DNA from: Phreatobacter stygius
Lineage (GTDB): Bacteria; Pseudomonadota; Alphaproteobacteria; Rhizobiales; Phreatobacteraceae
Reading direction: 5' to 3'
Length of the DNA stretch: 64,000 nucleotides
Assembly (NCBI RefSeq): GCF_005144885.1
Contig: NZ_CP039690.1
Span: forward strand, 7,118,873-7,182,872
The notes under the pieces were generated by a model. The model saw nothing but the letters and a program-made list of their open reading frames with translations, did no database searches and was not told the origin of the DNA. The translations under genes and the position numbers were made by a program. Position 1 is the first letter of the stretch, and every line of letters begins with the position of its first letter. This document shows positions 1 to 64,000 of the stretch, piece after piece.

Positions 1-203
1 AGTGAATATTTCGAATAGCCATAGGCATATTTGGACACGAACAGGTAGTCGCCGACCAGCAGCGTATCCTTCATCGAGCCCGAGGGAATGTTGAACGGCT
101 GGAACAGGAAAGTCCGGATCACCAGGGCGATCAACAGTGCATGGATGACCACGCGGACGGTTTCGCCCATTCCGCCTTTGGCGGTCTTGCTGGTTTCAGC
201 CAC
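1..203 (-). CDS. lepB: signal peptidase I (N-terminal part, cut by window edge)
   Basis: Leader peptidase that cleaves Sec and Tat signal peptides on the outer face of the cytoplasmic membrane. Only the first 67 codons are present; the gene continues off the left edge. A hydrophobic N-terminal anchor (about residues 16-30) is followed by the family signature PSGSMKDTLLVGD, whose second Ser is the catalytic nucleophile. I chose the GTG at 203 because the reading frame runs directly into the conserved region; an internal ATG twelve codons in is the alternative. The neighbour upstream is a group of secreted proteins on the same strand. Identity is secure from the signature, length unknown. Confidence 0.9.
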   Translation of the reverse strand, partial: MAETSKTAKGGMGETVRVVIHALLIALVIRTFLFQPFNIPSGSMKDTLLVGDYLFVSKYAYGYSKYS

Positions 204-311
204 TGTGTCGCGCCCGTGATCCCTCTGGAGCCCGCCCTATAGCCCGCTTCACCGCGCCGGTGCAATGACAGCGGCGTGATGCAGGCGCGCGGTGTCCGCG
301 CGAACATCCAT

Positions 312-1658
312 CTAGCTGCAATTGGTCGCCTGGTTCGAGCACAGGCTGCGCCACCAGCCGCGCGTGCCGGCCCGGGTCTCGACCAGCGCCCAGGCCCCGG
401 AACAGGCGAGAATGTGCCGCGGCGACCCATCCAGGCTCAGGGGCTGGCCCGCTTCGTCCAGCGCCTCGCGGGTCGCGGCATCGGCATGCGGCGCGCGGTA
501 CAGCCGGCCGGTCGGCAGGCCGCCATTGGCATAGGCCGCGCCGACGAGGCCTGCGCTGACCCAGCCGCGACCGGCGAAGGGGCGCGGCAGGCTGACCGGA
601 TAGCGTTCGCCATAGGCGACGCCCGGCGCCTGGATCTTGTCGATCAGGAACCAGCCGTCGTGAAAGCCGAGGATCCTGAACTCGGATTTCACCGGCTGGT
701 CGCCGAAAGCCTCGCGCGCCGGCAACGGCCGGGCCGGTGGCACCTGTCCCAGCACACGGGCCCGCGCCGATGGCGCGGCGCGGACATTCATGCCGCGCGG
801 ATCGGCGTCATTGGACCAGCCGGCGAGATCGCATGGCTCGGCGCCATCAGGCAGCCCGGCGCGCAACCGCGCGCGGGCGGCATCCTCGCTCGCCGCGGCC
901 GCGGCTTCGGCCGGTTCGGTCAGGGCCGCCCGGCTCTCGAACCGGGCCTCGTCGTCATGGGCGAGCCCGAGCGTTTCGCCATGCCAGGCGAGCCTGACCA
1001 CCAGCACGGAGCCGCGGTCCGAGACGCTGCCGGGGCTGGCCGGATCGTCGGCGTCGCCCCGGAAGAACACCAGCCGGCCTTCCAGCCTGGTGAAATCGAC
1101 CTTGAGGACCTGGCCGATCCCGGCGCCGCGGCTGACCAGCCGTTCGGCCTGTCCGACCCAGGCATCAGCGCGAAACGGCGTCACCGCGCCCGGCTCGATC
1201 CGATAGGCGACCGCCAGCCCCGGCGCCAGCGTCAGCACGGGGTTGGCGGGGTCGCCGGCGATTTCAGGCGCGACGGACGGCGCATCGCGCGACACGTCAT
1301 AGGGCACCAGGAAGCGGCCGATGACCGTCCCGGCGCCATTGTCCCAGCGCAAGACGCTGATCAGGTTGACGCGCAGCTGCGCGCCGACGCCGCCTGGAGA
1401 CGACGACGAGCGCTCGTAGACCTTCGACCGCAGGACGGTGAAACGCGTGCCGGCATGGCCAAGCGCAAAGACCTGCACGGTCCGGCACAGGATCCCGTCG
1501 ATGCGCTGATGCCGGAGCGCCGGGTGCAGCGCGGCCTGAAACACGGCGTCGGTGCGCCAGGCGAGCCCATCGGTCGAACAGGCGGGCGTCGAAATCTCCG
1601 CGGCTGCGCCGCCGCCGAGCCACGCCGAGGTCAGCAGAACCAGGACAAGGCGTTTCAT
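312..1658 (-). CDS. secreted protein with SH3-like region, function unknown
   Basis: A 448-residue protein with a clear Sec signal peptide (KRLVLVLLTSAWLGGGAAA, cleavage near residue 20). The central part is a long beta-rich region I do not recognise. From about residue 290 there is a bacterial SH3-type segment (NVRAAPSARARVLGQVP) typical of periplasmic or cell-wall-associated proteins. Four cysteines in the mature chain could form disulfides. It lies just downstream of a second, much smaller secreted SH3-type gene on the same strand, so the two may be co-transcribed. The exact role is unknown; an envelope location is the only inference I would make. Confidence 0.75.
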   Translation of the reverse strand: MKRLVLVLLTSAWLGGGAAAEISTPACSTDGLAWRTDAVFQAALHPALRHQRIDGILCRTVQVFALGHAGTRFTVLRSKVYERSSSSPGGVGAQLRVNLISVLRWDNGAGTVIGRFLVPYDVSRDAPSVAPEIAGDPANPVLTLAPGLAVAYRIEPGAVTPFRADAWVGQAERLVSRGAGIGQVLKVDFTRLEGRLVFFRGDADDPASPGSVSDRGSVLVVRLAWHGETLGLAHDDEARFESRAALTEPAEAAAAASEDAARARLRAGLPDGAEPCDLAGWSNDADPRGMNVRAAPSARARVLGQVPPARPLPAREAFGDQPVKSEFRILGFHDGWFLIDKIQAPGVAYGERYPVSLPRPFAGRGWVSAGLVGAAYANGGLPTGRLYRAPHADAATREALDEAGQPLSLDGSPRHILACSGAWALVETRAGTRGWWRSLCSNQATNCS

Positions 1659-1688
1659 TGCGGGACTTCTCGCGGTTTGGGCGACACG

Positions 1689-2021
1689 TCAGCCGCAGAT
1701 GTCGATGAGTTGTGCGTGGACCCAGCCGCGCCGGCCGTTGCTGGCCGCGGGCTGCGCCGTCCGCGTGCCGCCGGGCCAATACAGAACCTCCTGCCAGACA
1801 CCGCGGCGGCCGGCACGAAGCATCACTTCGTCGCCGCCCTTCATGCGCGCCAGGGTCGCGGCGTTGCGGTCAGGCGCCACCCGCAGAGCCACGAAGCCGT
1901 CGGAGGTTTCCTTGACCGCGCAGAAGGCGGTCGCCGACGCCGACGTCTGAGCCGCCGACATCGCCGCGGCGACAACGGCGCCGGCCAGGATGACGCGGCG
2001 GGTGCGGCTGAAGTCGATCAT
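1689..2021 (-). CDS. small secreted SH3-domain protein
   Basis: A 110-residue protein with a signal peptide (residues 1 to about 30, ending near ASATA) followed by a single SH3b-like domain: the LRVAPDRNAATLARMKGGDE segment, a WQEVLYW core and a GWVHAQLIDICG end are typical of the fold. The mature part has two Cys. The ATG at 2021 is preceded by a strong ribosome binding site (GGAGG), but that site lies inside a short hairpin at 2029-2045, which may limit initiation. It precedes the larger SH3-type gene by 30 bases and is probably in one transcript with it. No enzymatic motif is seen. Confidence 0.75.
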   Translation of the reverse strand: MIDFSRTRRVILAGAVVAAAMSAAQTSASATAFCAVKETSDGFVALRVAPDRNAATLARMKGGDEVMLRAGRRGVWQEVLYWPGGTRTAQPAASNGRRGWVHAQLIDICG

Positions 2022-2028
2022 GGTGAAG

Positions 2029-2045
2029 CCTCCAGGGTCTGGAGG
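2029..2045 (-). promoter_or_regulatory. hairpin covering the ribosome binding site of the small SH3 gene
   Basis: A 7-bp perfect stem (CCTCCAG/CTGGAGG) with a 3-base loop contains the GGAGG ribosome binding site of the gene starting at 2021. If it folds in the mRNA it would hide the site. Seen directly; the regulatory effect is inferred. Confidence 0.4.
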
Positions 2046-2124
2046 GCTTTTGGCACGCCGCCATTGCCGCCGCGTGGCGCGGCGCGCGGCGTCCTATTTC
2101 GGCCGTTTCAAGCGCGGCAGCCGG

Positions 2125-2607
2125 TCAGAACTCGACCCGCTGCCGGTTCCTCAGCGTATTGCCGGTGGTGTCGCGCAGCTCCGGCGCGACGATCGGCGGC
2201 GCCGTGCCCGGCCCGAGCGGGTCGGTCGGCGTGGCGCTCCGCCGCGCGGGCAAGGTGCGGTTCCGGTCGATGACGCTGGGAATGGCGCTGGCGGTCTGGC
2301 CGCTGACGATGGTTCCGCCGAGCGCAGTGCCGCTGGTCGCGCCACCGCGCGACACCTGCGAGACATTGCTCAGGCCGGCGCTCTCGCGCGCGCCGGGCGC
2401 CCGCCGCATCGCCATCGTGCCGGACATCGACGTCGTGGCCACCGGCGCGGCGGCCGTCGCACCGACTGGCGGCAGCGCGCTGGCGGTGACCGGGGTCACC
2501 GGCGCCGCCTCGACGCGCGCCGGCGCGCTGGAGGCCACCGGCCCGTCGGAAGCGGTGGTGCAGGCGGCAAGTGCTGCGGCCGAAGCGAGAACCAGGAAAA
2601 GGCGCAT
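2125..2607 (-). CDS. putative lipoprotein, Ala/Pro/Thr-rich
   Basis: A 160-residue protein starting with a lipoprotein signal peptide: MRLFLVLASAAALAACTTAS, with the lipobox LAAC giving a lipidated Cys at residue 16. The rest is low-complexity (Ala, Pro, Thr, Ser) with no recognisable domain, as in many alphaproteobacterial outer-membrane-attached lipoproteins. A longer open frame extends upstream but overlaps the glutathione transferase gene; the lipoprotein signal fixes the start at 2607. It lies 11 bases downstream of the transferase and is probably co-transcribed. Function unknown. Confidence 0.7.
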   Translation of the reverse strand: MRLFLVLASAAALAACTTASDGPVASSAPARVEAAPVTPVTASALPPVGATAAAPVATTSMSGTMAMRRAPGARESAGLSNVSQVSRGGATSGTALGGTIVSGQTASAIPSVIDRNRTLPARRSATPTDPLGPGTAPPIVAPELRDTTGNTLRNRQRVEF

Positions 2608-2618
2608 GAAAGATCCGA

Positions 2619-3260
2619 TCAGGTCGCCGGCGGCGCGGCGGGCATGAGGTCGTAGGGCGGCTTCCAGCCGGGCAGCGCGGCGATCCGCTCGCGCCAGGCA
2701 TGGATATTCGGGTGGGATGCGGCCAGATCGTAGCCGGTTTCCGCGATCGGATAGAACATGTAACCGGCCAGCGAAAAATCGGCGATGGTCGGCCGGCCGC
2801 CGACGATGAACGGCCGGTCGGCCAGGTGCTTCTCGACGATCGCCAGCGCGCCGTCGATGCGCGACCTGAGGAAACCGAGCACCGCCGGATCGGCCGGCTT
2901 GCCGGCCAGCGAGAACATGAAGCGGTGGGTGGCGAAATAGCTGGTGAACTTGTGGTTGTCGAACAGGAACCAGCGCAGGATTTCCAGTTCCTCGTCTTCG
3001 TTTTCCGGTCCGAACTGGCCGGTCCGGCGCGACAGATAGGTCAGGATGACGCCCGACTGGGCCAGCCGCTTGCCGGCATGGTCGAGCACCGGCGCCTCGC
3101 CCATCGCGTTGACCTCGGCACGCCACTCCGGGTCGCGCGTGGCGCCGTGAAAGAAGTCGACGGTCGCCGGCTCCCAGTCGAGGCCGCACAGCGCAAGCAT
3201 CAGCGCGACCTTGTAGGAGTTGCCCGACTGGGCGAAACAATAAAGTCGGTAGTCAGGCAA
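2619..3260 (-). CDS. glutathione S-transferase family protein
   Basis: A 213-residue two-domain protein of the cytosolic GST fold. The N-terminal thioredoxin-like domain (about 1-80) starts with YRLYCFAQSGNSYKVALML, where the Ser after the first strand is the likely glutathione-activating residue, and carries the conserved cis-Pro segment EAPVLDH and the QS glutathione-binding pair (LAQSGVI). The C-terminal helical domain includes PTIADFSLAGYMF, the N-capping-box motif of the family. Substrate cannot be told from sequence. The lipoprotein gene follows 11 bases later on the same strand. Confidence 0.88.
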   Translation of the reverse strand: MPDYRLYCFAQSGNSYKVALMLALCGLDWEPATVDFFHGATRDPEWRAEVNAMGEAPVLDHAGKRLAQSGVILTYLSRRTGQFGPENEDEELEILRWFLFDNHKFTSYFATHRFMFSLAGKPADPAVLGFLRSRIDGALAIVEKHLADRPFIVGGRPTIADFSLAGYMFYPIAETGYDLAASHPNIHAWRERIAALPGWKPPYDLMPAAPPAT

Positions 3261-3346
3261 ACCACACCTCGTCCCTGCGCCGGCTCGAAATCCCGGTCAA
3301 TTTCACTTGATCGGCATGTCTTGTCGAAAAAGTGGCAAGCTTGGGC

Positions 3347-3532
3347 CTAGCGTCGGCGGCGCGCCGGTGTCGTGGGCGCGGCCGGCTGGCCCAAGGCCGG
3401 GTCCGGCGGTAGCGGCGGCGGCGTGGCATTGGTCACCGCGACGACCGGCTGCTGCGCCGCCTGGTTCTGGGCGCAGCCGGCAAGGGTGATGAGTGAAAGG
3501 ACGGCGCAAACCAGCGCGGCCTTCTTCTGCAT
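3347..3532 (-). CDS. small lipoprotein
   Basis: A 61-residue protein with a lipoprotein signal peptide: MQKKAALVCAVLSLITLAGC, lipobox LAGC, lipidated Cys20. The mature part is a Gln/Pro-rich tail ending in a run of arginines. I chose the ATG at 3532 because GAGGATC stands at good spacing ahead of it; an in-frame ATG at 3556 would add a short basic stretch. Small secreted tails like this are common in Hyphomicrobiales and have no assigned function. Confidence 0.55.
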   Translation of the reverse strand: MQKKAALVCAVLSLITLAGCAQNQAAQQPVVAVTNATPPPLPPDPALGQPAAPTTPARRRR

Positions 3533-3804
3533 GGGATTGATCCTCGTCTTGACCATCGGTTGCGGCTGACGCCGGGCGGCAGCGACTGTCGCAAGACCTG
3601 GGCGCGGCACTGAAGAGGGATCGACCCAAGCCAAGCGTCAAACCGCTGGTCGGAGGGGATATCCGCGCCGGCGCCGCCTGTCCAGGCGCGACGCCCGCCT
3701 TCACGCCCGACCTTTCGCGCCAGACCGACACGAGATTGCGTCGACCGGCAGCGGATGGACGGTCCCGGCAGCCCTGCGGCAGGCCGCCGACAAAGCTTAA
3801 GGCT

Positions 3805-4065
3805 TCACCCGGCTTCGGCGCCTCTGCCGCCGATCAGGTTGCCGAAGCTGCGGCAGCGGACCACGGCTGCCTTGACGATCCGGTCCTTGCGGACCTCGCC
3901 CAGGTCGATCATTTCGCGGACACACAGCGCCACCATGCGGTGCTGCCGGGATGCTCCCTTGGCAATGGCCAGTTCGGCGCAGGCGTCCCGGTACGCTTCC
4001 CGCATCACCTGCACCTGTTCTCTGGGGAACCCGCCCCCGTCGAATGCGTAGCGAGCATGGGTCAC
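3805..4065 (-). CDS. small conserved-looking hypothetical protein
   Basis: An 86-residue basic, largely helical protein with no domain I recognise (segments VMREAYRDACAELAIAKG and MVALCVREMIDLGEVRKD). The GTG at 4065 has a good ribosome binding site (GAGGAG) about nine bases upstream, which supports this start over the longer open frame. Composition and codon usage look coding, while opposite frames are less regular. It could be a small cytoplasmic regulatory protein, but nothing in the neighbourhood suggests a role. Confidence 0.5.
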   Translation of the reverse strand: MTHARYAFDGGGFPREQVQVMREAYRDACAELAIAKGASRQHRMVALCVREMIDLGEVRKDRIVKAAVVRCRSFGNLIGGRGAEAG

Positions 4066-4347
4066 GAGAATGCTCCTCAGCGTGGAGCGCGCGAGCAGGG
4101 TCGTCTCGCGGTCGCCGGTGCGCTGATGACATGCCCGACGATGGCGGCAAACTACCTCCGAGCCGTCGGCCAAGGCAAATCAAAAAAACGCCCGCCCCTC
4201 ATCCCGCCGGAGCGTCGCCCGGCCGGCCAAGCCCCGGCGCTCAAAAAAGGGCCAGGCCGGATGTCGGATCGGCTCCGCCTTGCGCGTCCTCGGGAAACAA
4301 GGGCCAATCCCGGAGTGCGCCCGGACGGCCGGCAAGAGGATTGCGCG

Positions 4348-4650
4348 ATGGCGACGACCAAGACCGAAAAGATCGTGGTGGAAAATGTCAATCATCCCGG
4401 CCAGTCCCAGCGGGTCGACAGACACATGTACGAGGCCATGAAACAGGCGATTCTGCACGTATTGCCAAAGGCTTCGCCGGGGCTGACGGTGGCCGAGGTG
4501 CAGCACGGCGTGCTTGCCCATCTGCCCGAAGATCTGTTTCCGGGCGGCGCCAAGGCGGGCTGGTGGATGAAGGCCGTTCAGTTGGACCTCGAGGCCAAAG
4601 GCATTGTTGCCCGCGAGACCACCAAGCCGCTGCGTCTCCGCAAGGCGTAG
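4348..4650 (+). CDS. DUF6958-like small protein
   Basis: A 100-residue cytoplasmic protein. The stretch PEDLFPGGAKAGWWMKAVQL followed by DLEAKGIV matches a small uncharacterised family that I recall as DUF6958, which has a winged-helix-like pattern (a helix-turn region PGLTVAEVQHGVLAHLP, then a GAKAGWW turn). An Asp-Leu-Glu-Ala-Lys-Gly close and a basic C-terminus (RLRKA) are also typical. The ATG at 4348 follows a GAGGA ribosome binding site. No function is known; a nucleic-acid-binding role is only a guess from the fold pattern. Confidence 0.7.
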   Translation: MATTKTEKIVVENVNHPGQSQRVDRHMYEAMKQAILHVLPKASPGLTVAEVQHGVLAHLPEDLFPGGAKAGWWMKAVQLDLEAKGIVARETTKPLRLRKA

Positions 4651-4703
4651 CCGCTCCCCCGGACAGTGCCGGTCGGCGGCGGCCGGCGCCGGCGCAATTC
4701 AGT

Positions 4704-5015
4704 TCAATACCACCGGAATGTCTCGCCGGCCTGCGGGAACGACACCATCACGTCGTCGGCCTTCGACACGAAGCCTTCGTCGGCCGGATCATGCGGCGTC
4801 CGGTCGTTGGAATAGTGCTCCAGCCCGCCGATCTCACGGAGAATGGCCGCCCGGACCGCGCTGGTCAGCGGCTCGGCCATGAACACCACCTGCTTGACGT
4901 CCCAGTCGGTCGACACCGCCTTGACGCGGTTGCCCGCGCCCGTGGCGATATCGACGACACGCCGGATCGCCGCCGACGCAATCTCCAGGTGAACGGGTTC
5001 GGGCCGCTTCCGCAT
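4704..5015 (-). CDS. hypothetical protein
   Basis: A 103-residue acidic protein I do not recognise. It shows an N-terminal helical part and a C-terminal segment rich in Asp, Pro and aromatic residues (FVSKADDVMVSFPQAG, then ETFRWY). The open frame continues upstream of the chosen ATG but the extra part is Arg/Pro-rich and looks non-coding. No strong ribosome binding site precedes the chosen start, so the N-terminus is uncertain. A second frame opening at 5052 overlaps it, so a frameshift near 5000 cannot be excluded. Confidence 0.45.
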   Translation of the reverse strand: MRKRPEPVHLEIASAAIRRVVDIATGAGNRVKAVSTDWDVKQVVFMAEPLTSAVRAAILREIGGLEHYSNDRTPHDPADEGFVSKADDVMVSFPQAGETFRWY

Positions 5016-5301
5016 CGGCCTTGGGCTTATCGCCGCCCGGGGCGGCGAACAAGGCGCGCGGGGCCGCTCGCGGCGAGGATGGCGCCCGGCATCGACCAAG
5101 CGCGCCAAACCGAAACGAGCGGCGGCCGGTCGCCCGCCAACGGCCGGCCCCGAAACCAAATCCTCAACGGTTGCAGGACCTTGCCGGTAAGTCTTTGCAA
5201 ACAAATCGTTATCGGTCCGAGTAACGTTAAGGGGCCTTTAATTCCCATCGCCTAGGGTTCCGACAGATCGATCACATGCAAGGGCCCGCGCGGAACCATC
5301 A

Positions 5302-6072
5302 ATGGATATCGCAACAATCCTGGGCCTGGCCGGCGCGGTGGTCACGATCGTGACGCTGATCATGATCGACGGCGGCAATTTCGCGCAATATTTCGACAAA
5401 CACGCCGTCATCATCATTTTCGGCGGCTCTTTTGCCGCGACCTTGCTGCGCTATCCGCTGCCGGTGGTGCTGCATGGCATCCCCATGGGCTTCAAGGCCG
5501 CCCTGGCCATGCCGATGGTCAGCCACCGCGACCTGGTCGAGGAAATCGCCAAGATCGCCGATGTCGCGCGCAAGCAGGGACCGAACGCCCTCGAAAAGCT
5601 CGAGGTCTCGGACCCGACTTTGGCCCAGGGCGTCCGCTACATCGCCGACGGTTATGACGCCGAGTTCATCCGCACCACGATGGAAACCGAAAAGGACAAC
5701 GTCTACGTCCAGCTCGACGAGGCGCAGAAGATCTACCGCTCGATCGGCGACTGCGCGCCGGCCTTCGGCATGATCGGCACGCTGCTCGGCATGGTCAACA
5801 TGTTCGCCAACATGACCGATCCCTCGAAGCTCGGGCCGATCATGGCCATGGCGCTGATCGCGACGCTTTATGGCGCCGTGGTCGCCAACATGGTCTGCAT
5901 GCCGATCGCCGACAAATGCCATGTCAAAATGGTCGAGGAGGATATCGCGCGCTCGATCATCATCGATGGCGTCGTGCAGATCCGCAACCAGAAGAGCCCG
6001 CAGATCGTCAAGGAAATGCTGCTCGCCTACCTGACGCCGCACGACCGCAACGAACTCGCCGAAGCAGCCTGA
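5302..6072 (+). CDS. MotA/PomA-type proton or sodium channel protein
   Basis: A 256-residue inner-membrane protein of the MotA/TolQ/ExbB family, stator A-subunit type. Two N-terminal membrane helices (about 4-20 and 34-50), a large cytoplasmic loop, then two more helices (about 150-175 and 180-205) with the family signature around PAFGMIGTLLGMVNM, whose Pro and Gly line the ion path. Length is near PomA/MotP (about 255) rather than the longer flagellar MotA. It is followed after seven bases by a MotB-like gene, so the two form a stator pair. No flagellar structural genes are visible nearby, so the pair may drive something other than the main flagellum, or be a remote flagellar stator. Confidence 0.85.
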   Translation: MDIATILGLAGAVVTIVTLIMIDGGNFAQYFDKHAVIIIFGGSFAATLLRYPLPVVLHGIPMGFKAALAMPMVSHRDLVEEIAKIADVARKQGPNALEKLEVSDPTLAQGVRYIADGYDAEFIRTTMETEKDNVYVQLDEAQKIYRSIGDCAPAFGMIGTLLGMVNMFANMTDPSKLGPIMAMALIATLYGAVVANMVCMPIADKCHVKMVEEDIARSIIIDGVVQIRNQKSPQIVKEMLLAYLTPHDRNELAEAA

Positions 6073-6079
6073 GGATCCC

Positions 6080-6904
6080 ATGGCCAAGCGCAAGGGGGGT
6101 GGTCACGCAGGCGGTCACGGCTGGTTCGTCACCTTCGCCGACCTGATGGGGTTGTTGATGTCCTTCTTCGTCGTGCTGGTGGCGACCTCGAACCAGGACG
6201 AACGCAAGAAACACATGATGACCGGCTCGTTCCGCGAGGCCTTCGGCACCACCAACAACACGCTGATGACCGGCATGATCGAGCTCAACGGCGTGCCGAT
6301 GCGGCCCTATGTGCAGAATGTCTCGCCCTCCCCGGACTCGCCCTCGGACCGGCCCGGGCCGCAAGCCAATCGCGACGAGCCGAACGCGCTCGCCCTGCAG
6401 GCCGACCGCCAGATGGCGCTGGCCGCGGCCAGCCTGCGCCAGGCCCTGCAGGCCTTTCCCGAGATCGCCGAGATCTCCAAGAACGTCATCATGGAAGAAC
6501 GGCCCGACGGCCTCGACCTGCAGATCGTCGACCAGGACGGCCGCGCCATGTTTCCCCCCGACGGACGCGAGCCTTATGAGCGGACGCGCCGGCTGATCGC
6601 CGCGATCACCCCGGCGCTGCGGCAATTGTCCAACCGCATCAGCATTACCGGCCACACCTCCAGCCTGCGCGTGCTCGGCCGGCCCGGCTATGGCCCCTGG
6701 GACCTGACCTCGGACCGCGCCAATGCGGTGCGCATGATCCTGGAGGAGAACGGCCTGCCCAGCGACCGGATCTTCGCCGTCACCGGCAAGGCCGATACCG
6801 AACCGATGTTTCCCGACGACCCCTATCTCGCCGCCAACCGCCGGATCTCGATCCTGATCATGAAGGAAGCGCCGGTCGCGCCGCGGGCGATCCTGGGCAA
6901 CTGA
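6080..6904 (+). CDS. MotB/OmpA-domain stator protein
   Basis: A 274-residue partner of the MotA-like protein. A single N-terminal membrane helix carries the motif FADLMGLLMSFFVVLVA; Asp21 is the predicted ion-carrying residue of MotB proteins. A linker rich in Pro and Ser (about 80-100) leads to a C-terminal OmpA/MotB peptidoglycan-binding domain with SITGHTSS and the DRANAVRMIL...ANRRISI elements. GAGGATCCC is a good ribosome binding site before the ATG. All parts needed for a working stator seem present. Confidence 0.87.
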   Translation: MAKRKGGGHAGGHGWFVTFADLMGLLMSFFVVLVATSNQDERKKHMMTGSFREAFGTTNNTLMTGMIELNGVPMRPYVQNVSPSPDSPSDRPGPQANRDEPNALALQADRQMALAAASLRQALQAFPEIAEISKNVIMEERPDGLDLQIVDQDGRAMFPPDGREPYERTRRLIAAITPALRQLSNRISITGHTSSLRVLGRPGYGPWDLTSDRANAVRMILEENGLPSDRIFAVTGKADTEPMFPDDPYLAANRRISILIMKEAPVAPRAILGN

Positions 6905-6977
6905 TCGGGTGGTGCGTCTAAAACGTCCTGCACAAAGACTTGCCGTCTTCAACGCAAGACGATTTGGCTCCTGTTGT

Positions 6978-7811
6978 TCATTCCCAGCCGATCTCGGCGA
7001 GGAAGCCCTGGACCGTGGCGTTGAACAGCGTCGGGCGCTCGAAATAGACGGAATGGCCGGACACCGGCACGACCACGGTGCGCGCCTTGGGCAAGGTGCC
7101 GGCGACCAGCTCGATGCCGCGCGGGCAGATCAGCAGGTCCTCCTCGCCGATCACGAACAGCGCCGGGCAGGCGATCCTGGCGGCATCGGCGGTGCCGCGG
7201 ACGCGCATCTTGCGGATGCGGTTGCCGACCTCGTTCTTGTCCAGGCCGAAGGACAGCCGGTCGATCGCCTGGTAGAGCGCATGGATATCGGGCTGCTCCT
7301 CGGCCATGCGCGCGCCGGCCGCCCGGTGGATGCCGCGTTCGACCAGCCTGGCGATCGCCTGCGGCGCCGCGGCGCGCCAGGCCTTTACGCCGGCATCGTC
7401 GAAATGGTCGTAGTCGAACGAACCGGAGGTGCAGGCCATGACGATGCCGGCCACCCGCGAGGGTGCGGCAAGCACGGTCTCCACCGCCGTCCAGCCGCCC
7501 ATCGACTGGCCGATGACCACCGTCCGGTCGATGCCGAGATGGTCGAGAAGTGCCAGCAGGTCGGCGGCATAAAGCGTCGGATCGGCGAGGCCGCCGGGCG
7601 CCGTCGACGGCGGAAAGCCGCGATGCGAGAAGGTCACCACCCGGTGGCGCTGGGCAAACACCGGCGCCGACTGCCACCAGCTCAGGTGATTGCCGCCGAG
7701 GCCATGGGCAAAGGTGATGGCCGGCCCCTCGCCCGCCACCTCGTAATGGATCACGGCGCCGTCGGGACGCACCATGCGGCCGGTCTCGAAAGCGGGAATT
7801 GGTTTTGACAT
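6978..7811 (-). CDS. alpha/beta hydrolase
   Basis: A 277-residue cytoplasmic alpha/beta-hydrolase-fold enzyme. The oxyanion-hole motif FAHGLGGNHLSWW is near residue 35, the nucleophile elbow is GQSMGG with the catalytic Ser near residue 100, the acid is likely in VIGEEDLLI, and the catalytic His is in PVSGHSVYFERP near the C-terminus. The order matches dienelactone or 3-oxoadipate enol-lactonase-type and esterase members, but the substrate cannot be assigned. GGAGGAG ahead of the ATG at 7811 supports the start. The gene stands alone, convergent with the MotB-like gene. Confidence 0.85.
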   Translation of the reverse strand: MSKPIPAFETGRMVRPDGAVIHYEVAGEGPAITFAHGLGGNHLSWWQSAPVFAQRHRVVTFSHRGFPPSTAPGGLADPTLYAADLLALLDHLGIDRTVVIGQSMGGWTAVETVLAAPSRVAGIVMACTSGSFDYDHFDDAGVKAWRAAAPQAIARLVERGIHRAAGARMAEEQPDIHALYQAIDRLSFGLDKNEVGNRIRKMRVRGTADAARIACPALFVIGEEDLLICPRGIELVAGTLPKARTVVVPVSGHSVYFERPTLFNATVQGFLAEIGWE

Positions 7812-7838
7812 GGGGCGCTCCTCCGGGGCGTGACCCTA

Positions 7839-8103
7839 GGGTCCGGACTCAATAAGGATGGGGCTCACGACGCGAGGATTTTTGGCCGGATGGCAGGAGG
7901 CTTGCCGACGCAAGCCTTTCGGCTTGCGAGGTGAGCCGACGCACCAGCCGGTCAAAAGGACCGCGCCGCCGCGTAGTGAGGCGAAAATGGCCGATGGCTG
8001 TGTCGAAGCGCTTGCCCGATGGAAAACATCGGGCTGCGCACTTCTCCTTGCCCTCAACCATTTTGGCCTCATCGTGAGCCCCATCCTTATTGAGTCCGGA
8101 CCC
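7839..8103. mobile_element. MITE-like element with 32-bp perfect terminal inverted repeats
   Basis: Two perfect 32-bp inverted repeats (7839-7870 and 8072-8103, outer end GGGTCCGGACTCAATAAGG) bound a 265-bp stretch. Both ends are flanked by TA (7837-7838 and 8104-8105), as expected for a TA target duplication of the IS630/Tc1-mariner type or of some IS5 groups. The 201-bp interior has no transposase; short frames run through it but none shows a known domain. It is therefore best read as a non-autonomous deletion derivative of an insertion sequence. It fills most of the gap between the hydrolase (7811) and the dehydrogenase (8221); the remaining 115 bases hold nothing I recognise. Confidence 0.8.
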
Positions 8104-8220
8104 TAACCCGGCGTCCCCGTGGCCGAAAGTGCCGGCGCCGCGCATCCCTCCTGCCCGGCAACAGGCTTCCCGCCAGCCGAATAGCCCGCCATGATCACCT
8201 CAAAAATCGGGAGGGATTCC

Positions 8221-9309
8221 ATGGCCATCGTCGATGCCGGCCGCCTTGTGGCGCTGGTCACCGCAATTTTCGAGGCTGCCGGCTGCGCGCCGGATGAGGC
8301 CGGCCGCATTGGCCGCTACCTGACCGAGGCCAATCTCGCCGGCCATGACAGCCACGGCGTGGCGCGCGTGCAGCGTTATGTCGACTGGCTGAACGAGGGC
8401 AAGGTCGAGGCCGGCAAGACCGTCTCGACCATTGTCGACACGCCCTCGCTCGCGGTCCTCGACGGCCATTACGGCTTTGGCCAGACGGTCGGCCCGCAGG
8501 CGGTCCGGATCGGCATCGACAAGGCCAAGAGCCAGGGTCTCGCGGCGGTCGCCTTGCGCCACGCCGGCCATCTCGGCCGGATCGGCGATTTCGCCGAAAT
8601 GGCCGCGGCCGAAGGACTGGTCTCGATCCATTTCGTCAATGTCGTCGGCTCGATCCTGGTCGCGCCCTATGGCGGCGTCGACCGGCGCATCTCCACCGCG
8701 CCCTATTGCATTGGCGTGCCGCGGCCGGGCCAGGCGCCGCTGCTCTTGGATTTCGCCACCTCGCTGGTGGCCGAGGGCAAGGTGCTCGTCGCCTCGATGG
8801 GCGGCAAGCCGGTGCCGCCGGACGCGCTGATCTCGCCTGACGGCGCCAAGAGCGGCGACCCGGCGGTGCTCTACGGGGCCTATCCGGCAGGTCCCGGCAC
8901 GCGCGACCCGATGCGCGGCCCCGGCGCCATCAGGGCCTTTGGCGAGCACAAGGGCTCCGGCCTCGCCTTCATGTGCGAGATCCTCGGCGGCGCGCTGACC
9001 GGCGCCGGCACCACCGGCCCCGACAAGCGTTTCTGCAACGGCATGATGTCGATCTATATCGACCCGAAAGTGGTCGATCCCGACGGCTTCTTCCCCGGCG
9101 AATGCGCCGAATACGTCGCCTATTACAAGAGCGCCAAGCCGATCGAGGCCGGTGGCGAGGTGCTGGTGCCGGGCGAGGCCGAGATGCGCGCCAAGGCGAA
9201 GAAGCTGAAGGACGGCGTGCCGCTGTCGGACGGCACCTGGGATTCGATCGTCGCCACCGCGCGCAAGCTCGGGGTCCCGGAGGCAGTGACGACGGCGGCG
9301 CTGCGGTGA
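8221..9309 (+). CDS. malate/L-lactate dehydrogenase family (Ldh/YbiC-type) oxidoreductase
   Basis: A 362-residue NAD(P)-dependent 2-hydroxyacid dehydrogenase of the family that holds archaeal malate dehydrogenase, ureidoglycolate dehydrogenase and YbiC. The diagnostic substrate motif is AGHDSHGVARVQRY near residue 42, with the catalytic His; further motifs are LRHAGHLGRIGDFAEMA and the glycine-rich GEHKGSGLAFMCEILGGALT. GGAGGG stands five bases before the ATG at 8221, which makes this start better than the in-frame ATG at 8191. The gene is isolated between a MITE and a repeat region, so its substrate (malate, lactate, sulfolactate, ureidoglycolate) is open. Confidence 0.87.
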   Translation: MAIVDAGRLVALVTAIFEAAGCAPDEAGRIGRYLTEANLAGHDSHGVARVQRYVDWLNEGKVEAGKTVSTIVDTPSLAVLDGHYGFGQTVGPQAVRIGIDKAKSQGLAAVALRHAGHLGRIGDFAEMAAAEGLVSIHFVNVVGSILVAPYGGVDRRISTAPYCIGVPRPGQAPLLLDFATSLVAEGKVLVASMGGKPVPPDALISPDGAKSGDPAVLYGAYPAGPGTRDPMRGPGAIRAFGEHKGSGLAFMCEILGGALTGAGTTGPDKRFCNGMMSIYIDPKVVDPDGFFPGECAEYVAYYKSAKPIEAGGEVLVPGEAEMRAKAKKLKDGVPLSDGTWDSIVATARKLGVPEAVTTAALR

Positions 9310-9311
9310 AT

Positions 9312-9597
9312 GGGCGAGCGGCGAGTGGGGATGAAGCGGCCACCGCAGCGCGCAAACCCTCGCCCGCTGGCGAGAGAGGGTGCCCCGGCAAAAGCGAGCT
9401 TTTGCCTGAGCGGAGCCGGCGGGTGAGGGCTTGAACAGGCGCCCCGGCCATCATTTCGACCCGGAATGCACCTCTTGCATTGACCCAACCACCCTCACCC
9501 GGCCGCTCCGCGGCCACCTTCTCCCGCGAAGGCGAGGGCGAGGGCTCATGCGCGGCGCTCGCTGCCCCCACTCGCTACTCGCCACTCGCCGCTCGCC
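9312..9597. repeat. intergenic paired-repeat element, copy A
   Basis: This gap is filled by a roughly 280-bp element whose two ends are inverted copies of a motif with hairpins of the form CCCTCxCCCG...GAGAGGGTG followed by CGGGTGAGGG. The segment 9449-9547 closely matches 21212-21310. The right end has degenerate 7-base units related to CACTCGC. It separates the dehydrogenase from the convergent crotonase gene. No gene is visible here. Confidence 0.7.
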
Positions 9598-10401
9598 TCA
9601 AATACTGCCGAAATCGCCGCCGCGGCCCTTGCCGGCGGCGAAACGGCCGGCGCCGGCGACACCTTCGGCCGCGACCATCGGCGCCGAGCCGCGCCATTCG
9701 TTGCGCAGGGCCGCGGTGACCGGCAGGTCCCATTGGGCATAGGCCGAGGCGCGGTCGGCGCGCATGCAGCCCTGCGGGAAGCGGGCGATGTCATGCGCCA
9801 GGGCTTGCGCCGCTTCACGCGCGGTGCCCTTCGGCACGACACGGTCGGCGAGCCCGATGCGCAGCGCCTCCTCCGCCGCCACCTTGCGGCCGGTGAGGAT
9901 CAGGTCGAGCGCCCTGCCCTGGCCGACGAGGCGCGGCAGCCTGACCGTGCCGCCGTCGATCAGCGGCACGCCCCAGCGCCGGCAATAGACGCCCATATAG
10001 GCGTCCTCCTCCATGACCCGGAGATCGCACCAGAGCGCGATCTCCATGCCACCGGCGACCGCCGGACCGGCGATCGCGGCGATCACCGGCTTCGACAGCA
10101 TCAGCCGTGTCGGCCCCATCGGGCCACGCGGCCAGTTGTCGTCGCCGTCGGGAATGTCGAGCGGCCCGCCAAAGGCGGCGGTATCGGGCGCGCTCGCCGC
10201 ATGTTTCAGGTCGAAGCCGGCGCAGAAGGCGCCGCCCGCGCCCCACAGCACGCCGACGCTAGCCTCGGGATCGGCGTCGAAAGCGACGAGCGCGGCGCAC
10301 AGCGCCGCCGCCCCTTCCGGGTTCATGGCATTGCGCGCCGCCGCGCGGGTCCGGATGAAGGTGGTGACCGGGCCGTCGCGCTCGATGATCAGGTCCGACA
10401 T
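9598..10401 (-). CDS. enoyl-CoA hydratase/isomerase (crotonase) family protein
   Basis: A 267-residue crotonase-fold protein. The two oxyanion-hole regions are recognisable: the first in the GAGGAFCAGFDLKHAA segment near residue 55-70 and the second in AIAGPAVAGGMEIALWCDLR near residue 110. The catalytic position that follows reads CRRWGVPLIDGGTVRLP, the pattern of typical hydratases. It would act on an acyl-CoA in the cytoplasm. It lies 11 bases downstream of a PaaI-type thioesterase, so the pair are probably an operon for an acyl-CoA route. The precise substrate is not readable. Confidence 0.87.
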   Translation of the reverse strand: MSDLIIERDGPVTTFIRTRAAARNAMNPEGAAALCAALVAFDADPEASVGVLWGAGGAFCAGFDLKHAASAPDTAAFGGPLDIPDGDDNWPRGPMGPTRLMLSKPVIAAIAGPAVAGGMEIALWCDLRVMEEDAYMGVYCRRWGVPLIDGGTVRLPRLVGQGRALDLILTGRKVAAEEALRIGLADRVVPKGTAREAAQALAHDIARFPQGCMRADRASAYAQWDLPVTAALRNEWRGSAPMVAAEGVAGAGRFAAGKGRGGDFGSI

Positions 10402-10412
10402 GGCTTATCCCC

Positions 10413-10877
10413 TCAATCGACGATTCCCGGCGTATCCATCACCATCATGGTGGCGGTCATCATGGCGATCAGCTTGCGCGTGCCGCCGGTCTCGGCGAAG
10501 CACTCGCCGAGCGTCACCATCAGCTTGTTGCCGGGACGCACGACCCGGCCGGCCGCGATGAAGCGTTCGCCCTTGCCCGGCGACATCAGGTTGATCTTGA
10601 ATTCGGTGGTCAGCACGCCGGCGCCTCTGGGCATCAAGGTCATGGCGGCGAAACCGCAGGCCGTGTCGACGATGGCCGAAATGGCGCCGGCATGGACGAA
10701 GCCGTGCTGCTGCAGGATATGCGGAGCGAACGGCATGGCGATCTCGACATAACCGGGTTCGACCAGCACGATCTCGGCACCGAGCGTGGCCATCAGCGGC
10801 TGGCGGGTGAAGCCGGAGCGGCCGCGCTCCTCGAAATCCGGGTCTTTGGGTGGAAACCGGGGATGATCAGCAGCCAT
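10413..10877 (-). CDS. PaaI/4HBT family thioesterase
   Basis: A 154-residue hot-dog-fold protein of the PaaI type. The signature is HGFVHAGAISAIVDTACGFA, in which His-Gly starts the substrate loop and the Asp is the catalytic acid; TEFKINLMSPGKGERFIAAG forms the second strand block. It would hydrolyse acyl-CoA thioesters in the cytoplasm. I placed the start at the ATG at 10877, preceded by GGAAGGAA; the open frame extends further upstream into non-coding sequence. It is followed at once by the crotonase gene. Confidence 0.85.
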   Translation of the reverse strand: MAADHPRFPPKDPDFEERGRSGFTRQPLMATLGAEIVLVEPGYVEIAMPFAPHILQQHGFVHAGAISAIVDTACGFAAMTLMPRGAGVLTTEFKINLMSPGKGERFIAAGRVVRPGNKLMVTLGECFAETGGTRKLIAMMTATMMVMDTPGIVD

Positions 10878-10962
10878 GCGACTTTCCTTCCTTGCAATCG
10901 GTTGGGATGTTCGCAAACTTGATTCCCTTCGGGCAACCCGTCCGGACGAATGAGGGCTCTCA

Positions 10963-11331
10963 TTGTTCTTCTGGTACATGCCCCGCTTCACCGACAGCGC
11001 CATGCGCGCTGCCTCGCTCTCCGCCTCCACCGCGATCGCAGCCGGTGTCACCATCGCTCACCGCATGGCGATGATGGCAACGCCTTCAGGTTTTGATGCC
11101 GCCAGCCAGCACGAGGCCATGCGCATGGTCGCCGAAAAGGTCGATGCGGCGACCGAGGGCTCGTTCGACGCGGTTGTCGAAACCGGCCGGTTCATGATGC
11201 GCTCGGCCTTCGGCCAGGTGTCGCCCGACGATGTCGCCCATGGCCTGATGGCGATCGGGGTTGCCGCTGCGAGGCCCGCCGCCCGCACGGCCAAAGCCAA
11301 TGCCAGGCGGCTGACGCACAAGCCGCGCTGA
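10963..11331 (+). CDS. hypothetical Ala/Met-rich helical protein
   Basis: A protein of up to 122 residues (TTG start at 10963, with GAGGG ten bases upstream) or 117 residues (ATG at 10978, no clear ribosome binding site). It is helical and amphipathic, Ala- and Met-rich, with acidic spacing (QHEAMRMVAEKVDAATEG) and a basic C-terminus. The composition recalls phasin-type granule surface proteins, but I cannot show a phasin signature. The opposite-strand frames over this region are less protein-like. It sits alone between the thioesterase and the TRAP transporter and points against both. Confidence 0.5.
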   Translation: MFFWYMPRFTDSAMRAASLSASTAIAAGVTIAHRMAMMATPSGFDAASQHEAMRMVAEKVDAATEGSFDAVVETGRFMMRSAFGQVSPDDVAHGLMAIGVAAARPAARTAKANARRLTHKPR

Positions 11332-11425
11332 AACGGCCGGAGCCGGCGGCACCGATCAGGTCAAAAGACCCGATCGCGCAACGAGATGGCGAGGGTCCCT
11401 GACTCACTCCGTGAGCAGCCTCGGC

Positions 11426-12745
11426 TCAAGTCAGCCAGTTGACCAGCCAGAGCGCCAGCGCCGGGAAGGCCACGACCAGGCCGAGCCTGATCACGTCGGC
11501 CGCCACGAAAGGCAGCACGCCGCGATAGGTCGAGATGATCGGCACGTCCTTGGCGATCGCCGAGATGACGAAGACGTTGAGGCCGATCGGCGGCGCGGTC
11601 AGCCCGATTCCGACCACCATCAGCACCAGGATGCCGAACCAGATGGCGACGTCGTCCGCGGGCATGCCGAGATCGAGCGCCACCACGATCGGAAAGAAGA
11701 TCGGCAGCGTCAGCAGGATCATGGCGAGTTCGTCCATCACCCCGCCGAGGATGACGTAGAAGATCAGCAGCACGACGATCACCCCATAGGGCGGCAGGCC
11801 CGACTGGGTGACCACCTGGGCGGCGAGCTCGGGCAATTGCGACAGTGCCAGGAAGGCGTTGAACACCTCGGCACCGAGCAGGATCATGAAGATCATCGCC
11901 GAGGTCTCGGCGGTCTGGATGACCGACAGCTTGATCTCGTGCCAGCCGAGCGTGCGCTGCAGCAGGCCAACCACCAGCATGGCGATGCAGCCGACGGATG
12001 CCCCCTCGGTCGGCGTGAAGATGCCGCCATAGATGCCGCCGACCACGGTGACGGCGATCAGCATGACCGGCCAGACGCCGACCACCACCTTGAGCCGGTC
12101 GGCCCAGCCGACCCGTTCCAGCGCCGGTCCCGCTTCCGGGCGCAGCCTGACCATGATGGCGATGACCACGCAGTAGAAAAACGCCGCCAGCAGGCCGGGA
12201 ATCAGCGCCGCCATGAACAGCTTGGCGATGTTCTGCTCGGTGGTGATCGCATAGACGACCAGGATGACCGAGGGCGGAATCAGGATGCCGAGCGTGCCGC
12301 CGACCGCGATCATGCCGGTGGCGAAGCCCGGATCGTAATTGTAGCGGCGGAATTCCGGCAGGGTCGCCCGACCGAAGGTCGCGGTGGTCGCCACCGACGA
12401 GCCGCAGATCGCGCCGAAGCCGGTGCAGGCGCCGATCAGGGCCATGCCGAGCCCGCCGCGCAAATGGCCGAGAAAAGCTGCCGCGGCCCGGAACAGCGCG
12501 GTCGACAGGCCGGATTTCTCGGCCAGCGCGCCCATCAGGATGAACAGCGGAATGACCGAAAGCGTGTAGTTGGCGAACAGGTGATAAGGCGTCGTCTTCA
12601 TATAGTTGAGGAAGATCGCCAGGCTGGTGAAATGGACATAACCGAACGAGCCGACGGTCAGCATGGCAAGCCCGATGGGCATGCGCAGGCCGAGCAGGAC
12701 CAGCATTCCGGCAAAGCCGAGGATTGCGACGGCCGCTCCGCTCAT
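11426..12745 (-). CDS. dctM: TRAP transporter large permease
   Basis: A 439-residue integral membrane protein of the DctM family, with about 12 membrane helices and recurring family motifs (GACTGFGAICGSSVATTATF near residue 120, GTLGILIPPSVILVVYAI near residue 170, PTEGASVGCIAMLVVG). It is the channel-forming subunit of a tripartite ATP-independent periplasmic transporter and uses an ion gradient to import organic acids. Its start overlaps the end of the small permease gene by four bases, so the two are translationally coupled. The length is normal for the family. Confidence 0.93.
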   Translation of the reverse strand: MSGAAVAILGFAGMLVLLGLRMPIGLAMLTVGSFGYVHFTSLAIFLNYMKTTPYHLFANYTLSVIPLFILMGALAEKSGLSTALFRAAAAFLGHLRGGLGMALIGACTGFGAICGSSVATTATFGRATLPEFRRYNYDPGFATGMIAVGGTLGILIPPSVILVVYAITTEQNIAKLFMAALIPGLLAAFFYCVVIAIMVRLRPEAGPALERVGWADRLKVVVGVWPVMLIAVTVVGGIYGGIFTPTEGASVGCIAMLVVGLLQRTLGWHEIKLSVIQTAETSAMIFMILLGAEVFNAFLALSQLPELAAQVVTQSGLPPYGVIVVLLIFYVILGGVMDELAMILLTLPIFFPIVVALDLGMPADDVAIWFGILVLMVVGIGLTAPPIGLNVFVISAIAKDVPIISTYRGVLPFVAADVIRLGLVVAFPALALWLVNWLT

Positions 12746-13254
12746 TTGGCACCTCGGCGCAGCCGGTTGGCTGTCGCCAGCGTCACGATGAACAGGAAGG
12801 CGGCCATGGCCGCGGTCACGGCAATCGCCCAGCCGATCGGGATCGCCAGCACCATCGAACTGGTGCGCGAGGAAATCGCGTCATAGGCGCCGAGGCCGAG
12901 ACGCCAGGCGATCAGCAGCGCGAAACCGGCATAGACGAGGTCCCAGAGGACATCCAGGCCGCGGTTGAAGCGGGCCGGCGCCTTCAGGGTGAAGGTATCG
13001 ACGAAGACGTTGCCGCGGCCCCATTGGCAAAGCGGCAGGAAGGCGAAGACCGCCACCGCGGTGGCGATCTGCACCATCTCGAAGTCGCCGTTGATGCCGG
13101 TCCTGAACAGCCATCGGGACAGGACCGACAAGGTCACCATGGCGGCGGTGACCAGCATCACCGCGCCGCCGAAAACCGCCAGCGCGCGGGCCGCGCGGCC
13201 GATCGGATCGCGCGGCGGTTCATCGCCCCGCGCCCTGTCCAGGTCGTGCACCAT
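12742..13254 (-). CDS. dctQ: TRAP transporter small permease
   Basis: A 170-residue membrane protein of the DctQ family with four membrane helices (about 20-40, 60-80, 100-120, 135-155). The family pattern WGRGNVFVDTFTLKAP follows the second helix. It pairs with DctM in the inner membrane and helps dock the binding protein. It starts six bases after the binding-protein gene and overlaps dctM by four bases, which gives the order dctP-dctQ-dctM. Confidence 0.9.
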   Translation of the reverse strand: MVHDLDRARGDEPPRDPIGRAARALAVFGGAVMLVTAAMVTLSVLSRWLFRTGINGDFEMVQIATAVAVFAFLPLCQWGRGNVFVDTFTLKAPARFNRGLDVLWDLVYAGFALLIAWRLGLGAYDAISSRTSSMVLAIPIGWAIAVTAAMAAFLFIVTLATANRLRRGAK

Positions 13255-13260
13255 CGAGGC

Positions 13261-14313
13261 TCAGGCCATCATATGTTTGGCGACCGCGGCGCGCACATCG
13301 TCGACCACCTTCTGGCCGTCGATATTGCGCTCCTTGGCGGCCTTCAGCCAGGCCTCCTCGACCGGCTTGGTCGCGGCGCGCCATTTGGCGGCCTCGTCAT
13401 CGGCCAGCATGGTGATGGTGTTGCGCGACCGCCCCTTGACCATTTCGGCCACCGCGCGCCCACGCTCGTCCCACATCTCGCCGGCCATGATCGCCGCCGG
13501 CATGCCCGAATTGGCGTCGATGACCGTCTTCAGGTCGGCCGGCAAACCCTCGTATTTCGGCTTGTTCATCGCCAGGATGAAGGTTGCCGTATAGAGCGTC
13601 GGCGAGCCCGGGATTTCGGTGTGGTAGCGGACCAGCTCGTGCAGGCGCAGCGACGGCACGACCTCCCAGGGCACCACGGCGCCGTCGATGACGCCTTGCG
13701 ACAAGGCTTCGGGCACCTGCGGGATCGGCATGCCGATGGCGGTCGCGCCGAGCGCGCGCAGGGCTTCGCCGGCCTGGCGGGTCGGGAAGCGCAGCTTGAG
13801 GCCGGCGAGATCGGCAAGCGTCCTGACCTGCTTGCTGGAATGGATCAGTCCGTGGTCATGCGCCCACAGGCAGAGCGGCTGAACCTCCGAGAACTCCTTG
13901 ATGAAATGGGTCGGCGCGAGTTCCGCCAGCGCCTTCGAATTGGTCACCGCCCGCTTGCCGGCAATGAACGGCAGTTCGATCGCCTCGATCGACGGGAAGC
14001 GCCCGGGCGTATTGCCCGGCAAGGTCCAGATGATGTCGGCGACACCGTCGCGGGCCTGATCGTAGAGCTGCGGCGGCGCGCCACCGAGCTGCATGGCCGG
14101 AAAGATGTCGATCTTGATGCGGCCGCCGGATTCGGCCTCCACCTTGCGCGACCACGGCACCAGGAAGCGCTGATGGGCGTTCGAGGCCGGCGGCAGGAAG
14201 TGGTGCATGCGCAAGGTCACCTGCGGGGTCTGGCCCCAGGCGGTGCGCATCACGGCCGGCGTTGCGACAGTGCTGCCGGCAAGGGCCAGCAGGTGGCGGC
14301 GAGACAGGGTCAT
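13261..14313 (-). CDS. dctP: TRAP transporter substrate-binding protein
   Basis: A 350-residue periplasmic binding protein of the DctP/TakP family. A twin-arginine-like signal (TLSRRHLLALAG) and hydrophobic segment end near residue 26, so export could be by Tat. The mature protein begins with TLRMHHFLPPASNAHQRF, typical of the branch that binds carboxylates such as 2-oxoacids; the conserved Arg in LKLRFPTRQAGEALRALGA would contact the substrate carboxylate. Ligand not readable. It is the first gene of the dctPQM operon; a 233-base divergent promoter region separates it from the hydrolase at 14547. Confidence 0.9.
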   Translation of the reverse strand: MTLSRRHLLALAGSTVATPAVMRTAWGQTPQVTLRMHHFLPPASNAHQRFLVPWSRKVEAESGGRIKIDIFPAMQLGGAPPQLYDQARDGVADIIWTLPGNTPGRFPSIEAIELPFIAGKRAVTNSKALAELAPTHFIKEFSEVQPLCLWAHDHGLIHSSKQVRTLADLAGLKLRFPTRQAGEALRALGATAIGMPIPQVPEALSQGVIDGAVVPWEVVPSLRLHELVRYHTEIPGSPTLYTATFILAMNKPKYEGLPADLKTVIDANSGMPAAIMAGEMWDERGRAVAEMVKGRSRNTITMLADDEAAKWRAATKPVEEAWLKAAKERNIDGQKVVDDVRAAVAKHMMA

Positions 14314-14546
14314 TGTCCAGGATCCTCGTCAGACGTTCCTCGATGCCGGCTCTTGGGCGCCGGGAGCGCTTCCACTGCGCTTCTTTCGCATGCTGGACCG
14401 ACGATAGAGATGTTCAGCCCCGCACGACAAGGCCGAATGGTTGAAAATGAGACCAATTTTCACGATCGGCCGGCGCGATCGTCCATGGACAGGGCGAAAT
14501 CCGCCGCCTAGCATCGTGCAGATACACGACAACATGAGACGAGCGC

Positions 14547-15401
14547 ATGTCCGGGACGTCGGTCGAGACCATCGAAATCGCAGCGCGCGACGGCCTGCGC
14601 CTGGCCGCGACCATCTTCGAGCCGGCCGGCACGGCGCGCTCCACCGTCATCCTGCAGGCCGCCACCGCCGTGCCGCGCGGCTTTTATGCCGCCTTCGCCG
14701 ATCACCTGGCCGGGCTCGGCCGACGCGTCGTCACCTTCGACTATCGCGGCATCGGCGGCTCGCGCCCGGCAAGTTTGCGGGGTTTCCCGGCCACCATGCT
14801 CGACTGGGCCGACCAGGACGCACGCGCCGTCGCCGATCATGCCGCGGCGGCCTGGCCGAACCAGCCACTCGGCATTGTCGGCCATAGTTTCGGCGGCCAG
14901 GCCTTTGGCCTCGCGCCGCATCCACGCGTCACCCATGTCGTCGGCATCGCCGCGCAGATCGGCGACATGCGGCTGTTCGATTCGAGAGTCGCGGGCCGGA
15001 TCCGCTTCCTGTCACGCTATCTGGCACCGGTGCTGATTCCCTTTGCCGGCTATTTCCCGGCCGGATGGTTCGGCATGGGCGAAAACATGCCCGGCGGCGT
15101 GTTCCGGCAATGGACCCGCTGGTGCCTGACGCCGGACTATTTCTTCGGCGACCCGCAAGTCGGCGCGGCCGAGCGTTTCGCCGCGGTCACGGCGCGTGTC
15201 CACCTGATCGGTTTCGACGACGATCCGTTCGGGCCGGCGGCGGCCATCGAGGGTCTCGCCAAGGGCTTCCCGGCCGGCCTGGCGACCACCGAGTTCATCG
15301 CGGCGAAGACCGCGCCGGGCGGCAAGATCGGCCATTTCGGCTTTTTCCGGACATCGACAGGACGACCATTCTGGGACCAGGTCGACGCGCGGCTGGGATA
15401 G
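14547..15401 (+). CDS. alpha/beta hydrolase (serine aminopeptidase S33-like)
   Basis: A 284-residue alpha/beta-hydrolase-fold protein. The motif VTFDYRGIGGSRPA and the nucleophile elbow IVGHSFGGQAFGL (Ser near residue 116) are clear. The likely catalytic His is in KIGHFGFFR near the C-terminus. It matches the group of short hydrolases annotated as predicted alpha/beta hydrolases with an S33-like core. It is divergent from dctP, so both may share one control region, but no functional link is evident. Confidence 0.8.
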   Translation: MSGTSVETIEIAARDGLRLAATIFEPAGTARSTVILQAATAVPRGFYAAFADHLAGLGRRVVTFDYRGIGGSRPASLRGFPATMLDWADQDARAVADHAAAAWPNQPLGIVGHSFGGQAFGLAPHPRVTHVVGIAAQIGDMRLFDSRVAGRIRFLSRYLAPVLIPFAGYFPAGWFGMGENMPGGVFRQWTRWCLTPDYFFGDPQVGAAERFAAVTARVHLIGFDDDPFGPAAAIEGLAKGFPAGLATTEFIAAKTAPGGKIGHFGFFRTSTGRPFWDQVDARLG

Positions 15402-15461
15402 AGAGCGATGGTTCAGACACAGACGTCCCGTGCTTTGCACAATGCCGCGCCGTTCTGCAAT

Positions 15462-15842
15462 CTAAGCCACCGCCACGGCCTCGATCTCGATCAGCCAGGC
15501 CTCGTCGAAAATGCCTGTGATGACCACCGTCGAGGCGATCAGGTGATCGCCCAGCACCTCCTGGCGGATCTCACGGTTTTCCAATCCGAAGCGGCGGTCG
15601 GCGAGGTAGATCGTCACCTTGACGAGATTGGCGACCGTCATGTCCGCGGCGGCGAGCTGTGCCAGCACGTTGCGCCAGGTGAGCCGGCACTGGGCCGCAA
15701 AGCCCGCGGGCGCGTGGCCCTTCGCGTCGACCGGAATCTGGCCGCTGACATAGAGCGTCCTGGCGACCCCGGTCACCTCGACGGCGCGGGCATAACCGAT
15801 GGCGGGCGGCGCGTCGGCGGCACTGATCGGGCGTCGTTGCAT
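15462..15842 (-). CDS. RidA-like (YjgF family) protein, copy 2
   Basis: A 126-residue RidA/YjgF-fold protein, about 80 percent identical by hand alignment to the gene immediately upstream. The fold is clear from LYVSGQIPVDAKG, AQCRLTWRNVLAQLAAA and VKVTIYLADRRF. In authentic RidA the C-terminal pattern PARSxxxV places an active-site Arg that activates 2-imino acids; here the matching residues read IAST, so the Arg is missing. The last residues (EIEAVAVA) are normal. It is therefore unlikely to be a classic imine deaminase. It lies 123 bases after copy 1, on the same strand. Confidence 0.85.
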   Translation of the reverse strand: MQRRPISAADAPPAIGYARAVEVTGVARTLYVSGQIPVDAKGHAPAGFAAQCRLTWRNVLAQLAAADMTVANLVKVTIYLADRRFGLENREIRQEVLGDHLIASTVVITGIFDEAWLIEIEAVAVA

Positions 15843-15965
15843 GGTCGGCCTCGCAAGATGGTATGGGCGGCCGGATCATCGTTCGCCGTGCCCGCCGGCC
15901 GATGCCATAGGCCGTCAAGGCTTTCGAAACGAGGCCCGGTTCTTGGAGATCGGCCCCGCCCCGTC

Positions 15966-16349
15966 TCACGCCACCGCGACGGCCTCGATCTCGATGAACC
16001 AGGCTTCGTCGAAAATGCCGGTGATGATCACCGTCAGCGCCGGCTGGTGATCGCCCAGCACCTCCTGGCGGATCTGGCGGTTTTCCAGCGCGAAGCGGCG
16101 CTCCGCCAGAAAGATCGTCACCTTGGCGAGATTGGTGACGCTCATGTCGGCGGCGGCGAGCTGGGCCAGCACATTGCGCCAGGCGAGCCGGCATTGCGCG
16201 GCGAAACCCTTCGGGCATTCGCCCTTGGCGTCGACCGGGATCTGGCCGCTGACATAGACCGTCCGGGTCGCTGCCGTCACCTCGACCGCCTGGGCGTAAC
16301 CGCCAATGGCGCAAGGGGTATCGTCCGCACTGATCACGCGTCGTTGCAT
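15966..16349 (-). CDS. RidA-like (YjgF family) protein, copy 1
   Basis: A 127-residue RidA/YjgF-fold protein with the same features as its tandem copy at 15462-15842 (VYVSGQIPVDAKG, AQCRLAWRNVLAQLAAA). The usual active-site Arg is replaced: the expected PARS reads PALT. I placed the start at the ATG at 16349, which aligns with the start of the copy; an in-frame extension to 16406 is less likely. It begins 10 bases after the altronate-dehydratase-like gene, so the three form one transcription unit. Proximity suggests a role in hydroxy- or keto-acid metabolism, but this is inference. Confidence 0.85.
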   Translation of the reverse strand: MQRRVISADDTPCAIGGYAQAVEVTAATRTVYVSGQIPVDAKGECPKGFAAQCRLAWRNVLAQLAAADMSVTNLAKVTIFLAERRFALENRQIRQEVLGDHQPALTVIITGIFDEAWFIEIEAVAVA

Positions 16350-16359
16350 CGCATCGGCC

Positions 16360-17880
16360 TCACATGGTTGCGCCGATTTGCCAGGGCACGAATTCGTTGT
16401 CGCCATACCCCAGCAGTTCGGACTTGGTCTTGTCTCCCGACGCCGTCCTGAGGATCAGCTCGAAGATCTCCCGGCCCTTGTCCTCCAGCGACACGCCGTC
16501 GAGCACGTCGCCGCAATTGATGTCCATGTCGTCGATCATCCGGGTGTAGATCTCGGAATTGGTGGCGAGCTTGATCGACGGTGTCGGCTTGCAGCCATAG
16601 GCCGAGCCGCGGCCGGTGGTGAAGCAGAGCACGTTGGAACCGCCGGCGACCTGGCCGGTGGCGGCCACCGGGTCATAACCCGGCGTGTCCATGTAGACGA
16701 AGCCGGCGCGATCGATCTTCTCGGCGTAATGATAGACCGCGCGCAGCGTGGTCGAACCGCCCTTGGCGGCAGCTCCCAGCGACTTCTCGAGAATGGTGGT
16801 GAGCCCGCCGGCCTTGTTGCCGGGCGACGGATTGTTGTCCATCGAGCCCTCGTGCTTGGTGGTATAGGCCTCCCACCATTTGATGATCGAGACCAGCTTC
16901 TCGCCGACCTCGCGGCTTTCGGCGCGGCGCGTCAGCAAGTGCTCGGCGCCATAGATCTCCGGCGTTTCCGACAGCACCGCCGTGCCGCCATGTTCGACCA
17001 GGAGATCGACCGCCTTGCCGAGCGCCGGATTGGCGGTGATGCCGGAATAGCCGTCCGAGCCGCCGCATTGCAGCGCCAGGCAAAGCTCGGAGGCCGGCAG
17101 CGTCTCGCGTTTCACCTGATTGACCAGCGGCAGCATCTCGCGGATGCGCGCCACGCCCGCCTCGATCGACTTCCTGGTGCCGCCGGTCTCCTGGATGGTC
17201 ATCGACTGGAAATGCGCGCCCGGCTCGATGCCATAGGCCTTCATCAGCCGGGGGATCTGGAACACCTCGCAGCCGAGTCCGACGATCAGCACCGCCGAGA
17301 CATTCGGATTGGTGGCATAACCCCAGATCGTGCGCTCCAGGATGTCGAAGCCGAGCCCCTCGCCGGCAATGCCGCAGCCGGTGCCGTGGACCAGCGGAAT
17401 GACACCGTCGACATTGGGGAACTCGGCCAGCATGCCCGAGCGGTTGACCGCCTCGGCCATGAAACGGGCGACCGAGGCCGAACAGTTCACCGAGGTCAGG
17501 ATGGCAATGTAATTGCGCGTCCCGGCCCGCCCCTTGGCGCGGCGGAAGCCCTGGAAGGTGGCGCGCTCGGGCAGCGGCAGGATCGCCTCCGGCGCGGCGC
17601 CCTCAGCGAAGGCATAGTCGCGATCGAACGTGGCGAAGTGGCAATTATGGCTGTGCACCCAGTGGCCGGGCGCGATCGGCTGCGAGGCGAAGCCGATGAT
17701 CTGGCCATATTTGACCACCGGCGCGTCCTGCGCGATCGGCTGGGTGGCCATCTTGTGACCCTTCAGCACGCGCGCGGTGGCGGTGACGCCGTCGACCCGC
17801 TTGCCGGCATCGATCAGATCGACCGCGACGACGACATTGTCACCCGCCGCGAGCCGGATGAAGCGCGGTTGCGTGGTCAT
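16360..17880 (-). CDS. UxaA family hydrolase (altronate/galactarate dehydratase type)
   Basis: A 506-residue cytoplasmic enzyme of the UxaA/GarD superfamily. The N-terminal 95 residues form an SAF domain (AAGDNVVVAVDLIDAGKRV, ending in HNCHF), and the remainder is the dehydratase core with GTRNYIAILTSVNCSASVA near residue 120, VHGTGCG near residue 165, LQCGGSDGYSGITANPA near residue 270 and a conserved TTGRGSAYGCKPTPSIKLAT near residue 425. Cys and Asp in these motifs bind the metal in relatives. It would dehydrate an aldonic or aldaric acid to a 2-keto-3-deoxy acid. The two RidA-like genes follow on the same strand. Confidence 0.87.
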   Translation of the reverse strand: MTTQPRFIRLAAGDNVVVAVDLIDAGKRVDGVTATARVLKGHKMATQPIAQDAPVVKYGQIIGFASQPIAPGHWVHSHNCHFATFDRDYAFAEGAAPEAILPLPERATFQGFRRAKGRAGTRNYIAILTSVNCSASVARFMAEAVNRSGMLAEFPNVDGVIPLVHGTGCGIAGEGLGFDILERTIWGYATNPNVSAVLIVGLGCEVFQIPRLMKAYGIEPGAHFQSMTIQETGGTRKSIEAGVARIREMLPLVNQVKRETLPASELCLALQCGGSDGYSGITANPALGKAVDLLVEHGGTAVLSETPEIYGAEHLLTRRAESREVGEKLVSIIKWWEAYTTKHEGSMDNNPSPGNKAGGLTTILEKSLGAAAKGGSTTLRAVYHYAEKIDRAGFVYMDTPGYDPVAATGQVAGGSNVLCFTTGRGSAYGCKPTPSIKLATNSEIYTRMIDDMDINCGDVLDGVSLEDKGREIFELILRTASGDKTKSELLGYGDNEFVPWQIGATM

Positions 17881-18000
17881 GGCGTCACTCCCGAAAATCC
17901 ATTGGCGGCGTTGTCCGCCTGCTTCGCTGTTTATAATGGCTCTTGAAACGGTTGACGCAAAGCTTGGCCGCGGCGGCCGGCGGAATGGCCGCTGCGCGTC

Positions 18001-18621
<621 letters not shown>

Positions 18622-18624
18622 CGG

Positions 18625-19317
18625 TCAGCTCCTGAACAGCCTGGTATATTGGGTTTCGTGGCGCATCGAGGCGATATCAGAGCGTAGCGCATGGCCGCCG
18701 ATATCATCGAGCGCCGTCTGGGCGGCCAGCCCGGCAGTCGCCTCGACCAGCGGCTCGAGCGCCGCCAGCACGCGCTGGCCGTCGGTCTGGCCGAGCGGCA
18801 CCAGGCGCACCGCCGCCGAGACGAGGTTTGCCGTCACCGCATGCAGGAAGGCATGCAGCGCAACCGTCTCGTCGATGCCATGGGCCGCGGTCGCGCAGCC
18901 GGCCGCAACCGGATAGGCAACCGCGTCGCCCCAGGCCGCGCGGATCAGCGCCAGGCCGTCGGCCGGCCAGGCCGCCTCGGCCGCCAGCATGAAGGCATTG
19001 CCCTGCGCCGTCGTTTCCAGCCGGCGCTCCCTGGACGGCTGAAACGCCAGCGCCAGTTCGGCAACCTCGGCCAGGGCTTGTCGGTCGCCGGCAAGCGTCG
19101 CCCGATGGGCATGGACGAAGAAGGTCGCGTCGGCGAGACCGGATCCGGCGCCGATGACCAGGTCGAGCCAATCGACCAGGGTCGCCGCGCTGGTGATGTC
19201 GCCGGTTTCCACCGCCCATTCCAGCCCATGGGAATAGCTGAAGGCGCCGACCGGGTAGGACGGCGACATCCAGGCGAGCAGTCGGTAGAGCGCCGCCGGA
19301 CGGAACGGCTCAGCCAT
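18625..19317 (-). CDS. ureF: urease accessory protein UreF
   Basis: A 230-residue all-helical urease accessory protein that links UreD-bound apo-urease to UreG and acts as a gate for nickel insertion. Typical motifs are [19 protein letters not shown] (N-terminus, residues 12-30), [10 protein letters not shown] and the terminal region [14 protein letters not shown] longer reading frame extends upstream through the UreE histidine tail, but the ATG at 19317 gives the conserved N-terminus. It overlaps the end of ureE by eight bases, suggesting coupled translation. Confidence 0.94.
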
Positions 19318-20056
19318 GCTTGTGGTCGTGGCCGTGACGATGTCCATGATCATGCTTGTGATCTCCGTGATCACGCTGGTGATCATGGTCATGGCCATGC
19401 TCGTGGTCATGCTTGTGGTCGTGGCCGCAGCCGCAGGCGTCGTCATGCCCGTGCCCGGCGCTCTGCACGCCGAGGACATCCCGCGCCTTGCTGGCGTGAT
19501 CCTTGGCCGCATGATCGTGGACATGCTTGTGGCCATCGGAATGCTTGTGGCCATCGGCATGCTTGTGGCCATGGTCGTGCTTGTGGCCATGGTCGTGATC
19601 ATGGTCGTGGCCGGTCACGGTGCCGTGGCCATAGGCGCCGCCTTCGGGATCGAACGGCGCCTCGATCGCCACGGCCTTGGCGCCCAGCCCCTTGACCATG
19701 TCCTCGATGACATGGTCGCGACGGATGCGCAGCTTGGTGCCGAGGATCTGGGTCGGCAGATGGCGGTTGCCGAGGTGCCAGGCGATCCTGACCATGTGGT
19801 TCGGGTCCTTGGTCCGGATCTCCAGGAGCGGCTCGGCGGCCGCGACGACCAGCACGATCCGACCGTCTTCGAGCTCCAGCCCGCAGTCCGAGACGAGCGG
19901 CACCGCTTCGGCGAGATCGAGCAGGAATTCGGTGCCCTCGACCCCTTCCATCGCCATGCGGCGGCGATGCCGGTCGTCATAATCGAGCACGACGCGGTCG
20001 ATCACCGCGCTATCGGGGAAGGAATGGGGCAAGCGGACGGCGATGGCGCGGATCAT
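19310..20056 (-). CDS. ureE: urease accessory nickel-binding protein UreE with very long His-rich tail
   Basis: A 248-residue nickel metallochaperone. Residues 1-140 are the usual UreE body (peptide-binding domain, then [15 protein letters not shown], whose His residues bind metal at the dimer interface). Residues 144-248 are a 105-residue tail with 36 His in alternating His-Asp, His-Gly and His-Lys pairs, in two blocks split by a short non-His spacer (about 189-205), and with a CGCG motif near residue 215. Typical UreE tails are far shorter. I placed the start at 20056. The tail would store or buffer nickel. Standing first in ureEFG, 148 bases after mvaB, it may use its own promoter or read-through from the block upstream. 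Confidence 0.93.
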
Positions 20057-20164
20057 GGGGTTTCCCGCAAATGGCAAAGGTTCGACGACGACGAGGGTTC
20101 GACAACGAATAGAGCCGCCGCGACGTTCTGGCTACACGTCATCCGCCGCTGCGCCGCTGGCCTC

Positions 20165-20187
20165 TCGCTTCGCCGCGGCCGAAGCGA
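20165..20187 (-). terminator. hairpin after mvaB, possible transcript end
   Basis: A perfect 8-bp stem (TCGCTTCG/CGAAGCGA) with a GC-rich 7-base loop lies 18-40 bases past the HMG-CoA lyase stop. There is no T-tract, so it may only pause or stabilise the end. It is the only strong dyad in the gap before ureE. Confidence 0.4.
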
Positions 20188-20204
20188 CGACGCCCCGGCC
20201 TCGA

Positions 20205-21065
20205 TCACCCGCCGGCCCGGCCGAGCTCCGCCCGCACCCAGCGGCCGGTCTCGGCCAGCCTGGCGAGATCGATGCCGGTGGACAGGCCCTGCCCTTCGAA
20301 GAAGCCGACCAGCGCCTCGGTCGCGACATTGCCGGCGGCACCCGGCGCATAAGGACAGCCGCCGAGCCCGCCGACCGAACCGTCGAACACCGTGACCCCC
20401 AGCGCATGGGCCGCGGCGACATTGGCGAGCGCCCGGCCCGCCGTGTCGTGGAAATGGCCGGCAAGGCGGCCGACAGGCACCCGGGCGGCCACCGCCTCGA
20501 CCATGGCGGCGGTCGCCTCGGGCGTGCCCCGGCCGATCGTGTCGCCGAGCGAGATCTCGACACAGCCAAGCTCATCGAGCCGGGCTGCGACCTCGGCCAC
20601 GGCCTGGGCCGGGATCGCGCCCTCATAGGGGCAGTCGAGCACGCAGGAGACATAACCGCGCACCGGAATGCCCGCCTGCCGCGCCAGCGCCATGACGGGC
20701 AAGAAACGCTCGAGGCTCTCGGCGATCGAGCAATTGGTGTTTTTCCGGGCAAAGCTCTCGGAGGCCGCGGTGAACACGGCGATCTCGTCGGCGCCGGCTG
20801 CGATCGCCGCTGCCGCCCCCTTCTCATTGGGCGCCAGCACCGAATAGATCAGGCCGGCACGCCGCGGCACGCCGGCCATGACCGCCGCGTGGTCGGCCAT
20901 TTGCGGCACCCATTTCGGCGAAACGAACGCCGTCGCCTCGATGCGGCTGAAGCCGGCATCGGCGAGCCGCCGGATCAGCGCCAGCTTGATGTCCGTGGCG
21001 ACCACACCCTTTTCATTCTGCAGGCCGTCGCGCGGGCCGACTTCGACAAGGGTGATGTCGGGCAT
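20205..21065 (-). CDS. mvaB: hydroxymethylglutaryl-CoA lyase
   Basis: A 286-residue TIM-barrel lyase that splits HMG-CoA into acetoacetate and acetyl-CoA. Catalytic features of the family are present: Arg12-Asp13 in EVGPRDGLQNE, His204 and His206 in AGHFHDTAGRA, and the HMG-CoA lyase signature with Cys237 in GGLGGCPYAPGAAGNVATE. The length fits short bacterial enzymes (P. mevalonii MvaB is about 300). A 313-base repeat gap separates it from livF, but it is on the same strand and in the same functional block as mvaA. It could alternatively serve leucine breakdown, yet no other leucine-pathway gene is in the window. Confidence 0.93.
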   Translation of the reverse strand: MPDITLVEVGPRDGLQNEKGVVATDIKLALIRRLADAGFSRIEATAFVSPKWVPQMADHAAVMAGVPRRAGLIYSVLAPNEKGAAAAIAAGADEIAVFTAASESFARKNTNCSIAESLERFLPVMALARQAGIPVRGYVSCVLDCPYEGAIPAQAVAEVAARLDELGCVEISLGDTIGRGTPEATAAMVEAVAARVPVGRLAGHFHDTAGRALANVAAAHALGVTVFDGSVGGLGGCPYAPGAAGNVATEALVGFFEGQGLSTGIDLARLAETGRWVRAELGRAGG

Positions 21066-21081
21066 GGTTCAGGCTCCGTCG

Positions 21082-21378
21082 ATTGGCGAGTGGCTGAGAG
21101 CGCGTGGCGAATGGGGCATGATGCGACAGGTTTGCGCGCAAACCCTCTCCCGCTTGCGGGAGAGGGTGGCGCCGTCAGGCGCCGGGTGAGGGTTCGAATC
21201 TAGATCCTGCGCATCAATTCGACCCGACATGCGCAGTTAGCATTGACGCAACCACCCTCACCCGGCCGCTCCGCGGCCACCCTCTCCCGCGAAGGCGCGG
21301 GCGAGGGTTTGCGCGCTCGTCGCATCATGCCCCATTCGCCATTCGCCATTCGCCATTCGCCATTCGCCACTCGCCCTT
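21082..21378. repeat. intergenic paired-repeat element, copy B
   Basis: The gap between livF and mvaB is a roughly 290-bp element closed by a 22-bp perfect inverted repeat (21106-21127 with 21319-21340). Inside lie two inverted copies of a GC-rich hairpin motif (CCCTCTCCCG...GAGAGGGTG, then CGGGTGAGGG). Much of it matches copy A near 9.5 kb. No gene is visible. It probably arose by spread of a repeat into the operon's intergenic region and does not show a transposase. Confidence 0.7.
21333..21374. repeat. tandem 7-bp repeat, six units
   Basis: Five exact units CATTCGC followed by one CACTCGC, head to tail. They form the outer edge of repeat copy B and end five bases before the livF stop codon. 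Such a heptamer array can gain or lose units by slippage. The end of copy A near 9.57 kb holds degenerate related units. Confidence 0.8.
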
Positions 21379-22080
21379 TCACGCCCCCAGATAAGCCGCC
21401 TGCACCCGCGGGTCGGCGAGCAGCTCGGCGCCGGTGCCCTCGAGCGTCAGGCGGCCAGTTTCGATGACATAGGCGCGGTCGGCAATGGCCAGCGCCTGGT
21501 TGGCCATTTGCTCGACCAGCAGGATGGTCATGCCCTGGGCCTTCAGCCGCCCGATCACCGCGAAGACCTCACGCACCACCAGGGGGGCGAGGCCGAGCGA
21601 GGGTTCGTCCAGCAGCAGCAGCTTCGGCCGGCCCATCAGGGCGCGGCCGATCGCCAGCATCTGCTGCTCGCCGCCGCTCATCGTGCCGGCGAGCTGGTGC
21701 TGGCGCTCGCCGAGACGCGGGAAGACCGCGAAGATGCCGTCGATATCGGCCTCCAACTCACGGTCCTTGCGGGTGAAGGCGCCGAGCAGCAGGTTGTCGC
21801 GCACCGACTGGTCGCCGAACACCATGCGGCCTTCCGGCGCATGGCCAATGCCGAGGCGGACGCAGTGATGCGGGCGCACGCCCCTCAGCGAGCGGCCGTC
21901 GAGGCTGATATCGCCCGAGGTCACCGGCGCGAGGCCGGAAATCGCCCGCATGGCGGTGGTCTTGCCCGCGCCATTGGCGCCGATCAGCGCGACCACCTCG
22001 CCCGTGCCGACATGAAGCGAAATGCCGCGCAGCGCCTCGATCGCGCCGTAACGCACCGACAGGTTGGAAATCGTCAGCAT
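21379..22080 (-). CDS. livF: branched-chain amino acid-type ABC transporter ATPase LivF
   Basis: A 233-residue ATPase of the LivF type, working at the inner face of the membrane. The Walker A motif is GANGAGKTTAMRAISG (residues 34-49), the signature is SGGEQQMLAIGRALM and Walker B is LLLLDEPSLGLAPLVV. It begins three bases after the fused livM-livG gene, so the genes are coupled. In this locus it would power uptake of the substrate bound by LivK, for which mevalonate is the favoured guess. Confidence 0.92.
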   Translation of the reverse strand: MLTISNLSVRYGAIEALRGISLHVGTGEVVALIGANGAGKTTAMRAISGLAPVTSGDISLDGRSLRGVRPHHCVRLGIGHAPEGRMVFGDQSVRDNLLLGAFTRKDRELEADIDGIFAVFPRLGERQHQLAGTMSGGEQQMLAIGRALMGRPKLLLLDEPSLGLAPLVVREVFAVIGRLKAQGMTILLVEQMANQALAIADRAYVIETGRLTLEGTGAELLADPRVQAAYLGA

Positions 22081-22083
22081 CGC

Positions 22084-23883
22084 TCAGCTCGCTCCCGCAA
22101 GTTCGGGCACGGCGGCCTCGGTGCCGAGATAGGCGGCGATCACGCGTGGGTCGCGCTTGATCGCGGCAGGCGTGCCCTCGGCGATCTTGGCGCCGTAGTC
22201 GAGCACGATGACGTGGTCGGACACCTCCATGACCAGATCCATATGATGCTCGATCAGGAGAATGGTGACGCCGGTTGCCTGGATCCGCTTGATGACGGCA
22301 CCGAGCTCGTGGGTTTCTTGCGGATTGAGGCCGGCGGCCGGTTCGTCGAGCAGCAGCAGCTTCGGCCACGAGGCCAGCGCGCGGGCCATTTCGAGCCGGC
22401 GCTGCAGGCCATAGGGCAGGCTTTGCGCCGGGCTTTCGGCATGGTCGCCGAGATCCAGGCTGTCGAGCAGCGCCATGGCTTCGGTGCGGGCGCGCGCCTC
22501 GGCCTGGGCCTGGCCCGGCGTGCCGACAAGGCTTGCGAAGAAACCGGCCTTGATATGCAGGTGGGCCCCGACCAGCACGTTGTCGATCACCGACATGTCG
22601 GCGAAGAGGCGCAGGTTCTGGAAGGTGCGGGCAATGCCCAGCGCCGCCACCGCATGGGCCGGCGCCCGGGTGATGTCGCGGCCACGGAACAGGATCGTCC
22701 CCTCGTCGGGCGCGACATGGCCGGACAGCAGGTTCAACAGCGTGGTCTTGCCGGCGCCGTTCGGGCCGATCAGCGCATGCACCCGCCCCGCCGTGACGGT
22801 GAGACTGACATGATCGGTCGGCACCACGCCGCCGTAACGCTTGACCAGGCCGCGGGTCTCGATCAGCGGACCGGTTTCAAAAGGCTCCGGCCGGGCGACA
22901 GGTGTCGCCGTCGCGGCAAGGATCGGCTCCGCCGGCTTCTTGGCCGTCCAGCCCAGCCGGTCGGTCAGGCCCTGCAGCGCGCCGGCGAGGCCCTTGGGCA
23001 TGGCATAGAGCGCGAACAGCAGCAGCCCGCCATAAGCGAAATGCTGCAAGGCGGGCCAGCGGGCGAGCCAGGCATCGATCAGGGTGAGCGTGACGGCGCC
23101 GAGCAGCGGTCCGTAGATATGGCCGGAACCGCCGAAGATCACCACCACCAGCAGGAAGACCGACAGGTTGAACGAGATGAAGTCCGAATTGAAATATTGG
23201 TTCTCCTGGGCGACCAGGGCACCGGCCAGCGCGCAGGTGACCGCGCTGATGACGAAGGCCAGCGTCTTGGCAGCGCGCACCGAAATGCCGACGGAAGCCG
23301 CCGCCGGCTCGGCGAGCTGCACCGCCAGGAAGGCCCGGCCGAAACGGCCCGCCAGCAGCGAGCGCAGCATGAGATGGGTCAGCACGCCGAGCAGGGCGAC
23401 GAACCAGACCCAGTCCTGGCTGGCGAAGCTCGAACCGAACAGGCTCGGCGGCGTGATGCCATAGACGCCGGCCTGGCCCTTGAACACATCGGTCCATTCG
23501 GTGGCGATCTTCTCCATGACGATGCCGAAGCCAATGGTGACCATGGCAAGGCTCGGACCGGCGACCCGCACCGCAGGAGCCGCGATGACCAGGCCGAACA
23601 GGCCGCCCATGGCGCCGGCGAAAGCCAGCGCCACCCAGGGGTTCAGCCCCCATTCGGTGCCGCCGAGCGCCGCCGCATAGGCGCCGACCGCGAACAGGCC
23701 GGCATGGCCGAGCGATTTCTGGCCGGCATAACCGACCAGCACGTTGAGGCCGGCGGCGGCGAGATAGTTCACCCCGATCATGAACAGGATGTGCAGGTAG
23801 AAGCCGTTGAGGCCGCTGCGGGAGGCAGCATAGGCAAGCGCCACGATCAGCGCGCCGAGGCCAAAGGGAGCAAGGCGCGGCAT
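22084..23883 (-). CDS. livMG: fused ABC transporter permease-ATPase (LivM-LivG)
   Basis: A 599-residue single protein joining two normally separate subunits. Residues 1-310 are a LivM permease with about nine membrane helices (motifs VLVGYAGQKSLGHAGLFAVG and FGGSGHIYGPLLGA). A short Pro/Ala-rich linker (about 315-340) leads to a LivG ATPase with Walker A GPNGAGKT at 373-380, the signature segment LPYGLQRRLEMARALA and Walker B LLLLDEPAAGLNP. No stop codon separates the parts. The start at 23883 overlaps the livH stop by one base. Such fusions are known in some proteobacterial Liv systems and enforce 1:1 assembly. Confidence 0.92.
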   Translation of the reverse strand: MPRLAPFGLGALIVALAYAASRSGLNGFYLHILFMIGVNYLAAAGLNVLVGYAGQKSLGHAGLFAVGAYAAALGGTEWGLNPWVALAFAGAMGGLFGLVIAAPAVRVAGPSLAMVTIGFGIVMEKIATEWTDVFKGQAGVYGITPPSLFGSSFASQDWVWFVALLGVLTHLMLRSLLAGRFGRAFLAVQLAEPAAASVGISVRAAKTLAFVISAVTCALAGALVAQENQYFNSDFISFNLSVFLLVVVIFGGSGHIYGPLLGAVTLTLIDAWLARWPALQHFAYGGLLLFALYAMPKGLAGALQGLTDRLGWTAKKPAEPILAATATPVARPEPFETGPLIETRGLVKRYGGVVPTDHVSLTVTAGRVHALIGPNGAGKTTLLNLLSGHVAPDEGTILFRGRDITRAPAHAVAALGIARTFQNLRLFADMSVIDNVLVGAHLHIKAGFFASLVGTPGQAQAEARARTEAMALLDSLDLGDHAESPAQSLPYGLQRRLEMARALASWPKLLLLDEPAAGLNPQETHELGAVIKRIQATGVTILLIEHHMDLVMEVSDHVIVLDYGAKIAEGTPAAIKRDPRVIAAYLGTEAAVPELAGAS

Positions 23884-24800
23884 CAGAGCTTCTCCACCGT
23901 GCGGGCGCCCATCAGGCCGCTCGGGCGGAACACCAGGACCAGGATGATCAGGCCGAAAATGGCGATCTCGCGCAGTTCGGCGCGCCAGAGCCCGACCATG
24001 GCCTCGACCACGCCGAGCAGGAAACCGCCGAGCACGCAGCCGCGCGGATTGGTCAGGCCGCCGACGATGGCGGCCGAAAAGGCCTTGAGCGCAATGCCAA
24101 GCCCCATGAACACCGAGGCCGTGACGATCGGCGCGATCAGCATGCCGGAAAGGCCCGCGAGCGCCGAGCTCAGGACGAAGGCGATGATGACGATCCATTC
24201 GACATTGATGCCGACCAGGGCTGCGGCCTGCGGATTGAAGGCGACCGCGCGCAGGGCCTTGCCGTAGCGGGTGCGGTTCAAGAAGAGATCGAGCGCCACC
24301 ATGACCACGATGGCGGTGCCGGCGATCAGGATCTCCTGCGGGCGGATGCCGACACCGGCGATGCGGATGACGCCATTGCCGAGGGGCGACGGCACGGCGA
24401 TCGAGGCCGGGCCCCAAAACGCCAGCGCGGCGTTCTGGATGATGATGCCGAAGCCGATGGTGGAGAGCACCCAGTTGAGCCCGGCCGAGCCGACAAAGGG
24501 TTTCACCGCGCCGTAATAGAGGGCGACGCCGAGCGCGCCGACCAGCGCCATAGCGAGGAGCGAAGCGGCGGAATAACCGATGATCGACATTTCGGCGGGC
24601 GCGAGATTGCCGAAATGTGGCTTGCCGGCAGTGACCAGCAGGATGGAAATGCCGGCGAGGCTGCCGGCGACCAGGAATTCGCCCTGGCCGAAATTGAAGG
24701 TCTTGGTGGTGGAATAGGTGATGTTGAAACCGAGCGCGACCAGGCCGTAGATGGCGCCGAGCGCCAGGCCGCTGGCCAGCGCCTGCAGGATTGCCGTCAT
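23883..24800 (-). CDS. livH: branched-chain amino acid-type ABC transporter permease LivH
   Basis: A 305-residue inner-membrane permease of the LivH type with about eight helices. Motifs include ALGAIYGLVALGFNITY at the N-terminus, FLNRTRYGKALRAVAFNP in the coupling loop that contacts the ATPase, and IVGGLTNPRGCVLGGFLLG near the C-terminus. It is first of the permease-ATPase run and its stop codon overlaps the start of livMG. A 334-base repeat gap lies between it and livK. Confidence 0.92.
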   Translation of the reverse strand: MTAILQALASGLALGAIYGLVALGFNITYSTTKTFNFGQGEFLVAGSLAGISILLVTAGKPHFGNLAPAEMSIIGYSAASLLAMALVGALGVALYYGAVKPFVGSAGLNWVLSTIGFGIIIQNAALAFWGPASIAVPSPLGNGVIRIAGVGIRPQEILIAGTAIVVMVALDLFLNRTRYGKALRAVAFNPQAAALVGINVEWIVIIAFVLSSALAGLSGMLIAPIVTASVFMGLGIALKAFSAAIVGGLTNPRGCVLGGFLLGVVEAMVGLWRAELREIAIFGLIILVLVFRPSGLMGARTVEKL

Positions 24801-24904
24801 GCGTGCCCTCCCCTCGGGGTGGAAATTGGTTTGGCTCGGTGGTTGATCGCGGCGTCGTTCATGATCGAGGTCTTACCGATGCTTCTCGCCTGGCGCACCG
24901 CATG

Positions 24905-25134
24905 AAAGCACCGCACGCAAGAACCCTCTCGCATCGGGCGAGGGTGGCAGCGCATGGCAAGTGCGAACGCATCTTGCGTTCGCTCGATTCTATGAGGCGC
25001 CGGGTGAGGCGCGTGAGCGCGCGGAACGGGCGCCAATGCTCGGGTTGCAGGCGCCCTCATCCTGAAATGGACGCCCCCTCACCCGCCGGCTCCGCCGGCA
25101 CCCTCTCCCTCTGGGAGAGTGTTGGTTCGCCGCC
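24905..25134. repeat. intergenic repeat element, copy C
   Basis: The 334-base gap between livK and livH holds a hairpin-rich element. Positions 24941-25008 match the reverse complement of 59825-59892 (core GCGAACGCATCTTGCGTTCGC is itself a hairpin). A second part near 25075-25125 carries the CCCCTCACCCGCCGGC...CCCTCTCCCTCTGGGAGAG motif also seen in copies A and B. No gene is visible in the gap; the first 100 bases after livH hold no clear signal. Confidence 0.65.
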
Positions 25135-26355
25135 TCAGCGCTTGAAATCCGCCGCGGTCAGCGCCCGGGTCACCGCGTCGTCGAGCTTGACCACCTTGCC
25201 GTCGCGCCAGACCGCCAGGTTGAAGTCGGCAACCCCGAGCGCCTCGTGATTGGTCTTCGAGAACGGCCGCTCATAGGTCTTGATGACACCTTCGACCTTG
25301 CCGAGGTTTTCCAGGGCTTCCTGCACCTTCGGGCCCTCGGTCGAATTGGCCTGGCGGAGCGCCGCGGCGATCAGCATGACCGCGTCATAACCCTGAGCCG
25401 CCGAGACGAAGGCCGGCATGTTCGGATGTTTGGCGACCAGGCGGGTGTTCAACGCCGCCGCCTTCGGGTTGGAATTCTCGGTGGTGGAGGCGGCGAACAC
25501 GATGCGCTCGGCGAGTTTCAGCCCGGCAATGTTCAGGAGCGGCGTGTTGATGCTGCTCCAGGTGCCGAGCAGGCCGGGGAAATAGTCCATCTTCTCCATG
25601 CTCTTGAGAATATGGGCATTGGCATCGCCGAGCGATCCGGCGATCACCATGTCGGCGCCGGCATCGCGCAGCTTGGCGAGCTGCGAGGTCATGTCGGTGT
25701 CGCGCGGGCCGAATTTTTCGACCGCCACCGGCCGGATATTGTGCAGGGCCAGGATCTCGGTGAGGTCCTTGGTCGCCGCCTGGCCGTAACCCGTGGTGTC
25801 GGCGATGATGCCGACCTTGCCGGATTTCGAGCCGCGCACGGCATAGGCGGCCAGCAGCGCCAGCTGTTCGCGATCGACCATCGAGACGCGGAAAATATAG
25901 TTCCTCGGCTGCGAGGCGTAACGCGTGGTGATCTCGGTGGCGGTCGCCACATGCGAGATGACCGGCGTCGTCTTCTGCTGCGGCAGGTGCAGCCAGGCCA
26001 GCGCATTGCCCGAATTGGTCGGGCCGACGACGGCCGCGACCTTCTCGTTGTCGATCAGCTCGAGCATGTTCTGGATCGACTTCGGCGGCGCTCCGACATC
26101 GTCCCTGATGACGCCGACGAGCTTGCGGCCCATCACGCCGCCGGCGGCGTTGACGTCCTCGATCGCCGCCTCGAAACCGTAGCGGCCGGAGAGGCCGAGT
26201 TCGGCGGCCCCGGTGGCCGACTGGTCGGCATTATAGCCGATCTTGATGTCGCCCTGGGCTTGCGCCCTCAGCGGTCCCAGGCCGAAGCCGGCGGCAAGCG
26301 CCGCCGCCCCGATCAGGCTGTCGCGGCGGCTCGGTGCAAAACTTTTCTTCATCAT
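25135..26355 (-). CDS. livK: ABC transporter substrate-binding protein, LivK-type
   Basis: A 406-residue periplasmic binding protein of the leucine/isoleucine/valine type I fold. A twin-arginine-like signal (PSRRDSLIGAAALAAGFGLG) ends near residue 40, so Tat export is possible. The mature protein starts with IKIGYNADQSATGAAELG and has family motifs VVGPTNSGNALA and AAQGYDAVMLIAAALRQAN. Despite the family name many members bind other ligands (aromatic acids, amides, hydroxy acids). AAGGAGA before the ATG pair at 26355 supports the start. It lies 61 bases after mvaA, which ties it to HMG-CoA or mevalonate metabolism. Confidence 0.9.
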   Translation of the reverse strand: MMKKSFAPSRRDSLIGAAALAAGFGLGPLRAQAQGDIKIGYNADQSATGAAELGLSGRYGFEAAIEDVNAAGGVMGRKLVGVIRDDVGAPPKSIQNMLELIDNEKVAAVVGPTNSGNALAWLHLPQQKTTPVISHVATATEITTRYASQPRNYIFRVSMVDREQLALLAAYAVRGSKSGKVGIIADTTGYGQAATKDLTEILALHNIRPVAVEKFGPRDTDMTSQLAKLRDAGADMVIAGSLGDANAHILKSMEKMDYFPGLLGTWSSINTPLLNIAGLKLAERIVFAASTTENSNPKAAALNTRLVAKHPNMPAFVSAAQGYDAVMLIAAALRQANSTEGPKVQEALENLGKVEGVIKTYERPFSKTNHEALGVADFNLAVWRDGKVVKLDDAVTRALTAADFKR

Positions 26356-26416
26356 GTCTCTCCTTGGCTCCCGTTTCATTGATGGCCGATGGCTTCGGCT
26401 CTGGTCTTGGCAAGGC

Positions 26417-27718
26417 TCACCCGCGCAAGCCGGCGAGCAATTCCTTGGCGCGATCGACCCTGACGTCATGGGTCCTGGCCAGTTCAGCCGCGACCCGGTC
26501 GACCTCCGCGCCGCTGGCGCCGGCGACGATCGCGATGTTGCGGGCATGCAGCGCCATGTGGCCGCGCTGAATGCCTTCGGTGGCGAGCGCGCGGATCGCC
26601 GCCATGTTCTGGGCGAGCCCCACCGCCACCGTCACCTCGGCGAGCTCCTGGGCGGTCTCGACCTTCAGGATGCGCAAGGCGAGCTGAGCCAGCGGATGGG
26701 TTTTGGTGGCGCCGCCGACCAGGCCGAGCGCCATGGGCATTTCCAGCGTGCCGACGAGCCGGCCCGCCTGGTCGACCTCCCAGGTGGTGAGCGAGGTATA
26801 AGACCCCTTGCGGCAGGCCCAGACATGGGCACCCGCCTCGATCGCCCGCCAGTCATTGCCGGTCGCGACCACCACCGGATCGATGCCGTTCATGATGCCC
26901 TTGTTATGGGTCGCGGCGCGGTAGGGGTCGACGGCGGCAAGAGCATAGGCGTCCAGCATGCCCTCGATCATCCGTTCGCCTGAATAGGCCGACGTCGCCA
27001 GCGCTTCCGGCGGAACCGCGACGCGCGCACGCGCCAGGCGCAGGTCGGCGAAATTCGAGAGGATGCGCAGGCGCACCTCGCCGCCGGTGACCTGTTCGAC
27101 GATCGGCGCCACCGTCTCGGCCATGGTGTTGACCGTGTTGGCGCCCATGGCGTCGCGCACATCGACCAAAAGATGCAGCACGACCATGGCCCCGCGCGGC
27201 GTCTCGGGGAAGACATGCACCTCGATGTCGCGGCAGCCGCCACCGAGCCCGATCAGCACCTTGTCCCTGGCATTGGCGGCTTCGATGATGCGGTCGCGGG
27301 CGCCGAGCAATCTGAGGCGGGCGCCATGCGGGTCGGTCAGGCCGATGACCTGCACCTGGGCGCGCATCATCGGCGCCGAGGACGAGGTTTCGAAGCCGCC
27401 ATGGGGCCGCACGATGCGCGCCATATAGGAGGCGGCGGCCACCACCGAGGGCTCCTCCACCACCATGGGGATCAGATAGTCGCGGCCGTTGACGGTGAAA
27501 TTGGTGGCGATGCCGAAGGGCAGCTCGAAGGTGCCGACGACATTTTCGATCATGCCGTTGGCGCGCTCCACCGGCAGCGCGCCGGGAGACGCGAGCAGCG
27601 CCAGGTCGGCCTGGCTGAGTTCGGCCGCCTCGACCAGGCCCGCCAGCCGGTCGGCCGGCGAGAGATTGCGATAATTTTCCAGGCGCGAGCTGAGAGCCCG
27701 CGCAGCGTCCGCTGCCAC
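26417..27718 (-). CDS. mvaA: hydroxymethylglutaryl-CoA reductase, class II, degradative
   Basis: A 433-residue class II HMG-CoA reductase, closely similar over its whole length to the P. mevalonii enzyme as I recall it. Catalytic residues are all present: Glu89 ([13 protein letters not shown]), Lys273 ([11 protein letters not shown]), Asp289 ([12 protein letters not shown]) and His387 ([11 protein letters not shown]). The dinucleotide motif [14 protein letters not shown] has the Asp seen in the NAD-using degradative enzyme. The reaction in vivo is probably oxidation of mevalonate with CoA to HMG-CoA. It starts at a GTG with AGGAGG nine bases upstream. Divergent from the MocR gene and leading livK, it heads the mevalonate block. 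Confidence 0.95.
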
Positions 27719-27867
27719 CTTGACGTCCTCCTGCCAATATCAAGGGTTGGTCGACGAACCTCCCTTGACAGATCTTGACCGGGACAATCAAGCTGCTGTG
27801 CCCTTTCATCAAGGTACAGTTTGGCGCGACTTCCCAGGCCTGTACCAGTAAAAATTGGGGAACAGTG
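27719..27867. promoter_or_regulatory. divergent mvaA/mocR control region with candidate operator repeats
   Basis: This 149-base region separates mvaA from the regulator and must hold both promoters. Three related heptamers stand out: CTGTGCC at 27796-27802, GGTACAG at 27813-27819 and CTGTACC at 27840-27846. The last two form a perfect inverted repeat with a 20-base spacer, and the first and last a near direct repeat 44 bases apart. Direct or mixed repeats are the usual form of MocR-family operators. There are also five copies of CTTGA or its complement between 27739 and 27815. Their role is inferred. Confidence 0.5.
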
Positions 27868-29291
27868 ATGCCCTCGCCCGCTCCACCGAGAGGCAAGGCC
27901 GAAACCATCGTCAGCCAGATCTCGAGGGCTATCGAGGCCGGCCTGATGAAACCCGGCGACCGGCTGCCGTCGATCCGGGCAGCGGCCGAGCATTACGACG
28001 TCGCCAAGAACACCGTTGTCGAAGTCTATGACCGGCTGGTTGCGCTCGGCCTGGTGGAAGCCCGGCGCGGCTCGGGCTTTTTCGTCGGCGCAGTCAGGCG
28101 GAGCTCGCCGGAGATCCAGGCGCCGCATGTCGCCGAGGCGCTCGACATTCTCGGCCTGTTGCGCGAGCAGCTCGACCAGCATTTCGAAGTGCGCATCGGC
28201 GACGGCCGGCCGCCGGCCTCGTGGATGGAAGGCTCGGAGCTCGGCCGCCACATGCGGCTGACCGGCGCGCGCGGCGGCGAACCGATCGAGCACGGTTATG
28301 GCAGCGCGCTCGGCTACGGCCCCTTGCGCGAGCGCCTGTCGCTGATGCTGGCGGAACGTTCGATTCCGGTCGGGCCGGACCAGGTCCTGCTCACCCACGG
28401 CGCCAATCATGCGCTCGACCTGATCATTCGCCATGCGCTGGAGCCGGGCGACGCCGCCATGGTCGACGATCCCGGCTATTATCCGCTGTTCGCCAAGCTG
28501 AAACTCGCCAAGGTCGAGATGTTGGGGGTCAGGCGCCTCGCCGACGGGCCGGATCTCGACGATTTCGCCGACAAGGCGGCGAGCGGCCGGGCCAAGATCT
28601 TCTTCACCCAGAGCCTGGCGCATAACCCGACCGGCAGTTCCATGTCGGTGGCGGTGGCCCATCGGCTCTTGCAAATCGCTGCACGGCACGGCGTGACCAT
28701 TGTCGAGGACGATCCTTTCGCCGATGTCCTGGCGCCGACGCTCTACCGGCTCGCCTCGCTCGACCAGTTGGAGAGCGTCATCTATCTCGGCACTTTCGCC
28801 AAGACGCTGTCGGCGAGCCTGCGCGTCGGTTATATCGCCGCCTCGCCCCGCACCGTCACGGTGTTGCGCGACATGAAGATGCTGACCGTGGTCAACTCGT
28901 CGGGATATGTCGAGCGCCTGGTGCACGACCTGATGATCTCAGGCCATTACCGCCATCACCTGAAGCGCCTGAAGACCCGCATCGAACAGGCGACCGAAGT
29001 GGCGGTCGGCGAACTCGGCCGCTTCGGCCTGGAGATCTTTTCAGCCCCCACCGGCGGCTATTACCTGTGGTGCCGCATTCCCGCCGGCCGCGACGACGTG
29101 ACCTTTTCCAAGGCCGCGGCGGCCGAAGGCATCTTCATCGCGCCCGGCACCATGTTTTCACCCGACCGCTCGGCCCATTCCGGCCATATGCGCATCAATG
29201 TCGCTTATGCCGACGATCCGAGATTCCTCGGGTTCCTGACCAAGGCCGGCCGGCCCGGCGACGTTTCCCTCGCGGCTCCGGTCCATAGCCT

Positions 29292-29307
<16 letters not shown>
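27868..29307 (+). CDS. MocR-family transcriptional regulator (GntR HTH plus aminotransferase-like domain)
   Basis: A 479-residue regulator. Residues 13-75 are a GntR winged helix-turn-helix ([20 protein letters not shown]). The rest is a fold-type-I aminotransferase-like domain with HNPTG at 252-256 and the pyridoxal phosphate-binding Lys312 in [16 protein letters not shown]. MocR proteins use this domain as a PLP-dependent sensor. It is divergent from mvaA and is the natural candidate regulator of the mvaA-livKHMGF-mvaB block. Its 3' end overlaps the ureC coding end by 16 bases, convergently. I chose the ATG at 27868; the frame is open further upstream but that part overlaps the operator region. 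Confidence 0.88.
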
Positions 29308-31007
<1,700 letters not shown>

Positions 31008-31045
31008 CGTGTTCTCCTGGGGCAGCTAATCCCCGATAGGGCCGG

Positions 31046-31351
31046 TCAAAGCTTGCCCATCACGTCCTGGCGGAAGCCATGGACGGTCCTGTTGCCGAGA
31101 TAAGGCACCAGCGTCACCTCGCGGGTCTGGCCGGGCTCGAACCTGACGGCGGTGCCGGCGGGAATGTCCAGGCGCATGCCGCGGGCCATGGCGCGATCGA
31201 AGACGAGGCCCGGATTGGTCTCGAAGAAATGGTAATGCGAGCCGACCTGCACCGGCCGGTCGCCGCTATTCGACACCGTCAGCGTGACGCTGTTGGCGCC
31301 GGCATTGAGCACGACATCGCCCGCGGGCGTGATGATCTCGCCGGGTTTCAT
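31046..31351 (-). CDS. ureB: urease subunit beta
   Basis: A 101-residue structural urease subunit. The family motifs [31 protein letters not shown] and [20 protein letters not shown] are exact. The start at 31351 gives the conserved N-terminus; the frame is open upstream but that part overlaps the neighbouring gene. With UreA and UreC it forms the (ABC)3 complex. Placed between the DUF1272 gene (four bases upstream) and ureC. Confidence 0.96.
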
Positions 31352-31355
31352 TGGC

Positions 31356-31613
31356 CTAGCCCGTCGCCCGCAGGCCGGCGCATCCATCAGGCTTCAGCAC
31401 CCGCTTGGCCGAGGCTGGAAAGCGCGCGAGCTTGGCCGCCGGCCGGACCGGGCGGCGGACCAGCTCGCCGCCGCAATTCGGGCAGGTGCCGCCGAGCACC
31501 TTGTCCGCGCAGTCGGCGCAGAAGGTGCATTCGAAGGTGCAGATCATCGCGTCGCGCGTCTCCGGCGGCAGGTCGCGATCGCAGCATTCGCAATTCGGGC
31601 GCAGTTCGAGCAT
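31356..31613 (-). CDS. DUF1272 domain protein (zinc-ribbon type)
   Basis: An 85-residue Cys-rich protein. The DUF1272 pattern is clear: [17 protein letters not shown], an [14 protein letters not shown] core and [17 protein letters not shown], giving paired CxxC sites that likely bind zinc. Function of the family is unknown. It sits inside the urease operon, between hupE and ureB, four bases before ureB, so it is co-transcribed; whether it has any role in urease is open. Nothing suggests that it is foreign. Confidence 0.9.
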
Positions 31614-31679
31614 GGAAAACCTCCTGTCGAGGGGCCGACAGCACTTCGCCGCCGGCCGGTCATGCGGTGGTCGGAGTGC

Positions 31680-32273
31680 TCAGGCGAGCCCGCCGGCCAT
31701 GGCCAGCACCAGGCCGGCGGCAGCCGTCAGGGCGCCGGCCGTGCGGACCGCGGCCGGAACCGTCAGGCGCGCGGCCAGAATGGTCACGGCGATGCCGAAC
31801 AGGTGCAGCGCCGCGGTCGAGATCGCGAAACCCATGGCATAGGCCGCGCCCGAGGCATTGGCCGGCACCACGGTGCCGTGGGCATGGCCGTGGAACAGCG
31901 CGGCCAGCGCGATCAGCGTCGCGCCGACAGCGACATTCGGGCGTGCCGCAAGCGCAACCGCAAGGCCGAGCAGCAGGACCGAGGCGAGAATGCCCTGCTC
32001 GACGAAGGGCAGAGCCAGGCCGGACATGCCGAGAATGCCGCCGACCACCATCACGCCGACAAAACTCGCCGGCCACACCCACAGGGCGGCGCCGCCGCGC
32101 GAGCCGGCCCACAGCCCGACCGCGACCATGGCGAGCATGTGGTCGAGCCCGGTCAGCGGATGCATGAAACCGGCGGCGAAAGCCGAGGTCGAGCCGATGC
32201 CGGTATGGGCTTCGGCGGCGGTCGTCATCATGACCGCGACCAGGAGGGTGAGGAAGGGTGAGGTCGGTTTCAT
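31680..32273 (-). CDS. ureJ: HupE/UreJ family nickel permease-like protein
   Basis: A 197-residue membrane protein with a signal-like N-terminus and about six membrane helices. The family signature is FMHPLTGLDHMLAMVAVGLW near residue 35, whose His and Asp residues are thought to bind nickel; FHGHAHG near residue 125 is the second typical motif. HupE/UreJ proteins help nickel reach hydrogenase or urease. It lies between ureA and the DUF1272 gene in the same operon, as in many rhizobial urease clusters. Confidence 0.92.
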   Translation of the reverse strand: MKPTSPFLTLLVAVMMTTAAEAHTGIGSTSAFAAGFMHPLTGLDHMLAMVAVGLWAGSRGGAALWVWPASFVGVMVVGGILGMSGLALPFVEQGILASVLLLGLAVALAARPNVAVGATLIALAALFHGHAHGTVVPANASGAAYAMGFAISTAALHLFGIAVTILAARLTVPAAVRTAGALTAAAGLVLAMAGGLA

Positions 32274-32295
32274 GGTGCGGGCCTCTGCAACACTG

Positions 32296-32598
32296 TCAGC
32301 GGATGGGATTGTGCACTGTGACGAGCTTGGTGCCGTCGGGAAAGGTGGCTTCGACCTGGATATCGTGAATCATCTCGGCGATGCCGGTCATCACCTGGTC
32401 GCGGCCAATGACATGGGCCCCGGCCTCCATCAGGTCGGCCACGGCGCGGCCGTCGCGCGCGCCCTCGACGACAAAATCGGTGATCAGCGCGATGGCCTCG
32501 GGATAGTTGAGCTTGACGCCGCGCTCGAGCCGCCGGCGCGCCACCACGGCCGCCATGGCGATCAAGAGCTTGTCCTTCTCACGTGGTGACAGGTTCAT
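32296..32598 (-). CDS. ureA: urease subunit gamma
   Basis: A 100-residue structural urease subunit. [37 protein letters not shown] and the C-terminal [14 protein letters not shown] are family hallmarks. Length is exact for separate UreA. It starts nine bases after ureD, so the two are in one transcript. It joins UreB and UreC in the urease complex. Confidence 0.97.
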
Positions 32599-32607
32599 CC
32601 GACATCC

Positions 32608-33480
32608 TCAGCACGACCAGACGCGGGGCAGCGGCCCGCGCAGCATTTCAAGAAGCTGGACCAGCCCGCGGCGCAGCGCGAACGGATCCGCCGACAGGAG
32701 CCGGATCGAGACCAGCCCGTCGAAAGCGCTCGCCCCCGCCTCGACGCCGGTGGCATCGAGGCCGGCCAGCCGGTCGCGGGTCGCGTCGATCAGGTCCTCG
32801 GCGCCAGGCGAGACCACCACGACGCTCGCCGCGGCGATCGCGCCGGCGCCGGCAGCCCGCGCCGCGAGCCTTGCCGCCACCGGACCGTCGAAACGAAGCC
32901 CTTCGGCATAGACCAGCCGGCCGCCCCGCCGGATCCGCCAGCGCTCGAACAGGAAGGCGCTTTCGACGCTCTCGCCACGCGCCAGCCGACCGAACACCAC
33001 GCTCTCGACCGCCAGGAGATGGGCGCTTGCGGCCATTTCGATGTCGAGCCGGCGATCGAGCGCCGAGCCGTCGAACAGGATCGCCTCCTGCGGCAGCCAA
33101 TCGAGCGAGGCCGCCTCGCCGAGCACGATGTGGGTCCGGAACGAGCCGACACCACCGCTCGAGCGGTAGACCTTCTCGGCGGCCTGGCCGGTGACCACCG
33201 CACGCGTGCCCTCGCCCGCCACGATCTCCAGCGAGAAGCGGTCGCCGCCGGTGAGCCCGCCGGCCGTATTGATGATGACAGCCTCGACCGGCATGGCCGG
33301 CCCTGGACGCGGCATGCGGATGCGCAGGCCGGCTTCCTGGTAACAATCCCGGATCACCGTGTCGGCGCCGCGCCGGACGAACGACAAACGGCCGACGCCA
33401 TGGGCGCGCTGCATGCGCGCGCCCTCCTCCCGCCACCGAAAAGCGTCACGGTCCGTTCCGACCGCTCGTGTCGCCAGCAT
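32608..33480 (-). CDS. ureD: urease accessory protein UreD
   Basis: A 290-residue accessory protein that binds apo-urease and, with UreF and UreG, forms the nickel-insertion platform. Motifs: AVIINTAGGLTGGDRFSLEI near residue 80, AAEKVYRS and SLDWLPQEAILFDGSALDR near residue 125, FGRLARGE and the second block WRIRRGGRLVYAEGLRFDG. The ATG at 33480 has GAGGTGG just upstream, which fixes the start within a longer open frame. First gene of the ureD-ureA-ureJ-DUF1272-ureB-ureC operon. Confidence 0.95.
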   Translation of the reverse strand: MLATRAVGTDRDAFRWREEGARMQRAHGVGRLSFVRRGADTVIRDCYQEAGLRIRMPRPGPAMPVEAVIINTAGGLTGGDRFSLEIVAGEGTRAVVTGQAAEKVYRSSGGVGSFRTHIVLGEAASLDWLPQEAILFDGSALDRRLDIEMAASAHLLAVESVVFGRLARGESVESAFLFERWRIRRGGRLVYAEGLRFDGPVAARLAARAAGAGAIAAASVVVVSPGAEDLIDATRDRLAGLDATGVEAGASAFDGLVSIRLLSADPFALRRGLVQLLEMLRGPLPRVWSC

Positions 33481-33795
33481 GTCCACCTCAGCCGACGCGA
33501 TCTTGGAGCGCTGCCGCCATGCCCGCAAGCCGAGAAAATGGGCATGGACTGCCGGGTGACGTGGCGCACATCGGCCTTAAGGGGCCTGATGCGATGATAC
33601 GTCCTGCCGGGAACCGGAGCGGTCAATCAGCGGTCGCTGCCGCCGCTCCCGGAATTGCCGGAATTGGCTGCGAGAATCACCGCATGGTCCGACCCCCGCG
33701 GTCATGAAGCGTTAACCTTGCGGTGGGAGCCTGGCTTGAGACGTGCATCGCGTGAGTTGCGAATTGTCCGGGTGGGAATGCCATCGGAGGCCGTC
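33481..33795. promoter_or_regulatory. promoter region upstream of ureD and of the small gene at 33796
   Basis: This 315-base gap lies between two divergent genes and must hold both promoters. On the minus strand a TTGACC hexamer (33621-33626) and an ACGTAT hexamer (33597-33602), 18 bases apart, could be a sigma-70 promoter for ureD, though weak. I see no clear sigma-54 element and no coding frame I would support. Confidence 0.3.
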
Positions 33796-34023
33796 ATGAC
33801 GCAGGCACATGTCGACACACGCGGCGCGGCGCGACGGTTATCCTTGCCTCTCGAAGGCGACGACATGGTCGCGCTGCTGCGGGCCAAGACACCCCAGACC
33901 GATTCGGAAGCGTTCCAGGTGCTGCGCCGGAGCTTTCCGGCAAGCCCGCTCTGCGACCGTGTCGCCGCGATCAGCCGCTGGCGCGTCGACGGCACCCAAA
34001 GCGCCATCGGAACAAAAGCTTAA
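33796..34023 (+). CDS. small hypothetical protein
   Basis: A 75-residue basic cytoplasmic protein with no recognised domain. A GGAGG ribosome binding site at 33786-33790 stands five bases before the ATG at 33796, strong support for translation. The middle part is helical (DDMVALLRAKTPQTDSEAF, FQVLRRSFPASPLCDRVAAI), reminiscent of short adaptor-like proteins in Hyphomicrobiales. It is divergent from ureD and convergent with pssA. Function unknown. Confidence 0.6.
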   Translation: MTQAHVDTRGAARRLSLPLEGDDMVALLRAKTPQTDSEAFQVLRRSFPASPLCDRVAAISRWRVDGTQSAIGTKA

Positions 34024-34075
34024 CCGGCGCTCCTGATTCGAAATCCGAAACCGCCGCGGCGCACCGGCGAACTGC

Positions 34076-34924
34076 TCATTGCGGCTTGTCTTCGTCCGCT
34101 GCGGCCTCGGCAGGCTCGGTCGCGGCCGGCGCCGGTTCGGCGCGCGCCAGGGCCTGGGCCTTGGCCGCGCCGAACGGCAGGGAGGCCAGATAGGCCACCG
34201 TGCCGACCGCCAGCACGATCCACGGATAGCTCATCAGCAGCGCCACGAAGGCGATCGCCGCGACGAACAGCGGCAAGACGCTTTCCCGCGGCACCTTGGC
34301 GCCGAGCTTCTTGCCCGAGAACACCGGCACGCGCGACACCATCAGAAGCGCGATGGCCATGGTGAAGGCGGTGACCAGCCAGGGATGGATCAAGCCTTTG
34401 GGAACGCCGACATTCTCCAGGTAGATCGGCAGCATGACCAGCACCGCGCCGGCCGGGATCGGCACGCCGGTGAAATAATTGGCCATCCAGGCCGGCTGGT
34501 TCGGGTCCTCGATCTGGACGTTGAAGCGGGCGAGCCGAAGCGCGCCGCAGATCGCGAAGACCAGCACGGCGATCCAGCCGATCGGCCCGGCCTCGTTCAT
34601 GCCCCAGAGATAGAGCACCAGCGCCGGCACCGCGCCGAAACTGACGAAATCGGCGAGGCTGTCGAGTTCGGCGCCGAATTTCGAGGTGCCTTTCAACAGC
34701 CGCGCGATGCGCCCGTCGACTGAATCGAGCACGGCGGCGCCGAGGATCAGGTAGACCGCCAGCTCGATCTTGCCCTCGAGCGCCATGCGAATGGCGCTCA
34801 AGCCGGCGCAGAGCGCCAGCAGCGTGATCAGGTTCGGAATCAGCAGACGCAGCGGAACCGGCCGAAACCGGCGCCGCGGCGGCTCGTTCCGGTCGGGGGT
34901 GAAAGGCTGGAACAGGGAACTCAT
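34076..34924 (-). CDS. pssA: CDP-diacylglycerol-serine O-phosphatidyltransferase
   Basis: A 282-residue membrane enzyme that makes phosphatidylserine from CDP-diacylglycerol and serine. The CDP-alcohol phosphotransferase motif is complete: DSVDGRIARLLKGTSKFG followed by AELDSLADFVSFG (residues about 68-98). It has about seven to eight membrane helices and an Ala/Glu/Pro-rich C-terminal tail. It directly follows psd, the next enzyme of phosphatidylethanolamine synthesis, on the same strand (31 bases apart), as in many alphaproteobacteria. Confidence 0.95.
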   Translation of the reverse strand: MSSLFQPFTPDRNEPPRRRFRPVPLRLLIPNLITLLALCAGLSAIRMALEGKIELAVYLILGAAVLDSVDGRIARLLKGTSKFGAELDSLADFVSFGAVPALVLYLWGMNEAGPIGWIAVLVFAICGALRLARFNVQIEDPNQPAWMANYFTGVPIPAGAVLVMLPIYLENVGVPKGLIHPWLVTAFTMAIALLMVSRVPVFSGKKLGAKVPRESVLPLFVAAIAFVALLMSYPWIVLAVGTVAYLASLPFGAAKAQALARAEPAPAATEPAEAAADEDKPQ

Positions 34925-34955
34925 GGGGCGAAACTAGCGTGAAATGGCCGCGGCG

Positions 34956-35657
34956 TCAGCCGATGCGCACGACTCGCGCTCCCTCTTTCGAGGCCATGTC
35001 GGCCAGAACCGTTTCACCGGCGACCGATTTCTGGCCTTCCGACACCAGCGGCTTGGTGCCCTCGGGGAAATAGACGTCGACCCGCGAGCCGAACCGGATC
35101 ATGCCGAAGCGCTCGCCGGTGCCGATCTGATGGCCCTGCTCGACCCACCAGACGATGCGCCGCGCCACCAGACCGGCGATCTGCACCACGCCGAACGCGC
35201 CCCAGGACGACTTGATGGTCAGGCCGTTGCGCTCATTGTCTTCGGACGCCTTGTCGAGATCGGCATTGAGGAACTTGCCCGGCCGATAGGCCATGGCGGT
35301 GATCTTGCCGGCAATCGGCGCCCGGTTCACGTGGCAATCGAACACCGACATGAAGATCGAGACGCGCGGCAGGGCGGCCTCGCCCAGGCCGAGTTCCAGC
35401 GGCGGCACGGCATTGGTGACCAGCGAGACGCGGCCATCGGCCGGCGCGATGACCAGCCCGTCGCGCACCGGCGTCACCCGCACGGGATCGCGGAAGAAGA
35501 AGATCACCCAGACGGTGAGCGCCAGCATTGGCCAGGCCAGCCAGGCCCCCCACCACACCAGCAACAGCGTGCCGACCGCGGCGATGCCGATGAACGGATA
35601 GCCCTCGCGATGGATCGGCACCAGCACCGTCGTCTTGACGCTGTCGAGAATGGACAT
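34956..35657 (-). CDS. psd: phosphatidylserine decarboxylase proenzyme
   Basis: A 233-residue short-form phosphatidylserine decarboxylase, a membrane enzyme that makes phosphatidylethanolamine. Residues 20-55 are membrane-spanning. The self-cleavage site is RFGS with Gly190-Ser191, where Ser becomes the pyruvoyl cofactor; the pattern [18 protein letters not shown] near residue 102 is also typical. It forms a two-gene operon with pssA. Confidence 0.95.
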
Positions 35658-35738
35658 GGACTACCCCCTGGCGATCCGGCTTGGTAGCCGGATGCGCGCT
35701 GCACGGTCAATGGTGGCAATGGATCGGGCGAGCCCGGA

Positions 35739-36632
35739 TCAGGTCACGGGCTTGGGCGCCGGATCTCCACCTTCGCTCTTGCCATCGCCTTCGCTCTTGT
35801 CGTCGTCATCCGAGGTGTCTTCCACCGCGCGCCGCTTCTCCATGCGGCCGACGACCAGGATGCCGATCTCGTAGAGCAGGCAGAGCGGGATGGCGAGCGA
35901 GAGCTGGCTGATCACGTCGGGCGGGGTCAGGATCGCCGCCAGGATGAAGGCGATGACGATGAAATAGCGCCGCTGCTTCCTCAGGAAGGCGGTGTCGACC
36001 AGGCCGATCTGCCCGAGCAGCGCGATGATGACCGGCAACTGGAACGAGATGCCGAAGGCGAAGACCAGCGTCATGATCAGGCTGAGATAGTCCTCGACCC
36101 GGCCGAGATATTGGATCGCGGTGGCCGTGTCGCTCGGCGCCTGCTGCATGCCGAGCGAGAACAGCATCAGGGCGCGCATGACGAAGAACAGCACGAACAG
36201 GGCGCCGGCGAAGAAGCAGATCGGCGTCCAGATCAGATACGGACGGAAGGCGTCCTTCTCGTGCGAATAGAGCCCCGGCGCGACGAATTTGTAGAGCTGG
36301 ATGGCAATGACGGGGAAAGCCAGGAAGGCGCCGCCGAACATGCCGATCTTCAGCTGGGTGAAGAAATATTCCAGCGGCGCGGTATAGATCAGCCGCACTT
36401 CGCTGCGCGGGATCTTCATATAGTCGGCGGCCCATTCATAGGGCACCACCAGGATCTGGAAGATCTGCTTGGAGAAGATGAACGAGAAGATGAAGCAGAC
36501 GATGAAGCCGAGCATGGCCTTGATCAGGCGCGCGCGCAGTTCGATCAGATGCTCGATCAGCGGCGCCTTGGACGCTTCGATCGCGTCCTCATCGGCTTTC
36601 AGTTTGTCTTCCTTGGGGTCGGCGAGCGTCAT
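35739..36632 (-). CDS. tatC: Sec-independent protein translocase TatC
   Basis: A 297-residue inner-membrane core of the twin-arginine translocase. Six membrane helices are expected; motifs include APLIEHLIELRARLIKAM at the N-terminus (contains the conserved signal-binding Glu region) and YFFTQLKIGMFGG near residue 90. An acidic, low-complexity tail follows residue 265. It overlaps tatB by four bases (ATGA), so the two are coupled. At least two proteins in this window, DctP and LivK, carry Tat-like signals. Confidence 0.96.
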   Translation of the reverse strand: MTLADPKEDKLKADEDAIEASKAPLIEHLIELRARLIKAMLGFIVCFIFSFIFSKQIFQILVVPYEWAADYMKIPRSEVRLIYTAPLEYFFTQLKIGMFGGAFLAFPVIAIQLYKFVAPGLYSHEKDAFRPYLIWTPICFFAGALFVLFFVMRALMLFSLGMQQAPSDTATAIQYLGRVEDYLSLIMTLVFAFGISFQLPVIIALLGQIGLVDTAFLRKQRRYFIVIAFILAAILTPPDVISQLSLAIPLCLLYEIGILVVGRMEKRRAVEDTSDDDDKSEGDGKSEGGDPAPKPVT

Positions 36633-37267
36633 GCCTGGGTCTTTCGGGCGCGCTTCGGCTTCTCCGGAGCATCGTCCGTAGCGGGCTCGGCAGCAGGCTC
36701 AGGGGGTGCGGCGGGGACTTCGGCGGCCGGCGCTTCGGCCGCCGCCTTGCGCACGCGCTTCGGTTTGGCCGGAGCCGCTTCCTCGGCAGGCGCTTCGACG
36801 GCCGGTGTCTCGACGGCCGGCGTTTCGGGTGCAGGCGCGCTAAACGCATTCTGGATCGCGGCGGGATCGACCGAATAGCTCGGCGGCGCGGGAATGGCCG
36901 CGGCGACCGGATCGACGGCGGCGGGCGCCGGCGGCCCGACCTGACCGGCAGGCGGGTCGGCCGGCGTGGTCACCGCCTTCACGTCGTCGACCGCCGACTT
37001 GATCTGCTCGCGGGCATAATCGATCGGATTGAACGAGGTCGACGCCTGGACGCTTTCGGTGACGCTGTTGATCGACGACTTGACCTTGTCGACCTCGGCT
37101 TCCTGCAGCGCCTGATTGAACTGGTACTGGAAGTCGGATGCCATGCGGCGCAGTTTCGCCAGCGCCTGGCCGACGCCGCGCAGGACGCCGGGCAGCTCTT
37201 TCGGGCCGATCACGATCAGCGCCACCACGCCGACCAGTGCAATCTCGCCCCAGCTCAAATCGAACAT
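36629..37267 (-). CDS. tatB: Sec-independent protein translocase TatB
   Basis: A 212-residue protein with one N-terminal membrane helix (MFDLSWGEIALVGVVALIVI) and an amphipathic helix (GPKELPGVLRGVGQALAKLR). From about residue 95 the protein is an Ala/Pro/Lys-rich disordered tail, long for TatB but usual in Hyphomicrobiales. Together with TatC it binds Tat signal peptides. It is 74 bases downstream of tatA. Confidence 0.94.
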   Translation of the reverse strand: MFDLSWGEIALVGVVALIVIGPKELPGVLRGVGQALAKLRRMASDFQYQFNQALQEAEVDKVKSSINSVTESVQASTSFNPIDYAREQIKSAVDDVKAVTTPADPPAGQVGPPAPAAVDPVAAAIPAPPSYSVDPAAIQNAFSAPAPETPAVETPAVEAPAEEAAPAKPKRVRKAAAEAPAAEVPAAPPEPAAEPATDDAPEKPKRARKTQA

Positions 37268-37341
37268 GACATCTCACCGTCCCGGTCGCGGGTACGGTCC
37301 CTTACCCGTTCAGGCTCGCCCTTCGGCAGGCAATGCTAGGC

Positions 37342-37608
37342 TCAGCTCGCCTTGGGCGTCTGGGCAGGGGCGGGCTGCGCGGAAGCGGCAGCGGGCTCCG
37401 CCGGAGCATGATCGATCGTCCGCCCCTCGGTGGTGACAGGCGGGGCCGGCGGCGTCTCCGGCTTGGTGTCGTCTTCCGCCAGGCCCTTCTTGAAGGCCTT
37501 GATGCCCTTGGCCGCGTCGCCCATGAACTCGGAAATCTTGCCGCGGCCGAACAGGAGCAACACGACGATCGCGACGAGGATCCAGTGCCAAGCGCTAAAG
37601 CTACCCAT
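37342..37608 (-). CDS. tatA: Sec-independent protein translocase TatA
   Basis: An 88-residue channel-forming Tat subunit. The short N-terminal helix ([19 protein letters not shown]) with the conserved Phe-Gly hinge is followed by the amphipathic helix ([20 protein letters not shown]) and a Pro/Ala-rich tail. First of tatABC on this strand; the gap to the ABC ATPase upstream is 94 bases. Confidence 0.95.
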
Positions 37609-37702
37609 AACTCACTCCTTGATCATAGTGCCGTTTGACCCGTGCGGGCCGTTCGCGCGGCATTGTCCGGTTTCGGCAGCAACCTGCCGTGTTGGGGGGA
37701 AA

Positions 37703-38827
37703 CTAGGCTTCGGGTACGGCAAAAACAAGGACCTCGGATGCCGCAACGTCGACGCCGAGGTCGCGACCTGGCGTCAAGGTTTCCGCCGAACGGACCCTTG
37801 CCTTCAAGGGCGCTTCCAGTCCTTCCACAGCGATTTCGAGGAATTCGACCTCGCCAAGGAAGCGTTTGGCCAAAAGACGGCCTGGAATGCACATTTGCGC
37901 CGGCATCGGAATGATCGCCTGCGGCCGGATCGCGGCGATCGCGCGGGTGCCTTCGGCAAGGCCGGGCGCGGCAAAATAACCGACGGGTGTCACGATTTTG
38001 CCGGCCCTGACCACGCCCGGCACCTCGTTGACGTCGGAAAAGAAGCGCGCCGCCGCGAGATCCACCGGCTTGCGGTAGAGCTCGGCCGCGGTGCCGGCCT
38101 GGACGATACGGCCGCCGCGCATCAGGACGATGCGGTCGGCCATGCGCATCGCCTCTTCCGGATCATGGGTCACCACGATGCAGGTCGCCCGGGTCTCATG
38201 CATGACCGCGAGCGTTTCCTCGCGAATGGTGTCGCGCAGCCGGCTGTCGAGGCCGGAAAAGGGTTCGTCCATCAGGAGCACGCCCGGGCGCGGCGCAATG
38301 GCACGGGCCAGCGCCACGCGCTGCTGCTCGCCGCCCGACAAGGCGTGAGGATAGTCGAGCGCGTGCCCTGAAAGGCCGACCCGGCCGAGCGCCAGGCGGG
38401 CCGCCTTGTCGGCTTCGGCTCGCGGCAGGGCACTCAGGCCGAACATGACATTGGCGAGATTGGTCAAATGCGGAAACAGCGCGAAATCCTGGAACACCAG
38501 GCCGACGCCGCGCTGTTCCGGCGGTACGAAGATCGACGGGCCGGCAACCTCGCGCCCGTCCATCAGCATGCGCCCGGCGCTCGGCCGCTCGATGCCCGAG
38601 GCGATCCTGAGCAGCGTCGTCTTGCCACAGCCCGACGGTCCGAGCAGGCAGACGATTTCTCCGGGCCGGACGTCGAGCGAGACCTGGTCCAGGGCCCGGA
38701 TCTTGCCGTAGGAATGCGACAGCGCCTCGAAACCAAGCGCCACCGCGATGGCCGGCCCGGCGGTGCCACGCCGCCCCCAGCGCGGCTCGGCGGCCGGCTC
38801 GCGGTCTTCGGCCTCGGCAGATGTCAT
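37703..38827 (-). CDS. stand-alone ABC transporter ATPase (Fe/spermidine type)
   Basis: A 374-residue ATPase of the MalK/PotA/FbpC class. Walker A GPSGCGKTTLLRIASG is near residue 65, the signature LSGGEQQRVALARAIAP near residue 165 and Walker B LLMDEPFSGLD follows. Residues from about 265 form the TOBE-type regulatory domain. The closest pattern is the iron(III) or polyamine importer ATPase. No permease or binding protein is near. It overlaps scpB by four bases (ATGA), so it is translated with the segregation genes, an unusual partner. Confidence 0.85.
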   Translation of the reverse strand: MTSAEAEDREPAAEPRWGRRGTAGPAIAVALGFEALSHSYGKIRALDQVSLDVRPGEIVCLLGPSGCGKTTLLRIASGIERPSAGRMLMDGREVAGPSIFVPPEQRGVGLVFQDFALFPHLTNLANVMFGLSALPRAEADKAARLALGRVGLSGHALDYPHALSGGEQQRVALARAIAPRPGVLLMDEPFSGLDSRLRDTIREETLAVMHETRATCIVVTHDPEEAMRMADRIVLMRGGRIVQAGTAAELYRKPVDLAAARFFSDVNEVPGVVRAGKIVTPVGYFAAPGLAEGTRAIAAIRPQAIIPMPAQMCIPGRLLAKRFLGEVEFLEIAVEGLEAPLKARVRSAETLTPGRDLGVDVAASEVLVFAVPEA

Positions 38828-39549
38828 GATCCGGCCTCGTCGTCGCCGATCCTTGGTCCCAGCGACAGATCGAGGATGGCCTGGTCATCCGGCTCCTCGT
38901 CGTCGCGCAGGTTGTGGTCGTCGCTCGGCATCGGAATCTGGAAGCCCGGCGGCAGGCGGCCGTCCAGCAGGCCAGCGGCCTTGAGGTCGTCGAGCCCCGG
39001 CAGGTCGCCAATCGCCTCGAGCCCGAAATGCTCCAGGAAGGCCTGCGTCGTGCCGAAGGTCACCGGCCGGCCCGGCGACTTGCGCCGGCCGCGAATGCGC
39101 AGCCAACTGGTTTCGAGCAGCAGGTCCAGCGTCCCCTTGGAGATCGACACGCCGCGGATCTCCTCGATCTCGGCGCGCGTCACCGGCTGGTGATAGGCGA
39201 CGATCGCCAGCGTCTCGAGGGCGGCGCGCGACAGCTTGCGCTCCTCCGCGGTCTCCTTGTGCAACAGGAAACTCAGGTCCTCGGCGGTCCGAAAGGTCCA
39301 TTTGCCGGCGACCCGGACGAGATTGACCCCGCGCGGCGCGTAGAAGGCCTGCAACGTCACCAAAAGCGATTTCAGGTCGGCGCCCTTGGGCAGCCGCTCG
39401 GCCAGCGCTTCCTCGTCGAGCGGACCGGCGGCGGCGAACAGCAGGGCCTCGACGATGCGCAATTGCTCGACCGGCCCTTCGACGATGCCGAGGGGCTCGC
39501 CGAGATGCACCTCGCTCTCGCTGTCATCGGTCACTGGATCCGTGCTCAT
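38824..39549 (-). CDS. scpB: segregation and condensation protein ScpB
   Basis: A 241-residue protein with two winged-helix domains (about 25-100 and 110-185) that pairs with ScpA and the SMC ATPase to compact and segregate chromosomes. The motif ALETLAIVAYHQPVTRAEIE then IRGVSISKGTLDLLLE is diagnostic. The acidic C-terminal tail is common in alphaproteobacteria. I placed the start at the ATG at 39549, which removes an unlikely N-terminal extension. It follows scpA by 109 bases. Confidence 0.95.
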   Translation of the reverse strand: MSTDPVTDDSESEVHLGEPLGIVEGPVEQLRIVEALLFAAAGPLDEEALAERLPKGADLKSLLVTLQAFYAPRGVNLVRVAGKWTFRTAEDLSFLLHKETAEERKLSRAALETLAIVAYHQPVTRAEIEEIRGVSISKGTLDLLLETSWLRIRGRRKSPGRPVTFGTTQAFLEHFGLEAIGDLPGLDDLKAAGLLDGRLPPGFQIPMPSDDHNLRDDEEPDDQAILDLSLGPRIGDDEAGS

Positions 39550-39658
39550 TCGCTCGGTTTCTAGCCCGGATTTCTCACACGGGCTATGGCCCGCGTTGCG
39601 GTTGCCGGGCGGCTGGCGCCAGGCGGGCGGCGCCATGGCCCGGAGGAGCAACGGGCTG

Positions 39659-40483
39659 TCATGTCCCGCGCGGCTTGGAGCCCGGCTCGTCGCGGCGCTT
39701 GCGCATATAGAGCGTGCCGAGCGGCCGGTCCTGATGGACCTCCAGCACGCCCTCGCGGACCAGTTCCAAGGACGAGGCGAAACTGGAGGCGAGCACGGTT
39801 GCCCGGCGGTCCGGCTCGACCAGATAGTCGATCAGGAAGCTGTCGAGCGGCGCCCAATCCATCGCCGTGCCGATCAGCCGCTCCAGCATCTCGCGGGCCT
39901 CGCCCAGCGACAGCACCAGCCGCTTGGTCATATGGACATGCGAGAGCGCGCTCTTCTGGCGCTGCTGGGCGTAGGCCGTCAGGAGATCGTAGAGCGTCGC
40001 GTCCCAGCGGTTGAGCGCGATGGCGACCACCGGCTCGGGCGCGCCGCGGGCGAAGATGTCGCGGCCCAGCCGGTTGCGGGTCATCAGCTTGGCCGCCGCC
40101 TCGCGCATCGCCTGCAGCCGTTGCAACCGGAACGCCAGGACCTCGGCGAGCTCGGTCGCCGAGGGCTCGTCGCCCTTGCCGGGATCCGGCAGTAAAAGCC
40201 GCGACTTGAGATAGGCGAGCCAGGCCGCCATCACGAGATAGTCGGCAGCCAGTTCCAGGCGCATCTTGCGCGCCTCGTCGATGAAGCTGAGATATTGCGT
40301 GGCGAGCGCCAGGATCGAGATCTTGCCGAGATCGACCTTCTGCGTGCGCGCCAGCGCCAGCAACATGTCGAGCGGTCCCTCGAAACCGTCGACATCGACG
40401 ACGAAGGCCGGCTCCGAGGGGCTCCGTTCGGGAGCCTCCCCGAAAGGCAGCGCGCTGGTCGTCTCTTGCGGCGATTTGGCCAT
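39659..40483 (-). CDS. scpA: segregation and condensation protein ScpA
   Basis: A 274-residue kleisin that bridges the heads of SMC. VDVDGFEGPLDMLLALARTQ near residue 28 is the conserved N-terminal region and KVDLGKISILALATQYL the next block; a winged-helix C-terminus follows. It is 77 bases after nagZ and upstream of scpB, the standard alphaproteobacterial order. Confidence 0.95.
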   Translation of the reverse strand: MAKSPQETTSALPFGEAPERSPSEPAFVVDVDGFEGPLDMLLALARTQKVDLGKISILALATQYLSFIDEARKMRLELAADYLVMAAWLAYLKSRLLLPDPGKGDEPSATELAEVLAFRLQRLQAMREAAAKLMTRNRLGRDIFARGAPEPVVAIALNRWDATLYDLLTAYAQQRQKSALSHVHMTKRLVLSLGEAREMLERLIGTAMDWAPLDSFLIDYLVEPDRRATVLASSFASSLELVREGVLEVHQDRPLGTLYMRKRRDEPGSKPRGT

Positions 40484-40560
40484 GATCGGTCCCGGCCGTG
40501 CGACAGGCGCGGCCCGAAGCGATCATAGACCGCATTCAAACCGGCAAGGCAATTCGCGCT

Positions 40561-41625
40561 TCAGACGCTCAGCGCGTGGGTTGGCGCAAAACCCGTCGAG
40601 GCGGTCATGCTGGCCCGCTCCAGCACCTCGAAGAAGCGCGCCTTGGCCTCGGCCACATCGAGCGGCTCGGGCTCGTGGCGAATGCGCGCCAGGGCCGCTT
40701 CCGCGCGTCGCCTGGCCTTGCCGGCGAGAACCGGCGTCTCGGCCGCGACCGCCGCCATTTCGGCGACCCGGCCATTGCAATGCAAAGCCATGTCGCAGCC
40801 GGCGCGGAAACTTGCCCGGGTGCGCTCGGCGAGCGTGCCCGACAGCGCATTCATCGACAGATCGTCGGTCATGACGAGCCCGTCATAACCGATCGTGCCG
40901 CGGATCACCTCACGCATCACCTGGCGCGACGTCGTCGCCGGGCGCTTCGCGTCGATCGCCGCGTAGACGACATGGGCGGTCATCGCCAGGGGCATGTCGG
41001 TGAGCGTGCGGAACGGCTTGAAATCGGTCGCTTCCAGGCTGTCCCGGCTCGCCTCGACCACCGGCAGCGCGTCGTGGCTGTCGGCGACCGCCCGGCCATG
41101 GCCGGGAATGTGCTTGATGACCGGCAGCACGCCGCCGGCCAGGAGGCCTTCCGCCGCCGCGCGGCCGAAACCCGCGACGATATCGGGACCTTCGCCATAG
41201 GCCCGGTCGCCAATGATGCTGTGCGCGCCCTCGACCGGCACGTCGAGCACCGGCAGGCAGTCGACGGTAATGCCGAGCGATTTCAGGTCATGGGCGATCA
41301 ACCGGGCGCCGAGCCGCGCCATCTCGCGGCCGACCAGGGGATCGTTGGCGGCGATGCGCGAGAAGGCCCGGCCAGCCGGATATTTCGGCCAATGCGGCGG
41401 CCCGAGCCGCTGGACCCGGCCGCCTTCCTGGTCGATCAGGATCGGCGCATCCGCCCTGCCCCCGATCGCCCGGAAGCTGTCGACCAGCCGCCGGATCTGG
41501 TCCGGATTGTCGCAATTGCGCTTGAAGACGATCAAGCCCCAGGGATCGAGATCGCGATAGAACGCGATCTCGTCGGGCGTCAGGACGGTGCCGGCGCAGC
41601 CGGCGATGAATGCATGAACGGCCAT
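40561..41625 (-). CDS. nagZ: beta-N-acetylhexosaminidase NagZ
   Basis: A 354-residue glycoside hydrolase family 3 enzyme of the cytoplasm that removes N-acetylglucosamine from anhydro-muropeptides during cell-wall recycling. The substrate loop motif KHIPGHGRAVADSH begins at residue 171 and the catalytic nucleophile is Asp254 in GLVMTDDLSMNA. It follows the SPOR-domain gene by four bases, which fits a joint envelope-related operon. Confidence 0.95.
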   Translation of the reverse strand: MAVHAFIAGCAGTVLTPDEIAFYRDLDPWGLIVFKRNCDNPDQIRRLVDSFRAIGGRADAPILIDQEGGRVQRLGPPHWPKYPAGRAFSRIAANDPLVGREMARLGARLIAHDLKSLGITVDCLPVLDVPVEGAHSIIGDRAYGEGPDIVAGFGRAAAEGLLAGGVLPVIKHIPGHGRAVADSHDALPVVEASRDSLEATDFKPFRTLTDMPLAMTAHVVYAAIDAKRPATTSRQVMREVIRGTIGYDGLVMTDDLSMNALSGTLAERTRASFRAGCDMALHCNGRVAEMAAVAAETPVLAGKARRRAEAALARIRHEPEPLDVAEAKARFFEVLERASMTASTGFAPTHALSV

Positions 41626-41629
41626 GATC

Positions 41630-43804
41630 TTAGTTGATGACGCAGGATCCGCCCGATGATTTCAGCCGCTCGCAGAAGCTCTGGGCATCCGTCCGCGAGA
41701 ACGGACCGACCCTGAGGCGATACCAGGTGCCGCGGCCGGGCAGCTCGGCCGACCGGATATTGGCCGACTGGCCCTGCAGCACGGAATAGCGCCGCTGGGC
41801 GCTGGCAAAGGCGCTGCGCGCCTCGGCTTCAGTCTGGTGCGAGGAGATCTGGACGAAGGACGTACCGCCACCGGCGGCGGGCGCAGGCGGCGCGGCCGCC
41901 GGCTGGCGCAGCGACGCGGTGCGCTGCGGGGCGATATCCAGCGGACGCGCGCCAGGGGCAGCCGCGGCCTCATTGGCGTCAGCCGGCGGGCGACCGGCAC
42001 GGGCCGGCCTCGGCGTTGGCGTCGGCGCCGACCGGCTGTCGGCCGAGGCAAGCGTGGGCGCGGCCGGCGTGGCTGCGGCCGATGGCGGCTGGCTGGGCGC
42101 CGTCGGCACCACCGACAGCGGCATGGCGGCCGGCGCTGGCGTCGGGCGCGGCGCCGGGTTGAGGATCTGGTTGTCCGGGCCGACGGTGACGGTCCGAACC
42201 CGGCGCGGCTCCTCGCCGGCCGCACGCGGGGCGGCGCTCGCCGTGGCAAGGGGCGCCTCCGGGGTGGTCGGACGCAGCACGGCTGCCGGCGCGGCATTGG
42301 CGCTCGGAACAACGACGGATTGCACCGACCTGACCATCGGCAGGCCCGGATCGGTGACGCTGCCGGCCGGCGCGGACGGCGCAAGCGGAATGACCCGCGG
42401 CGCCGCCGGTTGCGGCGGTGCCTGGACCTGGGCTGCCTGCTCGCGCGGGCTCACCGGACGCTCTTCGCGTGACACGACGCGGTCGCCGCTGGGCACACGA
42501 TCGGTGACCGGTTTCGGGTCCTGGGCCTGCTGCACGGGGACGCGGACCGGATCGGTATTGGCCCGCACGACACGCGGCTCACCGCTGTTCGATGCGCCGC
42601 CGGTCAGCGCCCGATAGCCGAGCACGCCGCCGCCGCCGGCCACCGCCAGGCCGACGACCGCCAGGATCGCGGTGACGCCCGCACGCTTGCGCCGCGGCGG
42701 TGCTTCGTCGAAGACCTCCGGGGCAGGCTGCGGCATGTGGCCGTCCTGGATGAAGACGGGATCGGAGGCGGCCCGCTCGGCCGCCGGCAGGTAGGCATCG
42801 TCGGCGTAACGCACGGTATCGCCGCGCTCGGCGGCCGCCATCTGGGGCGCCGCGGCACGGGTGCCGTGCTGACGCCAGGCGGTGGCTGCCACCAGGGCGC
42901 CGGCGCCGGCGACCGCAGCGCCGTATCCGGCCGCCGCCACGCGCTGATCGCGCGGCTGATCGTCGGCGAAAGCCTGGGCAATGCGCTCGTCGATATCGTC
43001 GGCCTGACCGGCCGGTGCCTGGCCACCCTGCCCTTGCGCGGCCCGACGGGTTTCGACCGGCTGCGGCAACGGTTCCGAATAGGCCGGCGGCTGATAGATC
43101 TGCCGGGGGTAAGCCTGCTGCGGATAGGTCGACGCCTGATAAGCCGGCGCTTCGTCGGCGGGCACCTGATAGGTCGGCTGCGGGGCAACTGCGGGCTGGT
43201 AGACGGCCGGCTGCCGGCCATGGCTGTCGGACAGCATGCGCTCCAGGTCGCGCAGGCTGCCGGCGGCGTCATCGACCGCCGGGTCGGCTGCCGCCGGATA
43301 GCTGCCACGCAGGCCGTCGGCCTGCACCGCTGCGGGTTCGGCCGGCGCCGGCGCGCGGTGAGCGGCGACCTCGTCGTCCATGCCGTCATCGTCGAACAGA
43401 TGATCGTAAGTCTCGGGCGCCTCGGCGCGACGCCCGGCCTCGGCCTTCGGGCGAGCGCCTTCGCCGGAGCGGACATAGCTTTCGAGCTCGGCTTCGAGAT
43501 CGTCCCAATCGGTCACCCCGGCCTGATCGGGCTCACGGGACTGGTCGGCGCCACGCAGCCGCATGGCCGGAAGCTCCAGCGACTGGCCGGCATCGGCCTC
43601 GGGCGTCCGGCGCGACGGCAGCTCGCCGCGGGTCCGCGCCACGCTCTTCAGCAGGTCGGCATAATTGTCGTCCTGGCCCATGATGCGGGCGAGTTCGGCC
43701 AATGGATCGCCGGCTGACGCCTTGCGAACCGTGTCGTCGGCGGAGCCGTCACGGTTATAGGCGTCGAAATCACGGTAGCTACGCAGACTTGTCTCGTTGG
43801 CCAT
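41630..43804 (-). CDS. SPOR-domain protein, peptidoglycan-binding
   Basis: A 724-residue bitopic membrane protein. The cytoplasmic part (1 to about 370) is acidic and disordered, with repeats rich in Pro, Gln and Tyr. One membrane helix (AGVTAILAVVGLAVAGGGG, about 380-400) leads to a long Pro/Ala-rich periplasmic linker and a C-terminal SPOR domain (FVQISSHQTEAEARSAFASA, then WYRLRVGPFSRTDAQSFCER), which binds denuded septal glycan. I chose the ATG at 43804, which gives a normal N-terminus. It lies between argS and nagZ, the usual position in Hyphomicrobiales, and probably acts in division. Confidence 0.9.
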   Translation of the reverse strand: MANETSLRSYRDFDAYNRDGSADDTVRKASAGDPLAELARIMGQDDNYADLLKSVARTRGELPSRRTPEADAGQSLELPAMRLRGADQSREPDQAGVTDWDDLEAELESYVRSGEGARPKAEAGRRAEAPETYDHLFDDDGMDDEVAAHRAPAPAEPAAVQADGLRGSYPAAADPAVDDAAGSLRDLERMLSDSHGRQPAVYQPAVAPQPTYQVPADEAPAYQASTYPQQAYPRQIYQPPAYSEPLPQPVETRRAAQGQGGQAPAGQADDIDERIAQAFADDQPRDQRVAAAGYGAAVAGAGALVAATAWRQHGTRAAAPQMAAAERGDTVRYADDAYLPAAERAASDPVFIQDGHMPQPAPEVFDEAPPRRKRAGVTAILAVVGLAVAGGGGVLGYRALTGGASNSGEPRVVRANTDPVRVPVQQAQDPKPVTDRVPSGDRVVSREERPVSPREQAAQVQAPPQPAAPRVIPLAPSAPAGSVTDPGLPMVRSVQSVVVPSANAAPAAVLRPTTPEAPLATASAAPRAAGEEPRRVRTVTVGPDNQILNPAPRPTPAPAAMPLSVVPTAPSQPPSAAATPAAPTLASADSRSAPTPTPRPARAGRPPADANEAAAAPGARPLDIAPQRTASLRQPAAAPPAPAAGGGTSFVQISSHQTEAEARSAFASAQRRYSVLQGQSANIRSAELPGRGTWYRLRVGPFSRTDAQSFCERLKSSGGSCVIN

Positions 43805-43853
43805 GGGCCCCGCCGTCGGTGGGCACGGCGACCGTATCACGGGCGCAGCGCGA

Positions 43854-45608
43854 TCAACGCATCTCTTCGACGGCCTCGACACCCAGGATCGCAAGTCCCG
43901 ACTTCAGAACGGTCACGATACCCTGGACCAGCGCAAGGCGCGCCGTTGTTGTTTTTCGATCATTTTCGATAATGAAGCGTAAATGCGGCGAATCTTTTCC
44001 GCGGTTCCACTGCGCGTGGAAGTCCGCCGCCAACTCGTACAGGTAGAACGCAACCCTATGCGGCTCATGGGCTTGAGCCGCGGCTTCGATCATTCGCGGA
44101 TACTGCGCGAGGCGCTGAATTATTGCAGTTTCCCCGGCGTCGTCGAGGCTCTCGACAGCCGCCGAAGCCAGCGCCGCAGGCGTCAGATCGAGATCCGGCA
44201 TGGCCTCATGGGCGTTGCGCAGGATCGAACGGCAGCGCGCATGGGCGTATTGCACATAGAAGACCGGATTGTCCTTCGACTGTTCCAGCACCTTGGCGAG
44301 ATCGAAGTCGAGCGGCGCGTCGTTCTTGCGGAACAGCATCATGAAGCGCACCACGTCGCGGCCGACCTCGTCGACCACTTCGCGCAGCGTGACGAAATCG
44401 CCCGAGCGCTTGGACATGCGCACCGGCTCGCCGCCGCGGAACAGCCGGACCAGCTGGACGAGCTTGACGTCGAGCGCCGCCGTGCCGCCGCTGATCGCCT
44501 TCAGCGCCGCCTGCATGCGCTTGACATAACCGCCGTGGTCGGCGCCCCAGACGTCGATCTGATCGAGGAAACCGCGATCGGCCTTGTCCTTGTGATAGGC
44601 GATGTCGGAGGCGAAATAGGTGTAGGAACCATCCGACTTCATCAGTGGCCGGTCGACGTCGTCGCCGAAATCGGTGGAACGGAACAGCGTCTGCTGGCGC
44701 TCCTCCCAATCCTCGGCATCGGCGCCTTTCGGCCGCTCCAGCACGCCCTCATAGACATCGCCCTTGGCCCTCAGCGTCTCGATCACCGCGCGGACCTTGT
44801 CGGTCGGCGCCTGCAGTGAACGCTCGGAGAAGAACACCTTGTGTCGGACATTGAGGGCGGCGAGATCGCCGCGGATCTCCTCCATCATGGCCTCGATCGC
44901 CACGTCACGGCAGATCGGCAGCCATTCCTCTTCGGGCACATTGTGCAGGCTCTGGCCATATTTGGCCGCCAGCGCCTGGCCGACGGGCTTCAGATAGTCG
45001 CCGGGATAGAGCCCTTCGGGGATCGTCACCGTCTCGCCCAGCGCCTCGCGGTAGCGCAGATAGGCCGAGCGGCCGAGCACCTGGACCTGGGCACCGGCAT
45101 CATTGATGTAATATTCGCGGGTGACGTCGTAGCCGGCCGCCGCCAGGAGATTGGCCAGCGCGTCGCCGAACACGGCGCCGCGGCAATGGCCGACATGCAT
45201 CGGGCCGGTCGGATTGGCCGAGACATATTCGACATTGACCTTGGTCTTGGCCCCGACCGCGGTGTGGCCGAAGCCCTCGCCTTCCGCGACCACCGCCTTC
45301 AGCACTTTCGGCCAGACTTCAGGCTGCAAGGTGAGATTGATGAAGCCCGGGCCGGCAATGTCGACCTTGGCGACATCCGGCAGCACGGCGAGCCTGGCGA
45401 CGATCTTCTCGGCGAGGTCGCGCGGCTTCAGGCCGGCGTCCTTCGACAGCACCATCGCGGCATTGGTCGCGAGGTCGCCGTGGCTCGAATCGCGCGGCGC
45501 TTCCACCACGACGCGGTCGAGCGCAGTCTCGGCGATGGCGATGCCGTCGGAGCCGAGCGAGCGGACCGCGTCGCGCACGTGATCTGTGAACAGGGCGAAG
45601 ATATTCAT
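43854..45608 (-). CDS. argS: arginine-tRNA ligase
   Basis: A 584-residue class I aminoacyl-tRNA synthetase that charges tRNA-Arg. The N-terminal Add1 domain is followed by the HIGH-type motif [17 protein letters not shown] near residue 130 and the KMSKS-type motif [13 protein letters not shown] near residue 400. The anticodon-binding helical domain closes the protein. The length is complete. It starts 30 bases after dgt. Confidence 0.97.
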
Positions 45609-45638
45609 GCCGAAAGCCTCGAAGAATGGAGGCTGCGT

Positions 45639-46856
45639 CTAGCGTAGATTGGGAGTCTGGGCAAACAGGCGCCGGTGCTCGTCAAGCGCATAGTGGTCGG
45701 TCATGCCGGCGATATAGTCGGCGACGCGGCGCGCCCGCTTGGCCGGCTCGACGGCCTCGAGCCCCGCCGACCAGACCGGCGGCATGGCGATCGGGTGGTC
45801 GAAAAACGCCTGGAACAGGTCGCGCACCACCAGGCCGGCCTCGCGGCGGATCGGCACCACCCGCGCGTGCCGGTAGACGCTCTTGAACAGGAAGTCCTTG
45901 ATGCCGCGGTCATAGGTCTGGATGACCGGCGAGAACTGGATCAGCGTCCGGCCGCAGCGCCTGATGTCGTCGACGGTCTCGGGCTTCACCTCGGCGATCG
46001 CCCGGGTTGCCTCGGTGATCGCATCCTCGACCAGCCGGGTGATGACCCGGCGCGTCAGCTCGTTGATCTCGCGGGATTTTTCCAGCGTCGGATAGCGCCG
46101 GCGGATCTCTTCGAGGAACTGGCCGGCGAGCGGAACCTCGGAGCCCAGGTCGTCGAGCGTGAACAGCCCGGCGCGCAACCCGTCGTCGATATCGGCGGCA
46201 TCATAGGCGATATCGTCGGAAATCGCCGCTGCCTGGGCCTCGGCGCTGGCATGGCTGGCGAGATCGAGCGGCTGCAGGGCATCATATTCGAGCAGCGCCA
46301 CCGGCACGCCGCGCTCGGCATATTTGGCCACCGGCGAACCATCCGGCTGGAGCAGCGGGCCGTTGTGCTTGACCAGCCCTTCAAGCGTCTCCCAGCACAG
46401 ATTCAACCCGTCGAAGGCGGCATAGCGCCGCTCCAGCCGCGTCACGATCCGGAGCGACTGGGCATTGTGGTCGAAGCCGCCATAGGGCCGCATCACCTCG
46501 TCGAGCGCATCCTCGCCGGTATGGCCGAACGGCGTATGGCCGAGGTCGTGGGCGAGCGCCAGGGTTTCCGCCAGGTCCTCGTCGAGGCCGAGCGCGCGGG
46601 CGAGCGACCGGGCGATCTGCGCCACCTCGATCGTATGGGTCAGCCGGGTGCGGTAATGATCGCCCTCGGGCGCCACGAAGACCTGGGTCTTGTGCTTCAG
46701 CCGGCGAAACGCCGTCGTGTGGATGATGCGGTCGCGATCCCGGTGGAATTCGGTGCGCGTCGGCGAGGCCGGCTCGTCGATCAGCCGGCCGCGGCTCGCC
46801 CGCGCATCGCTGGCATGGGGGGCGAGCGGCGGGTAAAAATAGCTCGCTACCGCCAT
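45639..46856 (-). CDS. dgt: deoxyguanosinetriphosphate triphosphohydrolase-like protein
   Basis: A 405-residue HD-domain metal-dependent phosphohydrolase that breaks dNTPs to nucleoside plus triphosphate. The HD motif is complete: [19 protein letters not shown], then [20 protein letters not shown] near residue 110. An Asp in [17 protein letters not shown] completes the metal site. The ATG at 46856 gives the normal alphaproteobacterial N-terminus. It is divergent from erpA, the usual arrangement. Confidence 0.94.
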
Positions 46857-46987
46857 GGCTTGCCTCTTCACCGCGCCCTGCGACATTGACCAGGGCCTTG
46901 GTCGCACATACCTATTGGACAGCGGCCTCGCAAGACGTGGCTGAATTTCAACGCCTGTGTTTCCGGCCTTGAACCGGGGAGACATCG

Positions 46988-47317
46988 ATGTCCGACACCG
47001 TCACCGTCACGGAACGCGCGGCCCAGCGCATTGCCAAGATCCTCGACACCGAACCGCCGGGCTCGATGCTGCGCATCTCGGTCGAGGGCGGCGGCTGCTC
47101 GGGCTTCCAGTACAAGTTCGACTTCACCACCGACCGGAACGATGACGACCTGGTCATCGAAAAGGCCGGCGCCACCGTGCTGGTCGACGAGATCTCGCTG
47201 CCCTACATGGCCGGCACCGAGCTCGACTGGGTCGACGATCTCATCGGCTCGGCGTTCAAGCTGCAGAACCCCAATGCCACGGCCAATTGCGGCTGCGGCA
47301 CCAGCTTTTCGGTCTGA
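46988..47317 (+). CDS. erpA: iron-sulfur cluster insertion protein ErpA
   Basis: A 109-residue A-type carrier that hands iron-sulfur clusters to target proteins. The three conserved Cys are in [11 protein letters not shown] and in the C-terminal CGCGTSFSV. Length and ends are typical. The gene is divergent from dgt; both share a 131-base promoter region. It is convergent with the PPOX gene, 16 bases apart. Confidence 0.96.
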
Positions 47318-47333
47318 GCGGTTCGCCGCCGGT

Positions 47334-47939
47334 TCAGTACAGCGTCGCGCGCTGCCGCTCGGCCAGGCCCTTGTCATAGTCCTGGGCATCGAAGGGCGCA
47401 TAGGCGCCCTTCAGCATCTGGCCGGCGCTCGGCAGGTCGCCGCGCGGCCGGTGCTGGGCCGGATCCCACAGTCTTGAGCGGTGCAGCGCTCGCGAGCACT
47501 GGAAATAGACGCTGTCTATGGTGATCACCAGGACGCTGCGCGGCTCCTTGCCGTCGACCGCGTAACGCGCGAGCAGGTCCGGATCGGCCGAGATCCGCGC
47601 CCGGCCATTGACCCGAAGCGTCTCGTTGATGCCGGGAACCATGAACAACAGGCCGACACGCGGGTCGCGCAGCAGGTTCTTCAGGCTGTCGAGGCGGTTG
47701 TTGCCGCGCCGGTCCGGCAGGATCAGCGTCGTGTCGTCCTGCACCTCGACAAATCCCGGCGCATCGCCGCGCGGCGTCGCGTCGAGCCCGTCCGCGCCCG
47801 CGGTCGCCAGCACGCAGAACGGTGCGGCCACGATCATGGCGCGATATTCGGCGGTCAGCCGCGGCACCTCCTTGACGATCGAGGCTTCCCCCGGCTCGCC
47901 GTAGAGAGCCATCAGTGTTGCCTCGTCGTCGATCCACAT
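47334..47939 (-). CDS. pyridoxamine 5'-phosphate oxidase family flavoprotein
   Basis: A 201-residue FMN-binding split-barrel protein. The pattern FCVLATAGADGLDATPRGDA in strand 1-2 and LLFMVPGINETLRVNGRARI in the core match the group of PPOX-type flavoproteins seen in mycobacteria and rhizobia (MSMEG_1061-like). GGAG at six bases spacing favours the ATG at 47939. The substrate is unknown; relatives include deazaflavin or FMN-linked reductases and heme-related enzymes. Confidence 0.82.
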   Translation of the reverse strand: MWIDDEATLMALYGEPGEASIVKEVPRLTAEYRAMIVAAPFCVLATAGADGLDATPRGDAPGFVEVQDDTTLILPDRRGNNRLDSLKNLLRDPRVGLLFMVPGINETLRVNGRARISADPDLLARYAVDGKEPRSVLVITIDSVYFQCSRALHRSRLWDPAQHRPRGDLPSAGQMLKGAYAPFDAQDYDKGLAERQRATLY

Positions 47940-48037
47940 GATCATCTCCAGCCTGCGGTTGCGCGCCACGCGGTTTGCAGTCGCGACGTTATTTCAGGTT
48001 CCGGCTAGACTGGCACCATCAGAATCGCGAGCCCGCC

Positions 48038-48820
48038 ATGATCATCGCCACGTGGAACGTCAATTCCATCAAGATTCGCGTCGAAAACACCCTGGCCTGG
48101 CTGAAGGAGCGCGATCCCGACATCGTCTGCCTGCAGGAATTGAAATGTGTCGACGAGGCCTTCCCGCGCGAGCCCTTCGAAGCCGCCGGCTACAATGTCG
48201 CCGTGCACGGGCAGAAGACCTATAACGGCGTCGCCATCCTGTCGAAGCACCCGCTCGAGGACGTCACCCCTCGCCTGCCCGGCGACGAGAGCGACGAACA
48301 GTCGCGTTATATCGAGGCGGTCGTCTCGACGCCGAGCGGCGTGTTGCGCGTCGGCTCGATCTACCTGCCCAACGGCAATCCGCTCGGCACCGAGAAATTT
48401 CCCTACAAGATCGCCTGGATGAACCGGCTGATCGCCCATGCCCGCAACCGGCTGCCGCTCGAAGAGGCCTTCGTGCTGTGCGGCGACTACAACGTCATTC
48501 CCATGCCGGAAGACGCCAAGAACCCCAAGGACTGGGTCAATGACGCGCTGTTCCAGCCGGAAAGCCGCGGCAAGCTGCGCGAACTCGCCGCACTCGGCTT
48601 CACCGACGCCATCCGGGCCTGCGACACCTCGCCCGGGCTCTTTTCGTTCTGGGACTATCAAGCCGGCGCCTGGCAGCGCAACAACGGCATCCGCATCGAC
48701 CACCTCATGCTGTCGCCGCTCGCCGCCGACCGGCTGGTCACAGCAGGCATCGACAAACATGTCCGCGCCCTAGAGAAGCCGAGCGACCACGTGCCGGTCT
48801 GGTGCGAATTGAGGCTTTAG
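48038..48820 (+). CDS. xthA: exodeoxyribonuclease III
   Basis: A 260-residue AP endonuclease/3' exonuclease for base-excision repair. Motifs: IATWNVNSIKIRVEN at the N-terminus (catalytic Asn), CLQELKCVDEAFP (Glu that binds Mg), VLCGDYNVIPMPED (Asp and Asn) and the C-terminal SDHVPVWCELRL (catalytic His). Complete length for the family. It is followed by a 403-base gap without genes. Confidence 0.96.
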   Translation: MIIATWNVNSIKIRVENTLAWLKERDPDIVCLQELKCVDEAFPREPFEAAGYNVAVHGQKTYNGVAILSKHPLEDVTPRLPGDESDEQSRYIEAVVSTPSGVLRVGSIYLPNGNPLGTEKFPYKIAWMNRLIAHARNRLPLEEAFVLCGDYNVIPMPEDAKNPKDWVNDALFQPESRGKLRELAALGFTDAIRACDTSPGLFSFWDYQAGAWQRNNGIRIDHLMLSPLAADRLVTAGIDKHVRALEKPSDHVPVWCELRL

Positions 48821-48940
48821 GGGCACGGTGGTTTTCGGCGCTGGACGTCATCCCCGGCGGGCTCGCACGCATGCGACCTGAGATGGCGTCAGTGCCTCCG
48901 GCTATCGACTGGAAGCCTCGTTCACCCCGTCGCGTCTTGA

Positions 48941-49107
48941 GCCTCGACGTCACCCCCGGCCGAGCGAAGCGAGGGGAAGGGGGCCCAGGGGTTGAAGTGC
49001 AGAGCCGCAGCGTCGCATATTCTGTTCAGAGGCCAGCGAACGGCGCGGCCTGTTGGCTCCTGGATCCCCTTCCCCTCGCTTCGCTCGGCCGGCGATGACG
49101 TAGAAGA
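48941..49107. repeat. intergenic inverted repeat
   Basis: In the 403-base gap between xthA and the cupin gene, two arms form a perfect 27-bp inverted repeat (48956-48982 with 49066-49092; core CCGGCCGAGCGAAGCGAGG), extending with a few mismatches on both sides. The remaining sequence of the gap carries no gene or known motif. The arms could act as a bidirectional transcript end or be a relic of a mobile repeat. Confidence 0.7.
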
Positions 49108-49223
49108 TGTTTCGGCGTCGGCCCTGCTTCAGACACGCCCAAAATTGCCGCCCCAACAACGCCTTACAGCCTTCCCCGGACTCGGAATCAAAACATGAGG
49201 ATCCGCCGCTAACCGGGCCCGCC

Positions 49224-49631
49224 TCACGCGCCCTGGGTCGGAAACTCTGCCGGCAGGGTGATCTCGATCAGTTCGAGATCGTCGGAATGGGCGATCTCCT
49301 GGTGCACGATGCCGGGTGGCTGGTGGACGCAGGAGCCGGGCTCCAGCAGCACCTCGCCGACGCCCTCGTACCAGAAGCGGACCCAGCCCTTGAGCACATA
49401 GACCATCTGGAAATCGAGCGTATGGGTGTGCTTGTCGCCGCCGGCATGGGCGCCGGGCACCGCCCGGATGACGTGGGCGCCGACCCGTCCGCCGGTGGCT
49501 TGCCTGATACCGAGGTCGCGATAGACGAAGAAGTTCCTCAGGCCCTGGCCCTTGAACTCGCCGTCCTTGGCATGTGCGACCGAAAAGGCGCTCGCCTTGG
49601 CCTCGACCTCGCCGCTATGAGCCTCCGCCAT
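49224..49631 (-). CDS. cupin-domain protein
   Basis: A 135-residue single-domain cupin. The first motif is GGDKHTHTLDFQMVYVLKGW (His pair and later Glu or Gln bind a metal), the second GSCVHQPPGIVHQEIAH. The strand pattern fits the small metal-binding cupins. GGGAG before the ATG at 49631 supports the start. Its role, for instance in a ring-cleavage or isomerase step, cannot be told. It is 72 bases downstream of the P450 stop-side, in the same direction. Confidence 0.8.
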   Translation of the reverse strand: MAEAHSGEVEAKASAFSVAHAKDGEFKGQGLRNFFVYRDLGIRQATGGRVGAHVIRAVPGAHAGGDKHTHTLDFQMVYVLKGWVRFWYEGVGEVLLEPGSCVHQPPGIVHQEIAHSDDLELIEITLPAEFPTQGA

Positions 49632-49703
49632 GTCAGTCTCCCTGGATGCGCTCCCGCGGCGCTTGGGGCCAGCCTGCACCGCAAGGGCCGGCGGCCGCAA
49701 CCG

Positions 49704-51092
49704 TCAACGGCGGGCGACCGTCATGGGCAGTCCGCCCTCCGGGCGCAGCGTCAGGCGCGTATTGGGTTTTGGCCGGTGGCCGGGCACCGAGGCAAATTTG
49801 AGCTTGCGCAGCATGGTGGCGAAGATCACCACCGCCTCGATCTGCGCGAACGAGGCGCCGATGCAAATGCGCGGTCCGGCGCCGAACGGCAGATAGGCGC
49901 CGCGCGGCCGGCCCTTCGACGCCTCGGCCGAGAACCGGTCGGGGTCGAAGCTGTCCGGATTGGTCCACAAGGCCGCGTGGCGGTGGATCGCATAAACCGG
50001 CACATAGACCGGCGTCCTGGCCTTGACCGTCTCGGTGCCGAGCACGGTGTCTTCGCTGGCGACCCGTGGGATCAGCGGCGCCGGCGGATAAAGCCGCATG
50101 GCCTCCTGGATCACCTGCTTGGTATAGACCAGCCGGTCGGCCGCCGCGGCATCGACCGGCGCCTCGCCGGCGACGCTCGAGATCTCGTCCAGCACGCGCT
50201 GTTCGACCGACGGGCTGTTGGCGGTCAGCCAGAGCGCCCAGGTCAGCGCCAGCGCGGTCGTCTCATGGCCGGCGACCACGAAGGTCAGGAGATTGTCGGC
50301 AAGCTCCGCATCGGTCATGGCGCGGCCGGTTTCCGGATCGCTCGCCTGGATCATGAAATCCAGGAGATCCGGCGTCACGCTCGGATGGGCCCGCCTTTCG
50401 GCGACGACTCTCGCCATCTCGGCCTTCAGGAAGCGGTTGCCGGCACGCGCCCGGCGCTTGCCCGGATAGGGGATCCAGCGCGGCAGGCGCAGCACGGCGA
50501 GCGCCGCGACCCAGCCGATCGTATCGAAATAATGGGTGATCTCGGCGCCGAAGCGCTCGATGTCGAAGCCGCCCTTGCCCGACAGCATGGTCTCGACGAT
50601 GACGTCGAAGGTGGTCGCCATCATGGCTTCCGCCATGTCGATGGGCGTGCCCGCCCCGGCTCCGGCGATCTGGCCTTCCAACCGCGCCACCGCCGCGTCG
50701 GCGGCGGCCGTCATGGCCGGCACGAAGCCTAAGATCTTCTCGTGCCGGAATGGCGGTGACGAAGCGCGGCGCTGCCAGCGCCAATCGGCGCCCTCGGCAG
50801 TGAAGATCGACTTGGTGCCGACCGCCGCGCCGATGGTCCGCTGGATGATCGGCGCCTTGGGGAAGATCGCCGCGCGCGCGACCAGGACGTCCTCGACCAG
50901 GGCCGGGTCCATCACGAACAGCACCGGCCGGCCGGCCATGGCGAGCCGCAGGACCGGCTCCTCGAACAGCGCCCGCGGCCAGGTCTCCAGGGGATTGCGC
51001 ACCAGGGTGCGCAGGAACTTCAGCGCCTTCAGCGGCTCGCTCGGGTGGTCGATGGCGTGCGGCGTGAAGCGCGGCGTTTCGACCAGCGTCAT
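49704..51092 (-). CDS. cytochrome P450
   Basis: A 462-residue heme monooxygenase. The I-helix motif VVAGHETTALALTWALWL near residue 270, the ExxR pair in QEAMRLYPPAPL and the heme-binding loop FGAGPRICIGASFAQ with the axial Cys410 are all present. It lacks a membrane anchor, so it is probably soluble, and is closest in pattern to fatty-acid-type or CYP110/CYP102-like bacterial P450s. No redox partner is next to it. Confidence 0.92.
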   Translation of the reverse strand: MTLVETPRFTPHAIDHPSEPLKALKFLRTLVRNPLETWPRALFEEPVLRLAMAGRPVLFVMDPALVEDVLVARAAIFPKAPIIQRTIGAAVGTKSIFTAEGADWRWQRRASSPPFRHEKILGFVPAMTAAADAAVARLEGQIAGAGAGTPIDMAEAMMATTFDVIVETMLSGKGGFDIERFGAEITHYFDTIGWVAALAVLRLPRWIPYPGKRRARAGNRFLKAEMARVVAERRAHPSVTPDLLDFMIQASDPETGRAMTDAELADNLLTFVVAGHETTALALTWALWLTANSPSVEQRVLDEISSVAGEAPVDAAAADRLVYTKQVIQEAMRLYPPAPLIPRVASEDTVLGTETVKARTPVYVPVYAIHRHAALWTNPDSFDPDRFSAEASKGRPRGAYLPFGAGPRICIGASFAQIEAVVIFATMLRKLKFASVPGHRPKPNTRLTLRPEGGLPMTVARR

Positions 51093-51107
51093 GCGATCCC
51101 CCGGCCC

Positions 51108-51926
51108 CTAGCGGCGGCCCGATGTCTTCAGCCAGGCCTCGACCATGCGCAGCGCCACGCCGCGCTCGTCGTCAGAGGCCGTGCGCATGGCCTCCTCATA
51201 CATTTCGGTCACCCAGGTATCGGTCTCGCTTGCGGCTTCCTTGGCCAGCGTCAGGAACATCAGCCCGCGCGGCGCCTGGCGCGGCACGTCCCGGCCGGCG
51301 AACAGCATGTGGCCGAGCACGGCCTGGGCCTTGTAATGGCTCTTGCCGGCGGCCAGCGACAGCCAGCGCGCGGCCTGGCGCGGATCGCGCGGCGTGCCCT
51401 GCCCTTCGAGGAACAGCCGGCCGAGCCGGAACTGCCCGTCGGCGTCGCCAAACGTCGAGGCGGCATAAAAATAGAGTTCGAAGGCGCGCTGCGGATTGGC
51501 GCGGACATAGGTGTTCGGGATGCCCTCGAGCCAATAATTGCCCATGGTGACGAAGGCGGCCGAGATGAACTGGGCATCCGGCGAATTCGGACTCTCGTCG
51601 CCGCGCTCGATGGTGATGCGGCGGAACGTCTCGAAGGCCTTCAGGTCGTTCTGCGCGACGCCGTCGCCGGCCATATACATGCGGCCGAGCTTCCAGGCGG
51701 AGGCCGCGTGCCCGTTGCTCGCCGCATATTGCAGCGACGAGACCGCTTCTTCCGTCCGGCCATCGCGCAGCGCCCGCCCGCCCGCCCGGAAGGCGTCGAG
51801 CGGCGAACGCGGGTCGGTGGTCGTCTGACCGTCAAAGGCGAACGCCCCCGTCGCGCCGACGGGGCTTGCCGCCACCGCCAGCGCGAACAGGAACGCACGA
51901 ACCCTCGAGGTCTCAGACATCAGCAT
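51108..51926 (-). CDS. exoR: ExoR-like Sel1-repeat protein
   Basis: A 272-residue secreted protein with a signal peptide ending near ATGAFA (about residue 29) and Sel1-like repeats ([44 protein letters not shown]). Length and layout match rhizobial ExoR, a periplasmic inhibitor of the ExoS-ChvI two-component system that governs exopolysaccharide and motility. ExoS and ChvI are not in the window. It overlaps the end of ilvD by 14 bases; in-frame ATGs at 51926 and 51920 are both possible. Confidence 0.8.
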
Positions 51927-53640
51927 AAACGTGCTTTTCCCCGGCGCCGCCCGGATGGGTCACCGCGCCGTCAATTGCAGGGCCGACCTGCTGGGCGTAT
52001 TTCCAGATGGCGCCCGAGCCGAACTCTGTGTCCTTCGGGCCTTTCCAATCCTTTTTACGCGCCCGCATTTCGGCGGCCGTAAGGCGAACTTTGAGCGTTC
52101 CTTTGACGGCGTCGATCTCAATTATGTCGCCGTCGCGCAGATGCGCGATCGGACCGCCGACCTGGGCTTCCGGGCCGACATGGCCAATGCAGAAGCCGCG
52201 GGTCGCGCCCGAGAACCGGCCGTCGGTGATGAGCGCAACCTTGTCGCCCATGCCCTGGCCGTAGAGCGCCGCGGTGGTCGCCAGCATCTCGCGCATGCCG
52301 GGGCCGCCTTTCGGCCCCTCGTAGCGAATGACCAGGACCTCGCCTTCCTTGATGGTGCGGGCGGTGACGGCGGCGAAACACTCTTCCTCGCGGTCGAAGC
52401 AGCGGGCCGGGCCCTTGAACTTCAGCTTCTTCATGCCGGCGACCTTCACGATCGCGCCGTCGGGGGCGAGATTGCCCTTCAGGCCAACCACGCCGCCGGT
52501 CTTGGTGATCGGCTTGTTGGCCGGACGCACCACGTCCTGGTCCGGGTTCCATTTCACCGAGGCGAGGTTCTCGGCCATGGTCCGGCCGGTCACCGTCATG
52601 CAGTCGCCATGCATGAAGCCATGGTCGAGCAGCGTCTTCATCAACAGCGGAATGCCGCCGATCTCGAACATGTCCTTGGCGACATATTTGCCGCCCGGCT
52701 TCAGGTCGGCGACATAAGGCGTGCGCTTGAAGATCTCGGCGACGTCGAACAGGTCGAACTTGATGCCGCATTCATGTGCCATGGCTGGCAGGTGCAGCGC
52801 CGCATTGGTCGAACCGCCCGAGGCGGCGACCACGGTCGCGGCATTTTCCAGCGCCTTGCGGGTGACGATGTCGCGCGGCCGGATGCCCTTGGCCAGGAGC
52901 TCCATGATCTTCTCGCCGGCGGTGTAGCAGAACTGGTCGCGGATATCGTAGGGCGCCGGCGCGCCGGCCGAATAGGGCAGTGCCAGGCCAATGGCTTCCG
53001 ACACCGTGGCCATGGTGTTGGCCGTGAACTGGGCGCCGCAGGCGCCCGCCGACGGCGCGGCGACGCGCTCCAGCTCGTCGAGATCCTCATCCGACATCTC
53101 GCCGGTGGAATGTTTGCCGACCGCCTCGAACAGGTCCTGGACGGTGACCTGCTTGCCGCGGAACACGCCAGGCAGGATCGAACCGCCATAAATGAAGATC
53201 GACGGCACGTTGAGCCGGACCATGGCCATCATCATGCCGGGCAGCGACTTGTCGCAGCCGGCAAGGCCAACCAGGGCGTCGTAGGAATGGCCGCGCATCG
53301 ACAGCTCGACCGAGTCGGCGATGATCTCGCGCGACGGCAGCGACGACTTCATGCCGGCATGGCCCATGGCGATGCCGTCGGTCACCGTGATGGTGCAGAA
53401 TTCGCGCGGCGTGCCCTGAGCCGACTCGACGCCCTTCTTGACCGCCTGAGCCTGGCGCATCAGCGCGATATTGCAGGGCGCGGCTTCGTTCCAGCAGGTC
53501 GCCACGCCAACGAAGGGCTGGTGGATCTGCTTGTGCGACAGCCCCATGGCATAGAGGTAGGAGCGATGCGGCGCACGCTGCGGACCTTCGGTGACATGCC
53601 GGCTCGGCAGCTTGTTCTTGTTGAATTTGAACGTGGTCAT
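51913..53640 (-). CDS. ilvD: dihydroxy-acid dehydratase
   Basis: A 575-residue iron-sulfur dehydratase in valine and isoleucine synthesis (dihydroxy acid to 2-oxo acid). Iron-sulfur Cys are found in [11 protein letters not shown] (Cys49 and Cys56), [11 protein letters not shown] (Cys129) and [26 protein letters not shown] just before the ATG at 53640 fixes the start. Its stop region overlaps the ExoR-like gene, so the two are in one unit. Confidence 0.96.
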
Positions 53641-53962
53641 TTCGCTCCCCATAGAGATGCAATGGCCGCTTCCAACTCTGGAAGCGTTAAAACCTGTCCT
53701 GCCATCGTCCGGGGGGCTTGAAAAGTCATGAACTCACGGGGCCACGCATGCAAAGAGACCGCGACCTCTGGGTTTCAGCGGTCTGGTGGGGAATTTCGTC
53801 GCGTGGGGCTGTGGCGGGATTGGGGCAGAAAATGGTGAACGCTTGGTAGGTTTCTCAGCATTTTATAAGTGTTGTAAAAAGGATACAAAAAAATCGCCGC
53901 CGGCACCCCTCTACCGGTGCGGGCCGCCGCGGCGCTCCAGCCCGCTAGCGGCCGTCGCCGCC
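53641..53962. other. 322-base leader region of ilvD without a supported gene
   Basis: The gap upstream of ilvD holds a perfect 8-bp hairpin (53667-53686, stem CGCTTCCA/TGGAAGCG with a 4-base loop) about 27-46 bases before the ilvD start. It also has an AT-rich stretch near 53855-53892 that could be the promoter. I see no coding frame that I would support and no classic attenuator with regulatory codons. Confidence 0.5.
53667..53686 (-). promoter_or_regulatory. hairpin in the ilvD leader
   Basis: An 8-bp perfect stem with a 4-base loop in the ilvD 5' leader. It does not cover the ribosome binding site at about 53645-53650. It could stabilise the mRNA or take part in control, but no evidence beyond the structure is seen. 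Confidence 0.4.
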
Positions 53963-54706
53963 CTAGAGTGCAACCGGTCTCGGTAGCGGCAGCGCCTCGC
54001 CGCGCCATTCCAGGTCGAGGAACAGGCCCTTGGGGTGGATCGCCGGAACCGCCGCATAAGGCAGCCCCGCGGCGGCCAGCGCCTGGCCGACCCAGTGGTT
54101 GCAGACCTGCAGGATCGAGAACGTGCCGGTCGCGGCATAAAACAGGCTCGGCCCATAGAGGCCCTGGCCGATCTCGCGCGGCCGTCCCTCGGCATCGGGC
54201 GCCACCGCCTGGTCGACGAAACGTGCCAGGCGGTCGAGGCCCGCCTCCGACAGCCGCAGCGCCAGGATCTCGGAGCGCCGGAACACCTGCGGCGCCGACC
54301 GTTCGAGCCCGACGACGTGCAGCACCGCCGCATTGCCGGGGCGGAACAGCGCGCCGAGCGCGCTCATCAACTGGACATCGGCAATGGTCGGCGTCTCCTG
54401 GTAGAAGCGCGCCTCGCCCCAGCCGATCTCGACCACCGGAAAATCGCGGAAGCGCTCGAGCACGGTGGCGAGCCGGCCGAGCCCCTGGCGCAGCGCGGCC
54501 GCCTTCAGCGCCTCGCGCGACAGGGCAAGGCCCGAATGCCAGCCATGGGAGACCACATGGACCAGCGTCGACGGCTGGTCCGGTTTCGGCGGATAGAGCG
54601 CCGGATCGCCCGGACGCATGGTCGCGATCGTCAGCACGATCAGCCCAGCGATCAGGCAGGCCGCGACCAGCGCCACCCCTTTGAGGCCGCGCCGGAGCCG
54701 GGTCAC
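53963..54706 (-). CDS. DUF2459 (TIGR02117) family protein
   Basis: A 247-residue protein with an N-terminal membrane helix (VALVAACLIAGLIVLTIATM, about residues 10-30) and a periplasmic domain. Motifs such as VHVVSHGWHSGLALS, VEIGWGEARFYQET and VCNHWVGQALAAAGLP match the DUF2459 family (TIGR02117, chp_urease_rgn), often found near urease genes in rhizobia; urease is in this window but 20 kb away. Cys-x-His placement recalls papain-fold hydrolases. The GTG at 54706 overlaps the metallophosphoesterase stop by four bases. Confidence 0.82.
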   Translation of the reverse strand: MTRLRRGLKGVALVAACLIAGLIVLTIATMRPGDPALYPPKPDQPSTLVHVVSHGWHSGLALSREALKAAALRQGLGRLATVLERFRDFPVVEIGWGEARFYQETPTIADVQLMSALGALFRPGNAAVLHVVGLERSAPQVFRRSEILALRLSEAGLDRLARFVDQAVAPDAEGRPREIGQGLYGPSLFYAATGTFSILQVCNHWVGQALAAAGLPYAAVPAIHPKGLFLDLEWRGEALPLPRPVAL

Positions 54707-55545
54707 GCGGCCGTCTCGGCCACGAACGTGACCGTCACCACCTCGGGCGGCGCGAACAGGCGCAGCGGAATGGTGCTGCAACCAAGGCCGGCGCTGACGA
54801 TCAGGTGCCGCCGGCCGATGCGGTGGTGGCCATGGGCCATGGCGCGCGGAATGCGGCTCGGCGGCATATGCAGTACCGGCAGTCCGGGAATGCGGATCTG
54901 GCCGGCATGGACATGGCCCGAAAGCAGCACGCAGCCGTCGGGCAGGTCCTGGATGACGCCGGGATCATGCGAGACGACGATTTCGGCGCCCGCCCCTGCC
55001 CCGACCAGCGCCGGTTGCGGCTCGCCGTGAACGTCGTCGGCGAGCCCGACGATCCTGACCGCTGCGCCGTCGACGGGGATCTCGACCGCCCGGTTCTCCA
55101 GCACGCTGATACCGGCGGCCTCAAAGGCATCGGCCACGGCATCCAGGCCATATTCCCAGTCGTGGTTGCCGAGCACCGTCGCCATCGGCGCCGACAGGGT
55201 CTTCAGCTCGGCCGCGATGGTTTCCGGCGGGATCCGCCCGCCACCGAACGACATCATGTTCATGTGGTCGCCGCCGAGCAGCACCATGTCCGGCTGCATC
55301 GCCTCGACCTCGGCGAGGATGGCCGAGAGCCGGCGGCGATCGTCGGTATGCGAACCGAGATGCAGGTCCGACAGGAAGGCCACGGAGAAGTCGCGCCCAT
55401 GCCAGCCGGCAAGCGGCACGCGGTAGCCGACATGCCGGTGGGCTGGTGCCCGGCTGAACGGCGCCCAGAAGCCCTTTGCCCCGGACGGGTCGGCGAAGGG
55501 GGCTCGCGCACCCCAGGCCGACCGCGTCACCGGACGCCGGGCCAT
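54703..55545 (-). CDS. metallophosphoesterase (YkuE/calcineurin type)
   Basis: A 280-residue dinuclear metal phosphoesterase. The metal ligands are in VAFLSDLHLGSH, VLLGGDHMNMM, TVLGNHDWEYG, VVSHDP and LLSGHVHAGQIRIPG, in the order of the calcineurin-like family. No membrane helix is obvious at the N-terminus. It is coupled with the DUF2459 gene and begins four bases after valS, so all three share a transcript. Confidence 0.9.
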   Translation of the reverse strand: MARRPVTRSAWGARAPFADPSGAKGFWAPFSRAPAHRHVGYRVPLAGWHGRDFSVAFLSDLHLGSHTDDRRRLSAILAEVEAMQPDMVLLGGDHMNMMSFGGGRIPPETIAAELKTLSAPMATVLGNHDWEYGLDAVADAFEAAGISVLENRAVEIPVDGAAVRIVGLADDVHGEPQPALVGAGAGAEIVVSHDPGVIQDLPDGCVLLSGHVHAGQIRIPGLPVLHMPPSRIPRAMAHGHHRIGRRHLIVSAGLGCSTIPLRLFAPPEVVTVTFVAETAA

Positions 55546-55549
55546 GGCC

Positions 55550-58261
55550 TCAGGCCACCTCTTTCAGGCGCAGCAGGGCGGCTTCCACCTTGGCCTTGCG
55601 CTCGACCGCCTCTTCGCGTTTCTCGCGCTGCTCCTCGACCACCTCTTCGGCCGCGCGCGCCATGAAGTTGGCGTTGTTGAGCTTGCCGTCGCAGCGGGCG
55701 ATGTCGCCGTCGGCTTCCTTCAGCGCCTTGCCGAGACGCACCGTCTCGGCGGCGACGTCGACAATGCCGGCGAGCGGCAGCGCGATGGTCTCGCCGCGCA
55801 CCACCTGCTGGATCGAGCCCTTCGGCGCCGCGGCCACAGCGGTGACCTCCGACAACCGCGCAAGACGGTTCAGCAAATCACCGTAACGCTTTGCCCGATC
55901 TATCGTTTGATCGGATGCCGCGACCAGCGCCAGTGGCACCTGGGCCCCCGGCGCGACGTTCATTTCGGCGCGCACCGAGCGAATCGCCTGGATGGTGTCG
56001 ACCAGCCAGCCGATCTCGGCCTCCGCCGCGCCGTTCTCCAGGCCGGCCAGTTCAGGCCATGCGGCGAGCGCCAGGACACCGTCGCGCGCCGGGCCGTCCT
56101 CGCCGGTCACCGCCCAGAGCTCCTCGGTGATGAAGGGCATGAAGGGGTGCAGCAATTTGAGGATCTGCTCCAGCGTCCAGGCCGCGGTTGCGCGGATCTC
56201 GGCCTTGGCCACCTCGTCGGCGCCGGTGAACACCGGCTTGGCGAATTCCAGGAACCAGTCGCAGAAGACGTTCCAGACATAACGATAGACCGCACCGGCC
56301 GCCTCGTTGAACTTGTAGGCCTGGATCGCGGCTTCGGTCTCGGCGACCGCCTTGGCGGTCTCCCCGACGATCCATTGGGCCAGCGTCGACTGGACATGCG
56401 CGGGATCGAAACCGGCGACGCGCCGGCACTCGTTGATCTCGCAGAAGCGCGCGGCGTTCCACAGCTTGGTCGCGAAGTTGCGATAGCCTTCGACCCGGTT
56501 GGTGGCCAGCTTGATGTCGCGCCCCTGCGCCGCCATGGCGGCCAGCGTGAAGCGCAGCGCATCGGCACCGAACTGGTCGATCAGGTCGAGCGGGTCGATG
56601 ACGTTGCCCTTGGACTTCGACATCTTCGCGCCCTTCTCGTCGCGGACGAGGGCGTGGATATAGACCGTGTGGAACGGCGTCTCCTTCATGAAGTGCAGGC
56701 CGGTCATCATCATCCGGGCAACCCAGAAGAAGATGATGTCGAAACCGGTCACCAGCACGTCGGTCTGGTAATAGCGCTTCAATTCCTGGGTCTCGTCGGG
56801 CCAGCCGAGCGTCGAGAACGGCCAGAGCGCCGAGGAGAACCAGGTGTCGAGCACGTCCTCGTCGCGGGTCAGCGCGGTTTTGGCGCCGTAATGCTCCTCG
56901 GCCGAGGCCAGCGCGTCGGCTTCGCTCAGCTCGACGAACACCTTGCCGTCGGGACCGTACCAGGCCGGGATCTGATGGCCCCACCAGAGCTGGCGCGACA
57001 CGCACCAGGGCTGGATGTTCTCCATCCATTCGAAGAAGGTCTTTTCCCAGTTCTTCGGCACGAAGACGGTGCGGCCGTCGCGCACGGCGGCCAGCGGCTC
57101 CTTGGCCAGCGTCTTGGCGTCGACATACCACTGGTCGGTGAGGAAGGGTTCCACCGGCACGCCGCCGCGATCGCCATGCGGCACGGTGTGCAAATGGTCC
57201 TCGATCTTGGCGAGCAGCCCGCGCTCCTCCATCATCGCGACGACGCGCTTGCGCGCCTCGAAGCGATCGACGCCGTCGAGCTCGAGCACGGCGGCGAGAT
57301 CGTCGCCGCCTGCCCCATCGAGGAAATCCTCGTTGCCTGCCAGCGCCAGGCTGGCCTCGACACTGAAGATGTTGATCTGCGGCAGGTTGTGGCGCTTGCC
57401 GACCTCGAAATCGTTGAAGTCGTGGGCCGGCGTGATCTTCACCGCGCCGGAACCCTTTTCCGGATCCGAATAGGCGTCGGCGACGATCGGGATCAGCCGG
57501 CCAACCAGCGGCAAGCGCACCATCCGGCCGACATAGGGCTTCCAGCGCTCGTCATCCGGGTGCACCGCGACCGCCGTGTCGCCCAGCATGGTTTCCGGCC
57601 GGGTGGTGGCGACCGTCACCTTGATGTTTGGGTCATCGGCCAGGGGATAGTCGAAATACCAGAGCTTGCCGCGCATCTCTGTCTGCACCACTTCCAGGTC
57701 GGAAATGGCGGTGAGCAGCTTGGGATCCCAGTTGACCAGCCGCTTGTCCTTGTAGAGCAGGCCCTGCCGGTAGAGGTCGACGAACACCTTGAGCACGGCC
57801 TTGGACAGGCCCTCGTCCATGGTGAAACGCTCGCGCGACCAGTCGCAGGAGGCGCCGAGCCGCTTCAGCTGGTTGACGATGGTGCCGCCGGAGTCCTGTT
57901 TCCAGGCCCAGACCTCCTTCAGGAAGGCCTCGCGGCCCATGCTGCGCCGCGAGGTCTTGTTCTCGCCGGCAAGCTTGCGCTCGACCACCATCTGGGTGGC
58001 GATGCCGGCATGATCGGTGCCGGGCTGCCACAAGACATCCTTGCCGCGCATGCGCTCGTAGCGGCACAGCACGTCCTGCAGCGTGTTGTTCAGCGCGTGG
58101 CCCATATGCAGCGAGCCCGTCACGTTCGGTGGCGGAATGACGATGCAGAAGGGCTCGGCGCCCGCGCGCTCGGGGCGGCCGGCACGGAAGGCTTCAGCCG
58201 TCTCCCAGGCCGCCGACATACGGGCTTCGATATCCTTCGGCGTGTAGGTCTTCTCGAGCAT
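55550..58261 (-). CDS. valS: valine-tRNA ligase
   Basis: A 903-residue class I synthetase. The HIGH motif is in GSLHMGHALNNTLQDV near residue 45, the editing domain spans about 200-350, the KMSKS motif is GAKMSKSKGNVIDPLDLID near residue 545, and the C-terminal coiled coil that contacts tRNA is present. The ATG at 58261 gives the normal N-terminus MLEKTYTPKDIE. In Hyphomicrobiales valS is typically near popZ, tolC and pcm, as here. Confidence 0.97.
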   Translation of the reverse strand: MLEKTYTPKDIEARMSAAWETAEAFRAGRPERAGAEPFCIVIPPPNVTGSLHMGHALNNTLQDVLCRYERMRGKDVLWQPGTDHAGIATQMVVERKLAGENKTSRRSMGREAFLKEVWAWKQDSGGTIVNQLKRLGASCDWSRERFTMDEGLSKAVLKVFVDLYRQGLLYKDKRLVNWDPKLLTAISDLEVVQTEMRGKLWYFDYPLADDPNIKVTVATTRPETMLGDTAVAVHPDDERWKPYVGRMVRLPLVGRLIPIVADAYSDPEKGSGAVKITPAHDFNDFEVGKRHNLPQINIFSVEASLALAGNEDFLDGAGGDDLAAVLELDGVDRFEARKRVVAMMEERGLLAKIEDHLHTVPHGDRGGVPVEPFLTDQWYVDAKTLAKEPLAAVRDGRTVFVPKNWEKTFFEWMENIQPWCVSRQLWWGHQIPAWYGPDGKVFVELSEADALASAEEHYGAKTALTRDEDVLDTWFSSALWPFSTLGWPDETQELKRYYQTDVLVTGFDIIFFWVARMMMTGLHFMKETPFHTVYIHALVRDEKGAKMSKSKGNVIDPLDLIDQFGADALRFTLAAMAAQGRDIKLATNRVEGYRNFATKLWNAARFCEINECRRVAGFDPAHVQSTLAQWIVGETAKAVAETEAAIQAYKFNEAAGAVYRYVWNVFCDWFLEFAKPVFTGADEVAKAEIRATAAWTLEQILKLLHPFMPFITEELWAVTGEDGPARDGVLALAAWPELAGLENGAAEAEIGWLVDTIQAIRSVRAEMNVAPGAQVPLALVAASDQTIDRAKRYGDLLNRLARLSEVTAVAAAPKGSIQQVVRGETIALPLAGIVDVAAETVRLGKALKEADGDIARCDGKLNNANFMARAAEEVVEEQREKREEAVERKAKVEAALLRLKEVA

Positions 58262-58393
58262 GGCGTTTTCGGTTGATCGCTTTGGCTTGATATGGGGAGC
58301 GCACAAAGCCGGCCGAAACGCGCCCTGTCAACATTTCTGCCATGCGCCCGTGCGACTTGCCGCATTGCACACACCAGTCGCATAGCTTGTGGC

Positions 58394-59608
58394 ATGACAA
58401 CAGTGGCAGTCGAAGACGTCGGGACGGACACCGTTCCGTGGCGCGCATTGTTCCTGCTCGGCGCAGCCTCATTCGCCTCGTCGGCGGCGCTGCGCTTCTG
58501 CGATCCGCTGCTGCCGACGCTGGCCAATGCCTTCGACACCACGCCCGGCAAGGCCGCCATCGTCATCACCGCCTATGCCGTCTCCTACGGCTTCTTCCAG
58601 CTTTTGACCGGGCCGCTCGGCGACCGCTACGGCAAGGTCCGCATGGTCACGCTCGGCGCGATCCTGAGCGGCCTGTTCACGCTCGCCTGCGCCTTCGCCA
58701 CCGGCATCGACCAGATCTCGGTCCTGCGCTTCCTGGCCGGCCTGACCGGCGCCGCGATCATTCCGAACTGCATCGCCTTCATCGGCGACACCGTCCCCTT
58801 CGCCCAGCGCCAGGCGGTGCTCGCCCGCTATATGATCTTCACCAGCTTCGGCGCGATCTCGGGCCAGGCGATCGGCGGCGTGCTCGCCGATGCGCTCGGC
58901 TGGCAGTCGGTGTTCATCATGGCCGGGGCGTTCCTGCTCCTGGCCGGAACCGTGCTGGCGATCCAGCAGCGCAGCAGCCCGGTGCTGTCACGCCGGCAAC
59001 CGGCGCCCGCCGGCGGCGTGCGCGGCTCGCTCGCCCAGATGTTGGCGCTGAGGAACATCCCCTACGCCCGGGTGGTGCTGATGGCGGTGACGATCGAGGC
59101 CGTGCTGTTCTACGGCACCTTCACCTTTCTCGGCGCCCATCTCCGGCAGGTCTACAATATCAGCTATACCGCGATCGGCGCGATGACCGCGCTGAGCGCG
59201 GCGGGTGCCGCCGCCTATTCCTGGTCGGCGCCTTTCCTGCTCGGCCGCTTCGGCGAACGCGCAGTGCTCGGCATGGCCTCGGTGTTTCTGGCCGCCAGTT
59301 TCGCCCTGCTGGCGCTGACCCCGCCGGTCTGGCTCGTCGCGGTCGCGATCGCCATTGGCGGCTTCGGCTTCGTGCTGCTGCACAATCCCCTGCAGACCAA
59401 CGCGACCCAAATGACCCCGGGCTCGCGCGGCGCCGGCATCGCCACCTTCGCCTTCTGCTTTTTCGCCGGCCAGACCGCCGGGGTTGCCCTGTGCAGCCTG
59501 ATCTACGACCAGGTCGGCGCGCCGCCACTGTTCGCCGGCGCGGCGCTGCTGCTGCCTGTGCTGGTGTTCTGGTTCCGCGCCGGCCTGGCGCGCACCAGGC
59601 CGGTGTGA
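58394..59608 (+). CDS. MFS transporter
   Basis: A 404-residue major facilitator with about 12 membrane helices. The family A-motif is present in the loop between helices 2 and 3 (GPLGDRYGKVRMVTLGAIL). It resembles DHA1-type drug or sugar exporters (YajR/NepI-like in pattern) but the substrate cannot be assigned. I placed the start at the ATG at 58394; the frame is open further upstream but that part lacks membrane character. It is divergent from valS and inserts in the usual valS-popZ interval. Confidence 0.88.
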   Translation: MTTVAVEDVGTDTVPWRALFLLGAASFASSAALRFCDPLLPTLANAFDTTPGKAAIVITAYAVSYGFFQLLTGPLGDRYGKVRMVTLGAILSGLFTLACAFATGIDQISVLRFLAGLTGAAIIPNCIAFIGDTVPFAQRQAVLARYMIFTSFGAISGQAIGGVLADALGWQSVFIMAGAFLLLAGTVLAIQQRSSPVLSRRQPAPAGGVRGSLAQMLALRNIPYARVVLMAVTIEAVLFYGTFTFLGAHLRQVYNISYTAIGAMTALSAAGAAAYSWSAPFLLGRFGERAVLGMASVFLAASFALLALTPPVWLVAVAIAIGGFGFVLLHNPLQTNATQMTPGSRGAGIATFAFCFFAGQTAGVALCSLIYDQVGAPPLFAGAALLLPVLVFWFRAGLARTRPV

Positions 59609-59645
59609 GTGGGGCGGCTAGGCGAAGCGGCGACAACGGCGCTCA

Positions 59646-59733
59646 TCGTCTTGGCCTGGCTTGTCCCGGCCATCCACCCATGCCTTGCACGGAGGCAAGT
59701 CGTGGATGCCCGGGACAAGCCCGGGCAGGACGA
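59646..59733. repeat. intergenic hairpin repeat, first of two
   Basis: Two arms (59646-59677 and 59701-59733) are inverted, imperfect copies of a unit containing CTTGTCCCGGCCATCCAC. They are related to the pair at 59956-60044. Such units resemble widely scattered extragenic palindromes of Hyphomicrobiales. Located just downstream of the MFS gene. Confidence 0.65.
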
Positions 59734-59824
59734 AGTGCAAGGCTTGCGAGGTCACGCTGGGGTCGGATCCACTGACGCCGAGGCTCGCGGAGCATACCGC
59801 GCCGTTCGGAGATGGACGTCCCGT

Positions 59825-59892
59825 CACCCGGCGCCTCCATAGCGTCGAGCGAACGCGAGACGCGTTCGCATCTCGCTATGCGGCGCCACCCT
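59825..59892. repeat. intergenic repeat, inverted copy of the livK-livH gap element
   Basis: This 68-bp segment matches the reverse complement of 24941-25008, centred on a GCGAACGC...GCGTTCGC hairpin and bordered by CACCCGGCGCC. It shows that the element in the liv block is a dispersed genomic repeat, not part of that operon's own control. Confidence 0.65.
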
Positions 59893-59955
59893 CTCCGTTT
59901 GGGCTACCGGATTCACACATCTCGACAATCCATGTCTTGGCGCGGTGTTTCTCGC

Positions 59956-60044
59956 TTCGTCATGGCCGTGCTTGTCACGGCCATCCACGTCCTCCGCGGT
60001 CAAGGCAATGCGTGGATGGCCGGCACAAGGCCGGCCATGACGAA
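59956..60044. repeat. intergenic hairpin repeat, second of two
   Basis: Arms 59956-59989 and 60011-60044 are inverted copies (outer ends TTCGTCATGGCCG and its complement) and each arm also folds on itself (ATGGCCGTG/CACGGCCAT). Together with the two repeats above it fills most of the 557-base gap between the MFS gene and popZ. No gene is visible in the gap. Confidence 0.7.
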
Positions 60045-60165
60045 AAAGGACGGCGCATGCGCTATCCGTGGTTCTCGTGCGAAGCCTTGAGAGGTGGCGA
60101 ATTCAGGCCCCTTTGAGAGATGTGTGAATGTCGTAGCCCCCTGGGAGAGGGTTAATTCAGCCCCC

Positions 60166-60867
60166 TCAGCGCGGCGGGGTGCCGCGCGACACGCGTTCGA
60201 TCTCGGCGCGCACCAGCCGCTCGACCAGTTGCGGCAGGTTGTCGTCGAGCCAGTTCTTCAGCATGGGCCGAAGCATGTCCTTGACCAGATCCTCGATGGT
60301 CCGGGCATTGTTGGACAGGATCGTATTGGCGAGCGAGCCGAACGCGGCTCCGACCGCGGCATGGGCCTGTGACGACAGGAGCGGGTCGGCCGCCGTCAGC
60401 TGTTCGATGCTCGCGAAGGACGGGGCGGCCGGCTGAGCCCGCGGCTGCTCCGCCATTTCCATGAACTCGATGTCGGCGCGGCGCGAGATCGGCTTGATCA
60501 TGCCGACCGCTTCGACGACCGCGTCGTCCTTGCTCAGTTCCAGAATGTCGGGCTCGGGCACCTTGGCCGGCTTCGCGGCCACCGGCGGCGGCGCGGGAGG
60601 CGCCGGAGGCGGAGCTGGAGGCGGCGGCGGTGCGGGTTCCGGCTCAGCCTCGTCCATCGCGTCGAAGCCTGCGAGCAGAGCGTCGATATCGTCCTGCGAT
60701 TTCGGTGCTTCCTCGACCTTAGGCGCGGGCGGCGGCGGCGCCGGCGGCGGAACGACCGCGACCTTGGGTGGTGCCGGCTTCGGCGGCTCGTCATCCGCGA
60801 TGATCCGGCGGATCGACGCCAGGATCTCTTCCATTGACGGTTCGTTAGCCTTCGCTGCCTGCGACAT
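60166..60867 (-). CDS. popZ: polar organising protein PopZ
   Basis: A 233-residue PopZ (DUF2497) protein, which forms a polar matrix that anchors ParB and the origin in alphaproteobacteria. The N-terminal helix SMEEILASIRRIIADDE (about 11-27) is the partner-binding motif, followed by a Pro/Glu-rich disordered spacer with long proline runs (about 30-110), then the C-terminal assembly helices (IEDLVKDMLRPMLKNWLDDN and LPQLVERLVRAEIERVSRG). The ATG at 60867 is the typical start. Next to tolC and pcm as usual in this order. Confidence 0.93.
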   Translation of the reverse strand: MSQAAKANEPSMEEILASIRRIIADDEPPKPAPPKVAVVPPPAPPPPAPKVEEAPKSQDDIDALLAGFDAMDEAEPEPAPPPPPAPPPAPPAPPPVAAKPAKVPEPDILELSKDDAVVEAVGMIKPISRRADIEFMEMAEQPRAQPAAPSFASIEQLTAADPLLSSQAHAAVGAAFGSLANTILSNNARTIEDLVKDMLRPMLKNWLDDNLPQLVERLVRAEIERVSRGTPPR

Positions 60868-60908
60868 CCCCGTCCACCCCTTTTTACGCACACCGTGGGA
60901 TCACGTCG

Positions 60909-60930
60909 TCTCCCTTCGGGAAAAGGGAGA
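60909..60930 (-). promoter_or_regulatory. hairpin in the popZ leader
   Basis: An 8-bp perfect stem (TCTCCCTT/AAGGGAGA) with a 6-base loop lies about 40-60 bases upstream of the popZ start. In the transcript it could influence stability or translation, or it may help end tolC read-through. Seen directly; the role is a guess. Confidence 0.35.
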
Positions 60931-61028
60931 ATCACCACGAATCAACTCAGCGAACTATGCACCGAGGCAGCCGTCAGGGCTAACGGCTCAACTGATGATC
61001 CACAAACAAGATGTCGAGAGTCTTGAAG

Positions 61029-61057
61029 GCGGTGAGCGCAAGTGATGCGCTCACCGC
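61029..61057 (-). terminator. strong hairpin 8 bases after tolC
   Basis: A perfect 12-bp stem (GCGGTGAGCGCA/TGCGCTCACCGC) with a 5-base loop begins eight bases past the tolC stop. There is no run of T after it, so it is an intrinsic-terminator-like stem or an mRNA-end protector rather than a textbook terminator. Confidence 0.55.
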
Positions 61058-61065
61058 AGACGCGT

Positions 61066-62472
61066 TCAGCGTCCGTCGGGGGTCCGTACGCCGATCCAGA
61101 GATCGCGAACCTGCTGGTAGTGCTGGGTCGGATCGAAGATCTCGGTGGCCAGCGCCAGCCGCGGCGCATTCAGCCGGCCCATGGCCGACAGCACCGAATA
61201 GGACAGCACGACACGGTCGCGCTGGGCCCGAACCAGCGCGACCCTGGCTTCGAACAGGTTCTGCGTGGCGTTCAGCACGTCGATGATCGTGCGCTGGCCG
61301 ACCTTGTACTCTTCGCGAATGCCGTTGACGGCAATGGTCTGGGCCCGGACCTGCACTTCGGCGGCCTGGATCTGGGCGCGCGAGGCTTCGAGCGCCGCCC
61401 AGGACTGCGTCACGGCCTGGCGGACGCTGGCGGTGGCCGTCTCGATCTGGATGCGGCGCTGACCGTAAGCTTCTTTGGCGCCACGGATCGTCGCGTAGTC
61501 ACGGCCGCCATTGGCGAAGATCGGAATGGTCAGCGTAGCGCCGATGCTGGCGGAGGACACCTGCGGCGCGCTCGACTGGTCGGCGCCGCGGAACAGGCTG
61601 GCGCTCAGGCCGAGCGTCGGATAGAGCGCCGATTCGGCGATGCGCACCTGCAGGAGCGACGCGTCGGCGCCGTGGCGCGCGCCGCGAATGGCGGGGTGTT
61701 CGGACTGGCCGGCGATGACGGCCGCATCCAGGCTGCGCGGCAGCAGCCGCTCGACGGTCCGCGCCGGCGCCAGGCGCCCGGCCGCGATGCCGACCTGCTG
61801 CATATAGACCGAGCGGGAATTGGCGAGGTCGGACTGGGCGCCGCTCTCGGTCGCAATCGCGCCCTGCAGCGACGATTCGGCCAGCGCCACGTCGGTGCGC
61901 GTCACCTCGCCCACGGCGAAGCGATCACGGGTGGCCCTCAGCTGCTCGCGGAACACCTCGACCGCGCGATGGCGCAGGTCGAGCACCGCCTGCTCGCGCA
62001 GCACGTTCATATGGGCCGTGGAGGAGGCCAGCAGGATGGTCTGTTCGGTGTTGCGCAGGGTCTCGCGCGCCACCAGCACGTTCTGGTCGGCCTGCCGGAC
62101 GCTGTTGGCGGTCCGGTTGCCGTCATAGATCGGCTGCGTGGCGGTCAGCGTCGCCGAGCGCGGAAAGGAACGCGTTGCCGTGTGAAACCCAGGCGCCCCG
62201 GTCGAGCCGCCACCGGCTTCGGTATATTGGCCTGACGCGGTGAAGGTCGCGCTGACCGAAGGGCGGTAACCGGACAGGGCCGCGGGAACGCCTTCATTGG
62301 CCACCCGGACGCCGGCACGTGCCGCATTGAGGTCGGGATTGTTCCGGTAGGCCTGGATCAGGGTCTGATTAATGGACTGAGCCCGCGCGGATACGGGCGA
62401 AAACAGCGGGACGAGAATCGCGACGGTGAGTGCCGTCGCGGAGCCGACACGGGTAAACGTGGCTCCGATCAT
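61066..62472 (-). CDS. tolC: TolC family outer membrane efflux protein
   Basis: A 468-residue outer-membrane channel for type I secretion and drug efflux. A signal peptide (about 1-30) is followed by the NQTLIQAYRNNPDLNAARAG segment typical of the TolC branch, and the two OEP repeats with SATLTATQPIYDGNRT and TLTIPIFANGGRDYATIRGA at matching places, which is the hallmark of the family. It is followed by popZ and preceded by pcm, all on one strand, as in most Hyphomicrobiales. The ATG at 62472 is preferred over the GTG three codons upstream. Confidence 0.94.
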   Translation of the reverse strand: MIGATFTRVGSATALTVAILVPLFSPVSARAQSINQTLIQAYRNNPDLNAARAGVRVANEGVPAALSGYRPSVSATFTASGQYTEAGGGSTGAPGFHTATRSFPRSATLTATQPIYDGNRTANSVRQADQNVLVARETLRNTEQTILLASSTAHMNVLREQAVLDLRHRAVEVFREQLRATRDRFAVGEVTRTDVALAESSLQGAIATESGAQSDLANSRSVYMQQVGIAAGRLAPARTVERLLPRSLDAAVIAGQSEHPAIRGARHGADASLLQVRIAESALYPTLGLSASLFRGADQSSAPQVSSASIGATLTIPIFANGGRDYATIRGAKEAYGQRRIQIETATASVRQAVTQSWAALEASRAQIQAAEVQVRAQTIAVNGIREEYKVGQRTIIDVLNATQNLFEARVALVRAQRDRVVLSYSVLSAMGRLNAPRLALATEIFDPTQHYQQVRDLWIGVRTPDGR

Positions 62473-62632
62473 GTGTAACACCTGCTTCGTGGCGTTACCC
62501 TGGATGATCCGCCAAGACCCAGGGCACCTAAGGGGACATTCGATAACCGCTTCGGGACAATGAAGAAAGCCCCGGTTTCAATATGCGGCCGATTAGACAG
62601 GAAGTGGGACGTGAATGCCACACTTCAAGCCG

Positions 62633-63298
62633 TTAAAAGACGAAACCGCGCGCTGCGGCAAAACCCGGCAGGGGCGGAATGGCTGCGTCGAAGATCGGCC
62701 GCGCGCTGATCTCGCCGCTGATTCGGGTATGAACGAGGCATTTCGCCGCGCGCCCCGAACCGACCACGGCAACCAGGCGCCCGCCCTCCTTCATCTGGCC
62801 GAACAGGGCCTCCGGCACCGCCTCGACCGCGCCCTCCAGCAAAATCACGTCGTAAGGCCCCTGTTGCGGCGCACCCTCGGCGAGTGCGCCGGCGACGACG
62901 GTGACATTGCCTGACGCGGCCAGCGCCTGGCGCGCCGCCGCGGCCAGCGTCTCGTCCTCCTCGACCGCCACGACTTTCGCCGCGAGCCTGGCCAGGACGG
63001 CCGCCGAATAGCCTGTCGTGACCCCAATATCGAGCACGCTGTCGGCCGGGCCGATGGCAGCGGCGTGAACCATCTTGGCGAGCACCATCAGCTCGATCAG
63101 GTAGCGGGCCGGCTTGCCGTTCGATGCTTCGCTCACGGCGACGTCGTCGTCGATATAAGCGAGCTCGCGGCGCGCCTCGGGCACGAAGGCCTCGCGCGGC
63201 ACCGCCATCAGCGCCTCGATGATGCGGCCATCGGTGACATCGTTCACCCGAATCTGCGTGTCGACCATGGTCCGGCGAGCGCGCGCAAAATCGATCAT
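62633..63298 (-). CDS. pcm: protein-L-isoaspartate O-methyltransferase family protein
   Basis: A 221-residue SAM-dependent methyltransferase of the PCMT family. The SAM-binding motif SVLDIGVTTGYSAAVLARLA near residue 77 and the conserved VPREAFVPEARRELAYIDDD near residue 33 are present. GAGGATTTC before the ATG at 63298 supports the start. In alphaproteobacteria this copy is tied to tolC rather than surE and may not repair isoaspartate; the strict PCMT motif IGTGSGY is altered here to IGVTTGY. Confidence 0.9.
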   Translation of the reverse strand: MIDFARARRTMVDTQIRVNDVTDGRIIEALMAVPREAFVPEARRELAYIDDDVAVSEASNGKPARYLIELMVLAKMVHAAAIGPADSVLDIGVTTGYSAAVLARLAAKVVAVEEDETLAAAARQALAASGNVTVVAGALAEGAPQQGPYDVILLEGAVEAVPEALFGQMKEGGRLVAVVGSGRAAKCLVHTRISGEISARPIFDAAIPPLPGFAAARGFVF

Positions 63299-63494
63299 CG
63301 CGAAATCCTCGGATTGCGGCGGCAAAAGCATCGCCGAGGCCCCGTCTTTAACGGGGGAGGCGGTCGGATTGCAAGGTCATGAAGATCGCTCGCCCGCCCG
63401 CGCGACGCTGTCGGCGGCTCTGTTGCGGTGCCCGGATCAGCGTGCTAGAGCGAGCCCACTCCGCGCCGGGCTTGCCCGGTTGAGTTACCCGGAC

Positions 63495-63568
63495 GGCCTC
63501 GTGGCGGAGTGGTTACGCAGAGGACTGCAAATCCTTGCACCCCGGTTCGATTCCGGGCGAGGCCTCCA
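63495..63568 (+). tRNA. tRNA-Cys (anticodon GCA)
   Basis: A complete 74-base tRNA. The acceptor pairs GGCCTCG (63495-63501) with CGAGGCC (63558-63564); U73 is the discriminator typical of tRNA-Cys and CCA is encoded (63566-63568). The anticodon loop reads ACTGCAAAT with GCA in the middle, and the T arm CCCCGGTTCGATTCCGGGC is normal. It stands alone between pcm and the SMP-30 gene. Confidence 0.96.
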
Positions 63569-63756
63569 CCTCCTTCCCCTTGGAACATCTGCCGATGGTT
63601 GCGGGCGGCCGAACCCGGCCCCATGCCGCGCACCCGGCTGCGCTGCGCCCGGCGCATTGCATTCGCGCCATGCCTTGGGGAAGATCGCACCGGGCGTCCC
63701 GGCGCCCGCCCCCGGCCCGCTTACGCCCAAGCCCGCTCCGTCGGAAGGACCGCCCC

Positions 63757-64000
63757 ATGTGGCAGCCGAGCCAGCGTTACCCTGACCCTGCCATCGAAAT
63801 TCTCGATCCGAGCTTTGCCAAATACCGCCTGTTCAGCGCGGCGGTCGAGCGCCTGGCCACCGGCATGCGCTGGGCCGAAGGGCCGGTCTGGTTCGGCGAC
63901 GGGCGCTATCTCCTGTGGAGCGACATCCCGAACAACCGGGTCATGCGTTGGGACGAGGAGACCGGCGCGGTCTCGGTGTTCCGCAAGCCCTCCGACTTTG
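63757..64000 (+). CDS. SMP-30/gluconolactonase family protein (N-terminal part, cut by window edge)
   Basis: The first 81 codons of a beta-propeller lactonase-type enzyme. The diagnostic start RWAEGPVWFGDGRYLLWSDI (with the metal-binding Glu) is followed by NNRVMRWDEETGAVSVF, the first propeller blade of SMP-30/gluconolactonase/LRE-like proteins. GGAAGGACC stands seven bases upstream of the ATG. Full length would be about 290-310 residues; the rest lies beyond the window. Possible reaction: hydrolysis of a sugar lactone. Confidence 0.87.
   Translation, partial: MWQPSQRYPDPAIEILDPSFAKYRLFSAAVERLATGMRWAEGPVWFGDGRYLLWSDIPNNRVMRWDEETGAVSVFRKPSDF

Follow-up and report, generated by a model that had tools for sequence, protein, structure and literature searches.

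The block at 20205-29307 of the window (the whole stretch of 64,000 nucleotides of Phreatobacter stygius DNA that was analysed) is very probably a self-contained mevalonate utilisation unit, in which import, breakdown and MocR control would be encoded side by side. The genes that the first-pass annotation had named in this block were all found as intact ORFs: a degradative class II HMG-CoA reductase (HMGR), a Liv-type ABC set, an HMG-CoA lyase (HMGL) and a divergent MocR gene (Table 1). Its reading of the block as a mevalonate catabolism locus is likewise supported, by the degradative HMGR model, by the presence of dxr and the lack of a mevalonate kinase match in the genome search, and by a conserved neighbourhood.

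Table 1. Coordinates of the mva block and of the adjoining urease genes within the window.
Feature	Coordinates	Strand	Basis and remarks
ureE, ureF, ureG	about 18001-20077	-	identified by translation, starts uncertain; same strand as mvaB, downstream of mvaB
HMG-CoA lyase mvaB	20205-21065	-	NF004283
LivF ATPase	21379-22080	-	PF00005, 100 bits
LivM-LivG fusion, permease + ATPase, 599 aa	22084-23883	-	PF02653 + PF00005 in a single frame
LivH permease	23883-24800	-	PF02653, 122 bits
LivK, periplasmic binding protein, HAAT/Liv type	25135-26352	-	PF13458, 187 bits
HMG-CoA reductase mvaA, class II, degradative type	26417-27718	-	PF00368, 361 bits; TIGR00532
Predicted MocR operator, GGTACAG-N20-CTGTACC	27813-27847	.	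paired boxes GGTACAGT/ACTGTACC in the mocR-mvaA divergent promoter
MocR-type regulator	27868-29307	+	GntR HTH PF00392 + aminotransferase I/II PF00155; divergent from mvaA
ureC	29292-31007	-	PF01979 + PF00449; context gene

Mevalonate breakdown as such is textbook knowledge, established in Pseudomonas mevalonii. In the proposed scheme, LivKHMGF would take in mevalonate (or its lactone) at the cost of ATP, the NAD-type HMGR would convert mevalonate and CoA to HMG-CoA, and the lyase would split HMG-CoA into acetoacetate and acetyl-CoA, with acetoacetate presumably being activated by functions encoded elsewhere in the genome, where a scoB-type CoA-transferase subunit was found. The divergent MocR would bind the predicted GGTACAGT/ACTGTACC boxes and thereby tie the operon to substrate or intermediate; the effector may lie in the PLP pocket of MocR, with its carboxylate on the conserved Arg442. 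Gene identities, conserved linkage, the predicted operator, clade structure and importer exchange were obtained by computation, and from the sequences we infer which ligands are bound, which way flux runs, whether MocR activates or represses, and what Arg442 does.

The mva block is placed inside the urease operon, between ureC and ureE/F/G, so that this operon is split. A UreE match lies no more than 1.2 kb behind ureC in all 11 other genomes of the genus that were searched, and the ureC of the window has no UreE match within 1.5 kb behind it. The base composition of the block carries no foreign mark, with a G+C content of 67.3% against 66.7% and 67.1% for its flanks, and comparison of each edge (19900-20400 and 27700-27900) with itself gave a single 15-nt pair of 87% identity, taken as chance. 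As urease genes flank the block, a urea importer was considered for the ABC set; this reading was rejected because the Urt cut-offs are far off (UrtA 36/493, UrtB 112/250, UrtD 189/304 and UrtE 214/286 bits, score/cut-off) and because all 11 other genomes searched have a UreE match within 1.2 kb behind ureC.

The HMGR scores 421 bits with TIGR00532 ('degradative'; curated cut-off 260) and 651 bits against the sequence common to structures 1qax and 4i4b, and it is the sole PF00368 match in the genome. The catalytic residues that had been read from the sequence (Glu89, Lys273, Asp289 and His387) are identical across all 25 aligned rows, drawn from the 30 HMGRs gathered by that stage. Equally invariant (25/25 rows) is D152, which, in the P. 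mevalonii HMGR residue numbering that we assume for this comparison, occupies the place of the NAD-selecting Asp. The available text of PMC12292504 gives this Asp rule for NAD selection and identifies 4i4b as P. mevalonii HMGR, for which NADH is the sole cofactor used according to the accessible part of PMC13370337. As the genome search located dxr and gave no hit to a mevalonate kinase, the HMGR should work in the breakdown direction; it would oxidise mevalonate with NAD.

In many Gram-positive bacteria the class II HMGR is biosynthetic, and an enzyme feeding isoprenoid precursors could be imagined here as well; the degradative model is exceeded, however, dxr is there while the kinase match is absent, and an importer stands alongside together with, at 31 of 50 mva loci, a lyase, so that the chance of a biosynthetic role is next to negligible. 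The lyase itself scores 426 bits with NF004283 (curated cut-off 246), and just those 31 of the 50 loci have HMGL nearby, which counts against the proposed unit. A second HMGL gene elsewhere in the genome also exceeds the NF004283 cut-off (304 bits); no recognisable leucine operon was found in the 1.5 kb around it, and its neighbours encode an HrpB-like helicase and a PLP-enzyme fold.

The divergent regulator combines a GntR winged helix-turn-helix with a fold-type I aminotransferase domain, both PF00392 and PF00155 scoring above cut-off, and is thus a MocR protein, although none of the named MocR models (PdxR, YczR, MocR, EhuR, GabR and PtsJ) reaches its cut-off, PdxR being the best with 231/320 bits. 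Residues K312, N253, D282, R319 and R442, which we equate with the PLP lysine and the Asp/Asn/Arg partners of aminotransferases, are each kept in 96% or more of the 50 rows aligned. In a quick-search tree that left out L055, L077 and L036 and drew its outgroup from one order, with neither beta nor gamma paralogs, the 50 MocRs of mva loci and 20 paralogs fall on opposite sides of one branch (SH-aLRT 97).

Linkage of this clade to HMGR was followed at two scales. Among the best 80 of 588 relatives, ranked by likeness to the HMGRs of the window's order, a MocR of the mva clade is divergent from HMGR at 30 of 39 named proteobacterial loci versus 0 of 41 other loci. At these 41, several of which have short flanks, a MocR was scored as absent when tblastn gave no match reaching both 350 residues and 30% identity. 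Because the 80 were picked by likeness to the order's HMGRs, this share does not hold for all HMGR loci. Across 297 genomes of the order, with the best 5 candidates scored per genome, all 23 MocR matches of at least 374 bits (the next scores 328 bits) are on the HMGR contig, within about 3.3 kb of that gene; they occur in 23/31 genomes with HMGR versus 0/266 without it (Fisher p 7e-28, kinship ignored). The linkage is found in alpha, beta and gamma lineages. The clade is absent from 8/31 HMGR genomes of the order, of which L057 and L060 have their HMGRs on contigs of at most 12 kb, and from 9/39 of the named proteobacterial loci among the best 80 of 588. Some HMGR loci devoid of a mva-clade MocR carry instead a PucR-type regulator gene, accompanied by genes for CaiB and enoyl-CoA hydratase.

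In the shared promoter, paired GGTACAGT/ACTGTACC boxes constitute the predicted operator. Such pairs, searched with gaps of 8 to 35, occur in 32 of 46 intergenics (one MAG being entered twice, as L055 and L061) versus a mean of 0.08 and a maximum of 2/46 in shuffles, which do not correct for the box definition having been drawn from the same 46 sequences that were scored. Spacing is 18 or 19 in 30 of the 32 pairs, the others being L071 (8) and L072 (21). The scored pair is absent in 14/46, including Bosea lupini and the Liv loci L079 and L083; by eye, B. lupini has a weaker pair of the same spacing, which is outside the 32. The second box alone is seen in L032, and one weak box in L036, whose MocR belongs to the paralog clade. 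In L046-L049 the paired boxes are at the MocR-DctP promoter, 3 kb away from HMGR, so the boxes follow MocR. A chance motif was rejected on the strength of the shuffles and the order-wide MocR result. No sigma-70-like promoter was found in 27600-27950.

The window holds one exact copy of the operator and one further place with 3 mismatches. When the genome was scanned with a loose version of the operator, 8 rows at 5 places matched, with GTAC in both arms in the mva copy only, and the reversed pattern gave 41 rows. A wider MocR regulon in this genome was therefore dropped, and we claim no further MocR targets.

MocR with its predicted operator is the conserved core of the mva locus, and its effector would be a substrate or intermediate of the mevalonate pathway. 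Mevalonate has no amine group. Because described MocR inducers bear a primary amine, mevalonate is at odds with the accepted MocR switch, a point in favour of MocR controlling another (amine) pathway and lying beside mvaA by accident; the primary amine of the inducers is documented in the accessible text of PMC8739950. Such an accident is nevertheless highly improbable given that within the order this MocR clade has HMGR beside it in 23 genomes out of 23, that the linkage is repeated in three lineages, and that the paired boxes of the shared promoter accompany MocR in L046-L049, where they are found at the TRAP promoter.

The neighbourhood whose conservation the first-pass annotation had proposed to check does recur. 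The order MocR, divergent HMGR, LivK, LivH, LivMG, LivF and HMGL is found in Bosea lupini, where the single proteins are 63-78% identical to those of the window, and, at 86-98% identity, in a MAG from the window's genus; Acidovorax sp. MR-S7 and a proteobacterial MAG have a related Liv set (59-66%) beside MocR-HMGR and no lyase in the stretch read. At 50 mva loci (L036 and L055 being left out), the importer is TctA-type in 20, TRAP in 19, Liv of the window's type in 4 and sugar-type ABC in 2, with none in 5; exactly one of the four types is thus present in 45/50 loci and two types in 0/50, at identity thresholds of 45% for DctM, 30% for TctA, 55% for LivK and LivMG and 50% for the sugar-type binding protein, within 8.5 or 11 kb. 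More remote transporter relatives also occur: L062 and L066 each have a LivK-like protein (51%) close by, L065 and L073 have other Liv sets in their vicinity, and the sugar-type set of L043, a locus scored as lacking an importer, clusters with the L038 set. The Liv importer is therefore a minority choice, TRAP and TctA types being dominant, and importers are swapped among unrelated kinds while MocR stays.

The importer of the window has the parts of a HAAT-type ABC system in the broad sense (Peripla_BP_6, two BPD_transp_2 and two ABC ATPases), while its components miss the curated NCBIfam Liv cut-offs (LivK 99/477, LivH 103/379, LivG 280/362 and LivF 263/441 bits). As neither the curated Liv nor the Urt cut-offs are reached, 'Liv-type' is correct and 'leucine transporter' is not. 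LivM-LivG is a single long frame in L061, L065, L079 and L083 too; LivH is 77% identical to that of Bosea lupini and 62-63% to those of L079 and L083, and LivF 75% to that of B. lupini. The five LivKs of mva loci (window and 4 others) form one clade versus 8 paralogs with support 100/100, and two related LivK importers were found in the genome beside oxidoreductase genes, among the best 6 candidates per genome.

Could the importer carry leucine or other branched-chain amino acids, with leucine breakdown delivering HMG-CoA to the lyase and HMGR a bystander or a maker of mevalonate? Membership of the Liv family speaks for this, as does the retention in the mva LivKs of the Ser79, Thr102 and Asp121 positions of leucine-binding protein. 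Against it, the parts score under the curated Liv cut-offs, Glu226, which we take to be the ammonium ligand of leucine-binding protein, is Trp in 13/13 LivK rows (a change that is not specific to mva LivKs, because the paralog rows have Trp as well), and W18, Y202 and Y276 are replaced by L, L/I and S/C. Moreover, TRAP or TctA importers fill the same slot in 39/50 loci, and no match was found in the genome to a mevalonate kinase that would consume mevalonate made by HMGR. We consider a leucine importer quite improbable. Sequence does not fix the LivK ligand, because the best relatives among solved structures score about 104 bits; mevalonate or its lactone is the predicted one.

A variant that partly overlaps with this prediction has mevalonolactone or HMG taken up instead of free mevalonate, and a lactonase would then open the lactone. 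A lactonase-fold gene or fusion (SMP-30 / strictosidine-synthase-like) lies near 8/50 loci (2 TRAP, 3 TctA, 2 sugar-type ABC and 1 with no recognised importer), which keeps mevalonolactone among the possible substrates, but none was seen at the four other Liv loci or among the window genes scanned with Pfam. Uptake of HMG would need a CoA-transferase or ligase, and a CaiB-type gene is above threshold in 4/50 loci, with none in the window block by Pfam scan. The variant seems unlikely.

That a Liv-type importer and a PLP-type regulator are little described for this pathway, as the first-pass annotation had held, agrees with our search of the open-access literature, which found no paper on either for mevalonate breakdown. 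The same search found none on a MocR regulator for mevalonate, nor on any substrate-responsive local regulator or importer for its breakdown, and mevalonate and HMG-CoA are absent from the main text, as available, of the MocR regulon survey PMC5320631. We tentatively suggest, at somewhat less than even confidence, that proteobacterial mevalonate catabolism would have in this MocR clade the dedicated regulator it has so far lacked. The protein would sense a hydroxy acid devoid of an amine (mevalonate, mevalonolactone or mevaldate, the aldehyde intermediate) in its PLP pocket with no external aldimine, and the Liv clade would import mevalonate, as one of four unrelated answers to the same need in the same slot. 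If a MocR does respond to an amine-free ligand, the primary-amine rule for MocR inducers needs widening, and sensing that dispenses with the external aldimine would break the accepted MocR switch. The MocR-mvaA pair and its predicted operator provide a regulator open to testing, which isoprenoid engineering might use as a mevalonate biosensor, and the importer exchange provides testable substrate calls at once for Liv, TRAP, TctA-type and sugar-type importers.

Compared with known systems, the regulator shares with the MocR/GabR family (GabR, TauR, EnuR/EutR and PdxR) the GntR domain and aminotransferase fold, the PLP lysine, a divergent gene and a predicted operator of the TGT repeat type, but it scores below six curated models and adjoins a pathway that has no amine substrate. 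The importer, like the Liv/HAAT branched-chain ABC systems, consists of a binding protein, two permease and two ATPase domains, and departs from them in its fused LivM-LivG, its missed curated cut-offs and pocket positions unlike those of leucine-binding protein. TRAP (DctPQM) and TctA-type importers, which are secondary carriers, occupy the same place beside MocR-HMGR, although their protein families are unrelated to Liv. The P. mevalonii mvaAB operon encodes the same two enzymes, its HMGR structure sequence being the one matched at 651 bits; its activator is MvaT, by the title of a reference cited in PMC3985676, whose available text terms MvaT H-NS-like. In the window, this pair of enzymes is joined by an ABC importer and by a MocR encoded on the spot, together with the predicted MocR operator.

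The mva block of Phreatobacter stygius (window positions 20205-29307) contains, as the first-pass annotation had described, the genes for an HMG-CoA reductase (HMGR, mvaA) and an HMG-CoA lyase (HMGL, mvaB), those of a Liv-type importer between them, and a divergent MocR gene (see table), which confirms the earlier observation. The enzyme is a degradative-type class II HMGR with a complete catalytic set (Glu89, Lys273, Asp289 and His387, invariant in 25/25 aligned rows), and is the sole PF00368 match in the whole 7.35-Mb genome. D152 is likewise invariant (25/25 rows) and, by the residue numbering of the Pseudomonas mevalonii HMGR, fits the NAD-selecting aspartate. An aspartate selects NAD in HMGR (excerpts of PMC12292504).

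Genes of the mva block (window positions)
Gene	Position	Strand	Remarks
mvaA (HMGR)	26417-27718	-	TIGR00532 (degradative), 421 bits, cut-off 260
livK	25135-26352	-	
livH	23883-24800	-	
livM-livG fusion	22084-23883	-	
livF	21379-22080	-	
mvaB (HMGL)	20205-21065	-	426 bits, over cut-off
MocR gene	27868 (start)	+	divergent from mvaA

A profile search of the genome found dxr over its cut-off, and the TIGR00549 model of mevalonate kinase matched nothing. Two HMGL genes (the mva-block copy scoring higher, 426 vs 304 bits) and one scoB-type CoA-transferase subunit are over cut-off. Taken with the degradative HMGR and the lyase, these results make mevalonate a probable carbon source, as in P. mevalonii. 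The proposed mevalonate catabolism is supported, with the emphasis moving from the Liv importer to MocR and its predicted operator.

TIGR00532 was found over cut-off in 8/12 genomes of the genus and 30/297 of the order (Rhizobiales), the window's own included in both. We compared 29 loci (stretches of at most 20 kb each) and 80 named loci, the best 80 of 588 HMGR relatives. The neighbourhood, whose conservation the first-pass annotation had proposed to check, is kept in relatives: the full gene order recurs in Bosea lupini (identities: HMGR 78, MocR 63, LivK 77, LivH 77, LivMG 70, LivF 75 and HMGL 73%) and in a MAG belonging to the window's genus (locus L061, matching L055; 86-98%). Acidovorax sp. 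MR-S7 (L079) and a proteobacterial MAG (L083) have similar LivK, LivH, LivMG and LivF (59-66%) upstream of MocR-HMGR, and no lyase was found in the stretch read at these two loci. Their livF is directly trailed by a GMC oxidoreductase gene (L079 5189-6826; L083 5147-6868). Loci L098-L140, except L121 and L128, carry class II HMGRs from Chloroflexota, Bacillota and archaea (51-61% identity to the window's), with neither an mva-clade MocR nor a Liv set beside them. A second locus type (L034, L035, L036, L039, L121, L128) combines HMGR with a PucR-type (GAF, HTH_30) regulator, a CaiB-type CoA-transferase, an enoyl-CoA hydratase and a LivK-like protein; this combination may represent a different route into HMG-CoA.

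MocR is the conserved partner of HMGR. It lies divergent from HMGR, 50-233 bases apart, in 30/39 named proteobacterial loci (from the best 80 of 588 relatives), and genera with the pair include Rhizobium, Bosea, Tistrella, Variovorax, Comamonas, Cupriavidus, Caballeronia and Pseudomonas; the 41 other named loci (Chloroflexota, Bacillota, archaea; some with short flanks) gave no match to the mva-clade MocR. Within the order, 23 MocR matches scored 374-1063 bits, every one on the HMGR contig and at most about 3.3 kb away, the next match down scoring 328 bits. The mva-clade MocR occurs in 23/31 genomes with HMGR (31 when the split HMGR of genome G228 is counted) vs 0/266 without (Fisher p 7e-28, uncorrected for kinship). 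A branch of the MocR tree (SH-aLRT 97) separates the 50 mva-locus MocRs from 20 paralogs of the same order.

Read in mvaA orientation, the MocR-HMGR intergenic regions commonly contain GGTACAGT or GGGACAGT, then ACTGTACC or ACTGTCCC; the window has GGTACAGG-N18-ACTGTACC. Scored with at most one mismatch per box and a gap of 8-35, the pair, its boxes defined from the same 46 regions, occurs in 32/46, and in 30 of those 32 the boxes are 18 or 19 bases apart (200 rounds of shuffling: mean 0.08, maximum 2/46). The second box by itself occurs in 44/46 (shuffles: mean 4.3, maximum 10). Among Liv loci the scored pair is present in the window and the L061 MAG (two rows) and absent from the intergenic regions of Bosea lupini, L079 and L083, the last two having an exact second box. 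At L046-L050, MocR is divergent from TRAP genes with HMGR 3 kb beyond, and the boxes sit between MocR and DctP; L046-L049 keep within the one-mismatch limit for both boxes, which the second box of L050 exceeds. The paired boxes and nearby further half-sites look similar to the repeat-type MocR operators described in excerpts of PMC5320631.

The importer is exchanged between loci. By threshold-set classes, with more distant transporter genes near some loci, the 50 mva-clade MocR loci other than the window's carry TctA-type (20), TRAP (DctM, 19), Liv (4) or sugar-type ABC importers with a permease-lactonase fusion (2), or none of the four types (5), and two types never reached the thresholds at one locus (0/50). 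Such a pattern, with one main importer at a locus, drawn from unrelated kinds and set next to the same reductase and regulator, would be expected if they all transport a common substrate. HMGL is nearby in 31/50 loci, and an SMP-30 or strictosidine-synthase-like gene in 8/50. In L038 and L064, the sugar-type ABC importer lies between HMGR and HMGL and its permease frame runs into a strictosidine-synthase/SMP-30-like domain, making this system a candidate mevalonolactone importer-lactonase.

LivKs from the five Liv loci group together in a single clade, apart from 8 paralogs (support 100/100). Compared with the leucine-binding protein (2lbp) in 13 LivK rows, five mva and eight paralogous, D121 is kept, whereas E226, an ammonium ligand, is replaced by Trp in 13/13 rows, paralogs too; W18, Y202 and Y276 are replaced by L, L/I and S/C in the mva LivKs and by S, Q and F in the paralogs. 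These changes speak against an alpha-amino acid as the likely ligand of the whole subfamily and for a putative mva-clade ligand unlike the paralogs'; the pocket does not single out mevalonate. The genome's two paralogous LivK importers (L172 and L174) adjoin FMN- and FAD-oxidoreductase genes, their neighbours including old-yellow-enzyme-like, FAD oxidoreductase and EthD genes; the 614- and 620-aa frames that follow LivK may encode the same LivM-LivG fusion.

A UreE match lies at most 1.2 kb behind ureC in each of the 11 further genomes searched within the genus; the window has the 9.1-kb mva block between ureC and ureE, so that the urease operon is split (18001-31007 region). The nearest relative (G006) has the same block on a contig other than that of ureC, and the mva unit seems to have moved as one whole. 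Downstream of mvaB, ureEFG now share its strand and might form one transcript with it. The UreE-like frame (19310-20077, minus strand) has a long C-terminal tail rich in His/Asp/Gly, likely a metal-binding stretch.

The mevalonate degradation pathway and mvaAB operon of P. mevalonii have long been known. MvaT is the activator of mvaAB according to the title of a reference in PMC3985676, excerpts of which term it H-NS-like. In the open-access literature, no paper on a MocR or importer for mevalonate breakdown was among the matches listed. Eighteen MocR positions separate the mva clade from paralogs, including N48, Q101, G178, N180, K210, R223, Q248 and E349. At least 96% of the 50 mva rows retain K312 (the PLP lysine), N253, D282, R319 and R442, positions that correspond to aminotransferase residues. 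Mevalonate, mevalonolactone and HMG are amine-free. According to excerpts of the EnuR paper (PMC8739950), the switch requires an inducer with a primary nitrogen group, so that the mva MocR either responds to an unknown amine, or reads an amine-free acid through its PLP pocket, or holds PLP as a fixed cofactor only. This opposition between an amine-free pathway and the MocR amine rule is the most surprising testable point of the locus.
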